Positions 1 to 64,000 of a stretch of 64,000 nt of DNA are shown here, one piece after another. Position 1 is the first letter of the stretch. Each line of letters begins with the position of its first letter. A model generated the notes under the pieces. The model did no database searches, had not been told where the DNA came from, and saw only the letters and a list, made by a program, of their open reading frames with translations. This stretch comes from Nocardia tengchongensis (GTDB taxonomy: Bacteria > Actinomycetota > Actinomycetes > Mycobacteriales > Mycobacteriaceae). A program made the position numbers and the translations under genes. Location: NCBI RefSeq assembly GCF_018362975.1, contig NZ_CP074371.1, positions 4,836,001 through 4,900,000 of the forward strand, in the 5' to 3' direction.

Positions 1-500
1 TCGCTGCAGACACTGGTGTTCGGCAGGTCGGGTTCACGCCCGGCCAGCAGCGCGCACAAGGTTTCCAGCAGTTGGTGGCGGTCGATCGGGCAGCCGCGCA
101 GCTCGTAGTCCACCGGCACATGTGCCGCGATCGGCGTCACGGTGTCGAGCGTCGAAATGTATTGCGGGCTGGCGTATACCACCGACGCGAATTCAGTCAT
201 GTCGGCGAAGTTGCGCAGCGCCTGGATGCCGCCGTGACTCGCGCAGGCGCCGATCGTCACGAGAATCCGTGACTGCGCGCGGATCTCGAGGATCCGGCGC
301 TGCTCGTCGGGCGTGCTGACCGAACCTTCGACCAGCGACACGTCATAGGGCCCGGGCTCGACCGCGCTGCTCGCCTCGACGAAATGAGCGATGCGGATCC
401 GGCCCGCCAGCGTGAGCAGTTCGTCCTCGCAATCGAGCAGGGTGAGCTGGCAGCCGTCGCAGGAGGTGAACTTCCAGACCGCGAGAGTGGGTGTCGTCAT
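1..500 (-). CDS. hydD: Group 3b [NiFe] hydrogenase small (delta) subunit, partial
   Basis: This is the electron-transfer small subunit of a soluble bidirectional hydrogenase; it carries Fe-S clusters between the catalytic large subunit and the flavin subunit. The frame opens at ATG 500 and runs off the left edge without a stop, so about 166 residues are visible. Cys motifs typical of the family are seen: [14 protein letters not shown] near residue 13 and GACASHGG near residue 83. The ATG overlaps the hydG stop as ATGA, which implies translational coupling. The large subunit should follow beyond the window edge. Family assignment is strong; the subgroup is inferred from the hydB-hydG-hydD order. 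Confidence 0.88.
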
Positions 501-1347
501 CAGAGCTCCCGTACCGAAAGCAGGGGTTCGGCCACCGCGTAGTCCACGACCGGGCCGTCGCGGCACAGCAGCAGCGGACCGAGTTGGCAATGGCCACAGC
601 GGGCCACACCGCATTGCATATTGCGTTCCAGGGTGACGCGGATGTCGGTGGGCGGGACGCCCTTGCGCAGCAGCGCGTTCGCGCAGAACCGCATCATCGG
701 TTCGGGACCGCAGAGGAATGCCGTCGTGTTGCCCGGATCGACGACCATTTTCGCGAGCGGTTCGGTGACGAAGCCGATGGGTCCCGTCCAGCCGGGAGTC
801 GGATGGTCGACGGTCTGATGCAGTTCGAGCAGGCCGTCGCGGGCCCAGCCCTGCTGGTCGTCCCGGAAGAGGATGTCATCGGGTGTGCGAGCACCGGTGA
901 TCAGGACGATCCTCCGAAATTCGGTGCGCCGCGCCAGCGCCTCCAGCACGACTGGGCGCAGCGGTGCCAGCCCGACTCCGCCGCCGACGATCACCAGATC
1001 GCGCCCGGCGGCGGAGTCGAGATCCCAGCCGGTCCCGAACGGTCCACGCACGCCGATTGCCGCGCCGACCGGGGCGTCGTGCAGGGCCGCGCTCACCGCA
1101 CCGACCGAGCGGATGGTGTGCTCCAGGGAATCGCCTGCGACACAGGGATTCCCGCTGACCGAGATGGCGACCTCGCCCACGCCGAAGCGGTAGAGCATCA
1201 TGAACTGCCCGGCCCGGAACCGTTGCGCGGCGGCGTCGACCGGGGCGAGTACCAGGGTCGCGGTGTCGCTGGTCTGGGGACGCGGCGGGCCACCCGATAC
1301 GGGAGCATGGTGTCGGCGGACGCGCCGGCGCGGGCCGCGGCGATCAT
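500..1347 (-). CDS. hydG: Hydrogenase gamma subunit, FAD/NAD(P)-binding (frame broken near the N-terminus)
   Basis: This is the ferredoxin-NADP reductase-like subunit that passes electrons between the hydrogenase Fe-S chain and NAD(P)H. Visible parts are the FAD-domain motif RAGQF, the pyridine-nucleotide loop [13 protein letters not shown], the FLCGPEPMM motif, and a C-terminal [2Fe-2S] cysteine set ([19 protein letters not shown]). The natural start is ATG 1347: it overlaps the preceding stop as ATGA and gives [23 protein letters not shown]. That frame must gain one base in the GGGG run at 1276-1279 to enter the conserved frame ([13 protein letters not shown]). Without this, an unbroken frame starts at 1357 with an uncharacteristic Arg-rich leader. 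An assembly indel is the likeliest reason. Confidence 0.85.
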
Positions 1348-1853
1348 CGCCCGCCACCTGGCGTGCCCAGGCGTATCGGTGTGGCGGTACAGGTTTCGGC
1401 GGGATTGCGGTAGAGATCCAGCAACCGCGCGCGGGTGGCCTGCAATCGTTCGAGGAGCGCCTCGAACAGGAGCAGCGTCAGCGCATGGCCGAAACTCGGG
1501 TCGGCGTCGGCGAATTCGGTCAGCCGAGTCGAATCGAATTCGATCGCTCGCACGGGATCGGCGGTGATCGCACCGAAATGCCATCGGTACGGCGGAACCA
1601 GCCACGACCAGCCGAGCAGATCGCCCGGACCGAGGGTCTGCACCACGACATCGCCGCGACCCGGCACCCCCGCGTCCAGCACTACCCGTCCCTCACTGAT
1701 GAGCCAGCAGCGGTCGGCCCGTCGGCCTTCCACGATCAGGCGCTGCCCGGCTGGATACTGCACCGCATGCCCGGCCCGGGCCAGCGTTTCCAGCTTCGCG
1801 CGGTCGAGTGCTGTCAGCGCGGCGAACGCCGACAGTTCCTCAGCGGTGACCAT
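1344..1853 (-). CDS. Cyclic nucleotide-binding (CRP-like) domain protein lacking an HTH, in the hydrogenase operon
   Basis: A 169-residue protein consisting almost only of a cNMP-binding beta-barrel: LARAGHAVQYPAGQRLIVEG near residue 24, then the GPGDLLGWSW stretch near residue 75 and a C-terminal helix (ALTLLLFEALLERLQATRARLLDL). No DNA-binding winged helix follows, so it is unlikely to be a classical CRP regulator. Its start overlaps the hydB end by 14 bases and its stop overlaps the hydG start, placing it inside the operon between the beta and gamma subunits. Group 3b operons of mycobacteria carry a similar gene in this position. A ligand-sensing or assembly role for the hydrogenase is inferred; ligand unknown. 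Confidence 0.85.
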   Translation of the reverse strand: MVTAEELSAFAALTALDRAKLETLARAGHAVQYPAGQRLIVEGRRADRCWLISEGRVVLDAGVPGRGDVVVQTLGPGDLLGWSWLVPPYRWHFGAITADPVRAIEFDSTRLTEFADADPSFGHALTLLLFEALLERLQATRARLLDLYRNPAETCTATPIRLGTPGGGR

Positions 1854-3078
1854 CGTCGGCCTCCTCGCGCAGTTCGACGAGCCGGCCCATCTCGGCGGTC
1901 AGATCGATAGCGGCCGGGCACCATGCGATGCAGCGTCCGCAGCCCACGCAGCCGGAGCTGCCGAACTGGTCGTACCACGTGCCGAGTTTGTGGCTGAGCC
2001 ACTGCCGATATCGGCTCTCGCCCGACTGCCGGACGCTGCCGCCGTGCACATGGGAGAAATCCAATTCGAAGCACGACGCCCAGCGCTCCCAGCGTTCGGC
2101 ATGGTCGCCGGTGAGATCGGTGACGTCCTCGGTAGTGGTGCAGAAGCAGGTGGGGCACACCATGGTGCAGTTGCCGCAGGTCAGGCAGCGGCTCGCGACG
2201 TCCTCCCACTGCGGTGATTCACGGGATTCGCGAACCACCGCGCGCAGATCCGCATCCGGCATGCTGCGGCCCATGCGCCCCGCCGCGGCCGCCACCTCGG
2301 CGCGGGCGTCCGCGATCTCGGCCTGGGTCGCCGGGCGTGAGCGGAGCTCGGCGAGGATGCGCTCGCCCGCCGCGCTGCCCACCTCGACCAGGAACCGATG
2401 CCCGCTGTCGTCGATGCGTTCGGTGAGCGCGAGATCGTATCCGGCTGCGACGCCCGGCCCGGTCCCCATCGACGCGCAGAAACACACTCCGCCCGGCTCG
2501 GTGCAGTTCGCGGCGACGATGAACAGACCCGCGCAGCGGGCCGCGAAAGCCGAATCCGGGTACGCGTCTCCGCCGAGCACCCGCTCCAGAATGCGGATGG
2601 CGGCCATATCGCAGCCGCGCACACCGAGGAATGCGGCGGGGCGATCCGGTTGCGGTGGCTGCGACGACGGTGGCTGCGACGACGGCCCGGTCGCCGGTGT
2701 CGGACCGTCTCCGGCCGCTTCGAGATTCAGGTCGGCGTCGAGTCGTGCGATCAGGCGGTGCGGTGGATGCAGGAACTGCTTCCACGATCCCGGCCCGGCC
2801 GAATGTGCGAAGACCGCCTGGTCGGCGCGGCGATACACGCGATACCGGCCCGGCTCGGTGTGCACGCCCCAACCCGCGGGCAGAGCGGCCGGCGTGTCGA
2901 GTTCGTCGAGGATGATCGCGTTGTCGCGCATCGTCGGGCCGATGACCCGATACCCGTTCTCCTGTAACACCACGACGAGCCGGTCCAGCCCGTCGCGGTC
3001 GATGGTCACGGTGTCGCCGATGGTCACGGGAGTCTCCGTTCTCGCGCGCCGTTCGCTTCCGGTCTGGTCGTTCGGCAC
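1840..3078 (-). CDS. hydB: Hydrogenase beta subunit, 4Fe-4S ferredoxin type
   Basis: A 412-residue Fe-S subunit of the group 3b hydrogenase, related to anaerobic sulfite reductase subunit A. Two [4Fe-4S] motifs lie near the C-terminus: CLTCGNCTMVCPTCFC (about residue 306) and CVGCGRCIAWCP (about residue 380). GVRGCDMAAI and CTEPGGVCFCASMGTGPG in the middle are also family-typical. It relays electrons between the small subunit and the flavin subunit. A proline/glutamine-rich insert around residues 130-145 is encoded by a perfect 15-base tandem repeat. It follows the DUF1918 gene by 21 bases and is the first structural gene of the operon. Confidence 0.9.
   Translation of the reverse strand: MPNDQTGSERRARTETPVTIGDTVTIDRDGLDRLVVVLQENGYRVIGPTMRDNAIILDELDTPAALPAGWGVHTEPGRYRVYRRADQAVFAHSAGPGSWKQFLHPPHRLIARLDADLNLEAAGDGPTPATGPSSQPPSSQPPQPDRPAAFLGVRGCDMAAIRILERVLGGDAYPDSAFAARCAGLFIVAANCTEPGGVCFCASMGTGPGVAAGYDLALTERIDDSGHRFLVEVGSAAGERILAELRSRPATQAEIADARAEVAAAAGRMGRSMPDADLRAVVRESRESPQWEDVASRCLTCGNCTMVCPTCFCTTTEDVTDLTGDHAERWERWASCFELDFSHVHGGSVRQSGESRYRQWLSHKLGTWYDQFGSSGCVGCGRCIAWCPAAIDLTAEMGRLVELREEADDGHR
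2654..2683. repeat. 15-bp perfect tandem repeat (x2) within hydB
   Basis: Two head-to-tail copies of GGTGGCTGCGACGAC lie in frame inside hydB. They encode the duplicated SQPPS element of a low-complexity linker, so the copy number may vary between strains without breaking the frame. Confidence 0.9.
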
Positions 3079-3099
3079 GGCCGCGAACAGCGCCGCAGG

Positions 3100-3393
3100 T
3101 CAGTGCCGAGATCGGTCAGCCCCGGCTGTCCCTACCGGAGCGGAGGCGGGTACATGCTGCATCGACGAGTAGCGTGCCGCGGCGATCTCCTCCTGGGCGC
3201 GCAGCTCCGCGCTGGTCCGCACGTACGCGTCGGGGCCTGGGAAGGTCAAGGCCCGATGTCCGGTGTCGGTCCAGTGCACGAGATACGGCGGTGCGCCGTC
3301 CTGGCCGTGCACCTCTTCGATGAGACCGCGACGGACCACGCCCCCGACCGCGCGTCCTTCGACGATCAGCCAGTCTCCTGGTTGTGCTTTCAT
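3100..3393 (-). CDS. DUF1918 domain protein heading the hydrogenase operon
   Basis: A 97-residue protein that opens with MKAQPGDWLIVEG and continues with LIEEVHGQDGAPPYLVHW, the SH3-like DUF1918 fold common in actinobacteria; function unknown. The start ATG 3393 is preceded by a purine-rich GGAGG-type site. It is the first gene after the DosR-like box at 3472-3485 and lies 21 bases before hydB, so it is probably co-transcribed with the hydrogenase. The last 25 residues are not conserved-looking. Confidence 0.85.
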   Translation of the reverse strand: MKAQPGDWLIVEGRAVGGVVRRGLIEEVHGQDGAPPYLVHWTDTGHRALTFPGPDAYVRTSAELRAQEEIAAARYSSMQHVPASAPVGTAGADRSRH

Positions 3394-3471
3394 CGAACGA
3401 CCTCCTTACCCGTCGGCCGGAAACTCGTGTCTCGAATCTCTATCGTGGTCAGCCCGGGCGATCCCCGGGTA

Positions 3472-3485
3472 GGGCCGGAAGTCCC
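3472..3485 (-). promoter_or_regulatory. DosR-like box for the DUF1918-hydrogenase operon
   Basis: GGGCCGGAAGTCCC matches the 14-base core of the mycobacterial DosR site (GGGAC-N4-GTCCC) with one full half-site. It lies 79 bases upstream of the DUF1918 start and downstream of the flavodoxin gene, so it can only serve the hydrogenase operon. Confidence 0.65.
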
Positions 3486-3555
3486 TGCGCAGGGACCTGG
3501 CCCGCATGGTCGACCAGCGGAATCGACGATGTCGAATCCTGGGTCCGCGCGGCCG

Positions 3556-4110
3556 TCAGGGATGGATCGGAATGGTGTGCGGTGCGTGCAGCTTCAGAGC
3601 CTGTGCGATGGAATCCGAGAAGGCGCCGATGGCGGTCCAATCCCGCAGGTCGCCGTAGCGACCGCCGCCGAGCAGGCGGTAGAGGACACGTGCGCCGAGT
3701 GAGACGCCGACGCGCTCGTAGTGCCCCGCGAAGGCCTGGTATTCACGCGGACCGATCGAGTCGCGCACGGCGGCAATGCGTTTCGGCACCATGCGGCCGA
3801 TCAGATGGCCGATCGGTCCGCGCAGCGCCGGTTCGATGCCGACGCTGAAGAGCCAGACCGGCCGGGCGCTGAGTTCGTTGCGGTGGGATGCCACGTACTC
3901 CGCGACGGTGGGCAGCAGGGCCATATCGCGCACCGCGCTGCCGATGACCACGGCGTCGAAACGCGACAGGTCCGGTGCGTGCTCGGCGTCGGCGACCTCG
4001 ACGGTCGCGCCCCGGGCGGCGAGATCGTTGCCGATGTACTCGGCGATCTCCCGGGTCGACCCCTGAGCCGAAGCGAAAACGATGCTGACTGCAGGTTTGC
4101 GATTCTCCAT
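3556..4110 (-). CDS. Flavodoxin domain protein (copy 1)
   Basis: A 184-residue flavodoxin-like protein with the FMN phosphate-binding loop FASAQGSTREIAEYIG at the N-terminus and the strand VVIGSAVRDM near residue 55. It resembles the protoporphyrinogen-oxidase HemG/flavodoxin_5 group, but the substrate cannot be told. Start ATG 4110 is chosen because the flavodoxin fold begins right there; the frame is open upstream to 4383 but that part is Pro/Arg-rich and unlike the family. It is a close paralogue of the gene at 12239-12793, with the same length and the same upstream box type, suggesting shared hypoxic control. Confidence 0.85.
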   Translation of the reverse strand: MENRKPAVSIVFASAQGSTREIAEYIGNDLAARGATVEVADAEHAPDLSRFDAVVIGSAVRDMALLPTVAEYVASHRNELSARPVWLFSVGIEPALRGPIGHLIGRMVPKRIAAVRDSIGPREYQAFAGHYERVGVSLGARVLYRLLGGGRYGDLRDWTAIGAFSDSIAQALKLHAPHTIPIHP

Positions 4111-4147
4111 TTGCCGAGCGTGCGCCGCCGGTGACGGTCCGGAAGAG

Positions 4148-4161
4148 AGGACTCGTGCCCG
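4148..4161 (-). promoter_or_regulatory. DosR-like box for flavodoxin copy 1
   Basis: AGGACTCGTGCCCG is a degenerate DosR core placed 38 bases upstream of the start. A nearly identical element (AGGACTCGGACCCG) stands 37 bases upstream of the paralogous gene at 12793. The conserved distance supports function. Confidence 0.5.
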
Positions 4162-4275
4162 GCCGGAGGGGTCGATGGTCACCAGCCCGGCGTCCGGACA
4201 CGGAACTCCCGCTTCTGCTCCCGGCCGCTCGACGCGGCGGATGATGGATCGGCAGGGTCGAAGGTCCATCGCGGT

Positions 4276-4289
4276 CGGCAGGAAGTCCC
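4276..4289 (+). promoter_or_regulatory. Possible DosR-like box before the first USP gene
   Basis: CGGCAGGAAGTCCC has one perfect half-site (GAAGTCCC) and a weak second half. It lies 93 bases upstream of the USP start at 4382. Weaker than the other boxes. Confidence 0.4.
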
Positions 4290-4381
4290 GACTGCCCGAT
4301 GATTCGGGGGATGACGTTGTTCCCTGTGGCCGGTCCGGCGCGGGCGGGATGCTCGGGGGCACCACCGAATCAGGAGATGCC

Positions 4382-5329
4382 ATGGAAGAGAACGCCGTCC
4401 CCCCAACGAGTGTCGACCGTTCGGATCAGGATGATCTGGGGATCGTCGTCGGCACCGATGGGTCCGAGATCTCGTATCAGGCGGTGGCGTGGGCCGCCGT
4501 CGAGGCGCAGTTGCGGGGTTGTCCGCTGCGGATCGTCGCCTCGTACGCGAATCCGATCGTGCCGGGGGCCCTGGAGTTGGGACCCGACGATATGCGGGAT
4601 CTGCGGGCGCAAGGGCAGCAGGTGCTGGCCGACGCCGCGCGGATCGCCCTGCACACCGTGCCGGGAGAAAGTCTGCGCCTCAGCACCGAACTCATTTTCG
4701 ACATGATCACCACCGCGCTGATCGATCGATCGCGCCGGGCCCAATTACTGGTGGTCGGGAATCGGGGGCAGGGTGCGATCCGGCGTGCGGTGCTGGGGTC
4801 GGTGAGCACCGTGCTGGCTCGGCAGGCGCACTGCCCGGTGGCCGTGGTGCACGGCGTCGCGGAGACGGACCCGGAGTCGGTATCCAAGCCGGTGGTGGTG
4901 GGAGTGGACGGGTCGGCGAACAGTGCGCCGGCCATCGAGTTCGCCTTCGGGGAGGCATCACGGCGCAAGGTGGACCTGATCGCGGTGCACGCCTGGAACG
5001 ACGCCACCGGCTTCGATCTGCCCGTGGTGGGCTGGGAATCGATCCGCAAGACCGAGGACGTGCTGCTGGGCTCGGCGCTGGCCGGCTACGAAGCGCGGTA
5101 TCCGGAGGTGACGGTGCGCCGCGTCGTCGCCTGGGATACGCCGGTGCGGGCGCTGCTGGAGCACGCCGAGCACGCGCAGCTGGTGGTGGTGGGCAGCCAC
5201 GGCCGCAGCGGGTTCAGCGGAATGCTGCTGGGCTCGGTGAGCACCGCGCTGCTGCACCTGGCCCGGTGCCCGGTGCTGGTGGTTCGCCAGGCCGCGCAAA
5301 CCCGGGTCGAAGAACCCACAGGGCAGTGA
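4382..5329 (+). CDS. Universal stress protein, tandem UspA domains
   Basis: A 315-residue cytosolic protein with two Usp domains (about residues 20-155 and 165-310). Each ends with an ATP-binding G-x2-G-x9-G(S/T) signature: VVGNRGQGAIRRAVLGSVS and VVGSHGRSGFSGMLLGSVS. Tandem USPs of this type are classic DosR-regulon members in mycobacteria and are thought to bind ATP and slow growth. The start ATG 4382 has an AGGAG 7 bases upstream; the open frame further upstream overlaps the divergent flavodoxin gene and is not credible. An Acg-type nitroreductase follows 77 bases downstream. Confidence 0.93.
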   Translation: MEENAVPPTSVDRSDQDDLGIVVGTDGSEISYQAVAWAAVEAQLRGCPLRIVASYANPIVPGALELGPDDMRDLRAQGQQVLADAARIALHTVPGESLRLSTELIFDMITTALIDRSRRAQLLVVGNRGQGAIRRAVLGSVSTVLARQAHCPVAVVHGVAETDPESVSKPVVVGVDGSANSAPAIEFAFGEASRRKVDLIAVHAWNDATGFDLPVVGWESIRKTEDVLLGSALAGYEARYPEVTVRRVVAWDTPVRALLEHAEHAQLVVVGSHGRSGFSGMLLGSVSTALLHLARCPVLVVRQAAQTRVEEPTGQ

Positions 5330-5347
5330 CTTTCGGCCGTCACCCCC

Positions 5348-5363
5348 GGTCCTCGTGAGGACC
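5348..5363. repeat. Perfect inverted repeat between USP and nitroreductase genes
   Basis: GGTCCTC-GT-GAGGACC is a 7-bp inverted repeat. Its half-sites point the opposite way from the DosR box, so it may be a weak terminator for the USP gene or an operator 44 bases before the nitroreductase start. Confidence 0.5.
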
Positions 5364-5406
5364 ATGCTGAAGGCAAGAGCACGCGAATTCCGAGGAAGGA
5401 CACGCG

Positions 5407-6405
5407 ATGTCGAAACACCCCGATCTCGATACCGTCCACGCCGCCCTGGCGCTGGCGGTGCGGGCGCCGTCGGTGCACAACACCCAGCCCTGGCTGTGGC
5501 GGGTCGGGGACACCACGGTGCACCTGTACGCCGACGACAGCCGGCGCCTGCCCCACACCGACCCCGACAGCCGTGAGCTCGTCGTGAGTTGCGGTGCGGC
5601 GCTGCATCATCTGCAGGTCGCGTTGCACGCGTTCGGCTGGGACACGGTCGTGCACCGGTTCCCGAATCCGGCCGAACCGCGGCACCTCGCCTCCGTCGAG
5701 TTTCGGCCGGGCACCGTCGACGAGGCGGCGGTCCGCGCGGCCCGGGCGATCGCGCAGCGGCGCAGCGACCGCCGCCGGTTCACCTCGTGGGCGGTTCCGC
5801 CGGCGCAGGTGTCCGCGATCGCCGCCGCCGGTGCGGACGTCCCGGGAGTTCAGGTCCGCGAGGTCGATGCGACCGGTGAACACGCGCGCCTGCTGCGCGC
5901 CTTCGTCGATGCCGCGACCGCACATCGCGGCGATGCCGCCTACAGCGCCGAACTGGCGCAGTGGAGCGGGCACCACGCCAGCCCGCAGGGAGTGCCCGCG
6001 CGCAACGCGGTGGTGTCGTCGGATCCGACGGTGCGGCCCTTCGGCGACCCGCACCTGCCCGAGGCGGTCGTCCGGGACACCGACGAGGCGGCCCGGATGC
6101 TGATGGTGTGCACCGCCGCCGACGATCTGCGCGGCTGGCTGGGCGCCGGTGAGGCGGCGAGCGCGGTGCTGCTCGAAGCCACGGTGCGGGGCCTGGCGAC
6201 GTGTGCGCTCAGCGAGCCGCTGGAGGTCACCGGAGTGCGGACCCGAATCCGCCGCGAACTGCTGGGCGACTTCGGTTATCCGCAGCTGATCATCCGCATG
6301 GGCTGGGCCGCGACCAGCGCCGTCCCGGTACCGGCGACACCCCGACTGCCCATGCACGACGTCGTGCGGCCGCTCGAGCCCGCGACCTCGTCCGGCGAGC
6401 GCTGA
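5407..6405 (+). CDS. acg: Acg-family nitroreductase-like protein (copy 1)
   Basis: A 332-residue protein of the Acg family (Rv2032/Rv3131 type): a nitroreductase fold with two repeated halves and a lid. The diagnostic N-terminal motif RAPSVHNTQPWLWRV is present near residue 18, as are DSRELVVSCGAALHHL and the C-terminal LIIRMGWA. Such proteins bind FMN but have lost part of the usual active-site access; sequestering flavin under stress has been proposed for Acg. Genes of this family are strongly DosR-induced in mycobacteria. It sits between two USP genes on the same strand, with 34 bases to the next. Confidence 0.9.
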   Translation: MSKHPDLDTVHAALALAVRAPSVHNTQPWLWRVGDTTVHLYADDSRRLPHTDPDSRELVVSCGAALHHLQVALHAFGWDTVVHRFPNPAEPRHLASVEFRPGTVDEAAVRAARAIAQRRSDRRRFTSWAVPPAQVSAIAAAGADVPGVQVREVDATGEHARLLRAFVDAATAHRGDAAYSAELAQWSGHHASPQGVPARNAVVSSDPTVRPFGDPHLPEAVVRDTDEAARMLMVCTAADDLRGWLGAGEAASAVLLEATVRGLATCALSEPLEVTGVRTRIRRELLGDFGYPQLIIRMGWAATSAVPVPATPRLPMHDVVRPLEPATSSGER

Positions 6406-6439
6406 CGGCACCCGAATACGGAGAACAGGAGAGTTCATC

Positions 6440-7339
6440 ATGACCGAGAACACTGCCCCGCAGGCGGATCCGAACCCCGCGATCGTCGTCGCGGTGGACG
6501 GTTCCGCCGTCGCCTACCAGGCCGTGGCGTGGGCGGCGCTCGACGCCGCCCGGCACCGATGCCCGCTGCGGATCGTGACCTCGATCTGCGCGCCGGTCGG
6601 TCCGTCGCCGACCGCGGTACTCAATGCCTCGGATATCGCGTGGCTCGAGTCGGAGGGCGAGCGGATCGTGGGCGAGGCGACCCGGATCGCGTCGGAGACG
6701 CTGACCGGAGAAGGCGTCGTGATGTCGTCGGAGGTGACGACCGAGCCGATCATTCCCCATCTGATCGGGCTGTCGCGGCACGCCCGGATGGTGGTGCTCG
6801 GCAGCCGCGGGCTCGGGGCGTTGCGGCGCGGGCTGCTCGGTTCGGTCGCGTCCTCGGTGACCCATCACGCGAAGTGCCCGGTGGCGGTGATCCACACGAC
6901 CGCGGCGGCGGACCCGGTGTCGGCCCGGCAGCCGGTGCTGGTCGGCGTGGACGGAACTTCGAACAGTGTTGCGGCACTGGAGCTTGCGTTCGAGGAGGCG
7001 TCGCTGCGCAAGACCGGCCTGACCGCCGTGCACGCCTGGAGTGACGTGTCCGGCCCCTATATGCCGATGTCCGGCTGGGAGAGCGTGGAGGAGCAGGAGG
7101 ACGCGACCTTCGGCGAGGAGATGGCCGGTTACGCCGAGCGCTATCCCGATGTCGCGGTCCGGCGAATCCTGGTGAAGGACAGGCCGGTTCGGTTCCTCGT
7201 GGAGGAATCCGAACACGCGCAGCTGGTGGTCGTGGGCAGCCGCGGCCGCGGTGGCTTCACCGGCATGCTGCTGGGGTCCACCAGCAATGCCCTGCTGCAC
7301 AGCGTCGACTGCCCGATCATCATCGTTCGCGGCGAGTGA
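6440..7339 (+). CDS. Universal stress protein, tandem UspA domains
   Basis: A 299-residue tandem USP. Domain 1 starts at IVVAVDGSAVAYQAVAWAAL and ends with LGSRGLGALRRGLLGSVAS; domain 2 starts at VLVGVDGTSNSVAALELAF and ends with VGSRGRGGFTGMLLGSTSN, both nucleotide-binding signatures. An AGGAGAG site lies just before the ATG. It probably forms an operon with the Acg gene. It differs enough from the other two USPs of the window to be an old duplicate. A strong hairpin at 7361-7394 follows. Confidence 0.92.
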   Translation: MTENTAPQADPNPAIVVAVDGSAVAYQAVAWAALDAARHRCPLRIVTSICAPVGPSPTAVLNASDIAWLESEGERIVGEATRIASETLTGEGVVMSSEVTTEPIIPHLIGLSRHARMVVLGSRGLGALRRGLLGSVASSVTHHAKCPVAVIHTTAAADPVSARQPVLVGVDGTSNSVAALELAFEEASLRKTGLTAVHAWSDVSGPYMPMSGWESVEEQEDATFGEEMAGYAERYPDVAVRRILVKDRPVRFLVEESEHAQLVVVGSRGRGGFTGMLLGSTSNALLHSVDCPIIIVRGE

Positions 7340-7360
7340 ATTCGCCACTGCGAGCACGGG

Positions 7361-7394
7361 TGTGCCGTCAGCCGTCCATCGGGCTGACGGCACA
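7361..7394. terminator. Bidirectional terminator hairpin between USP and devS
   Basis: A perfect 13-bp stem (TGTGCCGTCAGCC paired with GGCTGACGGCACA) with an 8-base loop lies between two convergent genes. It is well placed to end both transcripts. Confidence 0.75.
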
Positions 7395-7403
7395 TCCGGC
7401 TGT

Positions 7404-9173
<1,770 letters not shown>

Positions 9174-9256
9174 TTACGGCCTTCCCTGATTCTAGGTCGG
9201 AATCCGATTTTAGGGCCTGACCCGCGTCACCGTGCTCCACGCCGACGCGGGCTCGA

Positions 9257-11566
9257 TCATCGTCCCGTCGGCATGGACAGCGCGTGGTCCAGCAGCACTC
9301 GCCGCTCGGCCGCCGCGACCGCGCGCCGGGTGCGGTCGACCGCGTCCGGGGAGACCGACACCGAGGTGATGCCCGCGCGCACCAGATGCTCCACGAACTC
9401 GGGCTTGGTGGAGGGAGCTTGGCCGCACAGCGAGGACGTGATCCCGAGCAGGCGCGCGCTGGTGACGATCTGCTCGATGGCGTCGAGCACGGCCCCGTCG
9501 GACTCGTCGAACAGTTCGGCGCACTCCTCGGAATCACGGTCGACGCCGAGCATGAGCTGGGTGAGATCGTTGCTGCCGATGGAGATTCCGTCGATCCCGA
9601 GGTTGACGTATTCGGGTAGTCGGTACACCACCGAGGGCACCTCGGCCATGATCCAGCGGTGCAGGCCACGCTGACGGCCGAGCGGGCTCGCGTCGACGAG
9701 CTCCAGGCAGGCTTCGAGTTCCCAGCGGGTGCGGACGAACGGAATCATCAAGTGCACGTTGGGGGTCTGTTCGCGCACCCGCGCGAGGGCGGCCAGCTCC
9801 AGCCGGAACATCTCGGGTTGGCGGACGTAGCGGTAGCAGCCCCGGAATCCGATCATCGGGTTGTGCTCGTCCGGCTCGTAGCGGCCGCCGCCCTCCAGCG
9901 CGCGGAATTCGTTGCTGCGCATATCGCTCGCGCGATAGATGACGGGTCTGTTCGCGAACGCGGAGCTGATCCGATGGATCGAGGCGGCCATGCTCTGGAT
10001 GAACTTCTCGTCCTCGCCGCGGGCGATGAGGTCGCGCGGGTGCCGCCCACCGAGCGCCTCGGTCAGCAGCACCTCCGCCCGCAGCAGTCCGACCCCGTCG
10101 GCGTCGGTGGCGGCGACGCGTTCGGCGACATCGGGCAGGGCCAGATTCACATAGACACGCGTGGCGGTGGCCTCCGGTGCGGCGACCGCCGGAACCGGGC
10201 GCGGGACGGCCGTGATCGAGGCCGGGAGCGGGTTTCCGGCGTACACCTGGCCCGCGGAACCGTCGACGGTGACCTTCTCGCCGGTGGACAACTGAGTGGT
10301 CGCGGTGCGCGCGCCGACGATGCACGGGATGCCGAGTTCGCGGGCCACGATGGCGGCGTGGCAGGTCATGCCGCCGCTGTCGGTCACCACCGCGGCGGCC
10401 CGCGAGAGCGTCGGCAGCCAGTCGGGATTGGTCATGGGGGCGACCAGGATCTCGCCGTCACAGAGCGCCGATCCCTCGGCGGGCGAACGCAGCACGCGAA
10501 CCGGGCCGATGGCACGCCCCGGCGCGGCGGCCAGCCCGCGCACCAGGACCCGGCCCTCGACGGTGTGCGCCATGGGCGGTTTCGCGTCGACGTCGTCGGG
10601 CATGGTGGTGATCGGCCGCGCCTGCACCAGCCAGAGGTCCTGGTCGTCGAAGGCCCATTCGACGTCCTGGGGAAGGCCGCCGTGGTGGGCCTGCACCTGG
10701 AGCGCGAGCCGCGCCACTGCGAGGGCCTGATCCTCGGTGAGCGCGGGAGCCTCGGCCTCGGCCTCGGACAGCTCGATACGCCGGTCACCGTCGGGACCGG
10801 CCACGATGACGAAGCTCTGGCGGCCGATCTGCGTGGTGAGCAGTGTCGGCCCCGCAGCGTCGAGCACGTAGGTATCGGGGGTGACAGCGCCGGACACCAC
10901 CACCTCGCCCTGGCCGCGTGCCGCGTCGATGACGATGCGATCGCGCGAGCCGGTGGCCGGGTCGGCGGTGAACGCGACCCCGGCCGAGCGGACGGTGACC
11001 ATGCGCTGCACCACCACCGCCATCTCGGGCCGATCATGCATGCCGCGCCGCGCCCGATAGGTCAGCACTCGCGGCGTGAACAGCGACGACCAGCAGTCGG
11101 CGAGCGCGGCGATCACCTCGTCGTCGCCGCGAATATTGGTGCGCGAGACGTTCATTCCCGCGAAGGACGCGGTCGCGCTGTCCTCGCCGACCGCCGAGGA
11201 TCGGACCGCCACGAGGACGCTGTCCCCGAGCCGATGGTAGGCCGACAGGGCGGCGTCACGGACGGCCGAGGTGATCGGGGTGTCGTGGACCAGTTCGCGC
11301 ATACGGCGGCACAGCTCGTCGAGCTGTTCGGCATCGGAGTGCGTCGCACTCGCGGCCGCGGCGAGTCCGCGAGCATGCAGCTCGTCGAGTTCGGGACCGT
11401 GGGGGCCGGCCTGGATCACCTCTTCGTACGCGGCGGCGAGAACGACGAAACCCGGTGGCACGGGTAGCTTCGCCGCGACCAGTTCGCCGAGGTTGGCGCC
11501 CTTGCCGCCGGCGCGGTCGGCGTCGGTCAGTCGCAATTCATCGAAGGCAGCGACATAGTCACCCAT
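9257..11566 (-). CDS. ppsA: Phosphoenolpyruvate synthase
   Basis: A 769-residue PEP synthase (pyruvate, water dikinase): ATP + pyruvate + H2O to AMP + PEP + phosphate. The ATP-grasp domain opens with DRAGGKGANLGELVAAKLPVPPGF. The swivelling phosphohistidine domain has TDSGGMTCHAAIVARELGIP (about residue 400), and the C-terminal TIM barrel has IGSNDLTQLMLGVDRD and the catalytic-Cys motif SLCGQAPS. Its ATG overlaps the end of a small membrane protein gene by 8 bases, so it is the last gene of a DUF2267-membrane-ppsA operon within the dormancy island. A role in gluconeogenic carbon flow during hypoxia is inferred. Confidence 0.92.
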   Translation of the reverse strand: MGDYVAAFDELRLTDADRAGGKGANLGELVAAKLPVPPGFVVLAAAYEEVIQAGPHGPELDELHARGLAAAASATHSDAEQLDELCRRMRELVHDTPITSAVRDAALSAYHRLGDSVLVAVRSSAVGEDSATASFAGMNVSRTNIRGDDEVIAALADCWSSLFTPRVLTYRARRGMHDRPEMAVVVQRMVTVRSAGVAFTADPATGSRDRIVIDAARGQGEVVVSGAVTPDTYVLDAAGPTLLTTQIGRQSFVIVAGPDGDRRIELSEAEAEAPALTEDQALAVARLALQVQAHHGGLPQDVEWAFDDQDLWLVQARPITTMPDDVDAKPPMAHTVEGRVLVRGLAAAPGRAIGPVRVLRSPAEGSALCDGEILVAPMTNPDWLPTLSRAAAVVTDSGGMTCHAAIVARELGIPCIVGARTATTQLSTGEKVTVDGSAGQVYAGNPLPASITAVPRPVPAVAAPEATATRVYVNLALPDVAERVAATDADGVGLLRAEVLLTEALGGRHPRDLIARGEDEKFIQSMAASIHRISSAFANRPVIYRASDMRSNEFRALEGGGRYEPDEHNPMIGFRGCYRYVRQPEMFRLELAALARVREQTPNVHLMIPFVRTRWELEACLELVDASPLGRQRGLHRWIMAEVPSVVYRLPEYVNLGIDGISIGSNDLTQLMLGVDRDSEECAELFDESDGAVLDAIEQIVTSARLLGITSSLCGQAPSTKPEFVEHLVRAGITSVSVSPDAVDRTRRAVAAAERRVLLDHALSMPTGR

Positions 11567-11735
11567 GACTACTCCAGTTGTTCTTCGATCCCGGTAGCAG
11601 CAGCAACAGCAGGATCGGGACGGTGAGGACGAGCAATGCGCACAGCAGCACCGCCGGCGACGCGCCGGCGAGTTCGAGGCCGGTGACGACGAACGGGAGT
11701 GCGATGACGAACAGGGGGGCGTGGCGAATGGTCAC
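11559..11735 (-). CDS. Small hydrophobic membrane protein (58 aa)
   Basis: A short gene between DUF2267 and ppsA. It starts at GTG 11735, overlapping the DUF2267 stop as GTGA, and its stop overlaps the ppsA start by 8 bases. The product has two predicted membrane segments (LFVIALPFVVTGLELAG and VLLCALLVLTVPILLLLLL) and a short polar tail. No family recognised. The tight coupling on both sides is good evidence that it is translated. Confidence 0.75.
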   Translation of the reverse strand: MTIRHAPLFVIALPFVVTGLELAGASPAVLLCALLVLTVPILLLLLLPGSKNNWSSHG

Positions 11736-12211
11736 GGACGGCCTTCGGGGGTCTCGAAAATGCCTGCCGCGGTGAGAATGTCGCTGAAGTCGGCGCCGAG
11801 CAGCACGCGTCGCAGCGGTGCGGGCAGTTGGGCCAGGACGTGGTCGAGCTGGCCGGGCGAGAACAGTTGCGCCAGCGCATCGGTGATCGCCGCGGCCGAC
11901 CGCCTCGCCTCCTCCGTCGACACGTCCGCCGAACGGGCGAATTGATGGAGGAACGAGTGCGGGTCGTGCGGCACCGGAACGCGTCCCGGCGTCCAGCCCT
12001 CGTAGAACACGCCCCGCAACAGTGTGGGCAGTTGCGCGCTCAGATGCGCGGCGGCGCCGACATCGAGGCGATCGCGCACCGTGTGCAGCCAGGCGCGCAA
12101 CGCCTGGTGCGCGGTCATCCGATCGTCGGTGCCCAGCCGGTCGGCGACGGTGCGCAGCCAGACGTTGCCGGTGTGGATCGCAGGACCGAACGGGTCGGTG
12201 TGATGGCTCAT
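11732..12211 (-). CDS. DUF2267 domain protein
   Basis: A 159-residue helical protein with the DUF2267 pattern: RMTAHQALRAWLHTVRDRL near residue 30, VGAAAHLSAQLPTLLRGVFYEGW, and a repeated second half ending LPAPLRRVLLGADFSDIL. Function unknown; the family is frequent in stress and dormancy gene clusters. It lies 27 bases downstream of the flavodoxin copy 2 gene and overlaps the next small membrane protein gene. All four genes (flavodoxin, DUF2267, membrane protein, ppsA) probably form one operon driven by the boxes at 12830-12865. Confidence 0.88.
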   Translation of the reverse strand: MSHHTDPFGPAIHTGNVWLRTVADRLGTDDRMTAHQALRAWLHTVRDRLDVGAAAHLSAQLPTLLRGVFYEGWTPGRVPVPHDPHSFLHQFARSADVSTEEARRSAAAITDALAQLFSPGQLDHVLAQLPAPLRRVLLGADFSDILTAAGIFETPEGRP

Positions 12212-12238
12212 CGGCGTGGCCTCTCTCGCGGAGGTGGG

Positions 12239-12793
12239 TCAGGGGTGGGTCGGGATGGCTTGCGCGCTGGGCAGTTTCAGCTCCTGGGCGATGGTGTCGG
12301 TCCAGGCCGTGATGGCGGGCCAGTCGCGTAGGTCGCCGTAACGCCGACCGCCTACCAGGCGGTACATCGTGCGCGCCGTGAATGACACGCCCGCACGTTC
12401 GTAGTGACCGGCGAAGGCGTGGTAGTCGCGCGGACCGATCATCTCCCGCAGCGCGGCAATCTGTTTCGGGACGGCGCGGCCCATGAGGCGGCCGATCGGG
12501 CCCACCAGTGCGGGTCCCAGACCGACGCTGAACAGCCACACCGGGCGCTCTCGCAGTTCGTGGCGGTGGGACCGGACGTAGTCGCCCAGTGCGGGCAGCA
12601 GCGCCCGGTCGTGGACGGCGCTGCCGAGGATCACCACGTCGAAGCGGGTCGGGTCGGGCGCGTGCTCGGCGTCCGCGATTTCTACCAGCGCGCCGCGGGC
12701 GGTGAGCGAGGCGCCGATGAAATCGGCGATCTCGCGCGTGGATCCTTGGGCGGTGGCGTAGACGACGGCGATGTGGGGGGCTGTGGTTTCCAT
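12239..12793 (-). CDS. Flavodoxin domain protein (copy 2)
   Basis: A 184-residue paralogue of the gene at 3556-4110, with the same length and clear co-linear similarity: VVYATAQGSTREIADFIG at the FMN-binding loop, VVILGSAVHDRALLP, WLFSVGLGPALVGPIGRLMGR and YRLVGGRRYGDLRDW. Start ATG 12793 begins the flavodoxin fold directly. The substrate is unknown; menaquinone- or porphyrin-linked roles are conceivable for this group. It heads an operon toward ppsA and has two DosR-like boxes upstream, one of them a perfect 20-bp palindrome. Confidence 0.86.
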   Translation of the reverse strand: METTAPHIAVVYATAQGSTREIADFIGASLTARGALVEIADAEHAPDPTRFDVVILGSAVHDRALLPALGDYVRSHRHELRERPVWLFSVGLGPALVGPIGRLMGRAVPKQIAALREMIGPRDYHAFAGHYERAGVSFTARTMYRLVGGRRYGDLRDWPAITAWTDTIAQELKLPSAQAIPTHP

Positions 12794-12829
12794 ATGTCGA
12801 GCCTGCTCGCGCCTCGGAATTTCGGTCAG

Positions 12830-12843
12830 AGGACTCGGACCCG
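12830..12843 (-). promoter_or_regulatory. DosR-like box, proximal, before flavodoxin copy 2
   Basis: AGGACTCGGACCCG, 37 bases upstream of the start. It matches the element at 4148-4161 in sequence and position. Confidence 0.55.
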
Positions 12844-12851
12844 CCTCGCCG

Positions 12852-12865
12852 GGGACCATGGTCCC
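12852..12865 (-). promoter_or_regulatory. DosR box, distal, perfect palindrome
   Basis: The core GGGACCATGGTCCC lies within a perfect 20-bp palindrome (12849-12868, CCGGGGACCATGGTCCCCGG). It has both half-sites of the DosR consensus and lies 59 bases before flavodoxin copy 2. This is the best DosR site in the window. Confidence 0.8.
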
Positions 12866-12876
12866 CGGCATCGTGG

Positions 12877-13755
12877 TCAGCCTGCCGCGGCGGCGGGATG
12901 GGTCAGGCCCGACAGCGCCCCGGCGAGCATCCGCCGCATCTCCTCGGCCGAGGCGGCCAGCTCGGGCCGGGCCAGGACCTGGACGAGCAGGGTGGGATCG
13001 ACGGCTTCGACCAGTACACCGGTCTCGTCGGCCCGGACCACCACGGTGCAGGGCATGAGCAATCCGGCCTCTCGATCGGTCGCCAGGGCGAGGCCGGCGA
13101 GCTGCGGATTGCAGACGCCGAGGATCAGATACTCCTCGATGTGCTCACCGGTTCGCTCACGCAACGCCGCCTGCACGTCGAATTCGGTGACGACTCCGAA
13201 TCCACGCTCTCGCATCACTGTTCGGGTCCGCTCCACGGCCTCTGGGAAAGAGGTGGCGAGGTGGACGGCGATGGCCGGGGCCGGGGCCACCGGGATACGG
13301 ATCTCGGTGATGAGCATCCGCGGATCGCTCACCTCGTCCGGCCCGATGAGGTACGCCTCGGTCGGCGGGCCGACAGGACGATAGCCGGCTTGCCGCAACC
13401 ATTCCCGCAGGGCGCGATAGGCCGCGTCGATATCGCGATAGCTGCCTCGATGGCTGGTGCGGGCCACCAGGGTGGGGGACTGGATGACCATCTCCGCACC
13501 GGAACTCGGTCCCAGCGCTGGGGCCGGCTCGATCGGGAGCCCGAAGTCGACGACGATGGCGTCCTCGGCGGGCAGTTCCCGGTGAAACGTGATCGTCGGC
13601 GCGCCGCTCGCGGTGAGTCCCGCTTTCTCGGCGACCTCGGTGAGCCGGCCCATCCCGCCGACGATGCCCTCGCTCAACAGATCCGGGCGGATCTCCAACG
13701 GTATGCGCAGGACCGTCTGGGGCGGTGTCTCGCAGACGTTCACCCTGTATTCCAT
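12877..13755 (-). CDS. GyrI-like effector-binding domain fused to DUF302
   Basis: A 292-residue two-domain protein. Residues 1-155 have the AraC-effector/GyrI fold (YRVNVCETPPQTVLRIPLE, then SYRDIDAAYRALREWLRQAGY and EAYLIGPDEV...EIRIPV). Residues 160-285 form a DUF302 domain (PEAVERTRTVMRERGFGVVTEFDVQAAL...YLILGVCNPQLA...LLMPCTVVVR). DUF302 proteins are small cytosolic binding proteins of unclear ligand. No DNA-binding domain is present, so this is probably a small-molecule sensor or scavenger. A DosR-like box lies 121 bases upstream. Confidence 0.85.
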   Translation of the reverse strand: MEYRVNVCETPPQTVLRIPLEIRPDLLSEGIVGGMGRLTEVAEKAGLTASGAPTITFHRELPAEDAIVVDFGLPIEPAPALGPSSGAEMVIQSPTLVARTSHRGSYRDIDAAYRALREWLRQAGYRPVGPPTEAYLIGPDEVSDPRMLITEIRIPVAPAPAIAVHLATSFPEAVERTRTVMRERGFGVVTEFDVQAALRERTGEHIEEYLILGVCNPQLAGLALATDREAGLLMPCTVVVRADETGVLVEAVDPTLLVQVLARPELAASAEEMRRMLAGALSGLTHPAAAAG

Positions 13756-14148
13756 CGCACGCCTCCTTCGATAGTCGTGTCACCAGCCTGTGCTCGGGTG
13801 CGACGCGGTTCCAGAGGAGAAGGTCCCGGTGGGGTGGGAACAAGTCGATGACTGTGCCGCGGCGGCCGCCGCGAAAGGACCGAAGTCCCCCGGCCGACCG
13901 ACCTCTGCGGGACGGTGCGCAGGGCCGAGCGCACCATGAATACCGACCTTGGACGCTGTGCTCCGCGTCTGGCCGGGAGCAGAATCGTGGTATCGGCAAG
14001 AAGCCCACCGGTTCGAAGTTCCAAGGGCGACAACGGCGTCACCCGAGCGAGTCACCCGCCACAACGGCGTAGCGGAACACTCGCGACGAACCGAATTCCG
14101 GGGCGATCAGCCCGGCCCGGTCCGCCGGAGAGGTTGTCCTCGGACCCG
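13756..14148. other. Intergenic region with one DosR-like box
   Basis: No credible gene in these 393 bases. The stretch holds the promoter side of the GyrI-DUF302 gene with its box at 13876-13889. The remainder separates it from the end of the amine oxidase gene, and nothing else was recognised. Confidence 0.6.
13876..13889 (-). promoter_or_regulatory. DosR-like box before the GyrI-DUF302 gene
   Basis: AGGACCGAAGTCCC matches the DosR core at both half-sites except the first base. Confidence 0.65.
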
Positions 14149-15538
14149 TCAGCCGGTGATCTGCCGGGCCGCGCGCACTCCCGACGCGTAGGCGCCGTGG
14201 ACCGTGCCGAACGAGTTGCGGTCGGTCGCCTCACCGGCGAAGTGGACGCGGTCGTCGATACTCTCCGCGAGGTGGTCGCGCATAGCCGGAGTCGATCCGA
14301 TCTTGTTGAACGAGTACGAACCACGCGCGTACGGGTCCTGCGACCAGCGCGTGAGCTGGTAGTCCAGGGGCGCGGGAATGCCGGGCCCGTACATGGTTCG
14401 CAGCGTGCTCATCGCACTGGCGACCAGGTCGGCGTCGGACGAGTTCTCGCTCGACCGGCCGAAATCGCCGGCGTTGAATCCGAGCAGGATCGGCTGTCCG
14501 CAGGCGCGGGAGAAGTTGACCCATTGTCCCCACTGCCCGGCGTTGTCGAGGCGGGGCACATACGTCAGCCAGTCGGTGTCCGGCCAGAACTTGGTGGGAA
14601 AGCGCAGATAGCACTTGTCGAGGACGCCCATGCCGAGGTGTTCGACGGCGGCGGCCTTGTCGGTCGGCAGTCCTGGGGTGAATTCGACCCGCGCCACTCT
14701 GCAACACGCCCAGTGGCAGTGTGACCACGACGTGGTCGCCGCGGAAGGTGTCGCTGCGGGTCGTGACGCCGACCCCGGCGTCGCTCCATTCGATGCGCTC
14801 GACCACCTGTCCGGTGCGAACCGTCACCCCGGCGGCGAGGAACTCCGTGATCGCCGTGAAGCCGCCGGGGAACAGTACGTCCTTGCCCTTGATCCGCGCG
14901 TCGCTGTCGAAGTACAGGCTCGACAACTCGTCGACACTCCCCGCGTACTCGTGCTCGTAGTCGTTCAGTACCGAGGAGACCAGGGCTTTGTCGGGATCCC
15001 CGAGCGCCGGCCAATTCACCGCTTGCTGTGCGACCGTTCGCACCGACGTGTCGTGTGTTTCGTCGTCGTCCTGGTCCTGGACATCGCGCAGCGCCTTCGC
15101 GATCCGGTCGCGCCAATGTCCGATCGCGGCAGCGGTTGCGTCGTCGACCGGATGGCCGTCGGTCCCGTAGTCTGTCCCGTTCTCGTAACTGGTCGGCACG
15201 GTGGCGGCACCGGCCTTGCGGGCCAGGTCGGTGATCGGGTTGCCGTCGACGCCGTGGATCCAGGTGGCGCCCAGATCCGCCGGTGCGTCGGCCCAGTGGC
15301 CGCTGGTCCGGATCCGTCCGCCGATTCGATCGCGCGCCTCCACCACGACGACGTCGTGTCCCCGATCCGCGAGCGACCGGGCCGCGGCCAGACCTGCGAT
15401 CCCCGCGCCGACGACGATGACGCGCTGTCGTGCGCCCGGAGGTGGCGCGGTACCCGAGCCGTCGCAGGCGGTTGCCGCGGCGAATGCCAAGGCGGACAAC
15501 GCGGTTACCCGCAGGAATCCGCGCCGATGCATCGTCAT
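14149..15538 (-). CDS. Flavin amine oxidase, Tat lipoprotein (frame broken by one base)
   Basis: This is an FAD-dependent amine (polyamine-type) oxidase. The N-terminus [25 protein letters not shown] combines a twin-arginine motif with a lipobox-like Cys, so the enzyme is probably exported and lipid-anchored. The Rossmann motif [21 protein letters not shown] is near residue 45, and the C-terminal FAD motif is [22 protein letters not shown]. The frame shifts at the CCC run 14688-14690: removing one base joins [10 protein letters not shown] to [11 protein letters not shown] and restores a protein of about 460 residues. An assembly indel or a recent mutation are both possible. A TetR gene is divergent. 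Confidence 0.85.
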
Positions 15539-15640
15539 GAGTGCCGACCGATCTGTCGTGGAGGTTCGCTTCCCGGTCCAGCCGCCACGACCTCGTAGAA
15601 TGATGAACTGATACATCACAGAATTCTCTGAGACAATGGT

Positions 15641-16210
15641 GTGTCAAAAGAGACTGATGGAGTTCATTCGACAATGCGAACCGATGCTGCGGAAGTGCTG
15701 GACTCGGTGATCCCGGTTCTCGCCAAGGACAGAGGGGCGTCGATGCAGGTCCTCGCTGCCGGTGCGGGTATCAGCCGGGCGACGCTGACTCGCCTGTTCC
15801 CGACCCGGCAGGTGCTCGTCCAGGCGATGGCCGCGAAGATCCTCGACGACTGTGACCGTGTCCTGACGCGGGCGGAAAGCGGCGAGCACGCTGTCGGAGC
15901 GGTCTTGGACATGCTGATCGGGGAGTATCAGCCGTTCGCGCAGCTGTGGAACCTCGTCTATGTCGAGCCGGACGACAGGGGGGAGTCGACCGCGCGAACC
16001 GAGGAGATCTTCACCAGGATCGTCGCGCTCCTCGTCATGGGCCAGGACGCCGGTGCGCTCCGCAGTGATATGCCGGGCACCTGGCTGGCCTCCACGTTCT
16101 GTGGACTGGCGGAAACCGCCTGGGAACTGACCCTCGAAGGGCATATGGGAGTCCGCCAGGTCCCCGGATTCCTGGAAACGGTGCTGCTGCACGGGTTGGG
16201 GAGCCGGTAG
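15641..16210 (+). CDS. TetR-family regulator
   Basis: A 189-residue regulator. The HTH is in the N-terminal 60 residues ([31 protein letters not shown]), followed by a ligand-binding helical domain ending in [14 protein letters not shown]. It starts at GTG 15641; ATG 15674 is an alternative that keeps the whole HTH. It is divergent from the amine oxidase with about 100 bases between them, so it likely controls that gene and itself. The ligand is unknown; an amine substrate is an inference from the neighbour. Confidence 0.85.
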
Positions 16211-16245
16211 CACACCGCTCGGGGTGCCGGAAGGACGTCCGAGAT

Positions 16246-16259
16246 GGGACCTTCGGCCC
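16246..16259 (+). promoter_or_regulatory. DosR-like box before the PNPOx-fold gene
   Basis: GGGACCTTCGGCCC has both half-sites of the DosR core. It lies 172 bases upstream of the start at 16431. Confidence 0.7.
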
Positions 16260-16430
16260 TGTGAGGATCGGGGTGCCGATGCTGACATTGATCGGGGGAA
16301 CGCATCATCTAAGGGGACCGGGTGAGAAAGGGTGTCAGTTCATGCACGTGTACGAAGCTCTATCGGTCCGAATTCGCTTGCGGCCGGACGTATCCGGCCG
16401 AGGAGCGGGTCGGGCGCTGGGGGCTTGCGC

Positions 16431-16877
16431 ATGAACGCGGCCTCCGAGCGTTCGTTCGATCCCCGCGCCACCGTGGCCATGGGCCGCGAGGAGGCGCTGC
16501 GGCTGCTGGCGAGCGTGCCGTTCGGGCGGGTGATCTTCACGCGTGACGCCTTGCCCGCCGTGCGCCCGGTGAATCATCTGGTCGACGACGGTGAGATCGT
16601 CATCGTGCGAACCAAGCTCACGTCGCGGCTCACCTCGAGCGTGCGCGCCGACTCGAATATCGTTGTGGCCTATGAGGCCGACGACATCGATCCGATCGAA
16701 CAACTGGGGTGGTCGGTGGTGGTGACGGGCATCGCCCGTCCGGTGACCGATCCCGAGCGCGTCGCTCGCTACGAGGCGCTGCTGCGGCCGTGGGTCGACG
16801 GGATGATGGATTCCATCGTCGCCATCGAGCCGACCTTGGTGACCGGGGTGCGGCTCGTGGCGAAGAAGGCGGGATAG
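16431..16877 (+). CDS. Pyridoxamine 5'-phosphate oxidase-fold protein
   Basis: A 148-residue split-barrel flavin-binding protein: [41 protein letters not shown] is the typical N-terminal half, followed by [13 protein letters not shown] and [13 protein letters not shown]. Members such as Rv3129 belong to the mycobacterial DosR regulon and may bind FMN or F420; the cofactor here is unknown. ATG 16431 is chosen since the fold begins shortly after; the frame is open further upstream to 16332 without conserved sequence. Confidence 0.85.
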
Positions 16878-16887
16878 CCGCGCCGGT

Positions 16888-17178
16888 TCAGGCGTACGGG
16901 TCGTCGATCTCCCATTCGGCGTCGTCGTCATCGTCGGCGCTGTCGGAATCGGTGAAACGCAGCCGGGCAACAAGTTTGGTGTGATTGTCGTGGCCGGAGC
17001 GCGTGATCTCCACTTCGCCGCGCAGTTTGTCCGGGAGTACGAGGGTGCCGGTGGTGCCGCCGCTGCCATAGGTGATCGCGCCCCTGGCGTCGAGTTCGTC
17101 GGCGAGTTCCCGCAATTGGTCGGCGAGTCCGCTGCGGTCGAGGGCGCGCTGCTCTTCGTAGATCTTGTGGTGTGTCAT
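16888..17178 (-). CDS. amphi-Trp domain protein
   Basis: A 96-residue acidic protein. SGLADQLRELADELDARGAITYGSG and the beta-strand pairs that follow (GTLVLPDKLRGEVEIT, TKLVARLRF) fit the amphi-Trp domain of unknown function. An Asp/Glu-rich tail (DSDSADDDDDAEWEIDDPYA) ends the protein. It follows the P-type ATPase on the same strand with a gap of 56 bases and may share its transcript. Confidence 0.75.
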   Translation of the reverse strand: MTHHKIYEEQRALDRSGLADQLRELADELDARGAITYGSGGTTGTLVLPDKLRGEVEITRSGHDNHTKLVARLRFTDSDSADDDDDAEWEIDDPYA

Positions 17179-17234
17179 GTATGAAGCACACCGCACCCGG
17201 CTGCCCGGCTCCAGAGACCAAATGCCCGTTTCGA

Positions 17235-19895
17235 TCAGGCGTAAGTCCCCGGCGCCGGGCGCGTTCCCGCGGCGAAACGTGCTGCGCGCCGCTGCAATCG
17301 GTGATCGGTGCGGCGGTCGCGGACGGCCGGCACGGGCCCGGGCGCGTGGAAGAACCAGCGTTTGGCCGCCTCGGCCAGCGCGAGATACACGAGGATCATG
17401 GCGAGCAGGGCCGCGAAGAATCCGGCGGGCAGGGGCTCGAAGCCGAGCGCGGCGGCCAGCGGGGTCACGGGAAGTAACGCGCCGATCCCGACCGCGGCCA
17501 GGGCGGCGGTGAGCAGGACAACACTGGGACGGCTGCGGAAGAACGGTGTTCTGCGGGTGCGGATGACGAACAGCACCAAGGTCTGGGTGGCCAGTGACTC
17601 GACGAACCAGCCGGTGTGGAACAGGGATTCGCCGGCGTGGAAGACCCAGATCATGATCCCGAAGGTGGCGAAGTCGAAGACCGAGCTGATCGGGCCGAAC
17701 ACCAGCATGAACCGCCGGATCAGCGCGATGTCCCAGCGCGACGGGCGCGCCAGCTGCTCCTCGTCCACGGTGTCGGTGGGGATGGCGAGCTGGCTGGAGT
17801 CGTAGAGCAGGTTGTTGAGCAGGATCTGTGAGGGCAGCATCGGCAGGAAGGGCAGGAAGGCCGACGCGCCGGCCGCGCTGAACATATTGCCGAAATTGCT
17901 GGAGGTACCCATCAGGACGTACTTCATGGTGTTGGCGAAGACGCGGCGGCCCTGGGTGACGCCGTCGGCCAGCACCTGCAGATCCTTCTCGAGCAGCACC
18001 ACGTCGGCGGCGTCCTTGGCGACGTCGGTGGCGGCGTCGACGGAGATCCCGACATCGGCCGCGTGCAGGGCCAGCGCGTCGTTGACGCCGTCGCCGAGGA
18101 AGGCGACATCGACGCCGAGCGAGCGTTGCGCGCGCACGATGCGCGCCTTCTGCTCCGGGTCGATACGCGCGAAAATTGTTGTGGTGGAGAGTTTCCCGGC
18201 GAGCTCCGGGTCGGTGAGGCGGTCGATGTCGGCGCCCGAGAGCGTGCCTTCCACGCGCAGGCCCAGCCGTTCGCACACCTGCGCGGCCACGCCCGGATGA
18301 TCTCCGGTGATCACCTTGACCGCGATGCCCAGCGTCGTCAGCCGGGTGATGGCCGCGCCGGCAGTGGATTTCGGCGGGTCCAGGAAGACCAGGAATCCGG
18401 CCAGCCGCAGCCCGGTCTCCTCGGCGGTCGTCAGTGCCGTGGTGCCGACCGCCGAACGGGTGGCCACCGCGACCACGCGGTGTCCGGCCGCGAACTCGTC
18501 GTCGAGGGCCCTGGCCGCTGATTCGGGAACGTGTTCACAGCAGGCGAGTACGGCTTCCGGTGCGCCCTTGGTGATGAGGACCCGCTCACCCGCGGGCGAC
18601 TCGACCAGGACCGACACCATGCGGCGCCGATGATCGAAAGGCAATGTGGCCAGGCGCGAATACCGGCCGGCCGCCGCCCGCTGGGGGAGCGGCGCCGCCC
18701 ACAGCGCGGTGTCGAGCGCGTCGCCGCCCACCAGAGCGCCCTGCTCGATCGAACCGTCGGTGCACACCAGTCCGAGCGTGGTGGTTTCGGTGCCGTCGGA
18801 CGAGTCGGCGGCGACCGTGCGCATGAACTCGATCCGCCCTTCGGTCAGCGTCCCGGTCTTGTCGGTGAACAGCACCTCGATATCGCCGAGATCCTCGATA
18901 CAGACGAGCCGCTTCACCAGCACCCCGCGCTGGGCCAGCAGCCGCGACCCGGCCGCGAGACTGGTGGACACCACCGCCGGGAGCAGTTGGGGCGAGATCC
19001 CTACCGCGATCGCCAGCGAGAACATCAGCGCGTCCAGCAACGGCCGGTGCAGCACCAGGTTCACCGCGAAGATGCCGATCGTCAGGGCGGCGGCGACCCG
19101 CACCAGCAGCATCGAGAACCGGCGCAGTCCGACCTGGAACTCGGTCTCGGGCTCCTTGCGCGCCAAACCGACCGCGATACGCCCGAATTCGGTGTCGCCG
19201 CCCGTCGCGATCACCACACCCCGGCCGGTCCCGGTGGCGACCACCGTGCCCATGAGGGCACAGGACGACAGCTCGGCGATCGGGCTGCCCTCGGGTACCG
19301 CCTCCGCCGATTTCCGCACCGGCTCGGCTTCCCCGGTGAGCACCGATTCATCGCAGTGCAGACCGGTGGAGAACAGCAGCCGCAGATCGGCGGGCACCAG
19401 TTCCCCCGGCCGCAGCTCGACGATGTCGCCGGGAACCAGTTCCGGGAGATCGATCGATCGGGCCCGCCCGTCGCGCACCGCCACGACCCGATGCCGGATG
19501 CGCTCGTGCAGCGCATCGGCGGCCTGCTCGGCGCGAAACTCGTTGACGGTGCCCAGCCCCACCGACAGGGCCACGATCACGCCGATGACCACCGCATCGG
19601 TGCGCTCGCCGAGGAAGAAGGAAACCGCGGCGGTCACGGCCAGCAGCAACAACAGCGGTGAACGCAACTGACGGGCCACGACCGGTCCGATTCGCGCCCG
19701 ATGAGTCCGAATGGCATTGGGGCCGAACAAGGCTGCTCGACGGGCGGATTCGGCCTCGGTCAGGCCGGTGTCGCCGGTGGCAAGCGCGGTCATCACCCGG
19801 TCGGCCGGCTGCGCCGCGGCGATCGCGACGGGTATGGCGCGAACCGGCTGCCGCGGACCGGTATTCGTGACGGCCGTGCGCGCAGGAATCGTCAT
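17235..19895 (-). CDS. P-type ATPase, MgtA/MgtB-like
   Basis: An 886-residue cation pump of the inner membrane. It shows the actuator TGES-like loop (DESVLTGEAEPVRKSAE), the phosphorylation site FTDKTGTLTEG, the hinge [20 protein letters not shown], and ten or so membrane segments. GISPQLLPAVVSTSLAAGSR and QRGVLVKRL before the DKTGT site resemble Mg2+-transporting P3B ATPases more than heavy-metal pumps; the ion is not certain. In mycobacteria DosR controls another P-type ATPase (CtpF), so this gene may play a similar role. ATG 19895 is selected over an upstream in-frame start because a DosR-like box lies at 19954-19967. Confidence 0.88.
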   Translation of the reverse strand: MTIPARTAVTNTGPRQPVRAIPVAIAAAQPADRVMTALATGDTGLTEAESARRAALFGPNAIRTHRARIGPVVARQLRSPLLLLLAVTAAVSFFLGERTDAVVIGVIVALSVGLGTVNEFRAEQAADALHERIRHRVVAVRDGRARSIDLPELVPGDIVELRPGELVPADLRLLFSTGLHCDESVLTGEAEPVRKSAEAVPEGSPIAELSSCALMGTVVATGTGRGVVIATGGDTEFGRIAVGLARKEPETEFQVGLRRFSMLLVRVAAALTIGIFAVNLVLHRPLLDALMFSLAIAVGISPQLLPAVVSTSLAAGSRLLAQRGVLVKRLVCIEDLGDIEVLFTDKTGTLTEGRIEFMRTVAADSSDGTETTTLGLVCTDGSIEQGALVGGDALDTALWAAPLPQRAAAGRYSRLATLPFDHRRRMVSVLVESPAGERVLITKGAPEAVLACCEHVPESAARALDDEFAAGHRVVAVATRSAVGTTALTTAEETGLRLAGFLVFLDPPKSTAGAAITRLTTLGIAVKVITGDHPGVAAQVCERLGLRVEGTLSGADIDRLTDPELAGKLSTTTIFARIDPEQKARIVRAQRSLGVDVAFLGDGVNDALALHAADVGISVDAATDVAKDAADVVLLEKDLQVLADGVTQGRRVFANTMKYVLMGTSSNFGNMFSAAGASAFLPFLPMLPSQILLNNLLYDSSQLAIPTDTVDEEQLARPSRWDIALIRRFMLVFGPISSVFDFATFGIMIWVFHAGESLFHTGWFVESLATQTLVLFVIRTRRTPFFRSRPSVVLLTAALAAVGIGALLPVTPLAAALGFEPLPAGFFAALLAMILVYLALAEAAKRWFFHAPGPVPAVRDRRTDHRLQRRAARFAAGTRPAPGTYA

Positions 19896-19953
19896 GTCTT
19901 CGAGGGTTCCGCTGGATCCCGGGGATCGATAGGGCCCGCCCGCACGCAGCCGG

Positions 19954-19967
19954 GGGACCAAAGACCT
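19954..19967 (-). promoter_or_regulatory. DosR-like box before the P-type ATPase
   Basis: GGGACCAAAGACCT: perfect left half-site and one mismatch plus a terminal change on the right; 58 bases before the start. Confidence 0.6.
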
Positions 19968-20282
19968 TGTAGCCGAGGACTTGCCGCCACTGCGGCCGGT
20001 AGCGGGCGCATCGCAGAATTGGCAGGTCGGTCCCGAGGTCCGGGGTGGCTCCAGAGGATGAGGTGCGAGCGGACTGTAAGCCGGATTGTGCTGTATGCCC
20101 GTCGATTCGGCCCTCCGCCGCGACGTGACACCTGCAAGTCACGGGAGACGATGACCGGTGCGGCGACTCCGGATTCGTCCCCTCTGACTATCGTCGCTGC
20201 TGGATCGCTCTGGCCTCGGGGCCGGCGTTCGGGAACCAAGCCGCGAGAACCTCGCGAGAACAAGTTGCCGCAGCAACGGAAA

Positions 20283-20312
20283 CCGCCGCGCCCCGATCGG
20301 GAGGCGCGGCGG
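20283..20312 (-). terminator. devR terminator hairpin
   Basis: A 10-bp perfect stem (CCGCCGCGCC paired with GGCGCGGCGG) with a loop that can itself pair (CCGATCGG), 18 bases after the devR stop. There is no clear U-tract, as is usual in actinobacteria. Confidence 0.7.
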
Positions 20313-20330
20313 ATCGTCTTCATCGCCGCG

Positions 20331-20978
20331 TCAGCGCGGTTCGGGGTGGTCGGCGTGCAGTTTGGAGGCGTAGACCGCGGCCTGGGTGCGGCGTTCCATG
20401 CCCAGTTTGGCGAGCAGGCGGGAGACGTAGTTCTTGACCGTCTTCTCGGCGAGGAACATGCGCTCCGCGATCTGGCGGTTGGTCAGGCCCTCGCCGAGCA
20501 GATCGAGGAGTTTGCGCTCTTGTTCGGTGAGCCCGGCCAGGGGCCCGTCCGATTGGGTGCTGCGGCGCAGCCGGTCCATGAGCGCGGCGGCGGCGCGGTT
20601 GTCCAGCAGCGAGCGGCCGGCCCCGATCTCCTTGATGGCCTTGGCCAGCTCCATGCCCTTGATGTCCTTGACCACGTAGCCGCTGGCGCCGGCCAGGATG
20701 GCGTCCATCATGGCCTGTTCATCGGTGAACGAGGTGAGTATCAGGCAGCGCAGCCCATCCAGGCGCGAGAGCAGGTCGCGGCACAGTTCGATGCCGTTGC
20801 CATCGGGCAGTCGGACGTCGAGGACCGCGACATCGGGCTTGAGGGCGGGGATCCGGGCCAGCGCCTGGGCGCAGTCGGAGGCTTCGCCGAGGACGGTGAT
20901 GTCCGGGTCGCTGTCGAGCAAGTCGACGAGCCCCCGGCGAACGATCTCGTGGTCGTCTACGAGAAATACGGTGATCAT
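20331..20978 (-). CDS. devR: Hypoxia response regulator DevR/DosR
   Basis: A 215-residue NarL-type response regulator, close to mycobacterial DosR along its whole length. Receiver domain: [18 protein letters not shown], phospho-acceptor Asp54 in [13 protein letters not shown], and LILTSF. LuxR-type [41 protein letters not shown], including the DNA-contacting KTVKNY segment and the threonines used in the helix rearrangement of DosR. It should activate the genes preceded by the boxes listed here. The partner kinase gene devS lies 11 kb to the left, not adjacent. It sits alone between terminator and promoter regions. Confidence 0.95.
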
Positions 20979-21051
20979 GGCCGGTTCCCATCTTCTCGGG
21001 CTGTGAGGTCAAAGATAGCGCGCGGGTCCCGCGGCCGCGAAACGCCGAAAT

Positions 21052-22050
21052 TCATTCGGCTGTCGAGGTGGCGGGCGCGGTGACCTCGAGGATCTGCGCG
21101 AGGGGCAGCCGCGGTGTCCGGGGCTGACGTTGCTCGGAGGTGGGGACGCTACCGATGCGAACCAGGACCTGTGGCTGCTCGTCTCGGCCGGTGAGCCCAC
21201 GGATGATCGCACGACTGCGCGGCAGTTCGGTGACATGGGTGAGCGGGCACGTGGCGTAGCCGGCGACCGTGCATTCGAGCAGGATGGTCGACAGAGCCTC
21301 ACCGCAGCGCACGAGTTCGACGAGGCTGTCGCCGCTGGACACGACTACGACGACGGATCGGTCGTCGTCGATCTCGGTGCGGCGCGGTTCGCCTGCGGCG
21401 GCGGGCAGGACGCGGTTCACCTCGACGCGCTCACGCTCCTCTGCGGAGAGTCGAGCAGTGGGAGGGATGCCCTCGGCGGCCAGCGAATGCCCTGCCCACC
21501 ACTGTAATTCGGCCTGATAGCCGGAATCGTAGCGGCGCACGGCGGCGGTGAGCCGCGACGCGTGGGCCAGTTCGGAGCGGGCTTCGGGCGGCAGCACGGT
21601 GACCACGGCGTCGAGCGGGTCGACGATCACCGGAAGCACCGGTTCGAAATCGCGCCAGCCGTCCGGGGCGGTGAACGGGAGCCGGTCGGTGTACCGGATT
21701 TCGATGGCGGCCGCGCGATCCAGGTCGGCGTCGGTGACGATGCGCGAGGGTTCGAAGGTGACCGCCGCGAGATGGTCGTGGCGGGTGGGATTCGGGAAGT
21801 AGGCGACCCGGATCTGCCATCCGGTTGCCGCGAGCGCCGCCCGCAGGTGGCCCAGCGCGAGGCCGCAGCTGATCAGCAGCTGCCGTCCGGAGGCGTCGGT
21901 GGCGGGCAGGATCCGCTCGCGCACCGAGAACAGGTGCAGGGTGGCGCCGTCGAAGACCCAGTGCCACGGTTGGCTGTTGTGCAACGAGGGCGCGCGACCG
22001 GACAGCCGGACGGCCTGCTCGATCGTGTCACCGCTGGGTAATGGGCTCAT
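21052..22050 (-). CDS. Acg-family nitroreductase-like protein (copy 2)
   Basis: A 332-residue second member of the Acg family, the same length as copy 1 but clearly diverged. It has RAPSLHNSQPWHWVF near residue 19, SGRQLLISCGLALGHLRAAL, and the C-terminal half with ILLECTVAGYATCPLTHVTEL. An FMN-binding nitroreductase fold is expected; physiological substrate unknown. It is divergent from the three-domain OtsB1-like gene and shares two DosR-like boxes with it. In mycobacteria paralogues such as Rv2032, Rv3127 and Rv3131 are all DosR targets. Confidence 0.9.
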   Translation of the reverse strand: MSPLPSGDTIEQAVRLSGRAPSLHNSQPWHWVFDGATLHLFSVRERILPATDASGRQLLISCGLALGHLRAALAATGWQIRVAYFPNPTRHDHLAAVTFEPSRIVTDADLDRAAAIEIRYTDRLPFTAPDGWRDFEPVLPVIVDPLDAVVTVLPPEARSELAHASRLTAAVRRYDSGYQAELQWWAGHSLAAEGIPPTARLSAEERERVEVNRVLPAAAGEPRRTEIDDDRSVVVVVSSGDSLVELVRCGEALSTILLECTVAGYATCPLTHVTELPRSRAIIRGLTGRDEQPQVLVRIGSVPTSEQRQPRTPRLPLAQILEVTAPATSTAE

Positions 22051-22086
22051 GGACTCACGCTAGGACGCGGGCCGTCATAGCCGCAG

Positions 22087-22100
22087 GGGCCGTTGGTCCT
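22087..22100. promoter_or_regulatory. DosR-like box, divergent promoter (site 1)
   Basis: GGGCCGTTGGTCCT, 37 bases before the Acg copy 2 start and about 57-78 bases before the OtsB1-like start. It can serve either direction. Confidence 0.65.
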
Positions 22101-22114
22101 CGTTGCGGTGCTAC

Positions 22115-22128
22115 AGGACCCTTGGCTT
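22115..22128. promoter_or_regulatory. DosR-like box, divergent promoter (site 2)
   Basis: AGGACCCTTGGCTT, spaced 28 bases (start to start) from site 1. Paired sites with such spacing are usual for DosR promoters. Confidence 0.5.
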
Positions 22129-22156
22129 CGCGCCGGGCGCGACGCACGCTGAATCC

Positions 22157-25100
22157 GTGGACGAGCACACACAGGCCATGCCGTTGATCGATGCGCGGCG
22201 TCACGATGCGGTGATCTTCGATATGGACGGCGTGGTGACCGACAGCGCGTCGGTCCACGCGTCGGTCTGGAAGGAAACGTTCGACGAGTTCTTGGACCAT
22301 CGTCCAGTGGTGGTCGGTGAGGATCGGTCACCGTTCGGCGCCGACGACTACCTGCGCTGGGTCGACGGGGTTCCCCGATATCAGGGCGTCACCAATTTCC
22401 TTGCCGCGCGCGGCATCTCACTCCCGTACGGCGATCCCGCGGACGGTGAGGACGCCGGGACCGTCTGCGCGCTGGGCAATCGCAAGGACCGGCTGTTCAA
22501 GGACCGGCTCACCTGCGACGGAATGCCCGCCTTCGACACCACCGTGGCGCTGGTGCGCCGCCTGCAGGCCGCGGGCATCGGCGTCGCGGTCTTCTCGGCC
22601 AGCCGCAACTGTGCCGAGGTCCTGCGCGCGGCCGGCATCGGTGATCTGTTCGGTGTGCGCGTGGACGGGATCGTCGCCGACGAGCTGGGATTGGCGGGCA
22701 AACCCGACCCCGCGATGCTGCTCGAGGCCGCGCGCCGGCTCGGAGCCGAACCGGAACGGACGATCGTCGTGGAGGACGCGGAGGCCGGCGTGGCGGCCGG
22801 GCGCGCCGGCGGTTTCGGTCTGGTGATCGGCGTGGACCGGGGCGGGCACGGGGACCGGCTCGCCGAACACGGGGCCGATGTGGTGGTCGCCGATCTCGGG
22901 CAGGTGGGGCTGCGCAACGGTTTCCGGCGGATGTCGGAGCTGCCCGAGGCGAGCCCGGCCCGGCTCGGCGACCTGCTCGACACCGAAAAGGCCTCGGTCC
23001 TCCTCGATTTCGACGGCACGCTGTCGGCCATCGTGCCCGATCCGGGTGCGGCGGCCCTGGTGGACGGCGCGGCCGCGGCGCTGCAGCGGCTGGCCTCGCG
23101 GTGCCCGGTGGCCATCGTGAGCGGTCGCGAGCTCGCGGATCTGCGGGAACGGGTGGGGGTGGACGGACTCTGGTACGCCGGATGTCACGGATTCGAATTG
23201 CTCGCCCCCGATGGTACGACCCACGTGCACGATGCGGCGCCGGGCGCGGAACTCGCCCTCGCCGCGGCGGCCGCGGAACTCGAGCGATCACTGCGCGACA
23301 TCCCCGGAGTTCTGGTGGAGCACAAACGGTTCGCCGTCGCGGTGCACTACCGGCGCGTGGCGCCGGAACGGGTCCCCGCGGTGACGGCCGCGGTGCACGC
23401 GCAGGCGCGCGACCGGGGCCTGCGGGTGACGGGCGGGCGCAAGGTCGTGGAACTGCGACCGGATGTGGACTGGGACAAGGGAACCGCGCTGCGCTGGATC
23501 CTGGGCCACCTCACCACGCCGACCCTGCCGATCTACCTCGGCGACGATCTCACCGACGAGGACGCCTTCGACGCGATCGAGGCCGAGGGGATCTCGGTGG
23601 TGGTCCGCCACGACGAGAACGGGGACCGGCGCACCGCCGCCCGCTTCGCGCTGCCGGGACCCGACGGCGTGCGCGCGTTCCTCGACGACCTGGCCGGGCT
23701 GTTGGACGCCGAATCGACCGGGGCCGTATCGGATTCGTGGGTGCTCGCCTTCGACGGGTACGACCCGGCGCACGAGCGCCTGCGCGAGGCGTTGTGCACG
23801 GTCGGCAACGGCTACCTCGCCACCCGGGGCGCCGCGCCCGAATGCGCGGCCGGGGAGCACCACTATCCCGGCACCTATGTGGCGGGGACCTACAACCGGC
23901 TCTTCGACCAGGTCGCCGGGCGGACCGTGGACAACGAGAGCCTGGTGAACCTGCCGAACTGGCTTCCGGTCACCTTCCGCATCGGTGACGCGGACTGGCT
24001 CGACATCGATTCCGTCGAATTGCTTTCCTACCGGCAGGAATTCGATCTGCGGCGGGCGGTGCTGCTGCGGCGGTTCCGCTTCCGTGACGCCGCCGGGCGC
24101 ATCACGCGGGTGAGTCAGCGTCGTTTCGCGGCCATGCACTCCCCGCACCTGTGCGGGCTGGAGACAGCGGTGACCGCCGAGAACTGGTCGGGCACCGTGG
24201 TCTTTCGATCGATGGTGGACGGCGGCGTGCGCAACGGCCTGGTGGCGCGGTATCGCGAACTGTCGGGCGAGCACCTCGAGCCGGTGTCGGCGCGTGAGCT
24301 GTCGCCCGAATCGGTGCTGCTGGTCGTCCGCACCGGGCAGTCGGGGATCCCGGTGGCGACCGCCGCCCGCGGCACCCTGCACCGGGACGAGGTGAAACTG
24401 TGTCCCGCAACCGAACTCGTGGAAGCGGAGGGGACGATCGGTCACGACCACGGCGTCGCGCTGTCCGAGGGGGACACGGTCGTGCTGGAGAAGATCGCGG
24501 CCGTGGTCACCGGCCGCGACCACGCCGTCTCGGCCCCGGACGACGAGGCCGCACGGTCGCTGCGCGCTGCCGGTCGCTTCGCGGAGCTGCTCGAATCCCA
24601 CACCGCCGCCTGGGAACACCTGTGGGATCGGCTGCGCATCGACCTCGACGGCGGTGACCGGGCGACCCGGGTGATCCGGTTGCATCTGCTGCACCTGGTG
24701 CAGACCCTGTCGCCGCACACCGCCGATCTCGATGTCGGTGTCCCCGCGCGTGGCCTGCACGGTGAGGCCTATCGCGGTCACGTCTTCTGGGACGAGCTGT
24801 TCGTGTACCCGGTCCTCAACCCGCGCTTCCCGAGAGTGGCCCGTGGACTGTTGCGTTACCGGTACCGGCGACTGCCCGAGGCGCGCCGGGCGGCCGCCGC
24901 GGCGGGTCAGCGCGGAGCGATGTTCCCGTGGCAGTCGGGTTCCGACGGACGTGAGGAGAGTCAGCTCCTGCATCTGAATCCGTTATCGGGGCACTGGAAT
25001 CCGGATCCGAGCCCGCGCGCCCATCACATCGGCAGCGCCGTCGCTTTCACCGTGTGGCAGTACTACCAGGCGACCGGCGACATCGAATTCCTCACCGACT

Positions 25101-26158
25101 ACGGGGCCGAACTGCTGGTCGAGATCGCTCGGTACTGGGCGAGTATGGCCGACTACGATCCCCGCCACGATCGCTATCACGTGCGTGGTGTCATCGGACC
25201 CGACGAATTTCACACCGGTTCGCCGAGATCGCCCGGGTCCGGTGTCGACGACAACGCCTACACCAACGTGATGGCGGTATGGACGTTGCTGCGCGCTCAG
25301 GAGGCATTGGAGCGGCTGACCCCGCGGGCGCGCGCGGAACTGCTGGAATCACTGCGCGTCGCGCCGGCCGAGGTCGCTCGATGGGAGCACGTGAGCCACC
25401 GCATGTTCGTGCCGTTCCACGACGGCGTCATCAGTCAGTTCGACGGCTACGAGCTGCTGGCCGAACTCGATTGGGACGGCTATCGGCAGCGCTACGGCGA
25501 GATCCAGCGGCTCGATCGCATCCTCGAGGCCGAGGGCGATGACGTCAACCGGTACCGGGCCGCCAAACAGGCCGATGTGCTGATGTTGTTCTACCTGCTC
25601 TCGGCCGACGAATTGCGGGACGTGCTGGAGCGTTTGGGGTACGAGCTGCCGGGGGAGATGATCCCGCGGACCATCGACTACTACCTGGCCCGGACCTCAC
25701 ATGGCTCCACGCTGAGCGCGCTGGTCCACGCCTGGGTGCTGGCCCGCGCGCACCGGGCACGGGCCATGGACTTCTTCGACCGGGTCCTCGACTCCGATGT
25801 CGCCGATATCCAGGGCGGCACCACGGAGGAGGGAATTCATCTGGGCGCCATGGCCGGCAGTATCGACCTCGTGCAGCGCTGCTTCACCGGGATGGAGATC
25901 CGATCCGATCGCCTGATCTTCAATCCGTGCTGGCCGAGCGAGCTGGGGGAGCTGCGCTGCTCGATCATCTACCGGGGACACCGCCTCGCGATCCGGATCA
26001 GTGCCGACCTGCTGGAGGTCGCCGCGGATGCGGGCCGCGCCGATCCGGTCGAGGTCCACTGTGCCGGCGTCACCACGATGCTGGCGGCCGGCGCTACCGT
26101 GCGAATCCCGCTGGGGACAGCGGATTTCGTGCCCGGTCGCGATCAGGAACGGAACTGA
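22157..26158 (+). CDS. otsB1: HAD phosphatase / trehalose-6-phosphatase / GH65 phosphorylase triple fusion (OtsB1/Rv2006-like)
   Basis: A protein of about 1333 residues with three enzymatic modules. Residues about 10-235: beta-phosphoglucomutase-like HAD (DAVIFDMDGVVTDSASVH, GKPDPAMLLEAARRLG, VVEDAEAGVAAGR). Residues about 255-500: trehalose-6-phosphate phosphatase (VLLDFDGTLSAIVPDPGAAA, YLGDDLTDEDAFDAI). Residues about 530-1325: glycoside hydrolase 65 phosphorylase, with the catalytic-acid region GVIGPDEFHTGSP and DDNAYTN. The combination suggests synthesis or recycling of trehalose to glucose-1-phosphate and glucose-6-phosphate. Mycobacterial Rv2006 has the same order and is DosR-induced. 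The start is uncertain: GTG 22157 or ATG 22178. The frame also extends to 22103, inside the promoter. Confidence 0.9.
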   Translation: MDEHTQAMPLIDARRHDAVIFDMDGVVTDSASVHASVWKETFDEFLDHRPVVVGEDRSPFGADDYLRWVDGVPRYQGVTNFLAARGISLPYGDPADGEDAGTVCALGNRKDRLFKDRLTCDGMPAFDTTVALVRRLQAAGIGVAVFSASRNCAEVLRAAGIGDLFGVRVDGIVADELGLAGKPDPAMLLEAARRLGAEPERTIVVEDAEAGVAAGRAGGFGLVIGVDRGGHGDRLAEHGADVVVADLGQVGLRNGFRRMSELPEASPARLGDLLDTEKASVLLDFDGTLSAIVPDPGAAALVDGAAAALQRLASRCPVAIVSGRELADLRERVGVDGLWYAGCHGFELLAPDGTTHVHDAAPGAELALAAAAAELERSLRDIPGVLVEHKRFAVAVHYRRVAPERVPAVTAAVHAQARDRGLRVTGGRKVVELRPDVDWDKGTALRWILGHLTTPTLPIYLGDDLTDEDAFDAIEAEGISVVVRHDENGDRRTAARFALPGPDGVRAFLDDLAGLLDAESTGAVSDSWVLAFDGYDPAHERLREALCTVGNGYLATRGAAPECAAGEHHYPGTYVAGTYNRLFDQVAGRTVDNESLVNLPNWLPVTFRIGDADWLDIDSVELLSYRQEFDLRRAVLLRRFRFRDAAGRITRVSQRRFAAMHSPHLCGLETAVTAENWSGTVVFRSMVDGGVRNGLVARYRELSGEHLEPVSARELSPESVLLVVRTGQSGIPVATAARGTLHRDEVKLCPATELVEAEGTIGHDHGVALSEGDTVVLEKIAAVVTGRDHAVSAPDDEAARSLRAAGRFAELLESHTAAWEHLWDRLRIDLDGGDRATRVIRLHLLHLVQTLSPHTADLDVGVPARGLHGEAYRGHVFWDELFVYPVLNPRFPRVARGLLRYRYRRLPEARRAAAAAGQRGAMFPWQSGSDGREESQLLHLNPLSGHWNPDPSPRAHHIGSAVAFTVWQYYQATGDIEFLTDYGAELLVEIARYWASMADYDPRHDRYHVRGVIGPDEFHTGSPRSPGSGVDDNAYTNVMAVWTLLRAQEALERLTPRARAELLESLRVAPAEVARWEHVSHRMFVPFHDGVISQFDGYELLAELDWDGYRQRYGEIQRLDRILEAEGDDVNRYRAAKQADVLMLFYLLSADELRDVLERLGYELPGEMIPRTIDYYLARTSHGSTLSALVHAWVLARAHRARAMDFFDRVLDSDVADIQGGTTEEGIHLGAMAGSIDLVQRCFTGMEIRSDRLIFNPCWPSELGELRCSIIYRGHRLAIRISADLLEVAADAGRADPVEVHCAGVTTMLAAGATVRIPLGTADFVPGRDQERN

Positions 26159-26348
26159 CCGGCACCCCACCGGACCAGCCCCACCGCGACCGCCAGATAT
26201 TCGACGAACGCGAGGTAGACCAGTACCGCGCCGTACATCCGCGCCAGTCGGACAGGTAGACGGTGGCGGCGGGGATCGCGACGACCATGACCGTGCCGAG
26301 GACCAGTGCCACGATCGCGACGGTGTGCGCGGGTGCGGGAGAATCCAT
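26143..26348 (-). CDS. Small two-helix membrane protein (frame broken by one base)
   Basis: The first part, MDSPAPAHTVAIVALVLGTV through VYLSDW, gives one membrane helix. After the CCGCG stretch at 26239-26243 another frame continues with MYGAVLVYLAFVEYLAVAVG and ends GAGQFRS at 26143. Adding one base joins them into a protein of about 68 residues with two helices. Its end overlaps the OtsB1-like gene tail-to-tail. A weak DosR-like box lies 38 bases upstream. No family recognised. Confidence 0.55.
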
Positions 26349-26385
26349 GGCAATCAGCTTTGCCCGCGGGGCGGGGCGGGCAGCA

Positions 26386-26399
26386 GGGCCGTTGTTCTC
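26386..26399 (-). promoter_or_regulatory. Weak DosR-like box before the small membrane protein
   Basis: GGGCCGTTGTTCTC resembles the stronger site GGGCCGTTGGTCCT at 22087 but has a damaged right half. Confidence 0.35.
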
Positions 26400-26418
26400 G
26401 ATCCGATGGTGACCAATG

Positions 26419-26432
26419 GCGCCCGAAGTCCC
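26419..26432 (+). promoter_or_regulatory. DosR-like box, distal, before the USP-xfp operon
   Basis: GCGCCCGAAGTCCC; the right half-site is intact (compare AGGACCGAAGTCCC at 13876). Confidence 0.45.
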
Positions 26433-26460
26433 GACCCCGTGGCCTGGGGACGCCGCGCAG

Positions 26461-26474
26461 GGGCCTTTGGTCCC
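26461..26474 (+). promoter_or_regulatory. DosR box, proximal, before the USP-xfp operon
   Basis: GGGCCTTTGGTCCC, a near-consensus site 107 bases upstream of the USP start. Confidence 0.7.
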
Positions 26475-26580
26475 CGGTTCGAGGACGATCGCCCGCAGTC
26501 GTGAGGCAGGTCGCATTCCTACCGTGAGAGGACCGGCCCGATTCGGGCGCCGATGATTTCACCTCACCCCGGAGGCCACG

Positions 26581-27521
26581 ATGACACAGCAGCAATTCGA
26601 CGATCCGCATCGGCTGGCCGCGGCGCCCGTCGTGGTGGGCGTGGACGGTTCGGAAGGCGCTGCGCGTGCCCTGCGCTGGGCGGTGGAGTACGCCGCGCAG
26701 CACCGGCGGCGACTGCACATCGTCCACGGCATGGACCTGGTGGGCGTGAGCCGCGGCGTGGGCACCTACGCGGTCGCGACGCAGCCGCTGATCGACAGTG
26801 TCAAGGACGCGGGTCGGACGCTGATCGCGCGGGCGCTGGAGGTCGCGCGGGCGAGTACGACCCGGCGGTGCCGGTCTCCTCGTCCATGTCGGGCGACACC
26901 GCCGCGCAGTTGCTGATCGAGGACAGCGCGAACGCCTTCGCGGTGGTGATCGGCGCGTCCGGCACCGCCGGGACACTCGCGCATCTGGGTTCGACGCTGT
27001 TCGCGGTGACCAGTCACGCGCGTGGCGCGGTCATCGTGGTGCGGCCGGACCCCGACACCGGCGACGCGGTCCGCACGACCGGTTCCGTGGTGGTCGGGGT
27101 GGACTGCAGCCGGACCAGCGAGGTCGCCATCGGCGCGGCGTTCGCCGAGGCCTCCGAGCGGCGCACCGGCCTGGTCGCCATGCACGCGTGGAGCGATTGG
27201 GATACCGGGCAGTTCGCGGGGGACGTGGGCTCGGCGATGTCGGGGAACCTGGACGATATCGAGGAGGCCGTGCTGGCCGAGCGGCTGGCCGGCTGGCAGG
27301 AGAAGTACCCGGATGTCGAGGTGAGCCGGGAGGTCGCGCTCGCCGGGGCGGCGGCTGAGCTGAACGAGCTGTCGAAGACCGCGCAACTGGTCGTGGTCGG
27401 CAACCGCGGTCGCGGCGGATTCGCGGGGTTGCTGCTCGGATCCACCGCCCACTACCTGGTCCAGCACGCGCACTGCCCGGTGATGGTGGTGCACGCCGAG
27501 GGCAAGGAGGCCAAGCGATGA
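26581..27521 (+). CDS. Universal stress protein, tandem domains (frame broken by one base)
   Basis: Domain 1 starts MTQQQFDDPHRLAAAPVVVGVDGSEGAARALRW from ATG 26581. After LIARALEVARA the frame changes: with one extra base in the GGG at 26849-26851 it continues EYDPAVPVSSSMSGDTAAQLLIEDS through the second domain (VVVGVDCSRTSEVAIGAAF, VVGNRGRGGFAGLLLGSTAHYL). The restored product is about 313 residues, normal for tandem USPs. The stop overlaps the phosphoketolase ATG as ATGA, so the pair is translationally coupled. An assembly indel is likely. Confidence 0.87.
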
Positions 27522-29914
27522 CGAGGACCATGCCCGGCTCCGAGACCGGAATCCGGGACGACCTGGTCGATCTGGACGCCTGGTGGCGGGCGGCGAACTA
27601 CCTGGCCGCCGCTCAGATCTATCTCATGGACAACCCGCTGCTCACCGAAAGGCTTCGGCCCGAACACATCAAGCGGCGGCTGATCGGGCACTGGGGCACC
27701 GTGCCCGGGGTGACGCTGACCTACGCCCACCTCAATCGCGTCATCATGCGCACCGGGCAGGAGATGCTGTTCGTGCTCGGCCCCGGCCACGGCGCGGCGG
27801 CGCTCACCGCCGCGACCTGGCTCGAAGGCACCTACTCGCTGCGGCACCCGGAGGTGGGGCAGAACCTGGCCGGGATGCGGGAACTGTTCCGGCAGTTCTC
27901 GTTTCCCGGCGGCGTGCCCAGTCATGCCTCGCCGCATCTGCCGGGCTCCATCCACGAGGGCGGCGAGCTGGGCTACTCGCTCGCCCACGCCACCGGCGCG
28001 GCCCTGGACAACCCGAATCTCGTGGTGGCGTGCATGATCGGCGACGGCGAGGCGGAGACCGCCGCGCTGTCCACCAGTTGGCACGGGTCGATGTTCCTCG
28101 ATCGCGTCACCGACGGGACCGTGCTGCCGATCCTGCACCTCAACGGCTACAAGATCGCGAGTCCGACCCTGCTGGCGCGCATGTCGCGCGGTGAACTGGA
28201 CGCGATGCTCTCCGCGCAGGGCTGGGAGCCGATGTATGTGGAGGGCTCCGATCCGGCCGAGGTCCACGCCCGGTACGCCGACGTGCTCGATGAGGCGATG
28301 GAACGGATCCGTGAGATCCGCGACGACGCCGAGCGCGGACTCGGGCCGCGCGACCCGTGCCGCCCGATGATCGTGCTGGCGACTCCGAAGGGGTGGACCG
28401 GCCCGGCGATGGTGGACGACGTCCGCGTCGAGGGCACCTTCCGGGCCCACCAGGTGCCGCTGGCGGCAGTCCGCGAGAATCCGGAACACCTCGCGCAACT
28501 GGAGGACTGGCTGCGGTCGTATCATCCCGAGGAACTCTTCGACGCCGCCGGCCATCCGGTCGACCGGATCGCGGGCCTGCACCCGCAGGGCCGGCGCATG
28601 AGCGCGAACCGTTCCGCCCACGGCCACGACAGCGCCGACCTGCGCTTACCGTGCCCCACCGACTACAGCCTCCGATTCGCTACGCCCGGAACCGAATCGG
28701 CCGAGGCCACCCGGGTACTCGGCGACTATCTGCGGGACGCGCTGGTCGAGAATCCCCGCAATCTGCTGTTCTTCTCCCCGGACGAGCACACCTCCAACCG
28801 GCTGGACGCCATTCTCGAGGTCACCGGCCGGCGCTGGCGGGAACGGCGCATCGTCGGCGACGACCGGCTCTCGCCCGATGGTCGTGTCTTCGAGGTGCTC
28901 TCGGAGCACCTGTGCCAGGGCTGGCTCGAGGGCTATCTGCTGACCGGCCGGCACGGGGTGTTCTCCACCTACGAGGCGTTCGCGCACGTCATCGACTCGA
29001 TGGTGGTGCAGCACGCCAAATGGCTGCACATGGCGGCCGAATTCCCTTGGCGTGAGCCCATTCCCAGCCTCAACTACCTGATCACCTCGCACGTGTGGCG
29101 GCAGGACCACAATGGGGCCTCGCATCAGGACCCCGGCTTCATCGACCACGTGCTCAGCAAGCGACCCGAGGTCAGCCGGGTGTATCTGCCGCCGGACGCC
29201 AACTGCCTGCTGCATGTCTTCGACCACTGCCTGCGCAGCCGGGGCCGGGTCAATGTCGTGGTCGCGGGCAAGCAGCCCGCGCTGCAGTATCTCGACGACG
29301 ACGCGGCGCGCACGCACTGCGAACGTGGACTGGGCGTATGGGAGTGGGCGAGTACGGATTCCGATCGCCCCGCCGAGGTCGTCCTGGCCTGCGCGGGCGA
29401 TGTCCCCACCCAGGAGACCCTGGCCGCCGCGGCGCTGCTACGGGACACGGTGCCGGACTTGGCGGTTCGCGTGGTCAACGTGGTGGACCTGGCCCGCCTG
29501 TTCCCGCCGGACCGTCACCCGCACGGCATCTCCGACGCCGATTACCGCTCCGTCTTCACCGACGCCCCGGTGATCTTCGCCTTCCACGGCTACCCGTGGC
29601 TGATCCACCGCATCGCCTACCGCCGCCCGGGCCACGACGGTATGCACGTCCACGGCTTCACCGACAACGGCACCACCACAACACCGTTCAGCATGTGCGC
29701 GATGAACGGCATCGACCGCTTCACCCTGGCGGCCGCCGCCCTCGCCGAGGTGCCTCGCATGGCCGCACAGCTCGCACCGCTCACCGAGCAGTTCGCCGCC
29801 CGACGCGAAGCAGCCGACGTCTACGCCCGTCGCTACGGCGTCGACCCGCCGGAGATCGCCGACTGGCGCTGGCCGCAGGGGAGTGCGTCACCGGACGTGG
29901 TGGCGGCGCACTGA
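27518..29914 (+). CDS. xfp: Xylulose-5-phosphate/fructose-6-phosphate phosphoketolase
   Basis: A 798-residue thiamine-diphosphate enzyme splitting xylulose-5-P or fructose-6-P with phosphate into acetyl-P and glyceraldehyde-3-P or erythrose-4-P. Typical features: RRLIGHWGTVPG, VLGPGHGAAA, PSHASPHLPGSIHEGGELGYSL, the ThDP/Mg motif CMIGDGEAETA, LHLNGYKIASPTLLAR, and SNRLDAILEVTGRRW in the Pyr domain. Length is as usual for the family. It overlaps the USP gene by 4 bases and is followed by a strong terminator. Sharing a DosR-type promoter suggests that acetyl-P production is induced in hypoxia. Confidence 0.94.
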   Translation: MTRTMPGSETGIRDDLVDLDAWWRAANYLAAAQIYLMDNPLLTERLRPEHIKRRLIGHWGTVPGVTLTYAHLNRVIMRTGQEMLFVLGPGHGAAALTAATWLEGTYSLRHPEVGQNLAGMRELFRQFSFPGGVPSHASPHLPGSIHEGGELGYSLAHATGAALDNPNLVVACMIGDGEAETAALSTSWHGSMFLDRVTDGTVLPILHLNGYKIASPTLLARMSRGELDAMLSAQGWEPMYVEGSDPAEVHARYADVLDEAMERIREIRDDAERGLGPRDPCRPMIVLATPKGWTGPAMVDDVRVEGTFRAHQVPLAAVRENPEHLAQLEDWLRSYHPEELFDAAGHPVDRIAGLHPQGRRMSANRSAHGHDSADLRLPCPTDYSLRFATPGTESAEATRVLGDYLRDALVENPRNLLFFSPDEHTSNRLDAILEVTGRRWRERRIVGDDRLSPDGRVFEVLSEHLCQGWLEGYLLTGRHGVFSTYEAFAHVIDSMVVQHAKWLHMAAEFPWREPIPSLNYLITSHVWRQDHNGASHQDPGFIDHVLSKRPEVSRVYLPPDANCLLHVFDHCLRSRGRVNVVVAGKQPALQYLDDDAARTHCERGLGVWEWASTDSDRPAEVVLACAGDVPTQETLAAAALLRDTVPDLAVRVVNVVDLARLFPPDRHPHGISDADYRSVFTDAPVIFAFHGYPWLIHRIAYRRPGHDGMHVHGFTDNGTTTTPFSMCAMNGIDRFTLAAAALAEVPRMAAQLAPLTEQFAARREAADVYARRYGVDPPEIADWRWPQGSASPDVVAAH

Positions 29915-29925
29915 GCGTCACCGGC

Positions 29926-29962
29926 GATGCGGCGCACGGCTCATGGAGCCGTGCGCCGCATC
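29926..29962 (+). terminator. xfp terminator hairpin
   Basis: A perfect 17-bp stem (GATGCGGCGCACGGCTC and its complement) with a 3-base ATG loop, starting 12 bases after the xfp stop. Confidence 0.85.
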
Positions 29963-30066
29963 GTTCGCAGCCCGCTCCCAGCGGTCTCGCGCGGTGGCCT
30001 CAGCGTTCTCACAGCGTGTCTGTGAAAGCTTGTCCGCAACGCCGCCGATCCGAACGGAAGTTGCTG

Positions 30067-30549
30067 ATGTCCACGATCAACGGGCTCCCGGCCCACATTC
30101 TGCTGGTCCACGCCATCGTGGTGCTGGCCCCGCTCACGGCGCTGCTGGCGATCCTGTCGGCGCTGTGGCCGACCGTGCGGCGGCGCCTGGTCTGGCTGAC
30201 GGTCGCGCTCGCGACCGTGGTCTCGGTGCTGACCCCGATCACCACCGATGCGGGCGAGTGGCTCGAGCGGCGAGTCGGACGCACCCCCGACCTGCGCAAC
30301 CACACTCACCTCGGTGACACGTTCACCTACTTCGCGATTCCCTTGCTGGCCGTGGCGATCCTGCTGGCCGTGATCCACGTCCGCGAGAGCCGGGGTCGCG
30401 CGCTGTCGCGCACGCTCGTCGGCGCGGTGGCCGTGCTGACCATCGCGGCGGGCGTGGCCGCGACCGTCCAGGTCTACCGGATCGGCGAATCGGGTGCTCG
30501 GGCCGGCTGGAGCGGGGTGGCGACGGCGCCGGTGCGCGCCGGGAAGTGA
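30067..30549 (+). CDS. DUF2231-type membrane protein
   Basis: A 160-residue protein with four predicted membrane helices: LPAHILLVHAIVVLAPLTALL, RLVWLTVALATVVSVLTPI, FAIPLLAVAILLAVIHV and TLVGAVAVLTIAAGVAATV. The HPxLVH-like start (LPAHILLVH), the DAGEWLE loop and the HTHLGDT loop fit the DUF2231 family. His-rich loops might bind haem or metal in this family; function unproven. Start ATG 30067 has a GGAAG site 5 bases upstream. rafH follows on the same strand with its own box between. Confidence 0.8.
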   Translation: MSTINGLPAHILLVHAIVVLAPLTALLAILSALWPTVRRRLVWLTVALATVVSVLTPITTDAGEWLERRVGRTPDLRNHTHLGDTFTYFAIPLLAVAILLAVIHVRESRGRALSRTLVGAVAVLTIAAGVAATVQVYRIGESGARAGWSGVATAPVRAGK

Positions 30550-30555
30550 CCCGCG

Positions 30556-30569
30556 AGGACCTTGGACCC
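30556..30569 (+). promoter_or_regulatory. DosR-like box before rafH
   Basis: AGGACCTTGGACCC, 74 bases before the GTG start at 30643. Confidence 0.65.
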
Positions 30570-30642
30570 TGTTCCGGGACGAACGCCGGATGGTGGCATG
30601 GGGGGCGTTGCCATTCGGCGGCATCGGCAGGGAACGAGGGGC

Positions 30643-31407
30643 GTGATCGATGAATACGGAAAAGGTGGCGGTTTCGGGGCCGCGGTCGCAGTGATGTCGC
30701 GCGGACCGATCACCGCCACGGAGAAGGCGCGAGCCGACCGAGTGATCCGGCGCGTGCTGCGGCGGCACCATATCGAGTCCCCGGCGAGCGTCCGGCTCGC
30801 CCGCAGCGGGAGTTTCGGAGCGACGACGATCGCGCAGGTGAACACGCGGTTTCGCGGGACCGCGATTCGCGTACAGGCCGAAGGACCCGGCGGGTTCGCG
30901 CTCACCTTCGCCGCCGAGCGACTCGACCGCCAATTGGACCGGCTCACCGGCAGAGCCGAGCCGCGGTGGGCGCCCGATCCGGGCCGCGCGGCGCTGGCGT
31001 TCGTGAGCGACGATCGGGTCATCGTCCGGCGTAAGCACTGCCGCCTGAACGTGTTCGATCCGGTCGGTGCGACCGCGGCCATGGACCGCATGGACTTCGA
31101 CGCCCACCTGTTCACCGACGCCGAGACCGGAGAGGACGCGGTCGTGTATTGGGCCGGGCCGCTGGGGGTCCGGATGGCCCGGCAGCGGCAGATGCGTCCG
31201 CCCGTCACGGCAACCCTGCGGCCTCTGACCATGAACCCCCGTCCGACAAGGGATTTCACCGAATCGGAGGCGATCACCCGACTGTGCGCCCACGGCCTGC
31301 CCTTCCTCTTCTTCACCGATCCCTCCGATCGGCGCGGCCGCCTGCTCTACCGCCGTTACGACGGGGATCTGGGACTCGTTGCCGGAACCGATGTCTCGAT
31401 CGAGTGA
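30643..31407 (+). CDS. rafH: Ribosome-associated hibernation factor RafH (Rv0079-like)
   Basis: A protein of about 254 residues. The C-terminal HPF-dimerisation-like domain is duplicated: AAMDRMDFDAHLFTDAETGEDAVVYWAG in the middle and EAITRLCAHGLPFLFFTDPSDRRGRLLYRRYDGDLGLV at the end, both very close to mycobacterial RafH. The N-terminal part corresponds to the S30AE ribosome-binding fold. RafH holds ribosomes inactive in hypoxia under DosR control. The start is uncertain: GTG 30643 (with AGGGA 8 bases upstream) includes the N-terminal strand; ATG 30598 and ATG 30694 are alternatives. Confidence 0.9.
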   Translation: MIDEYGKGGGFGAAVAVMSRGPITATEKARADRVIRRVLRRHHIESPASVRLARSGSFGATTIAQVNTRFRGTAIRVQAEGPGGFALTFAAERLDRQLDRLTGRAEPRWAPDPGRAALAFVSDDRVIVRRKHCRLNVFDPVGATAAMDRMDFDAHLFTDAETGEDAVVYWAGPLGVRMARQRQMRPPVTATLRPLTMNPRPTRDFTESEAITRLCAHGLPFLFFTDPSDRRGRLLYRRYDGDLGLVAGTDVSIE

Positions 31408-31422
31408 CGAGGACGCCAGTGT

Positions 31423-31450
31423 GGCCCGGTGCAGCCAGTCCGGCCGGGCC
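31423..31450. terminator. Possible bidirectional terminator
   Basis: A 7-bp stem (GGCCCGG and CCGGGCC) with a 14-base loop between the convergent rafH and VC0807-like genes. Confidence 0.45.
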
Positions 31451-31465
31451 GCATCTCGAGCCGGC

Positions 31466-32143
31466 TCAGACCTTCAGGTCGTTGCGGGTGACGTAGATGG
31501 TGTGGAAGGTGATGAGGAGGGCGAGGACGGCCAGCCATTGGAGGGTGGTTGCGAGGGGGATCGCGTCGAGGGGCAGGGAGTAGGCGAGGGTGATGCGGAT
31601 GACGGCGTCGAGGGTGAAGCCCGCACCCCAGACGGCGGTGAGGATGCGCAGGTGGCGGCGGAAGCGGGAGTCGTTGTCCCAGCGTGCATCCCAGTCGCGG
31701 TAGCCGGCTTCGCCGATCTTGACGGTGACGATGGTGCGGGCGACGCTGCGCATCATGGGGCGCTGGGTGAGCAGGGTCGCCAGGATCCAGATGCCGATCG
31801 CGCCGAAGAGCCAGCTGTCGCGTACGAGCAGGGTGCGGGGGTCGCCGGTGACGATGGAGACCGCGGTTCCGATCACGATCATGGTGAGGGTGAACAGGGC
31901 GACGGCGTCGACGCGGCGCTTGCGCAGGACGTCGTAGGCGAGGAAGGGCACGGTCAGCACGGCGGGGGCCACCAAGGCCACCCACGGGTTGACCCCTGCG
32001 GCACGCAGTGCGTAGTAGGCGCCGATCGGCAGGATCAGTTCCAGAATCACCTGGCGCGCAATGTGTCTGCGCAGTGCGGCACGCTTCTGGATGGCGGTGG
32101 GCTCGGCGGGAAGGGCCTGGGTGCTCGGGTGCGTCATGGTCAT
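31466..32143 (-). CDS. VC0807-like multi-pass membrane protein
   Basis: A 225-residue protein with about six hydrophobic segments, such as ILELILPIGAYYALRAAGV, WVALVAPAVLTVPFLAY, AVALFTLTMIVIGTAVSIV and LQWLAVLALLITFHTIYVT. KRRVDAVALF and RDSWLFGAIGIWILATL resemble the VC0807 family, whose function is unknown. Start ATG 32143 opens the protein with MTMTHPSTQ; the longer open frame upstream reads the TetR remnant in a wrong frame. It overlaps the TetR remnant end by 4 bases. Confidence 0.75.
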   Translation of the reverse strand: MTMTHPSTQALPAEPTAIQKRAALRRHIARQVILELILPIGAYYALRAAGVNPWVALVAPAVLTVPFLAYDVLRKRRVDAVALFTLTMIVIGTAVSIVTGDPRTLLVRDSWLFGAIGIWILATLLTQRPMMRSVARTIVTVKIGEAGYRDWDARWDNDSRFRRHLRILTAVWGAGFTLDAVIRITLAYSLPLDAIPLATTLQWLAVLALLITFHTIYVTRNDLKV

Positions 32144-32361
32144 GCTTCTTTTCTGGTGGCCCGGTCGAACAGGTCGGCCGGCTCGCGGGCGGTGACCGCG
32201 GCGTCGAAGTCGGGATCCACCGCGGCCCGGGCGATGGCGGCGTCGAGGGCGCCACGGATGGCCATCACCATGACCGTCGGATCGAACTCGCGAAACACGT
32301 TGTCGCGCTGCCCTGCTCGCAGGATCTCGACCTGGGCGGCGGAGACCGAGCGTTTGCTCAA
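32140..32361 (-). pseudogene. TetR-family regulator remnant (C-terminal part only)
   Basis: About 73 residues (SAAQVEILRAGQRDNVFREFDPTVMVMAIRGALDAAIAR...) match the C-terminal ligand domain of TetR regulators, where DPTVMVMAIRGALDAA is a characteristic helix. No HTH precedes it: the desaturase gene ends directly at 32362. The first usable start would be TTG 32361. It looks like a 5'-truncated regulator still joined to the membrane protein it may have controlled. Confidence 0.65.
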
Positions 32362-33219
32362 TCAAGCAATCGAGTCGACCCTGGCGGTAGGCGGGCCGAA
32401 CACCGCGCGCAGCGTCGGCCGCGCACCCCGAGCCTGGCCGATATCCGCCAGCATGGCCATGAACTCGTGATAGTTCGTCTTGATCGGATTGAAGGTCCCG
32501 ACGTTCTTCGTCAATCCGTAGGTAACGGGGCTGGATTCATGGGCGTAGGTGCCGAATATGCGGTCCCAGATGATCAGGACGGCACCGTAATTCTTGTCCA
32601 GGTAGGGATTGTCGGCGCCGTGGTGGACGCGGTGGTGCGACGGGGTGTTGAAGATGTACTCGATCGGTGCGGGCAAGAAGCCGATGCGCTGGGTGTGGAT
32701 GGGCCACTGGTAGATCGAGCTGGCGAACTGCCAGAAGAAGATGATGTACGGCGGGACGCCGATCAGGGCTGCGGGCATGAACGCGGCATTATGGAGAAAA
32801 GTTGCGTAGGGCATCAGGAATGGCATCCGGATCCCCGTGGTCAAATTGAATTGCTCACTGGAGTGATGCACACTGTGCGCCGACCACAATATGCGAACCC
32901 GGTGGTCGGCCCGATGTCCCCAGTAGTAGCAGAAATCGGTCGCGATCAGTCCGATGCCCCAGGTCCACCATCGGTCGGCGGGCAGCTGAATCGGCGTCAG
33001 AACGGCCCCGACGAGAACGAACGAGAATGGGACGAGCAGGTTCTCCAGCGAACGGGTAACCCTGCTCGCGATACCGATCACCACGCTGTTCCAGGTATCG
33101 GGACGATAGAATCCACGCGTCCGATCCCCGCCCGCACTGCGACGCCAGGAAACCCATTCGATGACTATTGTGAACAAATATGCCGGTATCACCAACATGA
33201 AGATGCGAGTGTAATCCAC
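32362..33219 (-). CDS. Sterol desaturase/fatty acid hydroxylase family protein
   Basis: A 285-residue di-iron membrane enzyme. Three His boxes are visible: YYWGHRADHR (about residue 100), HSVHHSSEQ (about residue 115) and PSHHRVHHGADN (about residue 195). Membrane helices surround them (IFMLVIPAYLFTIVIEW, SLENLLVPFSFVLVGAVL). The complete His pattern implies an active hydroxylase/desaturase; the substrate (sterol, carotenoid or fatty acid) cannot be told. A TetR remnant follows directly downstream. Confidence 0.88.
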   Translation of the reverse strand: MDYTRIFMLVIPAYLFTIVIEWVSWRRSAGGDRTRGFYRPDTWNSVVIGIASRVTRSLENLLVPFSFVLVGAVLTPIQLPADRWWTWGIGLIATDFCYYWGHRADHRVRILWSAHSVHHSSEQFNLTTGIRMPFLMPYATFLHNAAFMPAALIGVPPYIIFFWQFASSIYQWPIHTQRIGFLPAPIEYIFNTPSHHRVHHGADNPYLDKNYGAVLIIWDRIFGTYAHESSPVTYGLTKNVGTFNPIKTNYHEFMAMLADIGQARGARPTLRAVFGPPTARVDSIA

Positions 33220-33237
33220 CGTGGGGTCCTTGTCGGA

Positions 33238-33283
33238 GTTGCGTGGCGGGGTCGGGGATTTCGACTATGAGACGCCGGACCCT
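33238..33283. repeat. 46-bp direct repeat, copy 1
   Basis: Almost identical to 33591-33636 (shared core GGCGGGGTCGGGGATTTCGA). It covers the 3' end and downstream flank of the small secreted gene at 33265-33561. The 353-base offset equals the size of the duplicated gene unit. Confidence 0.85.
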
Positions 33284-33561
33284 CTACCGCATTGCGCCGC
33301 CAGCGAGCCGCCACATCCGAAGAGCGCATTGAGGATCGGGCTGATCACAGGCGACCCCCACAATGCGGAGCTCCCCGCGTAGACCAATGGCATCGGGTCC
33401 GCCGCCGCCGACGCGGACGCGCTCGAGGATCCGGTTGTTGCCACGGGCTGCAAGGTTTCCGGTGCGGCGACGGCCGCACCCTTGGCGGCGGCCAGGCCGG
33501 TGAATAGCACAGCGACAGCGAGTGTTCCGCGAAGCCTGCTCCGATTATGAGATTCGGACAC
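33265..33561 (-). CDS. Small secreted protein, duplicate B
   Basis: A 98-residue protein with a signal peptide (LRGTLAVAVLFTGLAAAKGAAVAA) followed by a Ser/Ala-rich segment and a mature C-terminus with two Cys (FGCGGSLAAQCGRG). Start GTG 33561. It is a diverged tandem copy of the gene at 33618-33878. No family recognised; it may be genus-specific. Confidence 0.65.
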   Translation of the reverse strand: MSESHNRSRLRGTLAVAVLFTGLAAAKGAAVAAPETLQPVATTGSSSASASAAADPMPLVYAGSSALWGSPVISPILNALFGCGGSLAAQCGRGSGVS

Positions 33562-33590
33562 TGTGAGTCTTTCAGTTCGTTTGGTCAAGA

Positions 33591-33636
33591 GTTGCCTGGC
33601 GGGGTCGGGGATTTCGACTATCCGACGCCGGCCCCT
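33591..33636. repeat. 46-bp direct repeat, copy 2
   Basis: Partner of 33238-33283. It covers the 3' end and downstream flank of the gene at 33618-33878. Confidence 0.85.
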
Positions 33637-33878
33637 ACGCCCGTTTGCGCGCAGATCAGCCAGCATGCATGGAGGATGTTGTCGATCGCAGCCGAACCGG
33701 TCGACACCCCCACTCCCGACCCCACATACGGGGTCGAAGTCTCAGTCGCAATTGGCGCGGCGGGTTGGGGGGTGATCGGGTTGGCGACGGCTGCGCCTTT
33801 CGCTGCAGCGAGTCCGGCGAAAAGCATGGCGATGGCCAGTGTTCCGCGGAGCTTGGCTCGATTGTGCACTTTGGGCAC
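33618..33878 (-). CDS. Small secreted protein, duplicate A
   Basis: An 86-residue exported protein. The signal peptide LRGTLAIAMLFAGLAAAKGAAVA is nearly the same as in duplicate B; the mature part has two Cys (CWLICAQTG). Start GTG 33878. The flanking repeats show that A and B arose by tandem duplication of a unit of about 353 bp. Function unknown. Confidence 0.65.
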   Translation of the reverse strand: MPKVHNRAKLRGTLAIAMLFAGLAAAKGAAVANPITPQPAAPIATETSTPYVGSGVGVSTGSAAIDNILHACWLICAQTGVGAGVG

Positions 33879-33995
33879 TGAGAGTCCTCTCGATTCAGGA
33901 GGGTCGAAGGCCGAGGTTATCGACTGTGAAGCAAGCGTGGGTCAGATTGTGTGCCCCGAGTTCCTTGGGCATCGATACCCGGGGCGGGGGAACGA

Positions 33996-34038
33996 AAAGA
34001 GCGGGCCTGCTGCGTGATTCGCAGCGGGCCCGCTCTTT
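33996..34038 (-). terminator. nuo operon terminator
   Basis: A very strong hairpin: AAAGAGCGGGCC paired with GGCCCGCTCTTT, extended by GCTGCG/CGCAGC, 8 bases after the nuoN stop. The stem ends in a U-tract (CUCUUU), so it fits a true intrinsic terminator. Confidence 0.88.
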
Positions 34039-34045
34039 CGGTGAT

Positions 34046-35686
34046 TCAGTGGGTGAAGGTGGCGGCGTTCTCGGCGAGGTCGAGGAGGGGCTGGGGGAAG
34101 ATGCCGAGTACCAGGGTGGACGCGGCGGTGAGGGCGATGACGGTGCTGGTGAGGGTGGGGTAGACGACGGTGGGTGGGGTGGTGGGGGCGTCGTCGGTGA
34201 AGAACATGAGGACGATGACGCGGATGTAGAAGAAGGCGGCGATGGCGCTGGAGATGACACCGACGATGACCAGGGTTGCCGCTTCGCCGCCGGTGGCTGC
34301 GGCGAAGACGCCGAATTTGGCGATGAAGCCGCTGGTGAGGGGGATGCCGGCGAAGGAGAGGAGGAACAGGGAGAAGGTGATGGCCAGCCAGGGGGAGCGG
34401 CGGCCCATGCCCGCCCAGGCGGGGAGAGCTGTTGCCTCGTCGCCGTTTTCGTCGCGGACCAGGCTGACCAGGGCGAAGGCGCCGACGGTGCCGAGGCCGT
34501 AGACCGCCAGGTAGAAGAGGGTGGAGGAGATGCCGGCGGTGGTGGCGGAGACGATGGCGGTGAGGATGAAACCGGAATGCGCCACCGAGGAATACGCGAG
34601 CATGCGTTTCATATCGGTCTGGGTGATGGCGAGGATCGCGCCGACGACCATGGTGGCGATGGCGACGGCCGCGAAGACCGGACGCCAGTCGTTGCGCAGG
34701 GCGGGGACCGCCACGTACAGCACACGCATCAAGGCGCCGACCGCGGCGATCTTGGTGGCGGCGGCCATGAATGCGGTGACGGGGGTCGGGGCGCCCTGGT
34801 ACACGTCGGGGACCCAGGACTGGAACGGGACCGCGCCGATCTTGAAGAGCAGGCCCACCGCGAGCATGGCGACGCCGATGACGGCCAGGGTGTGGGACTG
34901 TCCGCCGTCGCGGGCCACCGCTTCGGCGATGCCTTGCAGCCGGATGGTGCCCGCGTAGCCGTAGAGCAAGGCCATGCCGTAGAGGAAGAAGGCCGACGAG
35001 AACGCGCCCAGCAGGAAGTACTTCAGCGCGGCCTCCTGCGACAGCAGGCGACGCCGGCGGGCCAGCCCGCACAGCAGATACAGCGGCAGCGACAGCACTT
35101 CCAGCGCCACGAACATGGTCAGCAGATCGTTGGAGGCGGGGAAGAGCATGAGGCCCGCGAGCGCGAACATGGTGAGCGGGAAGACCTCGGTGGTCGCGAT
35201 TCCCGCTTTGGTGGCGGCGATCTCGTCGAGACTGCCGGGGGTGGAGGCCGCCTGCGGCGCGAAGGCATCCACGCCGCCCCGCGATGCTGTCAGGCTCCAG
35301 GTGCCGGGCCCTTCGCGCCGGACCGGCATCCGGTCGGCGCGCCGCTCGGCGATGAACAACAACCCGAGGATGCCGACGACCAGGATGGTGCCCTGCAGGA
35401 ACAGGGAAACCCCGTCGATGGCAACGGCTCCCACCACCGCGGTCGCGGTGACGTCGCGCAGCCCGATGACCGCGCCCAGCGCGACCGCCAGTCCGCCCAG
35501 CCCGAGCACCAGGTGGATCGGATACCGCGACGCGCGCGGCGCGAACGCCTCCACCAGCACCCCCGCCACGGCCACGCCGAACACGATGAGCATCGGTGAC
35601 AGATACCGGTATTCGATGCTGGGCGCCGGGACCGTCGCGGCGAGCCGCGTCTCGAATCCGGCGGTGAGCAGCAGACCTCCACTCAT
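34046..35686 (-). CDS. nuoN: NADH-quinone oxidoreductase subunit NuoN
   Basis: A 546-residue antiporter-like proton-pumping subunit of the complex I membrane arm. Typical helices: NDLLTMFVALEVLSLPLYLL, the discontinuous-helix region FKIGAVPFQSWVPDVYQGAPTPVTAFMAAATK, and DMKRMLAYSSVAHSGFILTAI. It is the last gene of the operon. ATG 35686 overlaps the nuoM stop as ATGA. Because of the nuoM frameshift, the raw frame runs on from nuoM into nuoN, but this is not a real fusion. Confidence 0.94.
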   Translation of the reverse strand: MSGGLLLTAGFETRLAATVPAPSIEYRYLSPMLIVFGVAVAGVLVEAFAPRASRYPIHLVLGLGGLAVALGAVIGLRDVTATAVVGAVAIDGVSLFLQGTILVVGILGLLFIAERRADRMPVRREGPGTWSLTASRGGVDAFAPQAASTPGSLDEIAATKAGIATTEVFPLTMFALAGLMLFPASNDLLTMFVALEVLSLPLYLLCGLARRRRLLSQEAALKYFLLGAFSSAFFLYGMALLYGYAGTIRLQGIAEAVARDGGQSHTLAVIGVAMLAVGLLFKIGAVPFQSWVPDVYQGAPTPVTAFMAAATKIAAVGALMRVLYVAVPALRNDWRPVFAAVAIATMVVGAILAITQTDMKRMLAYSSVAHSGFILTAIVSATTAGISSTLFYLAVYGLGTVGAFALVSLVRDENGDEATALPAWAGMGRRSPWLAITFSLFLLSFAGIPLTSGFIAKFGVFAAATGGEAATLVIVGVISSAIAAFFYIRVIVLMFFTDDAPTTPPTVVYPTLTSTVIALTAASTLVLGIFPQPLLDLAENAATFTH

Positions 35687-37333
35687 TTGTGGGCACCTCC
35701 GGGGTTCGTCTGGGCGGCTTCCGGCTGCACCGCCGGGGCCGGATTGTGCTGTCCGATGGTGGTGAGGGTGCGGGCGACGGCCGGGTCGATCCGGTCCAGC
35801 GCCGGCTTCGGGTACGCGCCGAGGAACAGCAGGGCGATGATCAGCGGGACCACGACCACCATTTCGCGGGGGAGCAGGTCGTAGAGGCGCTCGTTGCCTT
35901 CCTTGACCGGGCCGGTCATCATCCGCTGGTACATCCACAGCACGTACAGCGCGGCCAGCACCAGGGCGGACGCCGCGATCACGGCGGCCACCGGGTAGCG
36001 GGTGAAAGTGCCGATCAGGACCAGGAATTCGCTGATGAACGGTGCCAGGCCGGGCAGCGACAACGTGGCCAGGCCGGAGATGAGGAAGGTGCCCGCCAGC
36101 ACCGGCGCGACCTTCTGGACCCCGCCGAAGGAGTCGATGAGCCGCGACCCCCGCCGCGACACCAGGAAACCCGGCGATGAGGAACAGTGCGGCGGTGGAG
36201 ATCCCGTGGTTGACCATGTACAGCGTCGCCCCGGTGCCGCCCTGGGTGGTGAGCGCGAAGATGCCCAGGATGATGAACCCGAAGTGCGAGATCGAGGTGT
36301 AGGCGATCAGCCGCATGACGTCGGTCTGCCCGATCGCGAGCAGCGCCCCGTACGCGATGCCGATCACCGCGAGCACGCTGATCAGCGGCGCGTAAGTCGA
36401 AGTGGCCGAAGGGAACAGCAGCAGGCAGTAGCGCAGCATGCCGAAGGTGCCGACCTTGTCGACCACCGCCATCATGAGCACCGCGCTGGCGGGGGTGGCG
36501 GCGACCGCGGCGTCCGGCAGCCAGGTGTGCAGCGGCCACAGCGGGGCCTTCACCGCGAACGCGAACATGAATCCGAGGAACAGCGCGTTCAGCACCGCGG
36601 GGGTGGCGCCGAGCTGCCCGGAGTTGGCCGCTTCCATGACGGTCCGGAAGTCGAAGGTGCCGCCGCCGTGGCTGCCCAGCTTGTCGCGCACGGTGATGAC
36701 GTAGAGCCCGATGACCGCGGCCAGCATGATGAGCCCGCCGAACAGGTTGTACAGCAGGAACTTCACCGCCGCCCGGGCCCGCTGCTGCCGCGCCGCGACA
36801 TCCCCGGTGCGGGGGCCGAAGCCGCCGATGAGGAAGTACATCGGGATGAGCATGACCTCGAAGAACACGTAGAACAGCAGAATGTCCAACGCGGTGAACG
36901 AGACCAGCACCATCGATTCCACGACCAGGGTGAGCGCCACGTAGTAGTGCGCGACCCGCGGCCCGGTGCCGACGTCCCGGTCGTCCTGCCAGCCGGCGAT
37001 GAGCAGCAGCGGTACCAGCCCGGCGGTGAGCAGCACCAGCACCAGCGCGATCCCGTCGAGGCCGACCGTGTAGCCCGCCCCGAAGGCCGGGATCCACTGG
37101 CGGTCCTCCACGAACTGGTATTGCGCCCCACCGGTTTCGAACCGGGTGGCCAGCCAGATGCCGATGCCGAGGGTGCTCAGCGACACGATCAGCGCGAAGG
37201 TTCGCACCGCGGTGCGCTGACCCGCTGGGAACAGCAGCGCGAGCGCCGCTCCGGCGAGCGGCACCGCCCACAGCACGGTGAGCCAGGGGAAGTCGCTCAC
37301 GGAGTTCAGCGGTGCGTTGGCAAGATCGTTCAC
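35683..37333 (-). CDS. nuoM: NuoM (frame broken by one base)
   Basis: An antiporter-like proton-pumping subunit. It starts at GTG 37333, overlapping the nuoL stop as GTGA, with [33 protein letters not shown] and [26 protein letters not shown] in the first 390 residues. After [14 protein letters not shown] the frame breaks at the AAA run 36167-36169; removing one base gives [18 protein letters not shown] and continues to GGAHK at 35683. The restored product is about 549 residues, normal for NuoM. Confidence 0.92.
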
Positions 37334-39219
37334 AGGAACCTCACCGCCAGCAGGGCGGCGACCACCAGGGCCGCGCCGGTGAACATGGACAGGGCGTAGG
37401 AGCGCACGAATCCGGTTTGCACGCGCCGGATCCGGGCCGACAGACCGCCGATGACCGCGGCCGTCGTGTTGACCAGACCGTCGATGCCGCGGTTGTCGAC
37501 GAACACCAGCGACCGGGTCAGGTGCTGACCGGGCCGCATGAACGCGGCCTCGTTGGCGACGTCGCCGTAGAGGTCGCGGCGGGCGGCTTCGACGAGCGCA
37601 GGTCCGGCGGGCGCGACCTCCGGAATCGGGCTGCGCGCGTACTGGTCGTAGGCCACCCACACGCCGGCCGCGACCACCGCGAGCGCGAAGAACGTGATGG
37701 CCCAGGCGGGAATCATCGGTTCGCCGTGGTGTTCACCGACGACGGGCGCCAGCCAGTTGGTGAGCGCGGACCCGTTTGCGAACAGCATGCCGGAGAACAC
37801 CGATCCGAAGGCCAGCAGAATCATCGGCCCGGTCATCGAGGCGGGCGCCTCGTGCGGGTGGGTGCCCTCCTTCCAGCGGCGCTCGCCGAAGAAGGTGAAG
37901 ATCATGACGCGGGTCATGTAGAACGCCGTGATGCCCGCGCCGCACAGCGCGGCCAGACCGGTGACGACGCCGCCGACCCCGCCGTGCGCGAACGCCGCCT
38001 CGATGATCCGGTCCTTGGACCAGAACCCCGCGAACGGCGGAACACCCAGGATCGCAAGGTATCCGAGCCCGAAGGTGGCGTAGGTGATGGGCAGCAGCTT
38101 GCGCAGTCCGCCGTAGCGGCGCATGTCGGTCTCGTCGTTCATGGCGTGCATGACCGAGCCCGCGCCGAGGAACAGTCCGGCCTTGAAGAAGCCGTGGGTG
38201 AGCAGGTGCATGATGGCCGCCGCGTACCCGACCGGGCCGAGCCCGGCGGCGAGCACCATGTAGCCGATCTGGCTCATGGTCGAGGCGGCGAGGGCCTTCT
38301 TGATGTCGTCCTTGGCGCAACCGATGATCGCCCCGAAGAGGAGAGTGACCGCGCCGACGGCCATCACGGCCGCCTGCGCGCCGGGCGCGAGGTCGAAGAT
38401 CGGGTTGGAGCGGGCGATCAGGTAGACGCCGGCGGTGACCATGGTGGCCGCGTGGATGAGCGCCGACACCGGGGTCGGGCCCTCCATCGCGTCCCCGAGC
38501 CAGGACTGCAACGGCACCTGCGCGGACTTGCCGCACGCCCCGAGCAGCAGCAGAAGTCCGATGCCGGTGAGGATTCCGGTGCTGGCCTGGTTCGCGGCCC
38601 CGAACACGGTCCGGAAGTCGACGCTGCCGAAGGTGGCGAACATGATCATCAGCGCGATGGCCAGCCCCATGTCGCCGACCCGGTTCACCACGAACGCCTT
38701 CTTGGCCGCCGTTGCGGCGGAAGGCTTCTGGTACCAGAACCCGATCAGCAGGTAGGAGGCCAGACCCACGCCTTCCCAGCCCAGGTACAGCACCAGGAAG
38801 TTGTCGGCGAGGACCAGCACCAGCATGGCGGCCAGGAACAGGTTGAGGTAGGCGAAGAATCGCCGCCGTCCCGGGTCGTCGGCCATGTAGCCGATCGAGT
38901 AGATGTGGATCAGCGACCCGACACCGGTGATCAGCAGCGCGAAGCACATCGACAGCTGGTCGAGCTGCAGCGCGAAGTCCACCTTCAGCCCGGTCACCGG
39001 GGCCCACTCGAACAGGTTGTAGTGCACGGCCCGTTCCGCGTTCGGCCGGTCCAGCATCTCGCTGAACGCCCACGCCGCGACCCCGAACGAGCCCAACGCT
39101 AGCAGGGTGCCGGGAATGTGGCCCCACTTGTCGCTGGTCTTGCCGATCAACAGGAGGAATACGGCGCCGGCGAGCGGGAGCGCCGGCAGCAGCCACAGCA
39201 TCATCTGTGCGGTATCCAT
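37330..39219 (-). CDS. nuoL: NADH-quinone oxidoreductase subunit NuoL
   Basis: A 629-residue largest antiporter-like subunit with about 16 helices and the lateral helix of complex I. Signatures: [54 protein letters not shown] region (here [20 protein letters not shown]), [18 protein letters not shown] and [15 protein letters not shown] 39219 follows the nuoK stop after one base. Frame intact. Confidence 0.95.
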
Positions 39220-39220
39220 G

Positions 39221-39520
39221 TCAGTACCGCAGCAGGTTCGCGTCGTCGACCGAGGTCGAGCGGCGGGCGCGGAAGATGCTCATGATGATGGCCAGCCCGA
39301 CCACGACCTCGGCGGCGGCCACCACCATGGTGAAGAACGCGAAGACCTGCCCGTCGAGGTTGCCGTGCACGCGGGCGAAGGTGACGAAGGCCAGGTTCAC
39401 CGCGTTGAGCATCAGCTCGATGCACATGAACACCACGATGGCGTTGCGCCGCACCAGGACTCCGGCCGCGCCGATGGTGAAGAGCAGGGCCGAGAGATAC
39501 AGATAGTTGTCCGGATTCAC
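39221..39520 (-). CDS. nuoK: NuoK
   Basis: A 99-residue three-helix subunit. It carries the conserved membrane glutamate in [18 protein letters not shown] and [19 protein letters not shown] 39520 overlaps the nuoJ stop as GTGA. Confidence 0.95.
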
Positions 39521-40356
39521 CGCTGGCCTTCCTCGTGGGAGTCGTTGCCGTTCCGGCCGTCGAGGTCGCCGCCGTCGCCGACGGTCAGCATCGCGGCTTC
39601 GGTGTGGGCGCGATTGCGGCGGTGCCGCAGGATGGTGCTCACCGACAGCTCCTCGAAGGAGCCGTCCGGCAGCCGCGCGGGCGCGTCGACGGCATTGTGG
39701 CGGGCGTACACGCCGGGCGTGGGCAGCGGCGTGACCCGCGTGCCCAGGCGGAAGCGTTCCTTGGACAGCGTGCGCTGATCGGTCGGCGGCCCGAAGTGCT
39801 CGCGGTGCGCGAGCACCATGGCGCCGATGGTGGCGGTGATCAGCAGCGAGCCGGTCAGCTCGAACGCCCACACGTAGCGCACGAAGATGAGTTCGGCCAG
39901 CGCCCCGATGGAGTAGTTGCCGCCCAGGCCGGGCCCGGTCTCGGCGACGCTCTTGCTCTCCATGCCGCGGGCGATGCCGCCGATGAGCAGCATCCCGAAT
40001 CCGATGCCCACCACCACGACCGCGAGCCGCTGCCCGCGCAGCGTCTCCCGCAGCGACTCCGCGGAATCCACGCCGACGAGCATGAGCACGAACAGGAACA
40101 GCATCATGACCGCGCCGGTGTAGACCACGATCTGCACGATGCCCAGGAACAGCGCGCTCTCGGCGATGTAGAACGCCGACAGTGTGATCATGGTGGCGGC
40201 CAGGCACAGCGCGGAGTGCACGGCCTTGCGCGCGCACACCATGCCGAGCGCACCGACCACGGCAACCACCGCGAGGATCCAGAACTGGACGGCTTCACCG
40301 GTGGAGGTGTGGGTGACGATCTGCTGGGCGGGCTGGGCCGTCAGGTCGGTGATCAT
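39517..40356 (-). CDS. nuoJ: NuoJ
   Basis: A 279-residue membrane subunit with five helices ([62 protein letters not shown]) and a long hydrophilic C-terminal tail ending [10 protein letters not shown], typical of actinobacterial NuoJ. ATG 40356 overlaps the NuoI stop as ATGA. Confidence 0.94.
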
Positions 40357-42131
40357 GATTGCTTGGTCCCTTCCGCTCCGGCGAGTTCGCTTGCCGCGCC
40401 GGGGACTTCGCCGCGGTAGTAGGATCCCTCGTCCGCGCCCGGGTACATGGCGTGCGGCGGGGAGACCATGCCCGGCTGCATCGGGGCAAGCAGATCCTGC
40501 TTCTCGTAGATGAGGCCGGCGCGATTGTCGTCGGCCATCTCGTACTCGTTGGTCATGGTCAGCGCCCGGGTCGGGCACGCCTCGATGCACAACCCGCAGC
40601 CGATGCAGCGCAGGTAGTTGATCTGGTAGACGCGGCCGTAACGCTCACCGGGAGAGAAGCGTTCGTCCTCGCTGTTGTCCGCGCCCTCGACGTAGATGGC
40701 GTCGGCGGGGCAGGCCCAGGCGCACAGCTCGCAGCCGATGCACTTCTCCAGCCCGTCCGGGTGCCGGTTGAGCTGGTGCCGGCCGTGATAGCGCGGCGCG
40801 GTCGGGGTCTTGACCTCCGGGTACAGCTCGGTGTTCGGCGTCTTGAACATGGTGGAAGCGGTGACCATGAACCCGCCCAGCGGAGCCAGCAGATCCGGCT
40901 TCGGGGTGGACGCCATCGGTGTGGCCGGCATCGGCGGCACCGGGAAGTCCGAGTACATCCGGGTGGAGTCCGGGTCCGGCGAGGCGTTGGCGCGGTCGTA
41001 GCCCGCGCGCCCGGCCCGGATCACCAGTCCCAGCAGCACGGCCGCGACCACCAGCCCGCCGATCACCATGCCCGCGGTCTGGATGTGGATCCCGTTGTTC
41101 TGCAGCACCTTCAAGGTCGCGACGAACATGACCCAGGCCAGCGACACCGGGATCAGCAGCTTCCAGCCCAGGTTCATGAACTGGTCGTAGCGCAGCCGGG
41201 GGAGGGTGCCGCGCAGCCAGATGAACACGAACAGGAACGTCCACACCTTGGCGGTGAACCACAGCATCGGCCACCAACCCGAGTTCGCGCCCGCCCACAG
41301 GCTGATCGGGAACGGCGCGTGCCAGCCGCCGAAGAACAGCGTGGTGGCCAGCGCCGACACGGTGGCCATATTGATGTACTCGGCCATCATGAACATGGCG
41401 AACTTGAGCGAGGAGTACTCGGTGTGGAAGCCGCCGACCAGCTCGCCCTCGGCCTCGGGTAGGTCGAAGGGCGCGCGGTTGGTCTCGCCGACCATGGACA
41501 CCGCGTAGATCAGGAACGAGGGCAGCAGCAGGAAGACGTACCAGGTTCCGTTCTGCGCCTTGACGATTCCCGAGGTTGCCATGGTGCCCGAGAGCAGGAA
41601 CACCGCCGCGAAGCACAGCGCCATGGCGATCTCGTAGGAGATCACCTGCGCGGTGGAGCGCAGTCCGCCCAGCAGCGGATAGGTGGAGCCCGACGCCCAG
41701 CCCGCCAGCACGATGCCGTACACCCCGACCGAGGCCATGGCCAGGATGTAGAGCACACCCACCGGCATATCGGTCAGCTGCAGCATGGTCTTGTGCCCGA
41801 ACATGGAGACCTGCGGTCCGAACGGGATGACCGCGAACGCCATGACCGCCGGGATCAGCGAGATCACCGGCGCGAGAATGAAGATCGGCTTGTCCACGAT
41901 GGCCGGGATGATGTCCTCTTTGAGGAGCATCTTCACACCGTCGGCGATGGACTGCAGCGAGCCGCGCGGCCCGACCCGGTTGGGTCCGACGCGCATCTGC
42001 ATGAACGCCACAATCTTTCGCTCGGCATACACCGCCAGCATCGGGGTGAGCAGCAGGAACACGAAGATGCCGATGGATTTCACCAGCACCAGCCACCACG
42101 GATCGTGGCCGAACATACTCAGGTCACTCAC
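40353..42131 (-). CDS. nuoH: NuoH continuing in frame into NuoI (apparent NuoH-NuoI fusion)
   Basis: One uninterrupted 592-codon frame. Residues 1-405 are NuoH, the quinone-site membrane subunit ([39 protein letters not shown]). Residues 406-592 are NuoI, the two-[4Fe-4S] ferredoxin-like subunit ([36 protein letters not shown]). The junction reads [20 protein letters not shown]. In known actinobacteria these are separate genes of about 400-440 and 180-215 residues, so each half has its normal length. An internal nuoI start at ATG 40916 could still allow separate translation. Given several indels in this operon, a lost stop or an even number of indels must be considered. Confidence 0.88.
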
Positions 42132-44593
42132 GGTGATCCTCCCGTCGGATGCGCACGAGGTGGCCGGGTGTGGTGCCGAGCTGCACCAGCACGTCGGAAC
42201 CCGGGGAATTCATGGGCAGCCACACCACGCCGTCGGGCATCTCGGTGATGACCAGGGGCAGGGTGATGTGGCCGTGATCGGTGGCGGCGGTCACCGGATC
42301 GCCGGTGGCGGCGCCGATCTCGGCGGCGGTCACGGCCGAGAGCCGCACCACGGGGGTGCGGGCGGTGCCGGCCAGGTTGGGTTCCCCGTCCTGGAGGCGG
42401 CCGCGGTCGATCAGCATGCGCCAGGACGCGAGCACCGCGTGACCCGAGTGCGGCCGGGTCGGCGGATGCGGGCGATGCACCGGCGTCGGCGCCGGAGCTC
42501 CGTCCCACACGCCGAGGTCGGCGAGTTCGGCGCGGGCGCCGGCGGCGTCACGCAGGCCCAGCGGGGTGCCCATCTCGGCGGCGATGGCGTCGAGGACCCG
42601 GTATTCGGGCATCGGCGCGGCCTCGCGGCGCACGGTGGAGTCGCGCAGCGCGGCCTCGAACTGGCGGTGGCGGCCCTCCCAGGTGAGGAAGGTGCCGGCC
42701 TTCTCCATAGCCGAGGCGACCGGGAAGAACGACATCGGCGCGGTCGCTGATGTCGCTGCGGCGCAACTCCATCGACACCACGAAGCCGGCGGCGTCGATG
42801 GCTTGCAGCGCGGCGTGCGGATCGGGCATGTCGCCGACCTCGACGCCGCCGATGAGCAGCGCGCCCAGGGTCGGCGCGGCCGCGAGGATGGCGGCGGTGT
42901 CGCGACCGGGCGTACCGGGCAGTTCGCCCACGCTCCAGGCCTCCCGAACCTGTTTGCGCGCACCGGGATCGGTGACCGGCCGCCCACCGGGCAGCAGCAC
43001 CGGGAGCGCACCGGCCTCCAGAGCGCCACGCTCACCGGCCCGGCGCGGGATCCAGGCCAGGGTGGCGCCGGATTCGTCGGCCAGGCGCGCGGCCGCGGAC
43101 AGTCCACCGGGAATTCCGCCGAGCCGTTCGCCGGCCAGGATCAGCGCACCGGGCTCGCGCAGCAGGTCCGCGACTTCACGCAGCCGGGTGTATCCGGCGG
43201 TGACGTCACTGGACTCGCCGGTCCGGATCGCCTCGAGCACATGCGGTTCGGCGCCCGGGGCGGCCGGCAGCAGCGTGCCCGACAGTCGTTGCAGACCGCG
43301 GGTGACGTACGGGGCCAGCGAGTAGATCGGAGTGCCGTTGCGGCGTGCGGCCTTCCGCAGCCGCAGGTATACCATCGGCGATTCCTCTTCGGCCTCGAAG
43401 CCCACCAGCAGCACGAACGGCGCGCGTTCCAGGGCCGCGTAATCGACGGTGATGCCCTGCCCCGCGACCCGAGCGGCCAGGAAGTCGGCCTCCTCGGCGG
43501 AGTGCTCGCGGGCTCGGAAGTCGATGTCGTTGGTGTTCAACGCGACCCGGGCGAACTTGGAGTACGCGTAGGCGTCCTCCAAGGTGACCCGGCCGCCGAC
43601 CAGCACGCCCGCGTTGCCGCGTGCCGCCGCCAGCCCGCGCGCGGCCGCGCCGATGGCCTCGGACCAGGACGCGGGTTGCAGGCTGCCGTCCCAGCTGCGC
43701 ACCAGCGGGGTGGTGAGCCGGTCCTTCTCGGTGAGGTAGGCGAACGCGAAACGACCCTTGTCGCAGTTCCATTCCTCATTGACCTGCGGGTCGTCACCGG
43801 CGAGGCGGCGCATGACCTTCCCGCGCCGATGATCGGTGCGCTGGGCGCAGCCGCTCGCACAGTGCTCGCACACCGCCGGACTCGACACCAGGTCGAAGGG
43901 CCGGGCACGGAAGCGGTAGGTGCTGCCGGTGAGCGCGCCGACCGGGCAGATCTGCACGGTGTTGCCGGAGAAATAGGAGTCCATGGGCTCCCCGGCGGCC
44001 GTCCCGACCTGTTGCAGCGCACCACGTTCCATCAGATCGATGAACGGATCACCGGCCACCTGCTGCGAGAAGCGGGTGCAGCGTGCGCACAGCACGCAGC
44101 GTTCCCGGTCCAGCAGGATGGCCGAGGACAGCGGGATCGGCTTGGGGTAGGTGCGCTTCTCACCGTCGAAGCGGGATTCGGCGCGCCCTGAGGACATGGC
44201 CTGGTTCTGCAGCGGGCATTCGCCGCCCTTGTCGCACACCGGACAGTCGAGAGGATGGTTGATGAGCAGCAGCTCCATCACTCCCTCCTGCGCCTTGGCC
44301 GCGACGGGGGAGGTGACCTGGGTGCTGATCACCATGCCGTCGGCGACGGTCTGGGTGCAGGAGGCGACCGGCTTGCGCTGCCCCTCGACTTCCACCAGGC
44401 ACTGCCGGCACGCGCCGACCGGGTCGAGCAGCGGATGGTCGCAGAAACGCGGGATCTGGACGCCGATGAGTTCGGCGGCGCGGATCACCAGCGTGCCGGC
44501 GGGCACGGAAACCTCGGTGCCGTCGATGGTTACGGTCACCATGTCGGCGGGGGTCACCCCGCCGCTGGTGCTGGAGCTGACTGTCGAGGTCAT
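42124..44593 (-). CDS. nuoG: NuoG (frame broken by one base)
   Basis: The large Fe-S subunit of the NADH-dehydrogenase module. The N-terminal [2Fe-2S] motif is [15 protein letters not shown], followed by [30 protein letters not shown] and the molybdopterin-like domain. Near residue 625 the frame breaks at CCGGG 42720-42724: removing one base turns [12 protein letters not shown] into [25 protein letters not shown] and the gene continues to [11 protein letters not shown] at 42124. The restored product is about 822 residues. ATG 44593 overlaps the nuoF stop; the end overlaps the nuoH start by 8 bases. Confidence 0.93.
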
Positions 44594-45912
44594 CGCACTC
44601 CTTCGTCGGCCCAGGCCGTGGTGCGGGCCGGGTCGAACGGGCAGGCGCCGAGGCGGATGTGCTCGGCGTACTCGTCGCGGAAGTACTTCAGGGAGGAGAA
44701 GATCGGGCTGGCCGCGCCGTCACCGAGGGCGCAGAACGATTTGCCGTTGATGTTGTCGGCGATATCGGCCAGCTTGTCCAGGTCGGTCGGGTCGCCCTGG
44801 CCGTTCTCGAGCCGCTGCAGCAGCTGGACCAGCCAATAGGTGCCTTCGCGGCACGGGGTGCACTTGCCACAGGATTCGTGGGCGTAGAACTCGGTCCAGC
44901 GCAGCACGGCTCGCACGACGCAGGTGGTGTCGTCGAAGATCTGCAACGCCTTGGTGCCGAGCATGGAACCGGCCGCAGAGACACCCTCGTAGTCGAGGGG
45001 AACGTCGAGGTGTTCGGCGGTGAACAGCGGGGTCGACGAGCCGCCCGGGGTCCAGAACTTGAGGGTGTGCCCCGCACGGACGCCGCCCGCGTAGGTCAGC
45101 AACTCGCGCAACGTGATTCCGAGGGCCGCTTCGTACTGCCCCGGTCGCGTCACGTGACCGGAGAGCGAGTAGAGGGTGAAGCCCGGCGACTTCTCGGTGC
45201 CGAACGACCGGAACCAGTCCACGCCATTGGCCAGGATGAGCGGCACGGACGCAATGGATTCCACATTGTTGACCACGGTCGGGCAGGCGTACAGGCCCGC
45301 CACGGCCGGGAACGGAGGTCGCAGTCGCGGCTGGCCGCGCCGGCCCTCCAGCGAATCCAGCAGCGCCGTCTCCTCACCGCAGATGTAGGCGCCCGCGCCG
45401 GCGTGCACCACGATCTCGAGGTCGAAGCCCGAACCCTGGATATTGCGGCCCACATAGCCGGCGTCGTAGGCCTGCTGGACCGCGGCCTGCAAACGCCGCA
45501 GCACCGACACGACCTCGCCGCGCACGTAGATGAACGCGTGCGAGGCGCGGATGGCATACGCCGCGATGATCACCCCCTCGATGAGGGTGTGCGGCGTGGC
45601 CAGCATGAGCGGAATGTCCTTGCAGGTGCCAGGTTCCGACTCGTCGGCGTTGACCACCAGGTAGTGCGGTTTGGTCGTGCCGTCGGGTCCGGGTCCCTGG
45701 GGGATGAAGCCCCACTTCATGCCGGTCGGGAACCCCGCGCCGCCGCGGCCGCGCAAGCCGGAGTCCTTGACGGTGGCGATGACCTCGTCCGGGTTCATGC
45801 GCAGCGCCTTCGGCAGTGCGCGATAGCCGCCCTGGCCGCGGTAGGACGCCAAGGTCCAGCCGTCCGGATCCGCCCAGTGCTTCGTGAAGACGGGTGTCAA
45901 AGCAGTCGTCAC
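44590..45912 (-). CDS. nuoF: NuoF
   Basis: A 440-residue FMN- and NADH-binding subunit. FMN/NADH motif [18 protein letters not shown] (about residue 55), [32 protein letters not shown], and the [4Fe-4S] motif [12 protein letters not shown] (about residue 345). GTG 45912 overlaps the nuoE stop as GTGA. Frame intact. Confidence 0.96.
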
Positions 45913-46604
45913 CGCGCGCCTCCGTCGGTCGAATGCTGTTCGGCGGCACGCAGACCGGCCAGCGAGGCGGGTCCGGCCACGCCGTCGTTGGCACCCGGCC
46001 GCTGGTCCGGGTAGCCCGCCAGGATGCGGGCGGTCTCGCGGAAGGTGCACGGCGGGATGCCGCTGCGCGAACCCGTCGGCGGCTGTTCGTCGCGCAGCGA
46101 ATCCACCAGCGCCTTGGCCGATTCCGGGGTCTGATTGTCGAAGAACTCCCAGTTGACCATGATGACCGGCGCGTAGTCGCAGGCGGCGTTGCACTCGATG
46201 TGCTCGAGGGTGACCATGCCGTCGGCGGTCGTCTCACCGTTCTTGATGCCCAAGTGCTGCTTCAGATCGGCGAGGATCTGATCGCCGCCCATGACCGCGC
46301 ACAGCGTGTTCGTGCAGACACCGACGTGATAGTCGCCGGTGTTCGTACGCCGGTACATGGAATAGAAGGTGGCCACCGCCGTGACCTCGGCATCGGTCAA
46401 ACCCAGCTGCTCGGCGCAGAATTCGATGCCGGTGCCCGACACGTACCCCTCCACCGATTGCATCAAGTGCAACAGGGGAAGCAGCGCCGAACGCGGATGC
46501 GGGTAGCGGGCGATGATCTCCCGGGCCTCCACCTGCAGCCGGTCGTGCGCCTCCGGCGGGAACGGGATCGGCCGCGTGGTCAGGTTCAGCAGGATCTCGG
46601 TCAT
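45909..46604 (-). CDS. nuoE: NuoE
   Basis: A 231-residue thioredoxin-like [2Fe-2S] subunit. Cluster ligands are in [12 protein letters not shown] and the [16 protein letters not shown] segment. [12 protein letters not shown] is family-typical. ATG 46604 overlaps the nuoD stop as ATGA. Confidence 0.95.
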
Positions 46605-47932
46605 CGGTCCACACCTCCCATTACCGGGTCGATGGAGGCGACGGAGGCGATCACGTCGGCGACCAGGCCGCCCTCGCACATCGCCGCCACCGCTTGCAGA
46701 TTCGTGAAGGAGGGGTCGCGGTAGTGGACTCGGTAGGGGCGGGTGCCGCCGTCGCTGACCATGTGCACGCCCAGCTCGCCGCGCGGGGACTCGACCGCCA
46801 CGTACACCTGGCCGGGCGGGACCCGCAGACCCTCGGTCACCAGTTTGAAGTGGTGGATCAGCGATTCCATGGAGGTGCCCATGATCTGGCCGATGTACTT
46901 CGGCGAGTTGCCGAGGCCGTCCGGCCCGAGCTGCAAGTCGGCAGGCCAGGCAATCTTCTTGTCCTCCACCATGACCGGGCCCGGCCGCAGCTTGTCGAGG
47001 CACTGCTCGACGATCTTGACCGATTCCTTCATCTCGTTGACGCGAATCAGGTAGCGGCCGTAGCAGTCACAGCCGGTGTCGGTCTGCACCTCGAACTCGT
47101 AGTTCTCGTAACCGCAGTAGGGCTGGGACTTGCGCAGATCGTGCGGCAGGCCGGTGGAGCGCAGCATCGGGCCGGTGATGCCGAGTGCCATGCAACCGGT
47201 CAGGTCCAGATAGCCGACATTGCGGGTGCGGGCCTTCCAGATGGGGTTCTCGTTGAGCAGCAACTCCATGTCCCGCAGCCGGGTCGGCAGCAGGTCCAGG
47301 AGTTCTCGCACCTTCTGCACGCCGTCGTCGGGCAAGTCCTGGGCCAGGCCGCCGGGACGGATGTAGGCGTGGTTCATGCGCAGACCGGTGATGGTCTCGA
47401 ACACGTCGAGGATGAGTTCGCGTTCGCGGAAGCCGAACAGCATCGGGGTCAGTGCGCCCAGTTCCATGCCGCCGGTGGCCAGCGCCACCAGATGCGAGGA
47501 GATGCGGTTCAGCTCCATGAGCATGACGCGAATGACATTGACCCGCTCGGGGATCTGGTCGGTGATGTCGAGCAGCTTCTCCACCGCCAGGCAGTACGCC
47601 GTCTCGTTGAAGAACGGCGCCAGGTAGTCCATGCGGGTGACGAAGGTGGTGCCCTGCACCCAGCTGCGGTACTCGAGATTCTTCTCGATGCCGGTGTGCA
47701 GATAGCCGATGCCGCAGCGGGCTTCGGTGACGGTCTCACCCTCGATCTCGAGAATCAGCCGCAGCACCCCGTGCGTGGAGGGGTGCTGCGGGCCCATGTT
47801 CACGACGATGCGTTCCTCGGCGACCCCGTCCAGGCTCGCGGAGATCTCGTCCCAATCGTTTCCCACCAGGGTGACCGCTCGTTCGGGCCGTTCCTCGGTG
47901 TTGCGACGGGACTCGGTGTCGATGTTGTTCAT
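46601..47932 (-). CDS. nuoD: NuoD
   Basis: A 443-residue 49-kDa-type subunit lining the quinone site. [55 protein letters not shown] and the C-terminal GGVDR ending are as in the family. Start ATG 47932 overlaps the nuoC stop by one base. Confidence 0.96.
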
Positions 47933-48717
47933 TAGGAGTACGTCCTCCGCTCGTCGGGCGGTGGGATGCGCGCGCCCTTGTATTCGACCGGGATTCCGCC
48001 GAGCGGATAGTCCTTGCGCTGCGGGTGGCCACGCCAGTCGTCGGGCATGGCGATGCGGGTCAGCGACGGGTGACCGTCGAAGAGGATGCCGAAGAAGTCG
48101 TAGGTCTCCCGCTCGTGCCAGTCCACGGTGGGGTACACCGAATACAGGGACGGCAGGTGCGGATCACTGTCCGGCACCGAGACTTCCAGCCGCAGGCGGC
48201 GGTTGTGGGTGATCGAGTTCAGGTGGTAGAGCGCGTGCAACTCGCGGCCGGTGTCCTCCGGATAGTGCGCGCCGCTGGCGCCCAGGCACAGTTCGAAGCG
48301 CAGGGCTTCGTTGTCGCGCAACGTCTTCGCGACCAGCACCAGGTGATCGCGGCGGATGTGCAGGGTGAGTTCGCCGCGGAACACGACGATCTTCTCCACC
48401 GCCTCGTCGAAGGTCTTCGCCAGTGCCAGGCGCAGATGCGCGATGACCTCGTCGAAGACCGGGCCGTAGGGGGCGGGCGTGCCGCCGGGCATGGCGACGG
48501 TCTGGACCAGGCGGCCGTAGCCTGAGGTGTCGCCGGTGCCGGTGACACCGAACATGCCCTGGCGGACGCCGATCACCTCGTCGGCGGGCGGCGTGGGCCG
48601 GGCCGTCGGTCCGGATGGTGCGGCGTCGGCGGATTCCGTTGTGTCCGGGGTGTTCTCAGTGGGTTCCACGGCCGCCTCCGGGGGGCTCTCCGTGCCGACA
48701 GGTGCGTCGAAGCTCAT
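47932..48717 (-). CDS. nuoC: NuoC
   Basis: A 261-residue 30-kDa-type subunit. Residues 1-60 are a Pro/Thr/Ser-rich extension typical of actinobacteria; the core has [24 protein letters not shown] and [21 protein letters not shown] 48717 overlaps the nuoB stop as ATGA. Confidence 0.95.
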
Positions 48718-49267
48718 CGCAGCAGCCCCTTCAGCTGAATGGTCGGGGTGCTGGCGAGCGCGGCGGCTTCGGCCGCGCGCACGGCCTCTTCGCGATTGAC
48801 GCCGAGCGGCATCTCCTGAATCTTCTCGTGCAGCTTCAGGATCGCGTTCAACAACATCTCCGGCCGCGGCGGGCAGCCCGGCAGGTAGATGTCGACCGGC
48901 ACGATGTGGTCGACGCCCTGCACGATGGCGTAGTTGTTGAACATGCCGCCCGAGGATGCGCAGACACCCATGGCCAGCACCCATTTCGGTTCGGTCATCT
49001 GGTCGTACACCTGACGCAGCACCGGGCCATCTTCTGGCTCACCCGGCCCGCCACGATCATCAGATCGGCCTGGCGCGGGGAGGCGCGGAACGCCTCCATG
49101 CCGAAGCGGGCGATATCGAATCGCCCGCCGCCGGTGGCCATCATCTCGATCGCGCAGCACGCCAAGCCGAACGTCGCCGGCCACAGCGAACTCTTGCGCA
49201 GATAGCCGGCCATATCTTCCACCGTGCTCAGCAGGAACCCGCTGGGCAGTTTCTCCTCGAGACCCAT
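48714..49267 (-). CDS. nuoB: NuoB (frame broken by one base)
   Basis: The subunit carrying the N2 [4Fe-4S] cluster next to the quinone site. From ATG 49267: [39 protein letters not shown], and [13 protein letters not shown]. There the frame breaks at GGG 49024-49026; adding one base gives [32 protein letters not shown] and [11 protein letters not shown] to the end. The restored product is 184 residues, the expected size. A truly broken nuoB would disable complex I, so an assembly indel is favoured. Confidence 0.93.
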
Positions 49268-49341
49268 GTGCGACTACATCTCCCGGATCGGGACACCCCG
49301 CCTCGCACGGGGTGTGTCATTGGAAATCCCCTGTGCGCCAA

Positions 49342-49722
49342 TCAATCCCAGCTGAGACCACCGCGCCGCCACTCGTAGGCGTAGGCGACCGAGACGTTGA
49401 AGATGAACAACGCCATGGCGGCCAGCCCGAACACTCCGAGTGCGTCGAAGTGCACGGCCCACGGGTAAAGGAAGACGATCTCGATGTCGAAGATGATGAA
49501 CAGCATGGCGGTGAGGTAGTACTTCACCGGAAAGCGCTGGCCCGCAGCATTTCCCGGCCCACCGGAGACGGCGTGCGGGGTGGGTTCGATGCCGCATTCG
49601 TAGGCTTCGAGCTTGGCCCGGTTGTAGCGTTTGGGGCCGATCAGGGCCGCCAGGAAAATGGAGAACACCCCGAACGCGGCGGCGACCGCGCCGAGAACCA
49701 GGGTCGGTACCTCGATATTCAC
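49342..49722 (-). CDS. nuoA: NuoA
   Basis: A 126-residue three-helix subunit: VLGAVAAAFGVFSIFLAALIGPKR, the acidic loop LEAYECGIEP, and YYLTAMLFIIFDIEIVFLYPWAV. GTG 49722 is chosen because an AGGAGGGG site lies 10 bases upstream; the longer frame to 49758 is not conserved. First gene of the nuoA-N operon, 74 bases before nuoB. Confidence 0.93.
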   Translation of the reverse strand: MNIEVPTLVLGAVAAAFGVFSIFLAALIGPKRYNRAKLEAYECGIEPTPHAVSGGPGNAAGQRFPVKYYLTAMLFIIFDIEIVFLYPWAVHFDALGVFGLAAMALFIFNVSVAYAYEWRRGGLSWD

Positions 49723-49987
49723 TTCAGCACTACCCCTCCTGCGAGCTGGACGACGCACTACGGACGGCAGCGGGCGCGGAGGGGCGATGATGTCAGTGGT
49801 GCATGGCAGTCATGCATCTCCCCGCGCTCCTGTGAGCTACGGCACAGATTACAACTCGCACGAGAAGATACATGACGATTCGCGATCGCGTTTGATCGAA
49901 TTCGGAACGGTCTTTTATGACCGATTGGACGCAATCACTTTTGTCCCGAGACGCGGGTTTGCCCTGGTCGTGCCGGGCGATGGAAGA

Positions 49988-50407
49988 TCAGGCCGCGAAG
50001 CTATTACCGAGCACACCCAGGACAGCGTCGGTCAGCCGGATGGGGTCGATCGGATGCGGCACCGCGGCCTCCGCGCGCGACCAATTCGCCAGCCAGGCGT
50101 CGTCGGGCCGGCCGGTGAGCACCACGATCGGCGGGCAGTCGGCGATCTCGTCCTTGAGCTGCTTGGCCAGGCCGAGCCCGCCCTCCGGGGCCGACTCGCC
50201 ATCGAGGATCAGCAGATCCAGTCCGCCGGCGTCCATCCGCTCCAGGACCACCGGCCCCGTCGCCACCTCGATGTAGTCGATCGGCGGCAACCCCGGATGC
50301 GGCCGTCTACCCAGCGCCGTCATGACCTGGCTGCGGGTATCGGCATCACTGCTGTAAACGAGGACCCGCACGGCGGCGGGACGTTTGGCATCGGCCACGT
50401 TCCGCAT
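49988..50407 (-). CDS. Receiver-domain protein upstream of nuoA (Rv3143-like)
   Basis: A 139-residue stand-alone response-regulator receiver without an output domain: VRVLVYSSDADTRSQVMTALG at the start, LDLLILDGESAPEGG with Asp at the phospho-acceptor position, and VVLTGRPDD. The usual acidic pair after beta-1 is replaced by SSDAD. M. tuberculosis has a similar gene (Rv3143) close to nuoA, so the link with complex I is conserved. About 265 bases separate it from nuoA on the same strand. Confidence 0.85.
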   Translation of the reverse strand: MRNVADAKRPAAVRVLVYSSDADTRSQVMTALGRRPHPGLPPIDYIEVATGPVVLERMDAGGLDLLILDGESAPEGGLGLAKQLKDEIADCPPIVVLTGRPDDAWLANWSRAEAAVPHPIDPIRLTDAVLGVLGNSFAA

Positions 50408-51106
50408 GCTACGTCGCAGATGGGGGAGCGTGGGGCAGCTTCACCGGAACTCGTGCACGCGTCGCGGAATCGGCTGTCGCGCAATGCGTCGATGGTGGGT
50501 GGTACGGAATGCCCGACCGGTAGCGTCCCGCGAATGAGGGGAGACATCACGCAACGCCTCATCGAAACCGACGTGTGGACCGACGAGTTGGTGAGGCAAG
50601 CGAATCGCATTCCGCAGCAACCATGTTCACATCGCCCTCGGGTATCCGGGCGCCTGCGAAGCGTGCGGTGGCAGCCCGGGACCGCGTGGTGCGCGGCAGC
50701 GGAAGATTTGCCAGTGATTTGCCGAAATGGCTGATCGATGCCCGGGACCGGCTGCACGGCCGGGATGCGGGATTCATCGTTGGCCGGGGGAGGCCGCCTC
50801 CCCGGTCAACCGGGTATGACGACGGGGAGGCGACCTCCACCCCTCGAGCAGCCCCGGGGCGCATGAGCCCAGGAACCGTCGCACAATCTAGCGCGACCGA
50901 GCCGCTCTTTCGGCTCGACACTTGCGACGGATCGTGCCATTCACCCGACTTCGCGCGCCGAATCCAGCCGTCTATCGCGCTCTCGAATTCGTTGTCGATG
51001 CCCTCACGTCCGCTTATGCATCGAATCGCAATCTTTGCTGTTCACGGCCGCCTATCAGCGGCATCCTGGTAATCATCGACAGTCCCGAGCGTTGGGTGGT
51101 GGGCAT
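50408..51106. other. Intergenic region between receiver gene and CBS gene
   Basis: No convincing gene in 699 bases. A GC-rich imperfect hairpin (CCGGGGGAGG with CCTCCCCGG) stands at 50784-50805, and a related GGGGAGGC segment lies 20 bases further. The remainder likely contains the two divergent promoters. Confidence 0.5.
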
Positions 51107-51535
51107 ATGCGAATCTCTGAAATCCTGCGCCGGAAGGGCAGCGAAGTCGTCACGATTGCACCCGATGCAACAGTGCGCGAACTGCTCGACACCCTGGCCG
51201 TGAACAATGTGGGCGCCGTCATCGTCTCCACGGACGGCGTCGCCATGGCGGGCATCGTCTCCGAACGAGACATCGTCCGCAGCCTGCACCGCGACGGCGC
51301 CGCCCTCCTCGACGCCCCCGTCGCCACCATCATGACCGCCGCGATCCACACCTGTTCCCCCGACGACCGCGTCGAAACCCTCAACGCCACCATGACCGAA
51401 CACCGAATTCGCCACCTCCCGGTCATCCGAGACGGCCACATGATCGGCATAGTCAGCATCGGCGACGTAGTGAAGAGCCAAATCTCCGAACTCGAAACCG
51501 AACGCGACTCCCTGGTCCGCTACCTCCGCGGCTGA
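51107..51535 (+). CDS. CBS-domain protein
   Basis: A 142-residue protein made of two CBS motifs: VTIAPDATVRELLDTLAVNNVGAVIV...GIVSERDIVR and IHTCSPDDRVETLNATMTEHRIRHLPVI...GIVSIGDVVK. Such pairs bind adenine nucleotides. ATG 51107 begins MRISEILRRKG; the open frame upstream lacks conservation. It converges with the AICAR formyltransferase-like gene, and the stop codons of both lie within a hairpin. Purine-nucleotide sensing next to a purine enzyme is notable but may be chance. Confidence 0.88.
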   Translation: MRISEILRRKGSEVVTIAPDATVRELLDTLAVNNVGAVIVSTDGVAMAGIVSERDIVRSLHRDGAALLDAPVATIMTAAIHTCSPDDRVETLNATMTEHRIRHLPVIRDGHMIGIVSIGDVVKSQISELETERDSLVRYLRG

Positions 51536-51552
51536 CCGGACGACCCGGTCAG
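51532..51552. terminator. Shared terminator hairpin of convergent genes
   Basis: CTGACCGG paired with CCGGTCAG over a 5-base loop; both stop codons lie in the stem, so one hairpin serves both genes. Confidence 0.6.
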
Positions 51553-52709
51553 TGGTGGAACATGCGGAGGTCGGTGCGGGCCAGGGCGATGTGGTGGTCG
51601 CGGCAGGCGGCGGCGATGGTGTCGTGTTGGAGGGCTCCTGTTGGTTCGACGATGACTGATACACCGAATGCTGCGGCGGCGTCCACGTTGTCCCGGAACG
51701 GGAGGTAGCCGTCGGAGACCATGGTGAGGCCGGTCAGCCCTCGGGCCCATGCGGTGCGGTCACGCTCCTCGATCGGGGTGCCCGGGCGCGTCAGAAGGTC
51801 CGTGAGTTCACCGGTTTCTCGGGTGGTGAGGGTGCCCGCGGCGAGTGCGATCTGCCAGTTCAGCCGTTGTTGGCGTGGCAGATCCGTCGGTAGTGGGAGG
51901 GTCCGGATGTCGTGGTGGCGGCGCATCCACCAGGTGCGTGCCTTGGCTCCTGCGAGGTGGGTGCAGTCGATGCGTGACTGCTGGCCGGCTCCGACTCCGA
52001 CGGTCATTCCGTCACGGACGAGAACCACCGTGTTCGACTGGGTGAAACGGGCGGTGATCATGCCCAGTAGCGCGTCAGTGGTGGAGCTGTCGGAGAGCGC
52101 CGATTCGCCGACAGGGTGGAGCAACTCGGCGGTGATCGGCTCACGATCGTGGTCCTGCTCGATCGAGACACCGAACACCGTGCGGATCTCGGTAGCCGGG
52201 GGCCGGAAGCCGGGGTCGATGTCGACTACCAGGAAGCGGCCGCGTTTCTTGCGGGCCAGCTTGGCGACAGTTCCCGGCGCGTAACCGGGCGCGATGATGC
52301 CGTCGGACACCACCGTCGCCAGCAAGTCGGCCAGCTCGTCGTCCACGGGATCGGAAACCGCGATCATGTCTCCGAAAGACGATCGCGGGTCGGCGTCGCG
52401 GGCCCGGACATAGGCCGCGGCAACCGGTCCCAGCCCTGCCGTGCCCAACCCCCAGGTCTCGCACATGGTTTCGTCGAGCATCCCCGCCACTGCCGCCCCC
52501 GCCGGGGAAACATGCTTGAACGAGGCAGCCGCCACCTTGCCCGTCGCACGGCGCGCCTGCGCAACCAACTGCCAGGCATTCAACGCATCGAGGTAGTTGA
52601 TCATCGACGCCGACCCGTGCAGGACGCGGACATGCCGGTCGCTTCCATCGACGATCCGGGCCCGCTGATGAGGATTCATGCCGTACCGCAAATCCATGTG
52701 GTGCACCAC
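51549..52709 (-). CDS. Stand-alone AICAR formyltransferase (PurH C-terminal domain homologue)
   Basis: A 386-residue protein corresponding to the AICAR transformylase half of PurH without the IMP cyclohydrolase domain. YGMNPHQRARIV opens the domain, SFKHVSPAGAAVAG holds the catalytic Lys-His pair, and DGYLPFRDNVDAAAAFGVSVIVEP is the conserved C-terminal segment. Expected reaction: 10-formyl-THF + AICAR to FAICAR + THF. A ZTP riboswitch lies directly upstream, which supports a purine/folate-linked role. GTG 52709 or ATG 52697 may be the start; the latter begins at MDLRYGMNPHQ. A bifunctional PurH is presumably elsewhere. Confidence 0.87.
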   Translation of the reverse strand: MVHHMDLRYGMNPHQRARIVDGSDRHVRVLHGSASMINYLDALNAWQLVAQARRATGKVAAASFKHVSPAGAAVAGMLDETMCETWGLGTAGLGPVAAAYVRARDADPRSSFGDMIAVSDPVDDELADLLATVVSDGIIAPGYAPGTVAKLARKKRGRFLVVDIDPGFRPPATEIRTVFGVSIEQDHDREPITAELLHPVGESALSDSSTTDALLGMITARFTQSNTVVLVRDGMTVGVGAGQQSRIDCTHLAGAKARTWWMRRHHDIRTLPLPTDLPRQQRLNWQIALAAGTLTTRETGELTDLLTRPGTPIEERDRTAWARGLTGLTMVSDGYLPFRDNVDAAAAFGVSVIVEPTGALQHDTIAAACRDHHIALARTDLRMFHH

Positions 52710-52711
52710 TT

Positions 52712-52729
52712 CCCGAACTCAGGTTCGGG
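52712..52729 (-). promoter_or_regulatory. Hairpin between ZTP aptamer and start codon (expression platform)
   Basis: CCCGAAC-CTGA-GTTCGGG (7-bp stem) follows the aptamer directly. The next bases GTGGTGCACCAC are also self-complementary and cover the first possible start codon. No U-tract follows, so control of translation initiation is more likely than termination. Confidence 0.55.
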
Positions 52730-52805
52730 AGCACCCAGGCGGACGATGCTCCGATCTCGCGCTTCCTCGTGGTGAGACCCACGTGACGCCAGTCGCACCC
52801 GCCAC
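52730..52805 (-). ncRNA. ZTP (pfl) riboswitch
   Basis: Read on the minus strand, the leader carries the pfl-motif landmarks in the right order: a 5' stem with TGCGACTGGCG (52797-52787), the P2 hairpin CGTGGGTCTCACCACG, the GAGGAAGCGC joining segment, a variable linker, and the 3' CCGCCTGGG loop (52743-52735). ZTP riboswitches sense ZMP/ZTP, the purine intermediate that builds up when 10-formyl-THF is scarce, and usually precede purH, folD or glyA. The downstream gene is an AICAR formyltransferase homologue, so sequence and context agree. Found by eye, not by a covariance model. Confidence 0.85.
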
Positions 52806-52882
52806 TCTAGATCACGCCGCCGATGGCCGGGGATCGGGGAACTGTGGCCCGGGCGGGGTGCGCGCGGGCCACGGGCCTGGTG

Positions 52883-53131
52883 TCAGTCGGTCCAGATGGA
52901 CAGGTACCACTGGCCGTCGGCGCCCTGGGTGCATTCGTAGATGTCGTCACCCGGCTCGAGCCGGGTGCCGTCGGGGCGGGTGAAGGTGCCGGTCTCGCCG
53001 TCGGCGTCGCAGGCGGCTTCGGTGGGGTAGCTGCCATCGACCTGCCATTCGGTGTCCTTGCCGGCGTGGGCGGTGCCCATCGCCGCGATCACGCCGAGGG
53101 CGACCAGGGAGGTCGTAACAAGCTTCTTCAT
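52883..53131 (-). CDS. Small secreted protein
   Basis: An 82-residue protein with a clear signal peptide (MKKLVTTSLVALGVIAAMGTAHA) and a short mature part with two Cys (AACDADG and YECTQG) and Trp-rich ends (WYLSIWTD). It is probably exported and disulfide-bonded. Start ATG 53131; upstream in-frame codons are not conserved. No family recognised. Confidence 0.75.
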   Translation of the reverse strand: MKKLVTTSLVALGVIAAMGTAHAGKDTEWQVDGSYPTEAACDADGETGTFTRPDGTRLEPGDDIYECTQGADGQWYLSIWTD

Positions 53132-53316
53132 ACGTCTCGAGTCCTTTTCACGAAAGAGCCCGGTCGATGGTCTCAGGTGAGATCGTCTGGCCGGGCCGCC
53201 ACACCGATACTCCACCACGGAGGTCCGACAATTCCGAAACCGGCTGCCAGACCCCTTGCCGCTCAGAACCTTCCGCTCCCACGCCGCTGCTGCGCGGGCG
53301 GCCTAGGCTGGACGAT

Positions 53317-54014
53317 ATGAGCGGCGACCTTGGTCAGCGCGTGCAGTCGGTTCGGAAGCGTCGCGGTCTCACACAGCGCGAACTGGCCGCGAACTCAGGT
53401 GTTTCGCTATCGCTGATTCGGAAGATCGAGCAGGGGGAGCGGGACGATACGCGCATCGAGACGCTGCGGCGGCTCGCTGTCGCGTTGGGGTGCCCGCTCA
53501 CCGCGTTGATCGGTTCGGCGCCGCGTGCGCCGGAGAGCAGAAACGGCGCGATGTGGGTGGCGACTCGGCGGGCGATCGAGGCACCCGCCGAGCAGGTCCG
53601 GGCGGAGCCGCCCGCGGAAGCCGATGTGGCCGAGACGCTTGCCGCGGCGGTCCGGCTCTATCACGACAATCGATATGAGCTCCTGGCGAGAATTCTGCCG
53701 GGCCTCGTGGTGGACAGCGAGGTCGTCTCGCCGCAGCTGCGGGCCCGCATTCTGCAATTGACCGGCTCGGTCATGGTGCAGACACGGCAATTACGCACCG
53801 CGCGCACCGTTCTCGACCGCGGGCTCGCGCCCATCTGGATCTCGCTCGCCCCGAACCGGCCCTGGAGATCCTGCTCAGGCTCTCGAATGAGGCCCGGCCC
53901 TGGCTGATCGAGCAGCGGCTCGCCAAGGACCTGCTCACCAGCCTCATCGGCAGACGCCGGACCCTCACCACGGAAATGCGCGGTCTGGCCGACCTGATCC
54001 ACCTCGAATATTGA
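53317..54014 (+). pseudogene. XRE-family regulator remnant with internal deletion
   Basis: Residues 1-60 form a good XRE HTH (RVQSVRKRRGLTQRELAANSGVSLSLIRKIEQGERDDTRIETLRRLAVAL). The helical part proceeds to MVQTRQLRTARTVLDRGLA and then jumps, with a one-base frame change around 53820-53860, to ARAHLDLARPEPALEILLRL and RRRTLTTEMRGLADLIHLEY. That is the usual C-terminal end of TPR-type XRE regulators of about 400 residues. The middle of roughly 150 residues is missing, so this looks like a true deletion, unlike the single-base breaks elsewhere. Confidence 0.7.
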
Positions 54015-54134
54015 GTCCGCTCGTGGCACTTTCGGGCGTGGTCGCTCGAAAGTGCCATTGCCGCCGGATTTCTGCGGGCCGATCCTGGACTCGGCATCCA
54101 CCGGCAGCACGATCGACGAACGAGAGGGCGAATC

Positions 54135-54476
54135 ATGAACCCCGGGGCGCTGGGTTATCTTCGCGAAGATGTGTCCGGCTCGCGCCGGCAGTGGGATGAA
54201 CGGCAGATTCGGGTTCTGGCGGAGCGTTTGGGGTATGACCTTCGGAGGATTGCGGTGTTCGGGGCTAATACAGACCGGCCGGTTTATCGATTGCGGGTGT
54301 TGGCGAGCAATTTGGGAGTTGACGCGGTGATCGTGCCGAGCTTGGCGCATTTCGAGGATGGGGTGGTGCCGGGCGAGTTGGTGGAGCGGGCGGATGTCAT
54401 TACGGTCAGGCCGGAGGAGACTTACGCTCGATGGCTGATTCCGCCGGATGCACCGGCGGATAGTGGGTCTCGGTAG
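54135..54476 (+). CDS. Hypothetical protein with resolvase-like N-terminus
   Basis: A 113-residue protein from ATG 54135. MNPGALGYLREDVSGSRRQWDERQIRVLAERLGYDL recalls the start of serine recombinase catalytic domains (GYxR-S-----Q---), yet the catalytic core is not preserved. The rest (LGVDAVIVPSLAHFEDGVVPGELVERADVITVRPEETYARW) resembles the strand-helix end of the same fold. Similar small proteins occur after XRE regulators in actinobacteria; role unknown. Confidence 0.65.
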   Translation: MNPGALGYLREDVSGSRRQWDERQIRVLAERLGYDLRRIAVFGANTDRPVYRLRVLASNLGVDAVIVPSLAHFEDGVVPGELVERADVITVRPEETYARWLIPPDAPADSGSR

Positions 54477-54644
54477 GCGGCGTGGGGTTGACACGCCAAA
54501 GCTCGTTTCGCCGAATGAGGGATCGGTGAATCATGATCAACTGGTGCTGTGTCGTCCGATAGGAATAGGTGGGTCGCGAACGTTGATGTCGAAAGTGAAT
54601 AACTCGGCGGCGCAGCGGTTCTCGACCGGTTCGGGGAGGCTGGT

Positions 54645-56150
54645 GTGAGGCCCCACTTCTCGCGCAGCACGTTTCTGCGCGGTGCGTTCGGAATCGCGGT
54701 CGCCGGTGTGGGATTCGCCGGGGCGACCCGGCTGCCCGTCTCTGACGCGTCGCCCGACACCGGATCCGCCGGCGGGAACGCCGGGGCCGCGGGCAGCGCT
54801 TCCGGGTCGGGTACCGGCAGCTTCGACCCGAAATGGCGTGCGTTGCAGGGCAAGCTGCGCGGTCGGCTGATCACGCCCGGTGACTTGGGTTATTCGGACG
54901 CCAAGCAGGTCTTCAATACTCGTTTCGACCCCGACATGCCCGCGGCGGTCGTGCAGGTCGCCGAGACCGGCGATGTGGCCACGGCCTTCGAATTCGCGGC
55001 CGAGAACGACCTGCGGGTGGCCCCGCGCGCCGGCGGCCATTCCTATGCGGGGGAGTCCACGGCGACCGGCACCCTGATCATCGACGTGCGCGGGCTGCGC
55101 GGCGTGCGGGTCCAGGGCGAACAGACCGTTGCCCGCGCGGGACACACCCTGTACGAGATCTATCAGGAACTGGACCGGTTCGGGCGGAGCCTGCCGACGG
55201 GCATGTGCCCCACCGTCGGCGTCGCGGGCCTCGCCCTGGGCGGCGGGCTCGGATTCGAATCCCGCGCCTACGGACTCACCGGTGACCGCCTCACCGCGGC
55301 GACCCTCGTGCTGCCGGACGGCAGCATCACCGAAGTCTCCGACGGCAACCGACCGGACCTGTTCTGGGCGCTGCGCGGCGGTGGCGCGCTGCTCGGCGTC
55401 GTCACCTCGCTGACCTTCGACACCATCCCTGCCACCCCGAAAGATGTGGTGCGCCTGACCTTCTGGGGCGAGGACGCGGAACACGTCATCAGCGGCTGGC
55501 AGGAATGGCTGCGTGCGGCCCCGCGCGAGCAGTGGGCCGATGTCAGTGTGGACGCCGACGGATCCGGCGGACTGCACTGCTGGTTGCAGTTGGTCTGCCC
55601 CGCGGGTTCGGCCGAAACCGTGACGGCCGCACTGGTCGACGCGATCGGCATCGCGCCGCGCGAAACCGACGTCCGCACCCTCAGCCACATGGAGACCGTG
55701 CTGTACCTGGCGGGTGGCGTCGTCGACCAGCCCCGCGCGGAATTCACCAACGGCTCCGACATCGTCGAGGCCCTCACGCTCGACGTCATCGCCGCCATCC
55801 TCGACGTGATGACCCGGTTCTCCAGTGTCGGCGGCACCGGCTGGGTCCAGATCAACACCCTCGACGGCGCCATCCGCGACCTCACCCCCACCGCGACCGC
55901 GTTCCCGTGGCGCGAGCACGCGGCGCTGGTGGAATGGGGTGCGTTCGAACCGATCCCGCACGACTCCGCCCTGACCTGGCTGTCGGACGCGCACGCCACC
56001 CTCGCCCCGCATTCGGTCGGCGCGTACGTCAACTATCTGGAGCCGGGCGACCCGCTGTCGCGCTACTACGGCGCCAACTACGCGCGCCTGGCCAAGCTCC
56101 GCAACCTCGTCGACCCGAACACCCTGATCCACTCGACCCTGGCGCCCTGA
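54645..56150 (+). CDS. FAD-linked oxidase, berberine-bridge-enzyme type
   Basis: A 501-residue secreted-type oxidase. FAD_binding_4 domain with the His attachment motif RAGGHSYAGES (about residue 130) and the Cys-containing motif GMCPTVGVAGLALGGGLGF (about residue 190), which together indicate bicovalent FAD. The C-terminal BBE motif is YVNYLEPGDPLSRYYGANYARL. The N-terminus FSRSTFLRGAFGIAVAGVGFAG looks like an export signal; the Tat motif is imperfect (R-S instead of R-R). GTG 54645 has GGGGAGG 6 bases upstream. The substrate is unknown; oligosaccharides or secondary metabolites are usual. Confidence 0.9.
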   Translation: MRPHFSRSTFLRGAFGIAVAGVGFAGATRLPVSDASPDTGSAGGNAGAAGSASGSGTGSFDPKWRALQGKLRGRLITPGDLGYSDAKQVFNTRFDPDMPAAVVQVAETGDVATAFEFAAENDLRVAPRAGGHSYAGESTATGTLIIDVRGLRGVRVQGEQTVARAGHTLYEIYQELDRFGRSLPTGMCPTVGVAGLALGGGLGFESRAYGLTGDRLTAATLVLPDGSITEVSDGNRPDLFWALRGGGALLGVVTSLTFDTIPATPKDVVRLTFWGEDAEHVISGWQEWLRAAPREQWADVSVDADGSGGLHCWLQLVCPAGSAETVTAALVDAIGIAPRETDVRTLSHMETVLYLAGGVVDQPRAEFTNGSDIVEALTLDVIAAILDVMTRFSSVGGTGWVQINTLDGAIRDLTPTATAFPWREHAALVEWGAFEPIPHDSALTWLSDAHATLAPHSVGAYVNYLEPGDPLSRYYGANYARLAKLRNLVDPNTLIHSTLAP

Positions 56151-56157
56151 CCCGGCG

Positions 56158-56571
56158 CTACTGGTCCAGGGCCTCGATGAGGGTGTCGAGGCCCGAGCCG
56201 ACCGATGCGCGCTGGGCGGGAGTAAGGGTTTCCAGGGCGGCCGCGAATCGTTGGATTCGCGCCGAGGTGAGGCCGGTGACCAGGTCGTGGGCCGCCGCGG
56301 TGGCGGTGAGGAGCTGGGCCCGGCCGTCCTCGGGATCGGCGTCGCGAGTCAGGTAGCCGCCCTTTTCCAGGCCCGTCACTATGCGGGACATGGTGGGGGC
56401 GCTGACCCGTTCGATATTGGCCAGATCGCCCAGGCGCAGGGGGCCCGAGCGGGCCACCGTCGCCAGGGCGGAGGCCGCGCCGGAACTCAGCGCCCCGATG
56501 TCGCCGGCGTGACGCAACAGGCGCAGCAGGCGGCCGATGGAGTGGTACAGGTCGGCGGCCTCGGTGAGCAA
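56158..56571 (-). CDS. MarR-family regulator
   Basis: A regulator of at least 137 residues with a winged helix: LRLGDLANIERVSAPTMSRIVTGLEKGGYLTRDADPEDGRAQLL. The start is unclear: TTG 56571 is shown, but a GGAGGAG site at 56615-56609 and an in-frame CTG at about 56601 suggest about 10 extra residues (LPEPASVADPE). It follows the MFS transporter gene in the same operon; the palindrome at 58425-58444 is its likely operator, giving autoregulation with the pump. Confidence 0.87.
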   Translation of the reverse strand: MLTEAADLYHSIGRLLRLLRHAGDIGALSSGAASALATVARSGPLRLGDLANIERVSAPTMSRIVTGLEKGGYLTRDADPEDGRAQLLTATAAAHDLVTGLTSARIQRFAAALETLTPAQRASVGSGLDTLIEALDQ

Positions 56572-56618
56572 TTCGGGGTCGGCGACACTGGCGGGCTCGG
56601 GCAGCGTGATCTCCTCCG

Positions 56619-58385
56619 TCAGATTCCCTCGCGGGCGGCTTCACGCAATTCGGCCGCCTCGTCCGTGACAGTCGGGCTACCGGCGAACCAGGAGGCCGCC
56701 GCGCCGATCAGCATCATAATCGCGGCTCCCAGGAAGACCACGACCAGTCCCGAGTGGAACGGGCCGGAGATCAAGTGCGGGAAGAACTCCTGACCGGTCA
56801 GCACATCGCCGTGGACGCCGGGCTGATCGAGAGTGCCGGTGGGTCCGAGCAATTCCTTGATCGGGTTGTAGCCCAGGAACGCCGCGAACAGGCTGCCCAC
56901 CGGAGGCATGTCCGAGATCGCCGCGGCCGCCGGCGCGGGCACACCCTGCTGCTGCAGCCCCGTGTTCATGGCGTCCGGCAGCGTATTCGACAGGCCGATG
57001 ATCATCAGCGAGAAGAACAGGCCGATCGACAGCGCCATACCGCCGTTGAACAGCGTGCCGCGCATGCCCGAGGCCACACCGCGCTGGGCGGCCGGCACCG
57101 ACGACATCACCTCGGCGGTATTCGGCGAGGCGAACATGCCCGAGCCGAGACCGTTGAGGGCGATGACGAGCGCGAACACCCAGTAGTCGAAGTCGACCGG
57201 CAGCACCACCAGCAGCACGAACGTCAAACCGGTGATCAGCATGCCCACGGTGGCGAACAGCCGCGCCCCGTACTTGTCCGACAGCTTGCCCGAAACCGGG
57301 CCGGCGATAAGGAATCCCACGGTCAGCGGCAGCAGGTAGATGCCCGCCCACAGCGGCGTCTGCTCGAAGGAGAACCCGTGCAGCGGCAGCCAGATGCCCT
57401 GCAGCCAGATGATCAGCATGAACTGCAGACCGCCACGGCCCAGCGAGGACATCAGCCCGGCGACATTGCCCAGCGCGAACGCCCGGTTCTTGAACAGCGC
57501 CATATTGAACATCGGCTGCGCGACCTTGGTCTCGATCACGTAGAACACCGCCAGCAGCGCGATGCCGCCGATCACCGCGCCCAGCACCCACGGGTTGGTC
57601 CAGCCGGTCTTCGAATCCCCGTGCGGCTGAATGCCGTAGGTGATGCCGGTGAGCAGCGCCGTCAGACCCAGCGCGAAGGTGATGGTGCCCGGCAGATCCA
57701 GTGATCCCGGATTGCGCTGGCCATTGTCGTGCAGCGAGCGGTACGACCAGATGGTGCCGAGAATGCCGAACGGCACGCTCACCCAGAAGATGGCCTTCCA
57801 ATCCCACTGCGACAGCACGCCACCCATGAGCAGACCCAGGAACGAGCCGGCCACGGCCGCGACCTGATTGATGCCGAGCGCGAATCCGCGCTCCTGGGCC
57901 GGAAACGCGTCGGTGAGGATCGCGGTCGCATTGGCCATCAGCATCGCGCCGCCGACACCCTGGATCACGCGCCAGGCGATCAGCCAGACCGCGCCGCCGC
58001 CGTGCGTGAACGGATCGAACGACAACGCCACGGCCGCGAGGCTGAACACCACGAACCCGTAGTTGTAGATCTTCACCCGCCCGACCATGTCGCCGAGCCG
58101 CCCGAACATCACCACGAGCACGGCCGAGGACAGCAGGAAGCCCATCATCAGCCACAGCAGGTAGCTGACGTTGGCCGGTTCCAGGGGGTTGAGCCCGATG
58201 CCGCGGAAGATGTCCGGCAGCGAGATCGTCACGATCGACGAGTTGATGGTGACCATGAGCATGCCCAGCGTCGTATTCGACAGGGCCACCCACTTGTACC
58301 GCGGGTGATCGTGCTCGATCCGGAGTCGTCTCCGAATGGTCTGGACGTCACCGGCATCCAAACCGGTGGTAGGGGCCGCAGCCAT
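56619..58385 (-). CDS. MFS drug transporter, DHA2/EmrB-QacA type
   Basis: A 588-residue, 14-helix proton-coupled exporter. NTTLGMLMVTINSSIVTISLPDI is the start of helix 1, GRLGDMVGRVKIYNYGF the A-motif loop, and WRVIQGVGGAMLMANATAILTDAFP the motif B/C region. ATG 58385 is selected because GGGAGG precedes it; upstream in-frame codons lie in the operator. It is co-transcribed with marR. The exported compound is unknown. Confidence 0.92.
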   Translation of the reverse strand: MAAAPTTGLDAGDVQTIRRRLRIEHDHPRYKWVALSNTTLGMLMVTINSSIVTISLPDIFRGIGLNPLEPANVSYLLWLMMGFLLSSAVLVVMFGRLGDMVGRVKIYNYGFVVFSLAAVALSFDPFTHGGGAVWLIAWRVIQGVGGAMLMANATAILTDAFPAQERGFALGINQVAAVAGSFLGLLMGGVLSQWDWKAIFWVSVPFGILGTIWSYRSLHDNGQRNPGSLDLPGTITFALGLTALLTGITYGIQPHGDSKTGWTNPWVLGAVIGGIALLAVFYVIETKVAQPMFNMALFKNRAFALGNVAGLMSSLGRGGLQFMLIIWLQGIWLPLHGFSFEQTPLWAGIYLLPLTVGFLIAGPVSGKLSDKYGARLFATVGMLITGLTFVLLVVLPVDFDYWVFALVIALNGLGSGMFASPNTAEVMSSVPAAQRGVASGMRGTLFNGGMALSIGLFFSLMIIGLSNTLPDAMNTGLQQQGVPAPAAAAISDMPPVGSLFAAFLGYNPIKELLGPTGTLDQPGVHGDVLTGQEFFPHLISGPFHSGLVVVFLGAAIMMLIGAAASWFAGSPTVTDEAAELREAAREGI

Positions 58386-59030
58386 CAGAGCCTCCCGCAA
58401 GTCAACGAACGAACTACGCAAATATAGTTGCATGTCGCTAACTAATGAAATCGGGTGAGGCTCAGTGACCGGGCCGGGTCGCCGGGAACAGCCCGTTCGA
58501 CCAGGTCAGGCGTGCGGCCCGCGACTTCAGCGCGATCGAGGAATCGGGATGTCGGGAGGGATGAGAGGCTGGGGGATCACCGCGATGCATGCCGTCGCGG
58601 AGCGCCTGGGGGGGCCGAACTCTCGGAGTGCGTACCGTCTCCATTGCGAGGAGGGTGCAGCGTCCACGGTGATCTGTCAGTGGATCCGCGGCCATCCGAC
58701 AGGGCCTTGGTCTCGACCCGATCTCGTTGCCCGGCAACAGAGTTCGAGCCGAAGACGGACCTACGGCGTGGCCGGTCGATGGCAAGAGTGCCCGTGCGAG
58801 TCGGTCAGAATCGCCAAGATTTCGGCCTGCCGCCGGGGCGAGCCGATTTCTCCTGTGCGGCACGGCTTCCCGGCGGGGTCACAGATTCGACACTCCCGAT
58901 TTCGGCCCCGGTCAACACGCGTGTCGCAGCGCACCTTTCTGGAACGAAATGCAGTTACGCTGCTATTCGGGATCTCCGCCTGCGGTATCGAGCTCGTACG
59001 CCTCTTCGAGAACGAGAACAGGATCCAGTT
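58386..59030. other. Intergenic region between MFS gene and porin-like gene
   Basis: The left part holds the MarR operator. The remaining 580 bases lack a credible gene; the frames open there show no family pattern or ribosome-binding site. Confidence 0.5.
58425..58444. promoter_or_regulatory. Likely MarR operator
   Basis: An AT-rich 20-bp imperfect palindrome (TAGTT...AACTA at both ends) in otherwise GC-rich DNA, 40 bases before the MFS start. Such TAGTT-N10-AACTA sites are usual for MarR proteins controlling efflux pumps in actinobacteria. Confidence 0.65.
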
Positions 59031-59756
59031 ATGCGGCATGCGTTCATGGTCGCCACGGCAAGTACTGCCGCGGTCGGTGTGACCCTAGCGGGCCTGTGGG
59101 CCTGGGGTGCCGAACCTGTCCGGGCTCAGGCGCCCAGCGGGGATATGTCCGGCGCGGGAATCCACATTGTGGCGTCGGTCGACACCGTCGGGGTGAATCC
59201 GCCCGGTAACCGGACGCCGAACTTTCTGATGACGTTCTCGCATGCCGCGCAGATGTCGGGCAATTACTCGGTCACCGTGGACGGTGGCCCGATCTCGTCC
59301 GGTCAGGCCGTCGCGGGCTTCATCCTCGGCTGCGGGATCACCGTGGCCGGCGGCGTCACCGTCGGAATCGAGCCCAACCAAGGTTTGGCTGCCGCCATTT
59401 CCCCGTCGGTGACCCCGCCGAGCGTCTCCGTCAGCCCGCCGAGTGGGACGGTCACACCCAGCGCTTCGGTCACCCCACCCGACATCAGCCTCGGCCCCAG
59501 CGTGGGCGGGGCGCTGGGGTTGACAGAAGTCTTGACGGCGACCTTGGGGCCCGGCCAGGTCACCACCGCGACCACGGCGACCGCGGCGCTGGACAACACC
59601 ACCGAGTTCCCGTATCAGATCATGTTCAACAACGCCGCGTTGAACGTCGCCCAATGCGCTTCGCCGGTGTCGGCGGTCCCCTTCGTCACCGCCACGGTGG
59701 CAACCCCGAAGGGCGTGGTGCAGACCACCGCCTACGGCGACCAGTTCACCTTCTGA
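59031..59756 (+). CDS. MspA-family porin-like protein
   Basis: A 241-residue exported protein: signal peptide MVATASTAAVGVTLAGLWAWGAEPVRAQA. The core AGFILGCGITVAGGVTVG resembles the GYQVGC-type strand of MspA-like porins, and the C-terminus (NNAALNVAQCASPVSAVPFVTATV...TTAYGDQF) has the second conserved Cys and last strands. A Pro/Ser/Val-rich insert of near repeats (VTPPSVSVSPPSGTV, VTPPDISLG) lies in the middle. Such porins cross the mycolate outer membrane; this copy is diverged, so pore activity is inferred. Confidence 0.68.
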   Translation: MRHAFMVATASTAAVGVTLAGLWAWGAEPVRAQAPSGDMSGAGIHIVASVDTVGVNPPGNRTPNFLMTFSHAAQMSGNYSVTVDGGPISSGQAVAGFILGCGITVAGGVTVGIEPNQGLAAAISPSVTPPSVSVSPPSGTVTPSASVTPPDISLGPSVGGALGLTEVLTATLGPGQVTTATTATAALDNTTEFPYQIMFNNAALNVAQCASPVSAVPFVTATVATPKGVVQTTAYGDQFTF

Positions 59757-59800
59757 ACCCTGGTCGGCGCGCCGATCGGGCGCCCTGCTGGCCGCCGAAC

Positions 59801-60286
59801 CTACGCCGTGGGCAGTTCGGGGCGCGGCTTACCCGGGGCGACGGTGCGGGCCAGAATGCCGAGGGTGGCGCGCAGTCCGCTTTCGGGGATGACCGGGAAG
59901 ATCTTGGCGTCCTTGAATTCCTGCGGGACGGCGGACCAGTCGTAGTAGGACGTCACGAGGGTGCCCGCCTCGATCGGCTCGAGCCGGTAGCCGTACACGT
60001 GTCCCGGTTCGACCCGGCCGCGCACGGTCCAGGCGATCTCCCGCTCCGGCTCGAAGGTGACGATTTCGACGGTGACGTCGTACAGGCCCAGCGGATAGTC
60101 GTTGAGGGCCTCGCGATCCATGTGCACGACGAAGGTGTCACCGACTCCGGTGACCACCTCGCCCTTCGCGGCCATCAGCATGCCGGAACTGTCGATGGCG
60201 ACGTGCCCCTGCGGGTCGGTGAGAATGGCGAAGACCTCGGCCGGCGTGGCAGCCACGGCCCGCTCCACTCGAAATTGTTCTGACAC
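59801..60286 (-). CDS. SRPBCC (polyketide cyclase-like) protein
   Basis: A 161-residue START-like fold: FRVERAVAATPAEVFAILTDPQGHVAIDSSG at the start, DVTVEIVTFEPEREIAWTV in the middle and TLVTSYYDWSAVP near the end. Such proteins bind hydrophobic ligands. It is divergent from the patatin gene with a gap of 131 bases. The specific ligand is unknown. Confidence 0.85.
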   Translation of the reverse strand: MSEQFRVERAVAATPAEVFAILTDPQGHVAIDSSGMLMAAKGEVVTGVGDTFVVHMDREALNDYPLGLYDVTVEIVTFEPEREIAWTVRGRVEPGHVYGYRLEPIEAGTLVTSYYDWSAVPQEFKDAKIFPVIPESGLRATLGILARTVAPGKPRPELPTA

Positions 60287-60417
60287 AACAAGATCCTATC
60301 GGCGCGGGCCGACCTCGGTCGAGCCGAACCCTGGGCGAAGGCGCATCGAATACCTCGGTGGGCGGAAGATCCACGACACGACGCGGATCACCACAAGTCG
60401 CTGGGAAGGACGTCGGA

Positions 60418-61385
60418 ATGTCGGGAACCGGAACCAAATCCGTCGATCTCGTACTCGAGGGTGGCGGCGTGAAAGGAATCGCACTGGTCGGCGCGGTGCT
60501 GAGTCTGGCCGAGGCGGGCTATCGGTTCGAGCGGATCGCGGGGACCAGCGCCGGAGCCGTCGTCGGGGCACTGACCGCCGCCTACCAGCAGGCCGGACGC
60601 GATCTCGGGGACCTGCATCCGATCATGCAGAGCCTGGACTATCGGCGATTCGAGGACGGTTCGATCGCGCAGCGCGCGCGCTCGGGCGGCTCGGGGACGG
60701 CTTGGCCGTGGTGTTTCAGGACGGCGCGCACTCCGGCGACTATCTGGTGCGGTGGCTGACCCCGCTGCTGTCGGATGTCGGGGTCCGGACCTTCGGCGAC
60801 CTGCGCGTCACCGACGACCCCGGCACCGGTCTCGCCGCGCACCAGCGGTATCGGCTGGTCGTCAACACCACCGATCTCACCCGCCGGGCCCTGGTGCGCC
60901 TGCCCTGGGACTACGCCCAATACGGCAAGGACCCGGACATCGAACTCGTCGCGACCGCCGTGCGGGCGTCGATGTCGGTGCCGTTCTTCTTCCGCCCGGT
61001 CACCGTCACCACGCAGCACGGCGAGGCCACCTGGGTGGACGGCGGTCTGCTGTCGAACTTCCCGATCACGGTGTTCGACCGCACCGACAACAAGCCCGAG
61101 CGGTGGCCCACCTGGGGCATCAAGCTGTCCACCGCACCGTCGACCCACGAGTTCGACCGGCCGGTGAAAACCGCCGCGCAGCTGGCGTTGGCGTGCCTGC
61201 ACACCGTCATCAACGACGACGCCAACCAGTACGCGTACGCCGACGAGGGCATCAATCGGCGCACCATCTTCATCGACACCAGCAGTAGCGAATCGCTCGA
61301 CTTCGCCATCACCCGGACAGCCCAGACCGCCCTCTACCGCGCGGGCCGTGACGCCGCGGAACAGTTCCTGTCGCGACAGGCCTAG
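60418..61385 (+). CDS. Patatin-like phospholipase (frame broken by one base)
   Basis: A lipid acyl hydrolase with the Ser-Asp dyad: oxyanion loop LVLEGGGVKGIALVGAVL, nucleophile elbow GTSAGAVVGAL and the Asp motif WVDGGLLSNFPI. From ATG 60418 the frame runs to about RFEDGSIAQRA; in the GCGCGCGCG stretch 60672-60680 one base seems missing, after which LGRLGDGLAVVFQDG continues to FLSRQA at 61385. The restored length is about 322 residues. The end overlaps the cbbR end by 4 bases on the opposite strand. Confidence 0.85.
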
Positions 61386-62257
61386 ACGCCGCGAAATGCT
61401 TTGTCGCCGACTCGATCCGGGTCGGTGATGTGGGACAGGAACAGGCGCGCCGCCGGGGTGGGCGTGCGCGTGGTCACCGCATGCCAGGGCCGCGTCAGCG
61501 GGGTGCCCTCGACGGGGAGGAGCTCCAGGTGGCCCGCCGACAGGTCGGCGGCGACGGCGTCGGAGTGGATGAGGGTGATGCCCAGGCCCTCGCGGGCGGC
61601 GGCGAGGGCGGCGCCGTGCGTGCCGAGAGTCAGTGTGGGCGGGCGAATTTGGAGCCGGTCGAAGAGGGCGAGAGTGGTGTCACGGGTACCTGAGCCTTTG
61701 CCACGCAGCAGCCAGGTGGCCTCACAGGCGTCGGGCCAGCGGTGGGGGGCGCCGACGACGACCAGTTGACAGGGGCGGCGGGCGCGGGTGACGAGGCCGG
61801 TTTCGCGGGGCGGACGGCCCGCGACGACGAGATCCGTTTCGTGGTGGGTCAATTCGAGGAACAGGACGTCGCGCGGCGGGATGGACAGGCTCAGTTCGAT
61901 GTCGGGGTAGCGGGTGCGGAAGGAGGCGAGCAGGCGGAGCAGCACGTATTCGCCCGCGGTGGCGACGACGCCGATGCGCAGGCGGCCGGTTTCGGCTTCG
62001 CGGACCGCGGCGTGCGCTTCCTTCATCAGGCCCAGGATGCTGCGGCAGTAGTCGGCGTAGACGCGGCCGGCTTCGGTGAGGGCGATGCCGCGCCCGGCCT
62101 TGGTCACCAGTTTCGCGCCGAGTTGTTTCTCGATGTGTGCTACGGCCGCCGACGCGGCGGCTTCGGTGATGTGCAATTGGGCGGCGGCGCGGCGAATGCT
62201 GGAGTGTTTGGCAACGGCGAGAAAGGTTTCCATGCGCACCGCGCTCACCGTACCCAT
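61382..62257 (-). CDS. cbbR: LysR-type regulator of RuBisCO genes, CbbR
   Basis: A 291-residue LysR regulator. HTH: METFLAVAKHSSIRRAAAQLHITEAAASAAVAHIEKQLGAKLV. Effector domain: RLRIGVVATAGEYVLLRLLASFRTRYPDIELSL. ATG 62257 puts the HTH at the N-terminus as usual; the frame is open further upstream into the promoter. It is divergent from cbbL with 124 bases between them, the standard layout for CbbR, which responds to Calvin-cycle metabolites. Confidence 0.88.
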   Translation of the reverse strand: MGTVSAVRMETFLAVAKHSSIRRAAAQLHITEAAASAAVAHIEKQLGAKLVTKAGRGIALTEAGRVYADYCRSILGLMKEAHAAVREAETGRLRIGVVATAGEYVLLRLLASFRTRYPDIELSLSIPPRDVLFLELTHHETDLVVAGRPPRETGLVTRARRPCQLVVVGAPHRWPDACEATWLLRGKGSGTRDTTLALFDRLQIRPPTLTLGTHGAALAAAREGLGITLIHSDAVAADLSAGHLELLPVEGTPLTRPWHAVTTRTPTPAARLFLSHITDPDRVGDKAFRGV

Positions 62258-62291
62258 CCACAGACGGTAGCAAACTCTACGAAAGGGTTGA

Positions 62292-63830
<1,539 letters not shown>

Positions 63831-63846
63831 AAGCCGAGGAATCCCC

Positions 63847-64000
63847 ATGCGTTTGCGCCAAGGCACCTTCTCGCACCTGCCGGACCTCGACGACACCGAG
63901 ATCGCCGCGCAGGTCCGCTACGCCCTGCTCAACAACTGGCCGGTGTCCATCGAGTACACCGACGACCCGCACCCGCGCAACAACTACTGGGAGATGTGGG
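63847..64000 (+). CDS. cbbS: RuBisCO small subunit, partial
   Basis: From ATG 63847 the frame reads [19 protein letters not shown], then [19 protein letters not shown] and [10 protein letters not shown] before the window ends. This is the N-terminal third of a red-type small subunit. A GAGGAA site precedes the ATG by 6 bases. Confidence 0.95.

Follow-up and report, generated by a model that had tools for sequence, protein, structure and literature searches.

A ZMP/ZTP riboswitch match upstream of an additional stand-alone AICAR formyltransferase gene in Nocardia tengchongensis

The formyltransferase gene and its leader

The window, as we term the whole 64,000-nucleotide stretch of Nocardia tengchongensis DNA analyzed here, carries on its minus strand a gene for a stand-alone AICAR formyltransferase, directly preceded by a match to the ZMP/ZTP riboswitch family RF01750 (Table 1). 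Using cmscan, it was found that this match covers the full model (1-86 of 86) and, at 45.9 bits, exceeds the gathering score of 39, as the check proposed in the preliminary description of this locus had anticipated. It was the sole match to Rfam 15 at gathering thresholds in the whole window, with an E value of 2.6e-4 for the window against all 4227 families and of 7.8e-6 when the genome was searched with RF01750 alone. All of the pfl landmarks named in the preliminary description were found in the leader sequence, and its assignment of a ZTP riboswitch stands; the extent given there, 52691..52806, does not, as the aptamer ends at 52726 and positions 52725-52698 form the expression platform. 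P1 consists of four standard pairs in the window leader, and GGCG at 52787-52790 and CGCC at 52741-52738 are, judging from published structures, presumably the two strands of the pseudoknot.

Table 1. Positions of the gene, aptamer parts, and neighboring elements in the window
Feature	Position	Strand	Basis
Stand-alone AICAR formyltransferase, 382 aa, start ATG 52697	51549..52697	-	NF005492, PF01808, motifs
ZMP/ZTP riboswitch aptamer (RF01750)	52726..52806	-	cmscan 45.9 bits, gathering 39
P1 5' strand GUGC, pairs with 52762-52759 (GCGC)	52795..52798	-	alignment A2, columns 9-12 with 45-48
P1 3' strand GCGC	52759..52762	-	alignment A2
GGCG, putative pseudoknot strand facing CGCC of the P3 loop (52741-52738)	52787..52790	-	both in conserved core, 20 leaders
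P2 5' strand GUGG, pairs with 52772-52769 (CCAC)	52779..52782	-	invariant in 20/20 leaders
P3 5' strand GGAGCA, pairs with 52733-52728 in ligand-bound form	52747..52752	-	RF01750 match, leader comparison
P3 3' strand UGCUCC, common to P3 and sequestering hairpin	52728..52733	-	duplex energies
Putative -10 element TAGAGT	52804..52809	-	fixed spacing in 20 leaders
Sequestering hairpin, ligand-free form (predicted): 52735-52723 with 52718-52711 and 52704-52700	52700..52735	-	MFE, shuffles

The aptamer ends 28 nt before a conserved ATG at 52697, which from sequence comparison is most likely the start codon. A longer alternative start, GTG at 52709, falls in the hairpin region and is less likely, relatives starting at the position of ATG 52697. 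The NCBIfam equivalog NF005492 (PRK07106) matched residues 3-386 of 386 at 424.3 bits (cut-off, 415), and PF01808 matched at 189.6 bits from profile position 76 onward, while the NCBIfam comparison placed the window protein below the cut-offs of the bifunctional purH models. The limits of these matches bear out the reading of this protein as homologous to the C-terminal part of PurH, with the cyclohydrolase domain missing. As the active-site motifs KHVSPAG (with the K61 H62 pair), TQSNTV, GAGQQSR, and RMFHH are present, the window protein is, by family and motifs, a stand-alone AICAR formyltransferase. Its best solved relatives were the AICAR transformylase/IMP cyclohydrolase chains 1g8m, 1m9n, and 1p4r (289 to 288.5 bits over residues 3-386), which we take to be animal ATIC. 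The chain 3zzm, presumably the PurH of Mycobacterium tuberculosis, scored 101.5 bits against the window protein, far behind 1g8m at 289. Among solved structures, the similarity of the window protein to the formyltransferase portion of animal ATIC thus far exceeded that to any bacterial PurH chain (289 versus at most 101.5 bits). Shortened copies of 322 to 325 aa, compared with approximately 382 aa, were observed in Nocardia (N. terrae and others; L112, L193, and L194, and P0022, P0023, P0025, and P0027); the searched motifs are still present in L112, and genomes G540 and G643 belong to the group with the shortened protein.

A full-length purH lies elsewhere in the genome (8.0 Mb, one contig), in a 524-aa frame matching PF01808 over positions 1-311 at 390.4 bits. 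Protein similarity (97% identity to P0001) likewise places the organism near Nocardia tengchongensis. The same genome contains a second ZTP riboswitch (C1:2570921), located 46 nt before glyA, which encodes serine hydroxymethyltransferase. The two units are alike in aptamer class and presumed signal; however, the glyA riboswitch controls an enzyme of one-carbon supply, whereas the window unit concerns the use of ZMP. Two further features of the window were noted. nuoB of the complex I operon (48714-49267, minus strand) appears split over two overlapping frames, whether through a genuine shift of frame or through faulty assembly, and an MspA-like porin domain (PF09203) ends a long frame at 58458-59753 (plus strand) that is possibly annotated with too early a start.

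Conservation and distribution of the riboswitch and gene

To compare leaders in which the aptamer lies directly before the gene, 22 sequences were collected and two identical ones were dropped (G602, identical to L109, and G643, identical to L112), leaving 20 distinct leaders. The conserved core, comprising GACUGGCG, P2, GGAAGC or GGGAGC, and CGCCUGGG, formed invariant columns across all 20. P1 and P2 together were paired in 88.9% of cells, with P1 paired in 81.5% and P2 in 100% without any variation. Cells of P1/P2 changed on both sides numbered 13, a value reached by none of 500 shuffles, and slid registers gave pairing of at most 59.1% and at most five doubly changed cells. Doubly changed pairs numbered 3, compared with a mean of 2.8 in shuffles, and additional pair types 11, compared with a mean of 10.7, so that neither count rose above the shuffles for P1/P2 in these 20 leaders. 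Three of the five covariation measures exceeded all 500 shuffles and two did not. Covariation in homologous leaders, by which the preliminary description proposed that the aptamer be judged, was thus recovered in part: the doubly changed cells speak for it, whereas two measures are no higher than in shuffles and P2 is invariant.

A TANNNT sequence starts 15 to 19 nt 5' of GACTGGCG in all 20 distinct leaders, one of which has an additional TANNNT at 24 nt. In shuffled upstream sequences (500 rounds) the mean was 1.9 of 20 leaders and the maximum 6 of 20. Given such fixed spacing, this putative -10 element probably lets transcription begin right where the aptamer does.

Four overlapping draws of genomes were searched and each genome was counted once, yielding 21 homologues. 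RF01750 was found upstream of 18 of them, directly in 14 and at a distance of 750 to 966 nt in 4, with 3 lacking it. In the family draw (201 genomes), all four near-complete homologues (>400 bits) had RF01750 directly upstream; a fifth family genome, G025, held a broken copy with no RF01750 upstream. The phylum draw (346 genomes) contained seven homologues (E ≤ 1e-60), all with RF01750 upstream, three directly and four at 750 to 966 nt. The genus of the window (148 genomes) contributed eight homologues, seven with the riboswitch, and a second genus, taken to be Streptomyces (199 genomes), five homologues, three with the riboswitch. By comparison, RF01750 occurred at a background of 26 of the 201 family genomes and 39 of the 346 phylum genomes. 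A universal association, as seen for the 10 of 10 unique homologues of the first two draws, was broken in the larger draws by G576, G691, and G695, for which no RF01750 match was obtained even at E values up to 10. One of the counted homologues, that of G151, has a frame that overruns the usual end without the RLFHH end, and this copy may therefore be damaged. RF01750 was found in the same position before homologues in records of Nocardia, Rhodococcus, Streptomyces, Actinacidiphila, and Kutzneria. Among the best 80 of at least 595 further loci, 25 had the riboswitch, comprising all 11 titled as actinomycete and 14 of the 69 others, some of the 80 having little upstream sequence; outside actinomycetes, the gene thus appears mostly not to be under it.

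A full-length PF01808 match was additionally present in 16 of the 21 homologue-bearing genomes. In four others (G264, G369, G391, and G454), the stand-alone gene was the only PF01808 match in the genome, and in G695 it was accompanied only by a partial match of 62 positions. The frame between riboswitch and formyltransferase in G454 is an IMP cyclohydrolase (PF07826), and similar-looking frames occupy this gap in G264 and G369, while the longest frame in the gap of G391 is not the cyclohydrolase-like one. These four genomes, from one family of the phylum, resemble the window in riboswitch class, enzyme family, and arrangement on one strand; they differ in having a gap of 750 to 966 nt with a gene between and no other PF01808 match, whereas the window has a direct arrangement and a full purH besides. 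With a single PF01808 match in each of the four genomes and PF07826 adjacent in G454, the NF005492 family can serve as AICAR formyltransferase there.

The preliminary claim that a ZTP riboswitch controls the stand-alone AICAR formyltransferase is supported by the score against RF01750, the family of the encoded enzyme, the -10-like element at constant spacing, and this repeated genomic association.

Other partners of ZTP riboswitches were observed during these searches. In G151, a riboswitch of 49.5 bits (L069:8648-8726, minus strand) precedes a GNAT-family acetyltransferase gene (PF00583), an unusual partner, and two more precede the stand-alone formyltransferase and a folD-like gene approximately 6 kb away. 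At L051, L062, L058, and L059 (genomes G090, G141, G152, and G162, one genus of the same family), a gene resembling type-II NADH dehydrogenase directly follows a ZTP riboswitch match, with scores of 45.4, 43.3, 37.4, and 36.0 bits, respectively, of which only the first two pass gathering. For L051, the encoded protein matches 9mqy (NADH:ubiquinone reductase) at 676 bits, and the other three are alike at their N termini; no joint mention of ZTP riboswitches and NADH dehydrogenase was found in the literature searched. In one family of the phylum (L079, L087, L088, L089, and L098), the riboswitch precedes a phosphoserine transaminase or phosphoserine transaminase-like gene, identified by TIGR01366 at 648 bits for L079 and judged by N-terminal likeness for the remainder.

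The gene is patchy in the genus of the window, the eight homologues being spread over 148 genomes. In a 41-row protein tree, the window protein belongs to a group of eight rows (support, 100/100), apart from G656 and G576 of the same genus, which group with Streptomyces, Actinacidiphila, and Kutzneria rows. The fork uniting the 10 rows of the G656/G576 group had support of 90/98 and was not starred, leaving the exact placement uncertain. For the aptamer of G656, the closest counterparts were in Streptomyces and Actinacidiphila (86% to L111). G576, which lacks the riboswitch, has kept the motifs. When nine neighbors of the window gene, making ten queries together with the gene, were compared by tblastn with 12 related loci, the only neighbor match was a weak one to an MFS protein (L065, 26% identity). 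Three of these loci span 16 to 19 kb and the rest have flanks of 1.5 to 3 kb, so that neighbors missing there are weak evidence. The NuoB query, a frame with four stops, was uninformative. From its distribution and phylogeny, the gene shows signs of lateral transfer together with its leader, and the unit may be mobile.

Expression platform and proposed control

The P3 3' strand UGCUCC (52733-52728) is common to P3 and to a predicted hairpin lying between aptamer and start codon, so that the two forms are mutually exclusive. The minimum free energy of this sequestering hairpin is -20.1 kcal/mol, a value as low being reached by none of 200 shuffles, compared with a predicted -10.4 kcal/mol for the P3 duplex. 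The hairpin that had been proposed at 52712-52729 is present; however, it is longer than described, as GGUGC at 52735-52731 also pairs with GCACC at 52704-52700.

In all 20 distinct direct leaders, the P3 3' strand can alternatively pair within 22 nt 5' of the start codon, and in 17 of the 20 no more than 5% of dinucleotide shuffles fold better than the start-site hairpin. The Shine-Dalgarno-like stretch picked in each leader was less than 0.2 unpaired in 14 of 20. The inner arms vary by clade with complementarity kept (AAC/GUU, UUC/GAA, UCUC/GAGA, AGU/ACU, and UCAGC/GCUGA), pointing to compensatory change in the expression platform. Forcing P3 to form made the stretch from -14 to -5 more accessible in all but one of the 20 leaders, the mean moving from 0.24 to 0.49. 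The window leader was the single one without a gain in accessibility (0.60 to 0.60), as a short hairpin and the self-complementary GUGGUGCACCAC at its start persist under forced P3. No GAGGAG-type Shine-Dalgarno sequence was found in the window leader, where a weak GGGA sits in the hairpin arm; a hairpin covering the Shine-Dalgarno sequence, without a terminator T run, is clear in many relatives.

Other folding analyses were less distinctive. A spacer-shuffle control on the shared pairs gave values of 0.05 or less in 3 of 20 leaders (range, 0.00 to 0.52; window, 0.035), which can be attributed to complementarity to the Shine-Dalgarno sequence being common by composition. Folding of the whole window leader was no better than shuffles (z = -0.33) and did not show the aptamer, and the same was true of the energy for 52660-52760 (z = -0.52); little weight was given to the whole-leader fold, as the folding program omits pseudoknots. 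Overall, the leaders fit a translational ON switch, the window less cleanly than its relatives. The suggestion of translational control is accordingly better supported by these predictions for the leader group than for the window member, its weakest case, whose ribosome-binding region stayed at the same accessibility.

It is quite probable, in our judgment, that the extra single-domain AICAR formyltransferase is under a ZMP/ZTP riboswitch that activates its translation. A shortage of 10-formyl-tetrahydrofolate would let ZMP (AICAR ribotide) and ZTP accumulate and bind the aptamer, stabilizing P3. P3 would then capture UGCUCC, which would otherwise be hairpinned with sequence immediately ahead of the start codon, so that the start codon is freed, the extra formyltransferase is made, and ZMP is consumed. 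Closure of the product FAICAR to IMP would be left to the cyclohydrolase domain of the housekeeping PurH. A role for the second formyltransferase as a relief valve for folate stress, as first suggested for this locus, would be a reasonable reading of such a circuit.

A switch acting on transcription, by an intrinsic terminator or by Rho on untranslated message, is an unlikely alternative to this translational reading, as the hairpin lacks a following T run in the window leader and in the other leaders inspected, and as its 3' arm directly precedes the start codon in all 20 leaders; some Rho-dependent contribution may nevertheless exist. It is considerably less likely still that the paralogue has lost AICAR formyltransferase activity or has changed its acceptor or donor, with the riboswitch tying ZTP to a different reaction. 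Such a change could be suspected from the equivalent of Phe541 of human ATIC, which we take to be a contact residue: the window protein has Tyr at this position, whereas Ala occupies it in L110, L111, G656, G576, and G705, among others, and Phe in L117 and G193. The riboswitch-less homologues of G691 and G695 (L198 and L199), moreover, lie on long branches and lacked further motifs in a pattern search. Against this, the window protein has kept the other motifs and passes the NF005492 equivalog cut-off, and members of the same family are the only PF01808 match in G264, G369, G391, and G454, the last with PF07826 alongside.

That the aptamer is a relic or a chance match without regulatory function is very improbable; the match is only 7 bits above gathering and P1 has four standard pairs in the window leader, but the core is invariant over 20 leaders and the position is the same in records of the five genera named above. 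Equally improbable is an OFF switch, for which a predicted tandem OFF ZTP system before moeA offers a precedent (PMC9481103), since ligand would stabilize P3 at the expense of the start-site hairpin, so that an ON response is expected, and induction by substrate suits a consuming enzyme.

Relation to known systems and implications

The translational ON reading combines known parts: the regulator class is known, the gene type has long been listed behind that class, and sensor and enzyme classes are both known. purH was among the five genes most often found behind pfl RNAs, with the form of purH counted left unspecified in the account available (PMC2864571; Weinberg 2010). The window unit shares with these RF01750-purH pairs the aptamer class and the gene function of AICAR formylation; it differs in that an extra stand-alone formyltransferase stands beside a full purH and in a platform that appears translational. 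Isolated PurH domains were described as frequent only in archaea in the available account of 2011 (PMC3261824). The window protein matches PRK07106/NF005492 (PurH1) over its whole length above the equivalog cut-off, yet it is encoded by a second copy in a bacterium with a bifunctional PurH. Within the literature searched, four aspects are new: a second, stand-alone copy of the enzyme gene in Nocardia-like genomes, compensatory changes in the arms of the start-site hairpin, the constant position of the -10-like element, and indications that gene and leader were transferred jointly. Likewise, no earlier report of a ZTP riboswitch in Nocardia was found in the one collection searched.

ZMP is reported to rise when 10-formyl-THF is short and to act via ZTP riboswitches on purine and one-carbon genes (PMC7266159, PMC9481103). 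A translational lacZ fusion to a Pectobacterium ZTP riboswitch was switched on by trimethoprim (PMC10117056), which speaks for the translational ON reading, and glyA-lacZ behind a pfl riboswitch of Cupriavidus rose with trimethoprim and not with a sulfonamide (PMC10882993). PurH enzymes have also been reported to accept 10-formyl-dihydrofolate (PMC10197868). A more speculative extension, to which we give some credence while leaning against it, is that promoter, ZTP riboswitch, and ATIC-type formyltransferase together form a small mobile module that regulates itself and passes from one actinobacterium to another, its RNA sensing the substrate of its own enzyme, and adds ZMP-consuming capacity atop PurH in antifolate stress, perhaps via 10-formyl-dihydrofolate.

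For terminator-containing switches, on which the published platform model as available is built, the expression platform is already known to rearrange the ZTP aptamer (PMC13273304), and the 20 compact leaders provide material for translational ZTP control in GC-rich bacteria. The likeness of a bacterial stand-alone protein to ATIC may bear on the origin of the eukaryotic enzyme. Induction of a second formyltransferase by its own substrate would lower ZMP, and any benefit under real folate limitation would hinge on the affinity of the enzyme for its donor. The locus offers a clear example of a riboswitch whose ligand would be the substrate of the single enzyme controlled, in organisms already owning that activity, and the pair would allow direct testing of whether ZTP riboswitches restore folate or merely remove ZMP.
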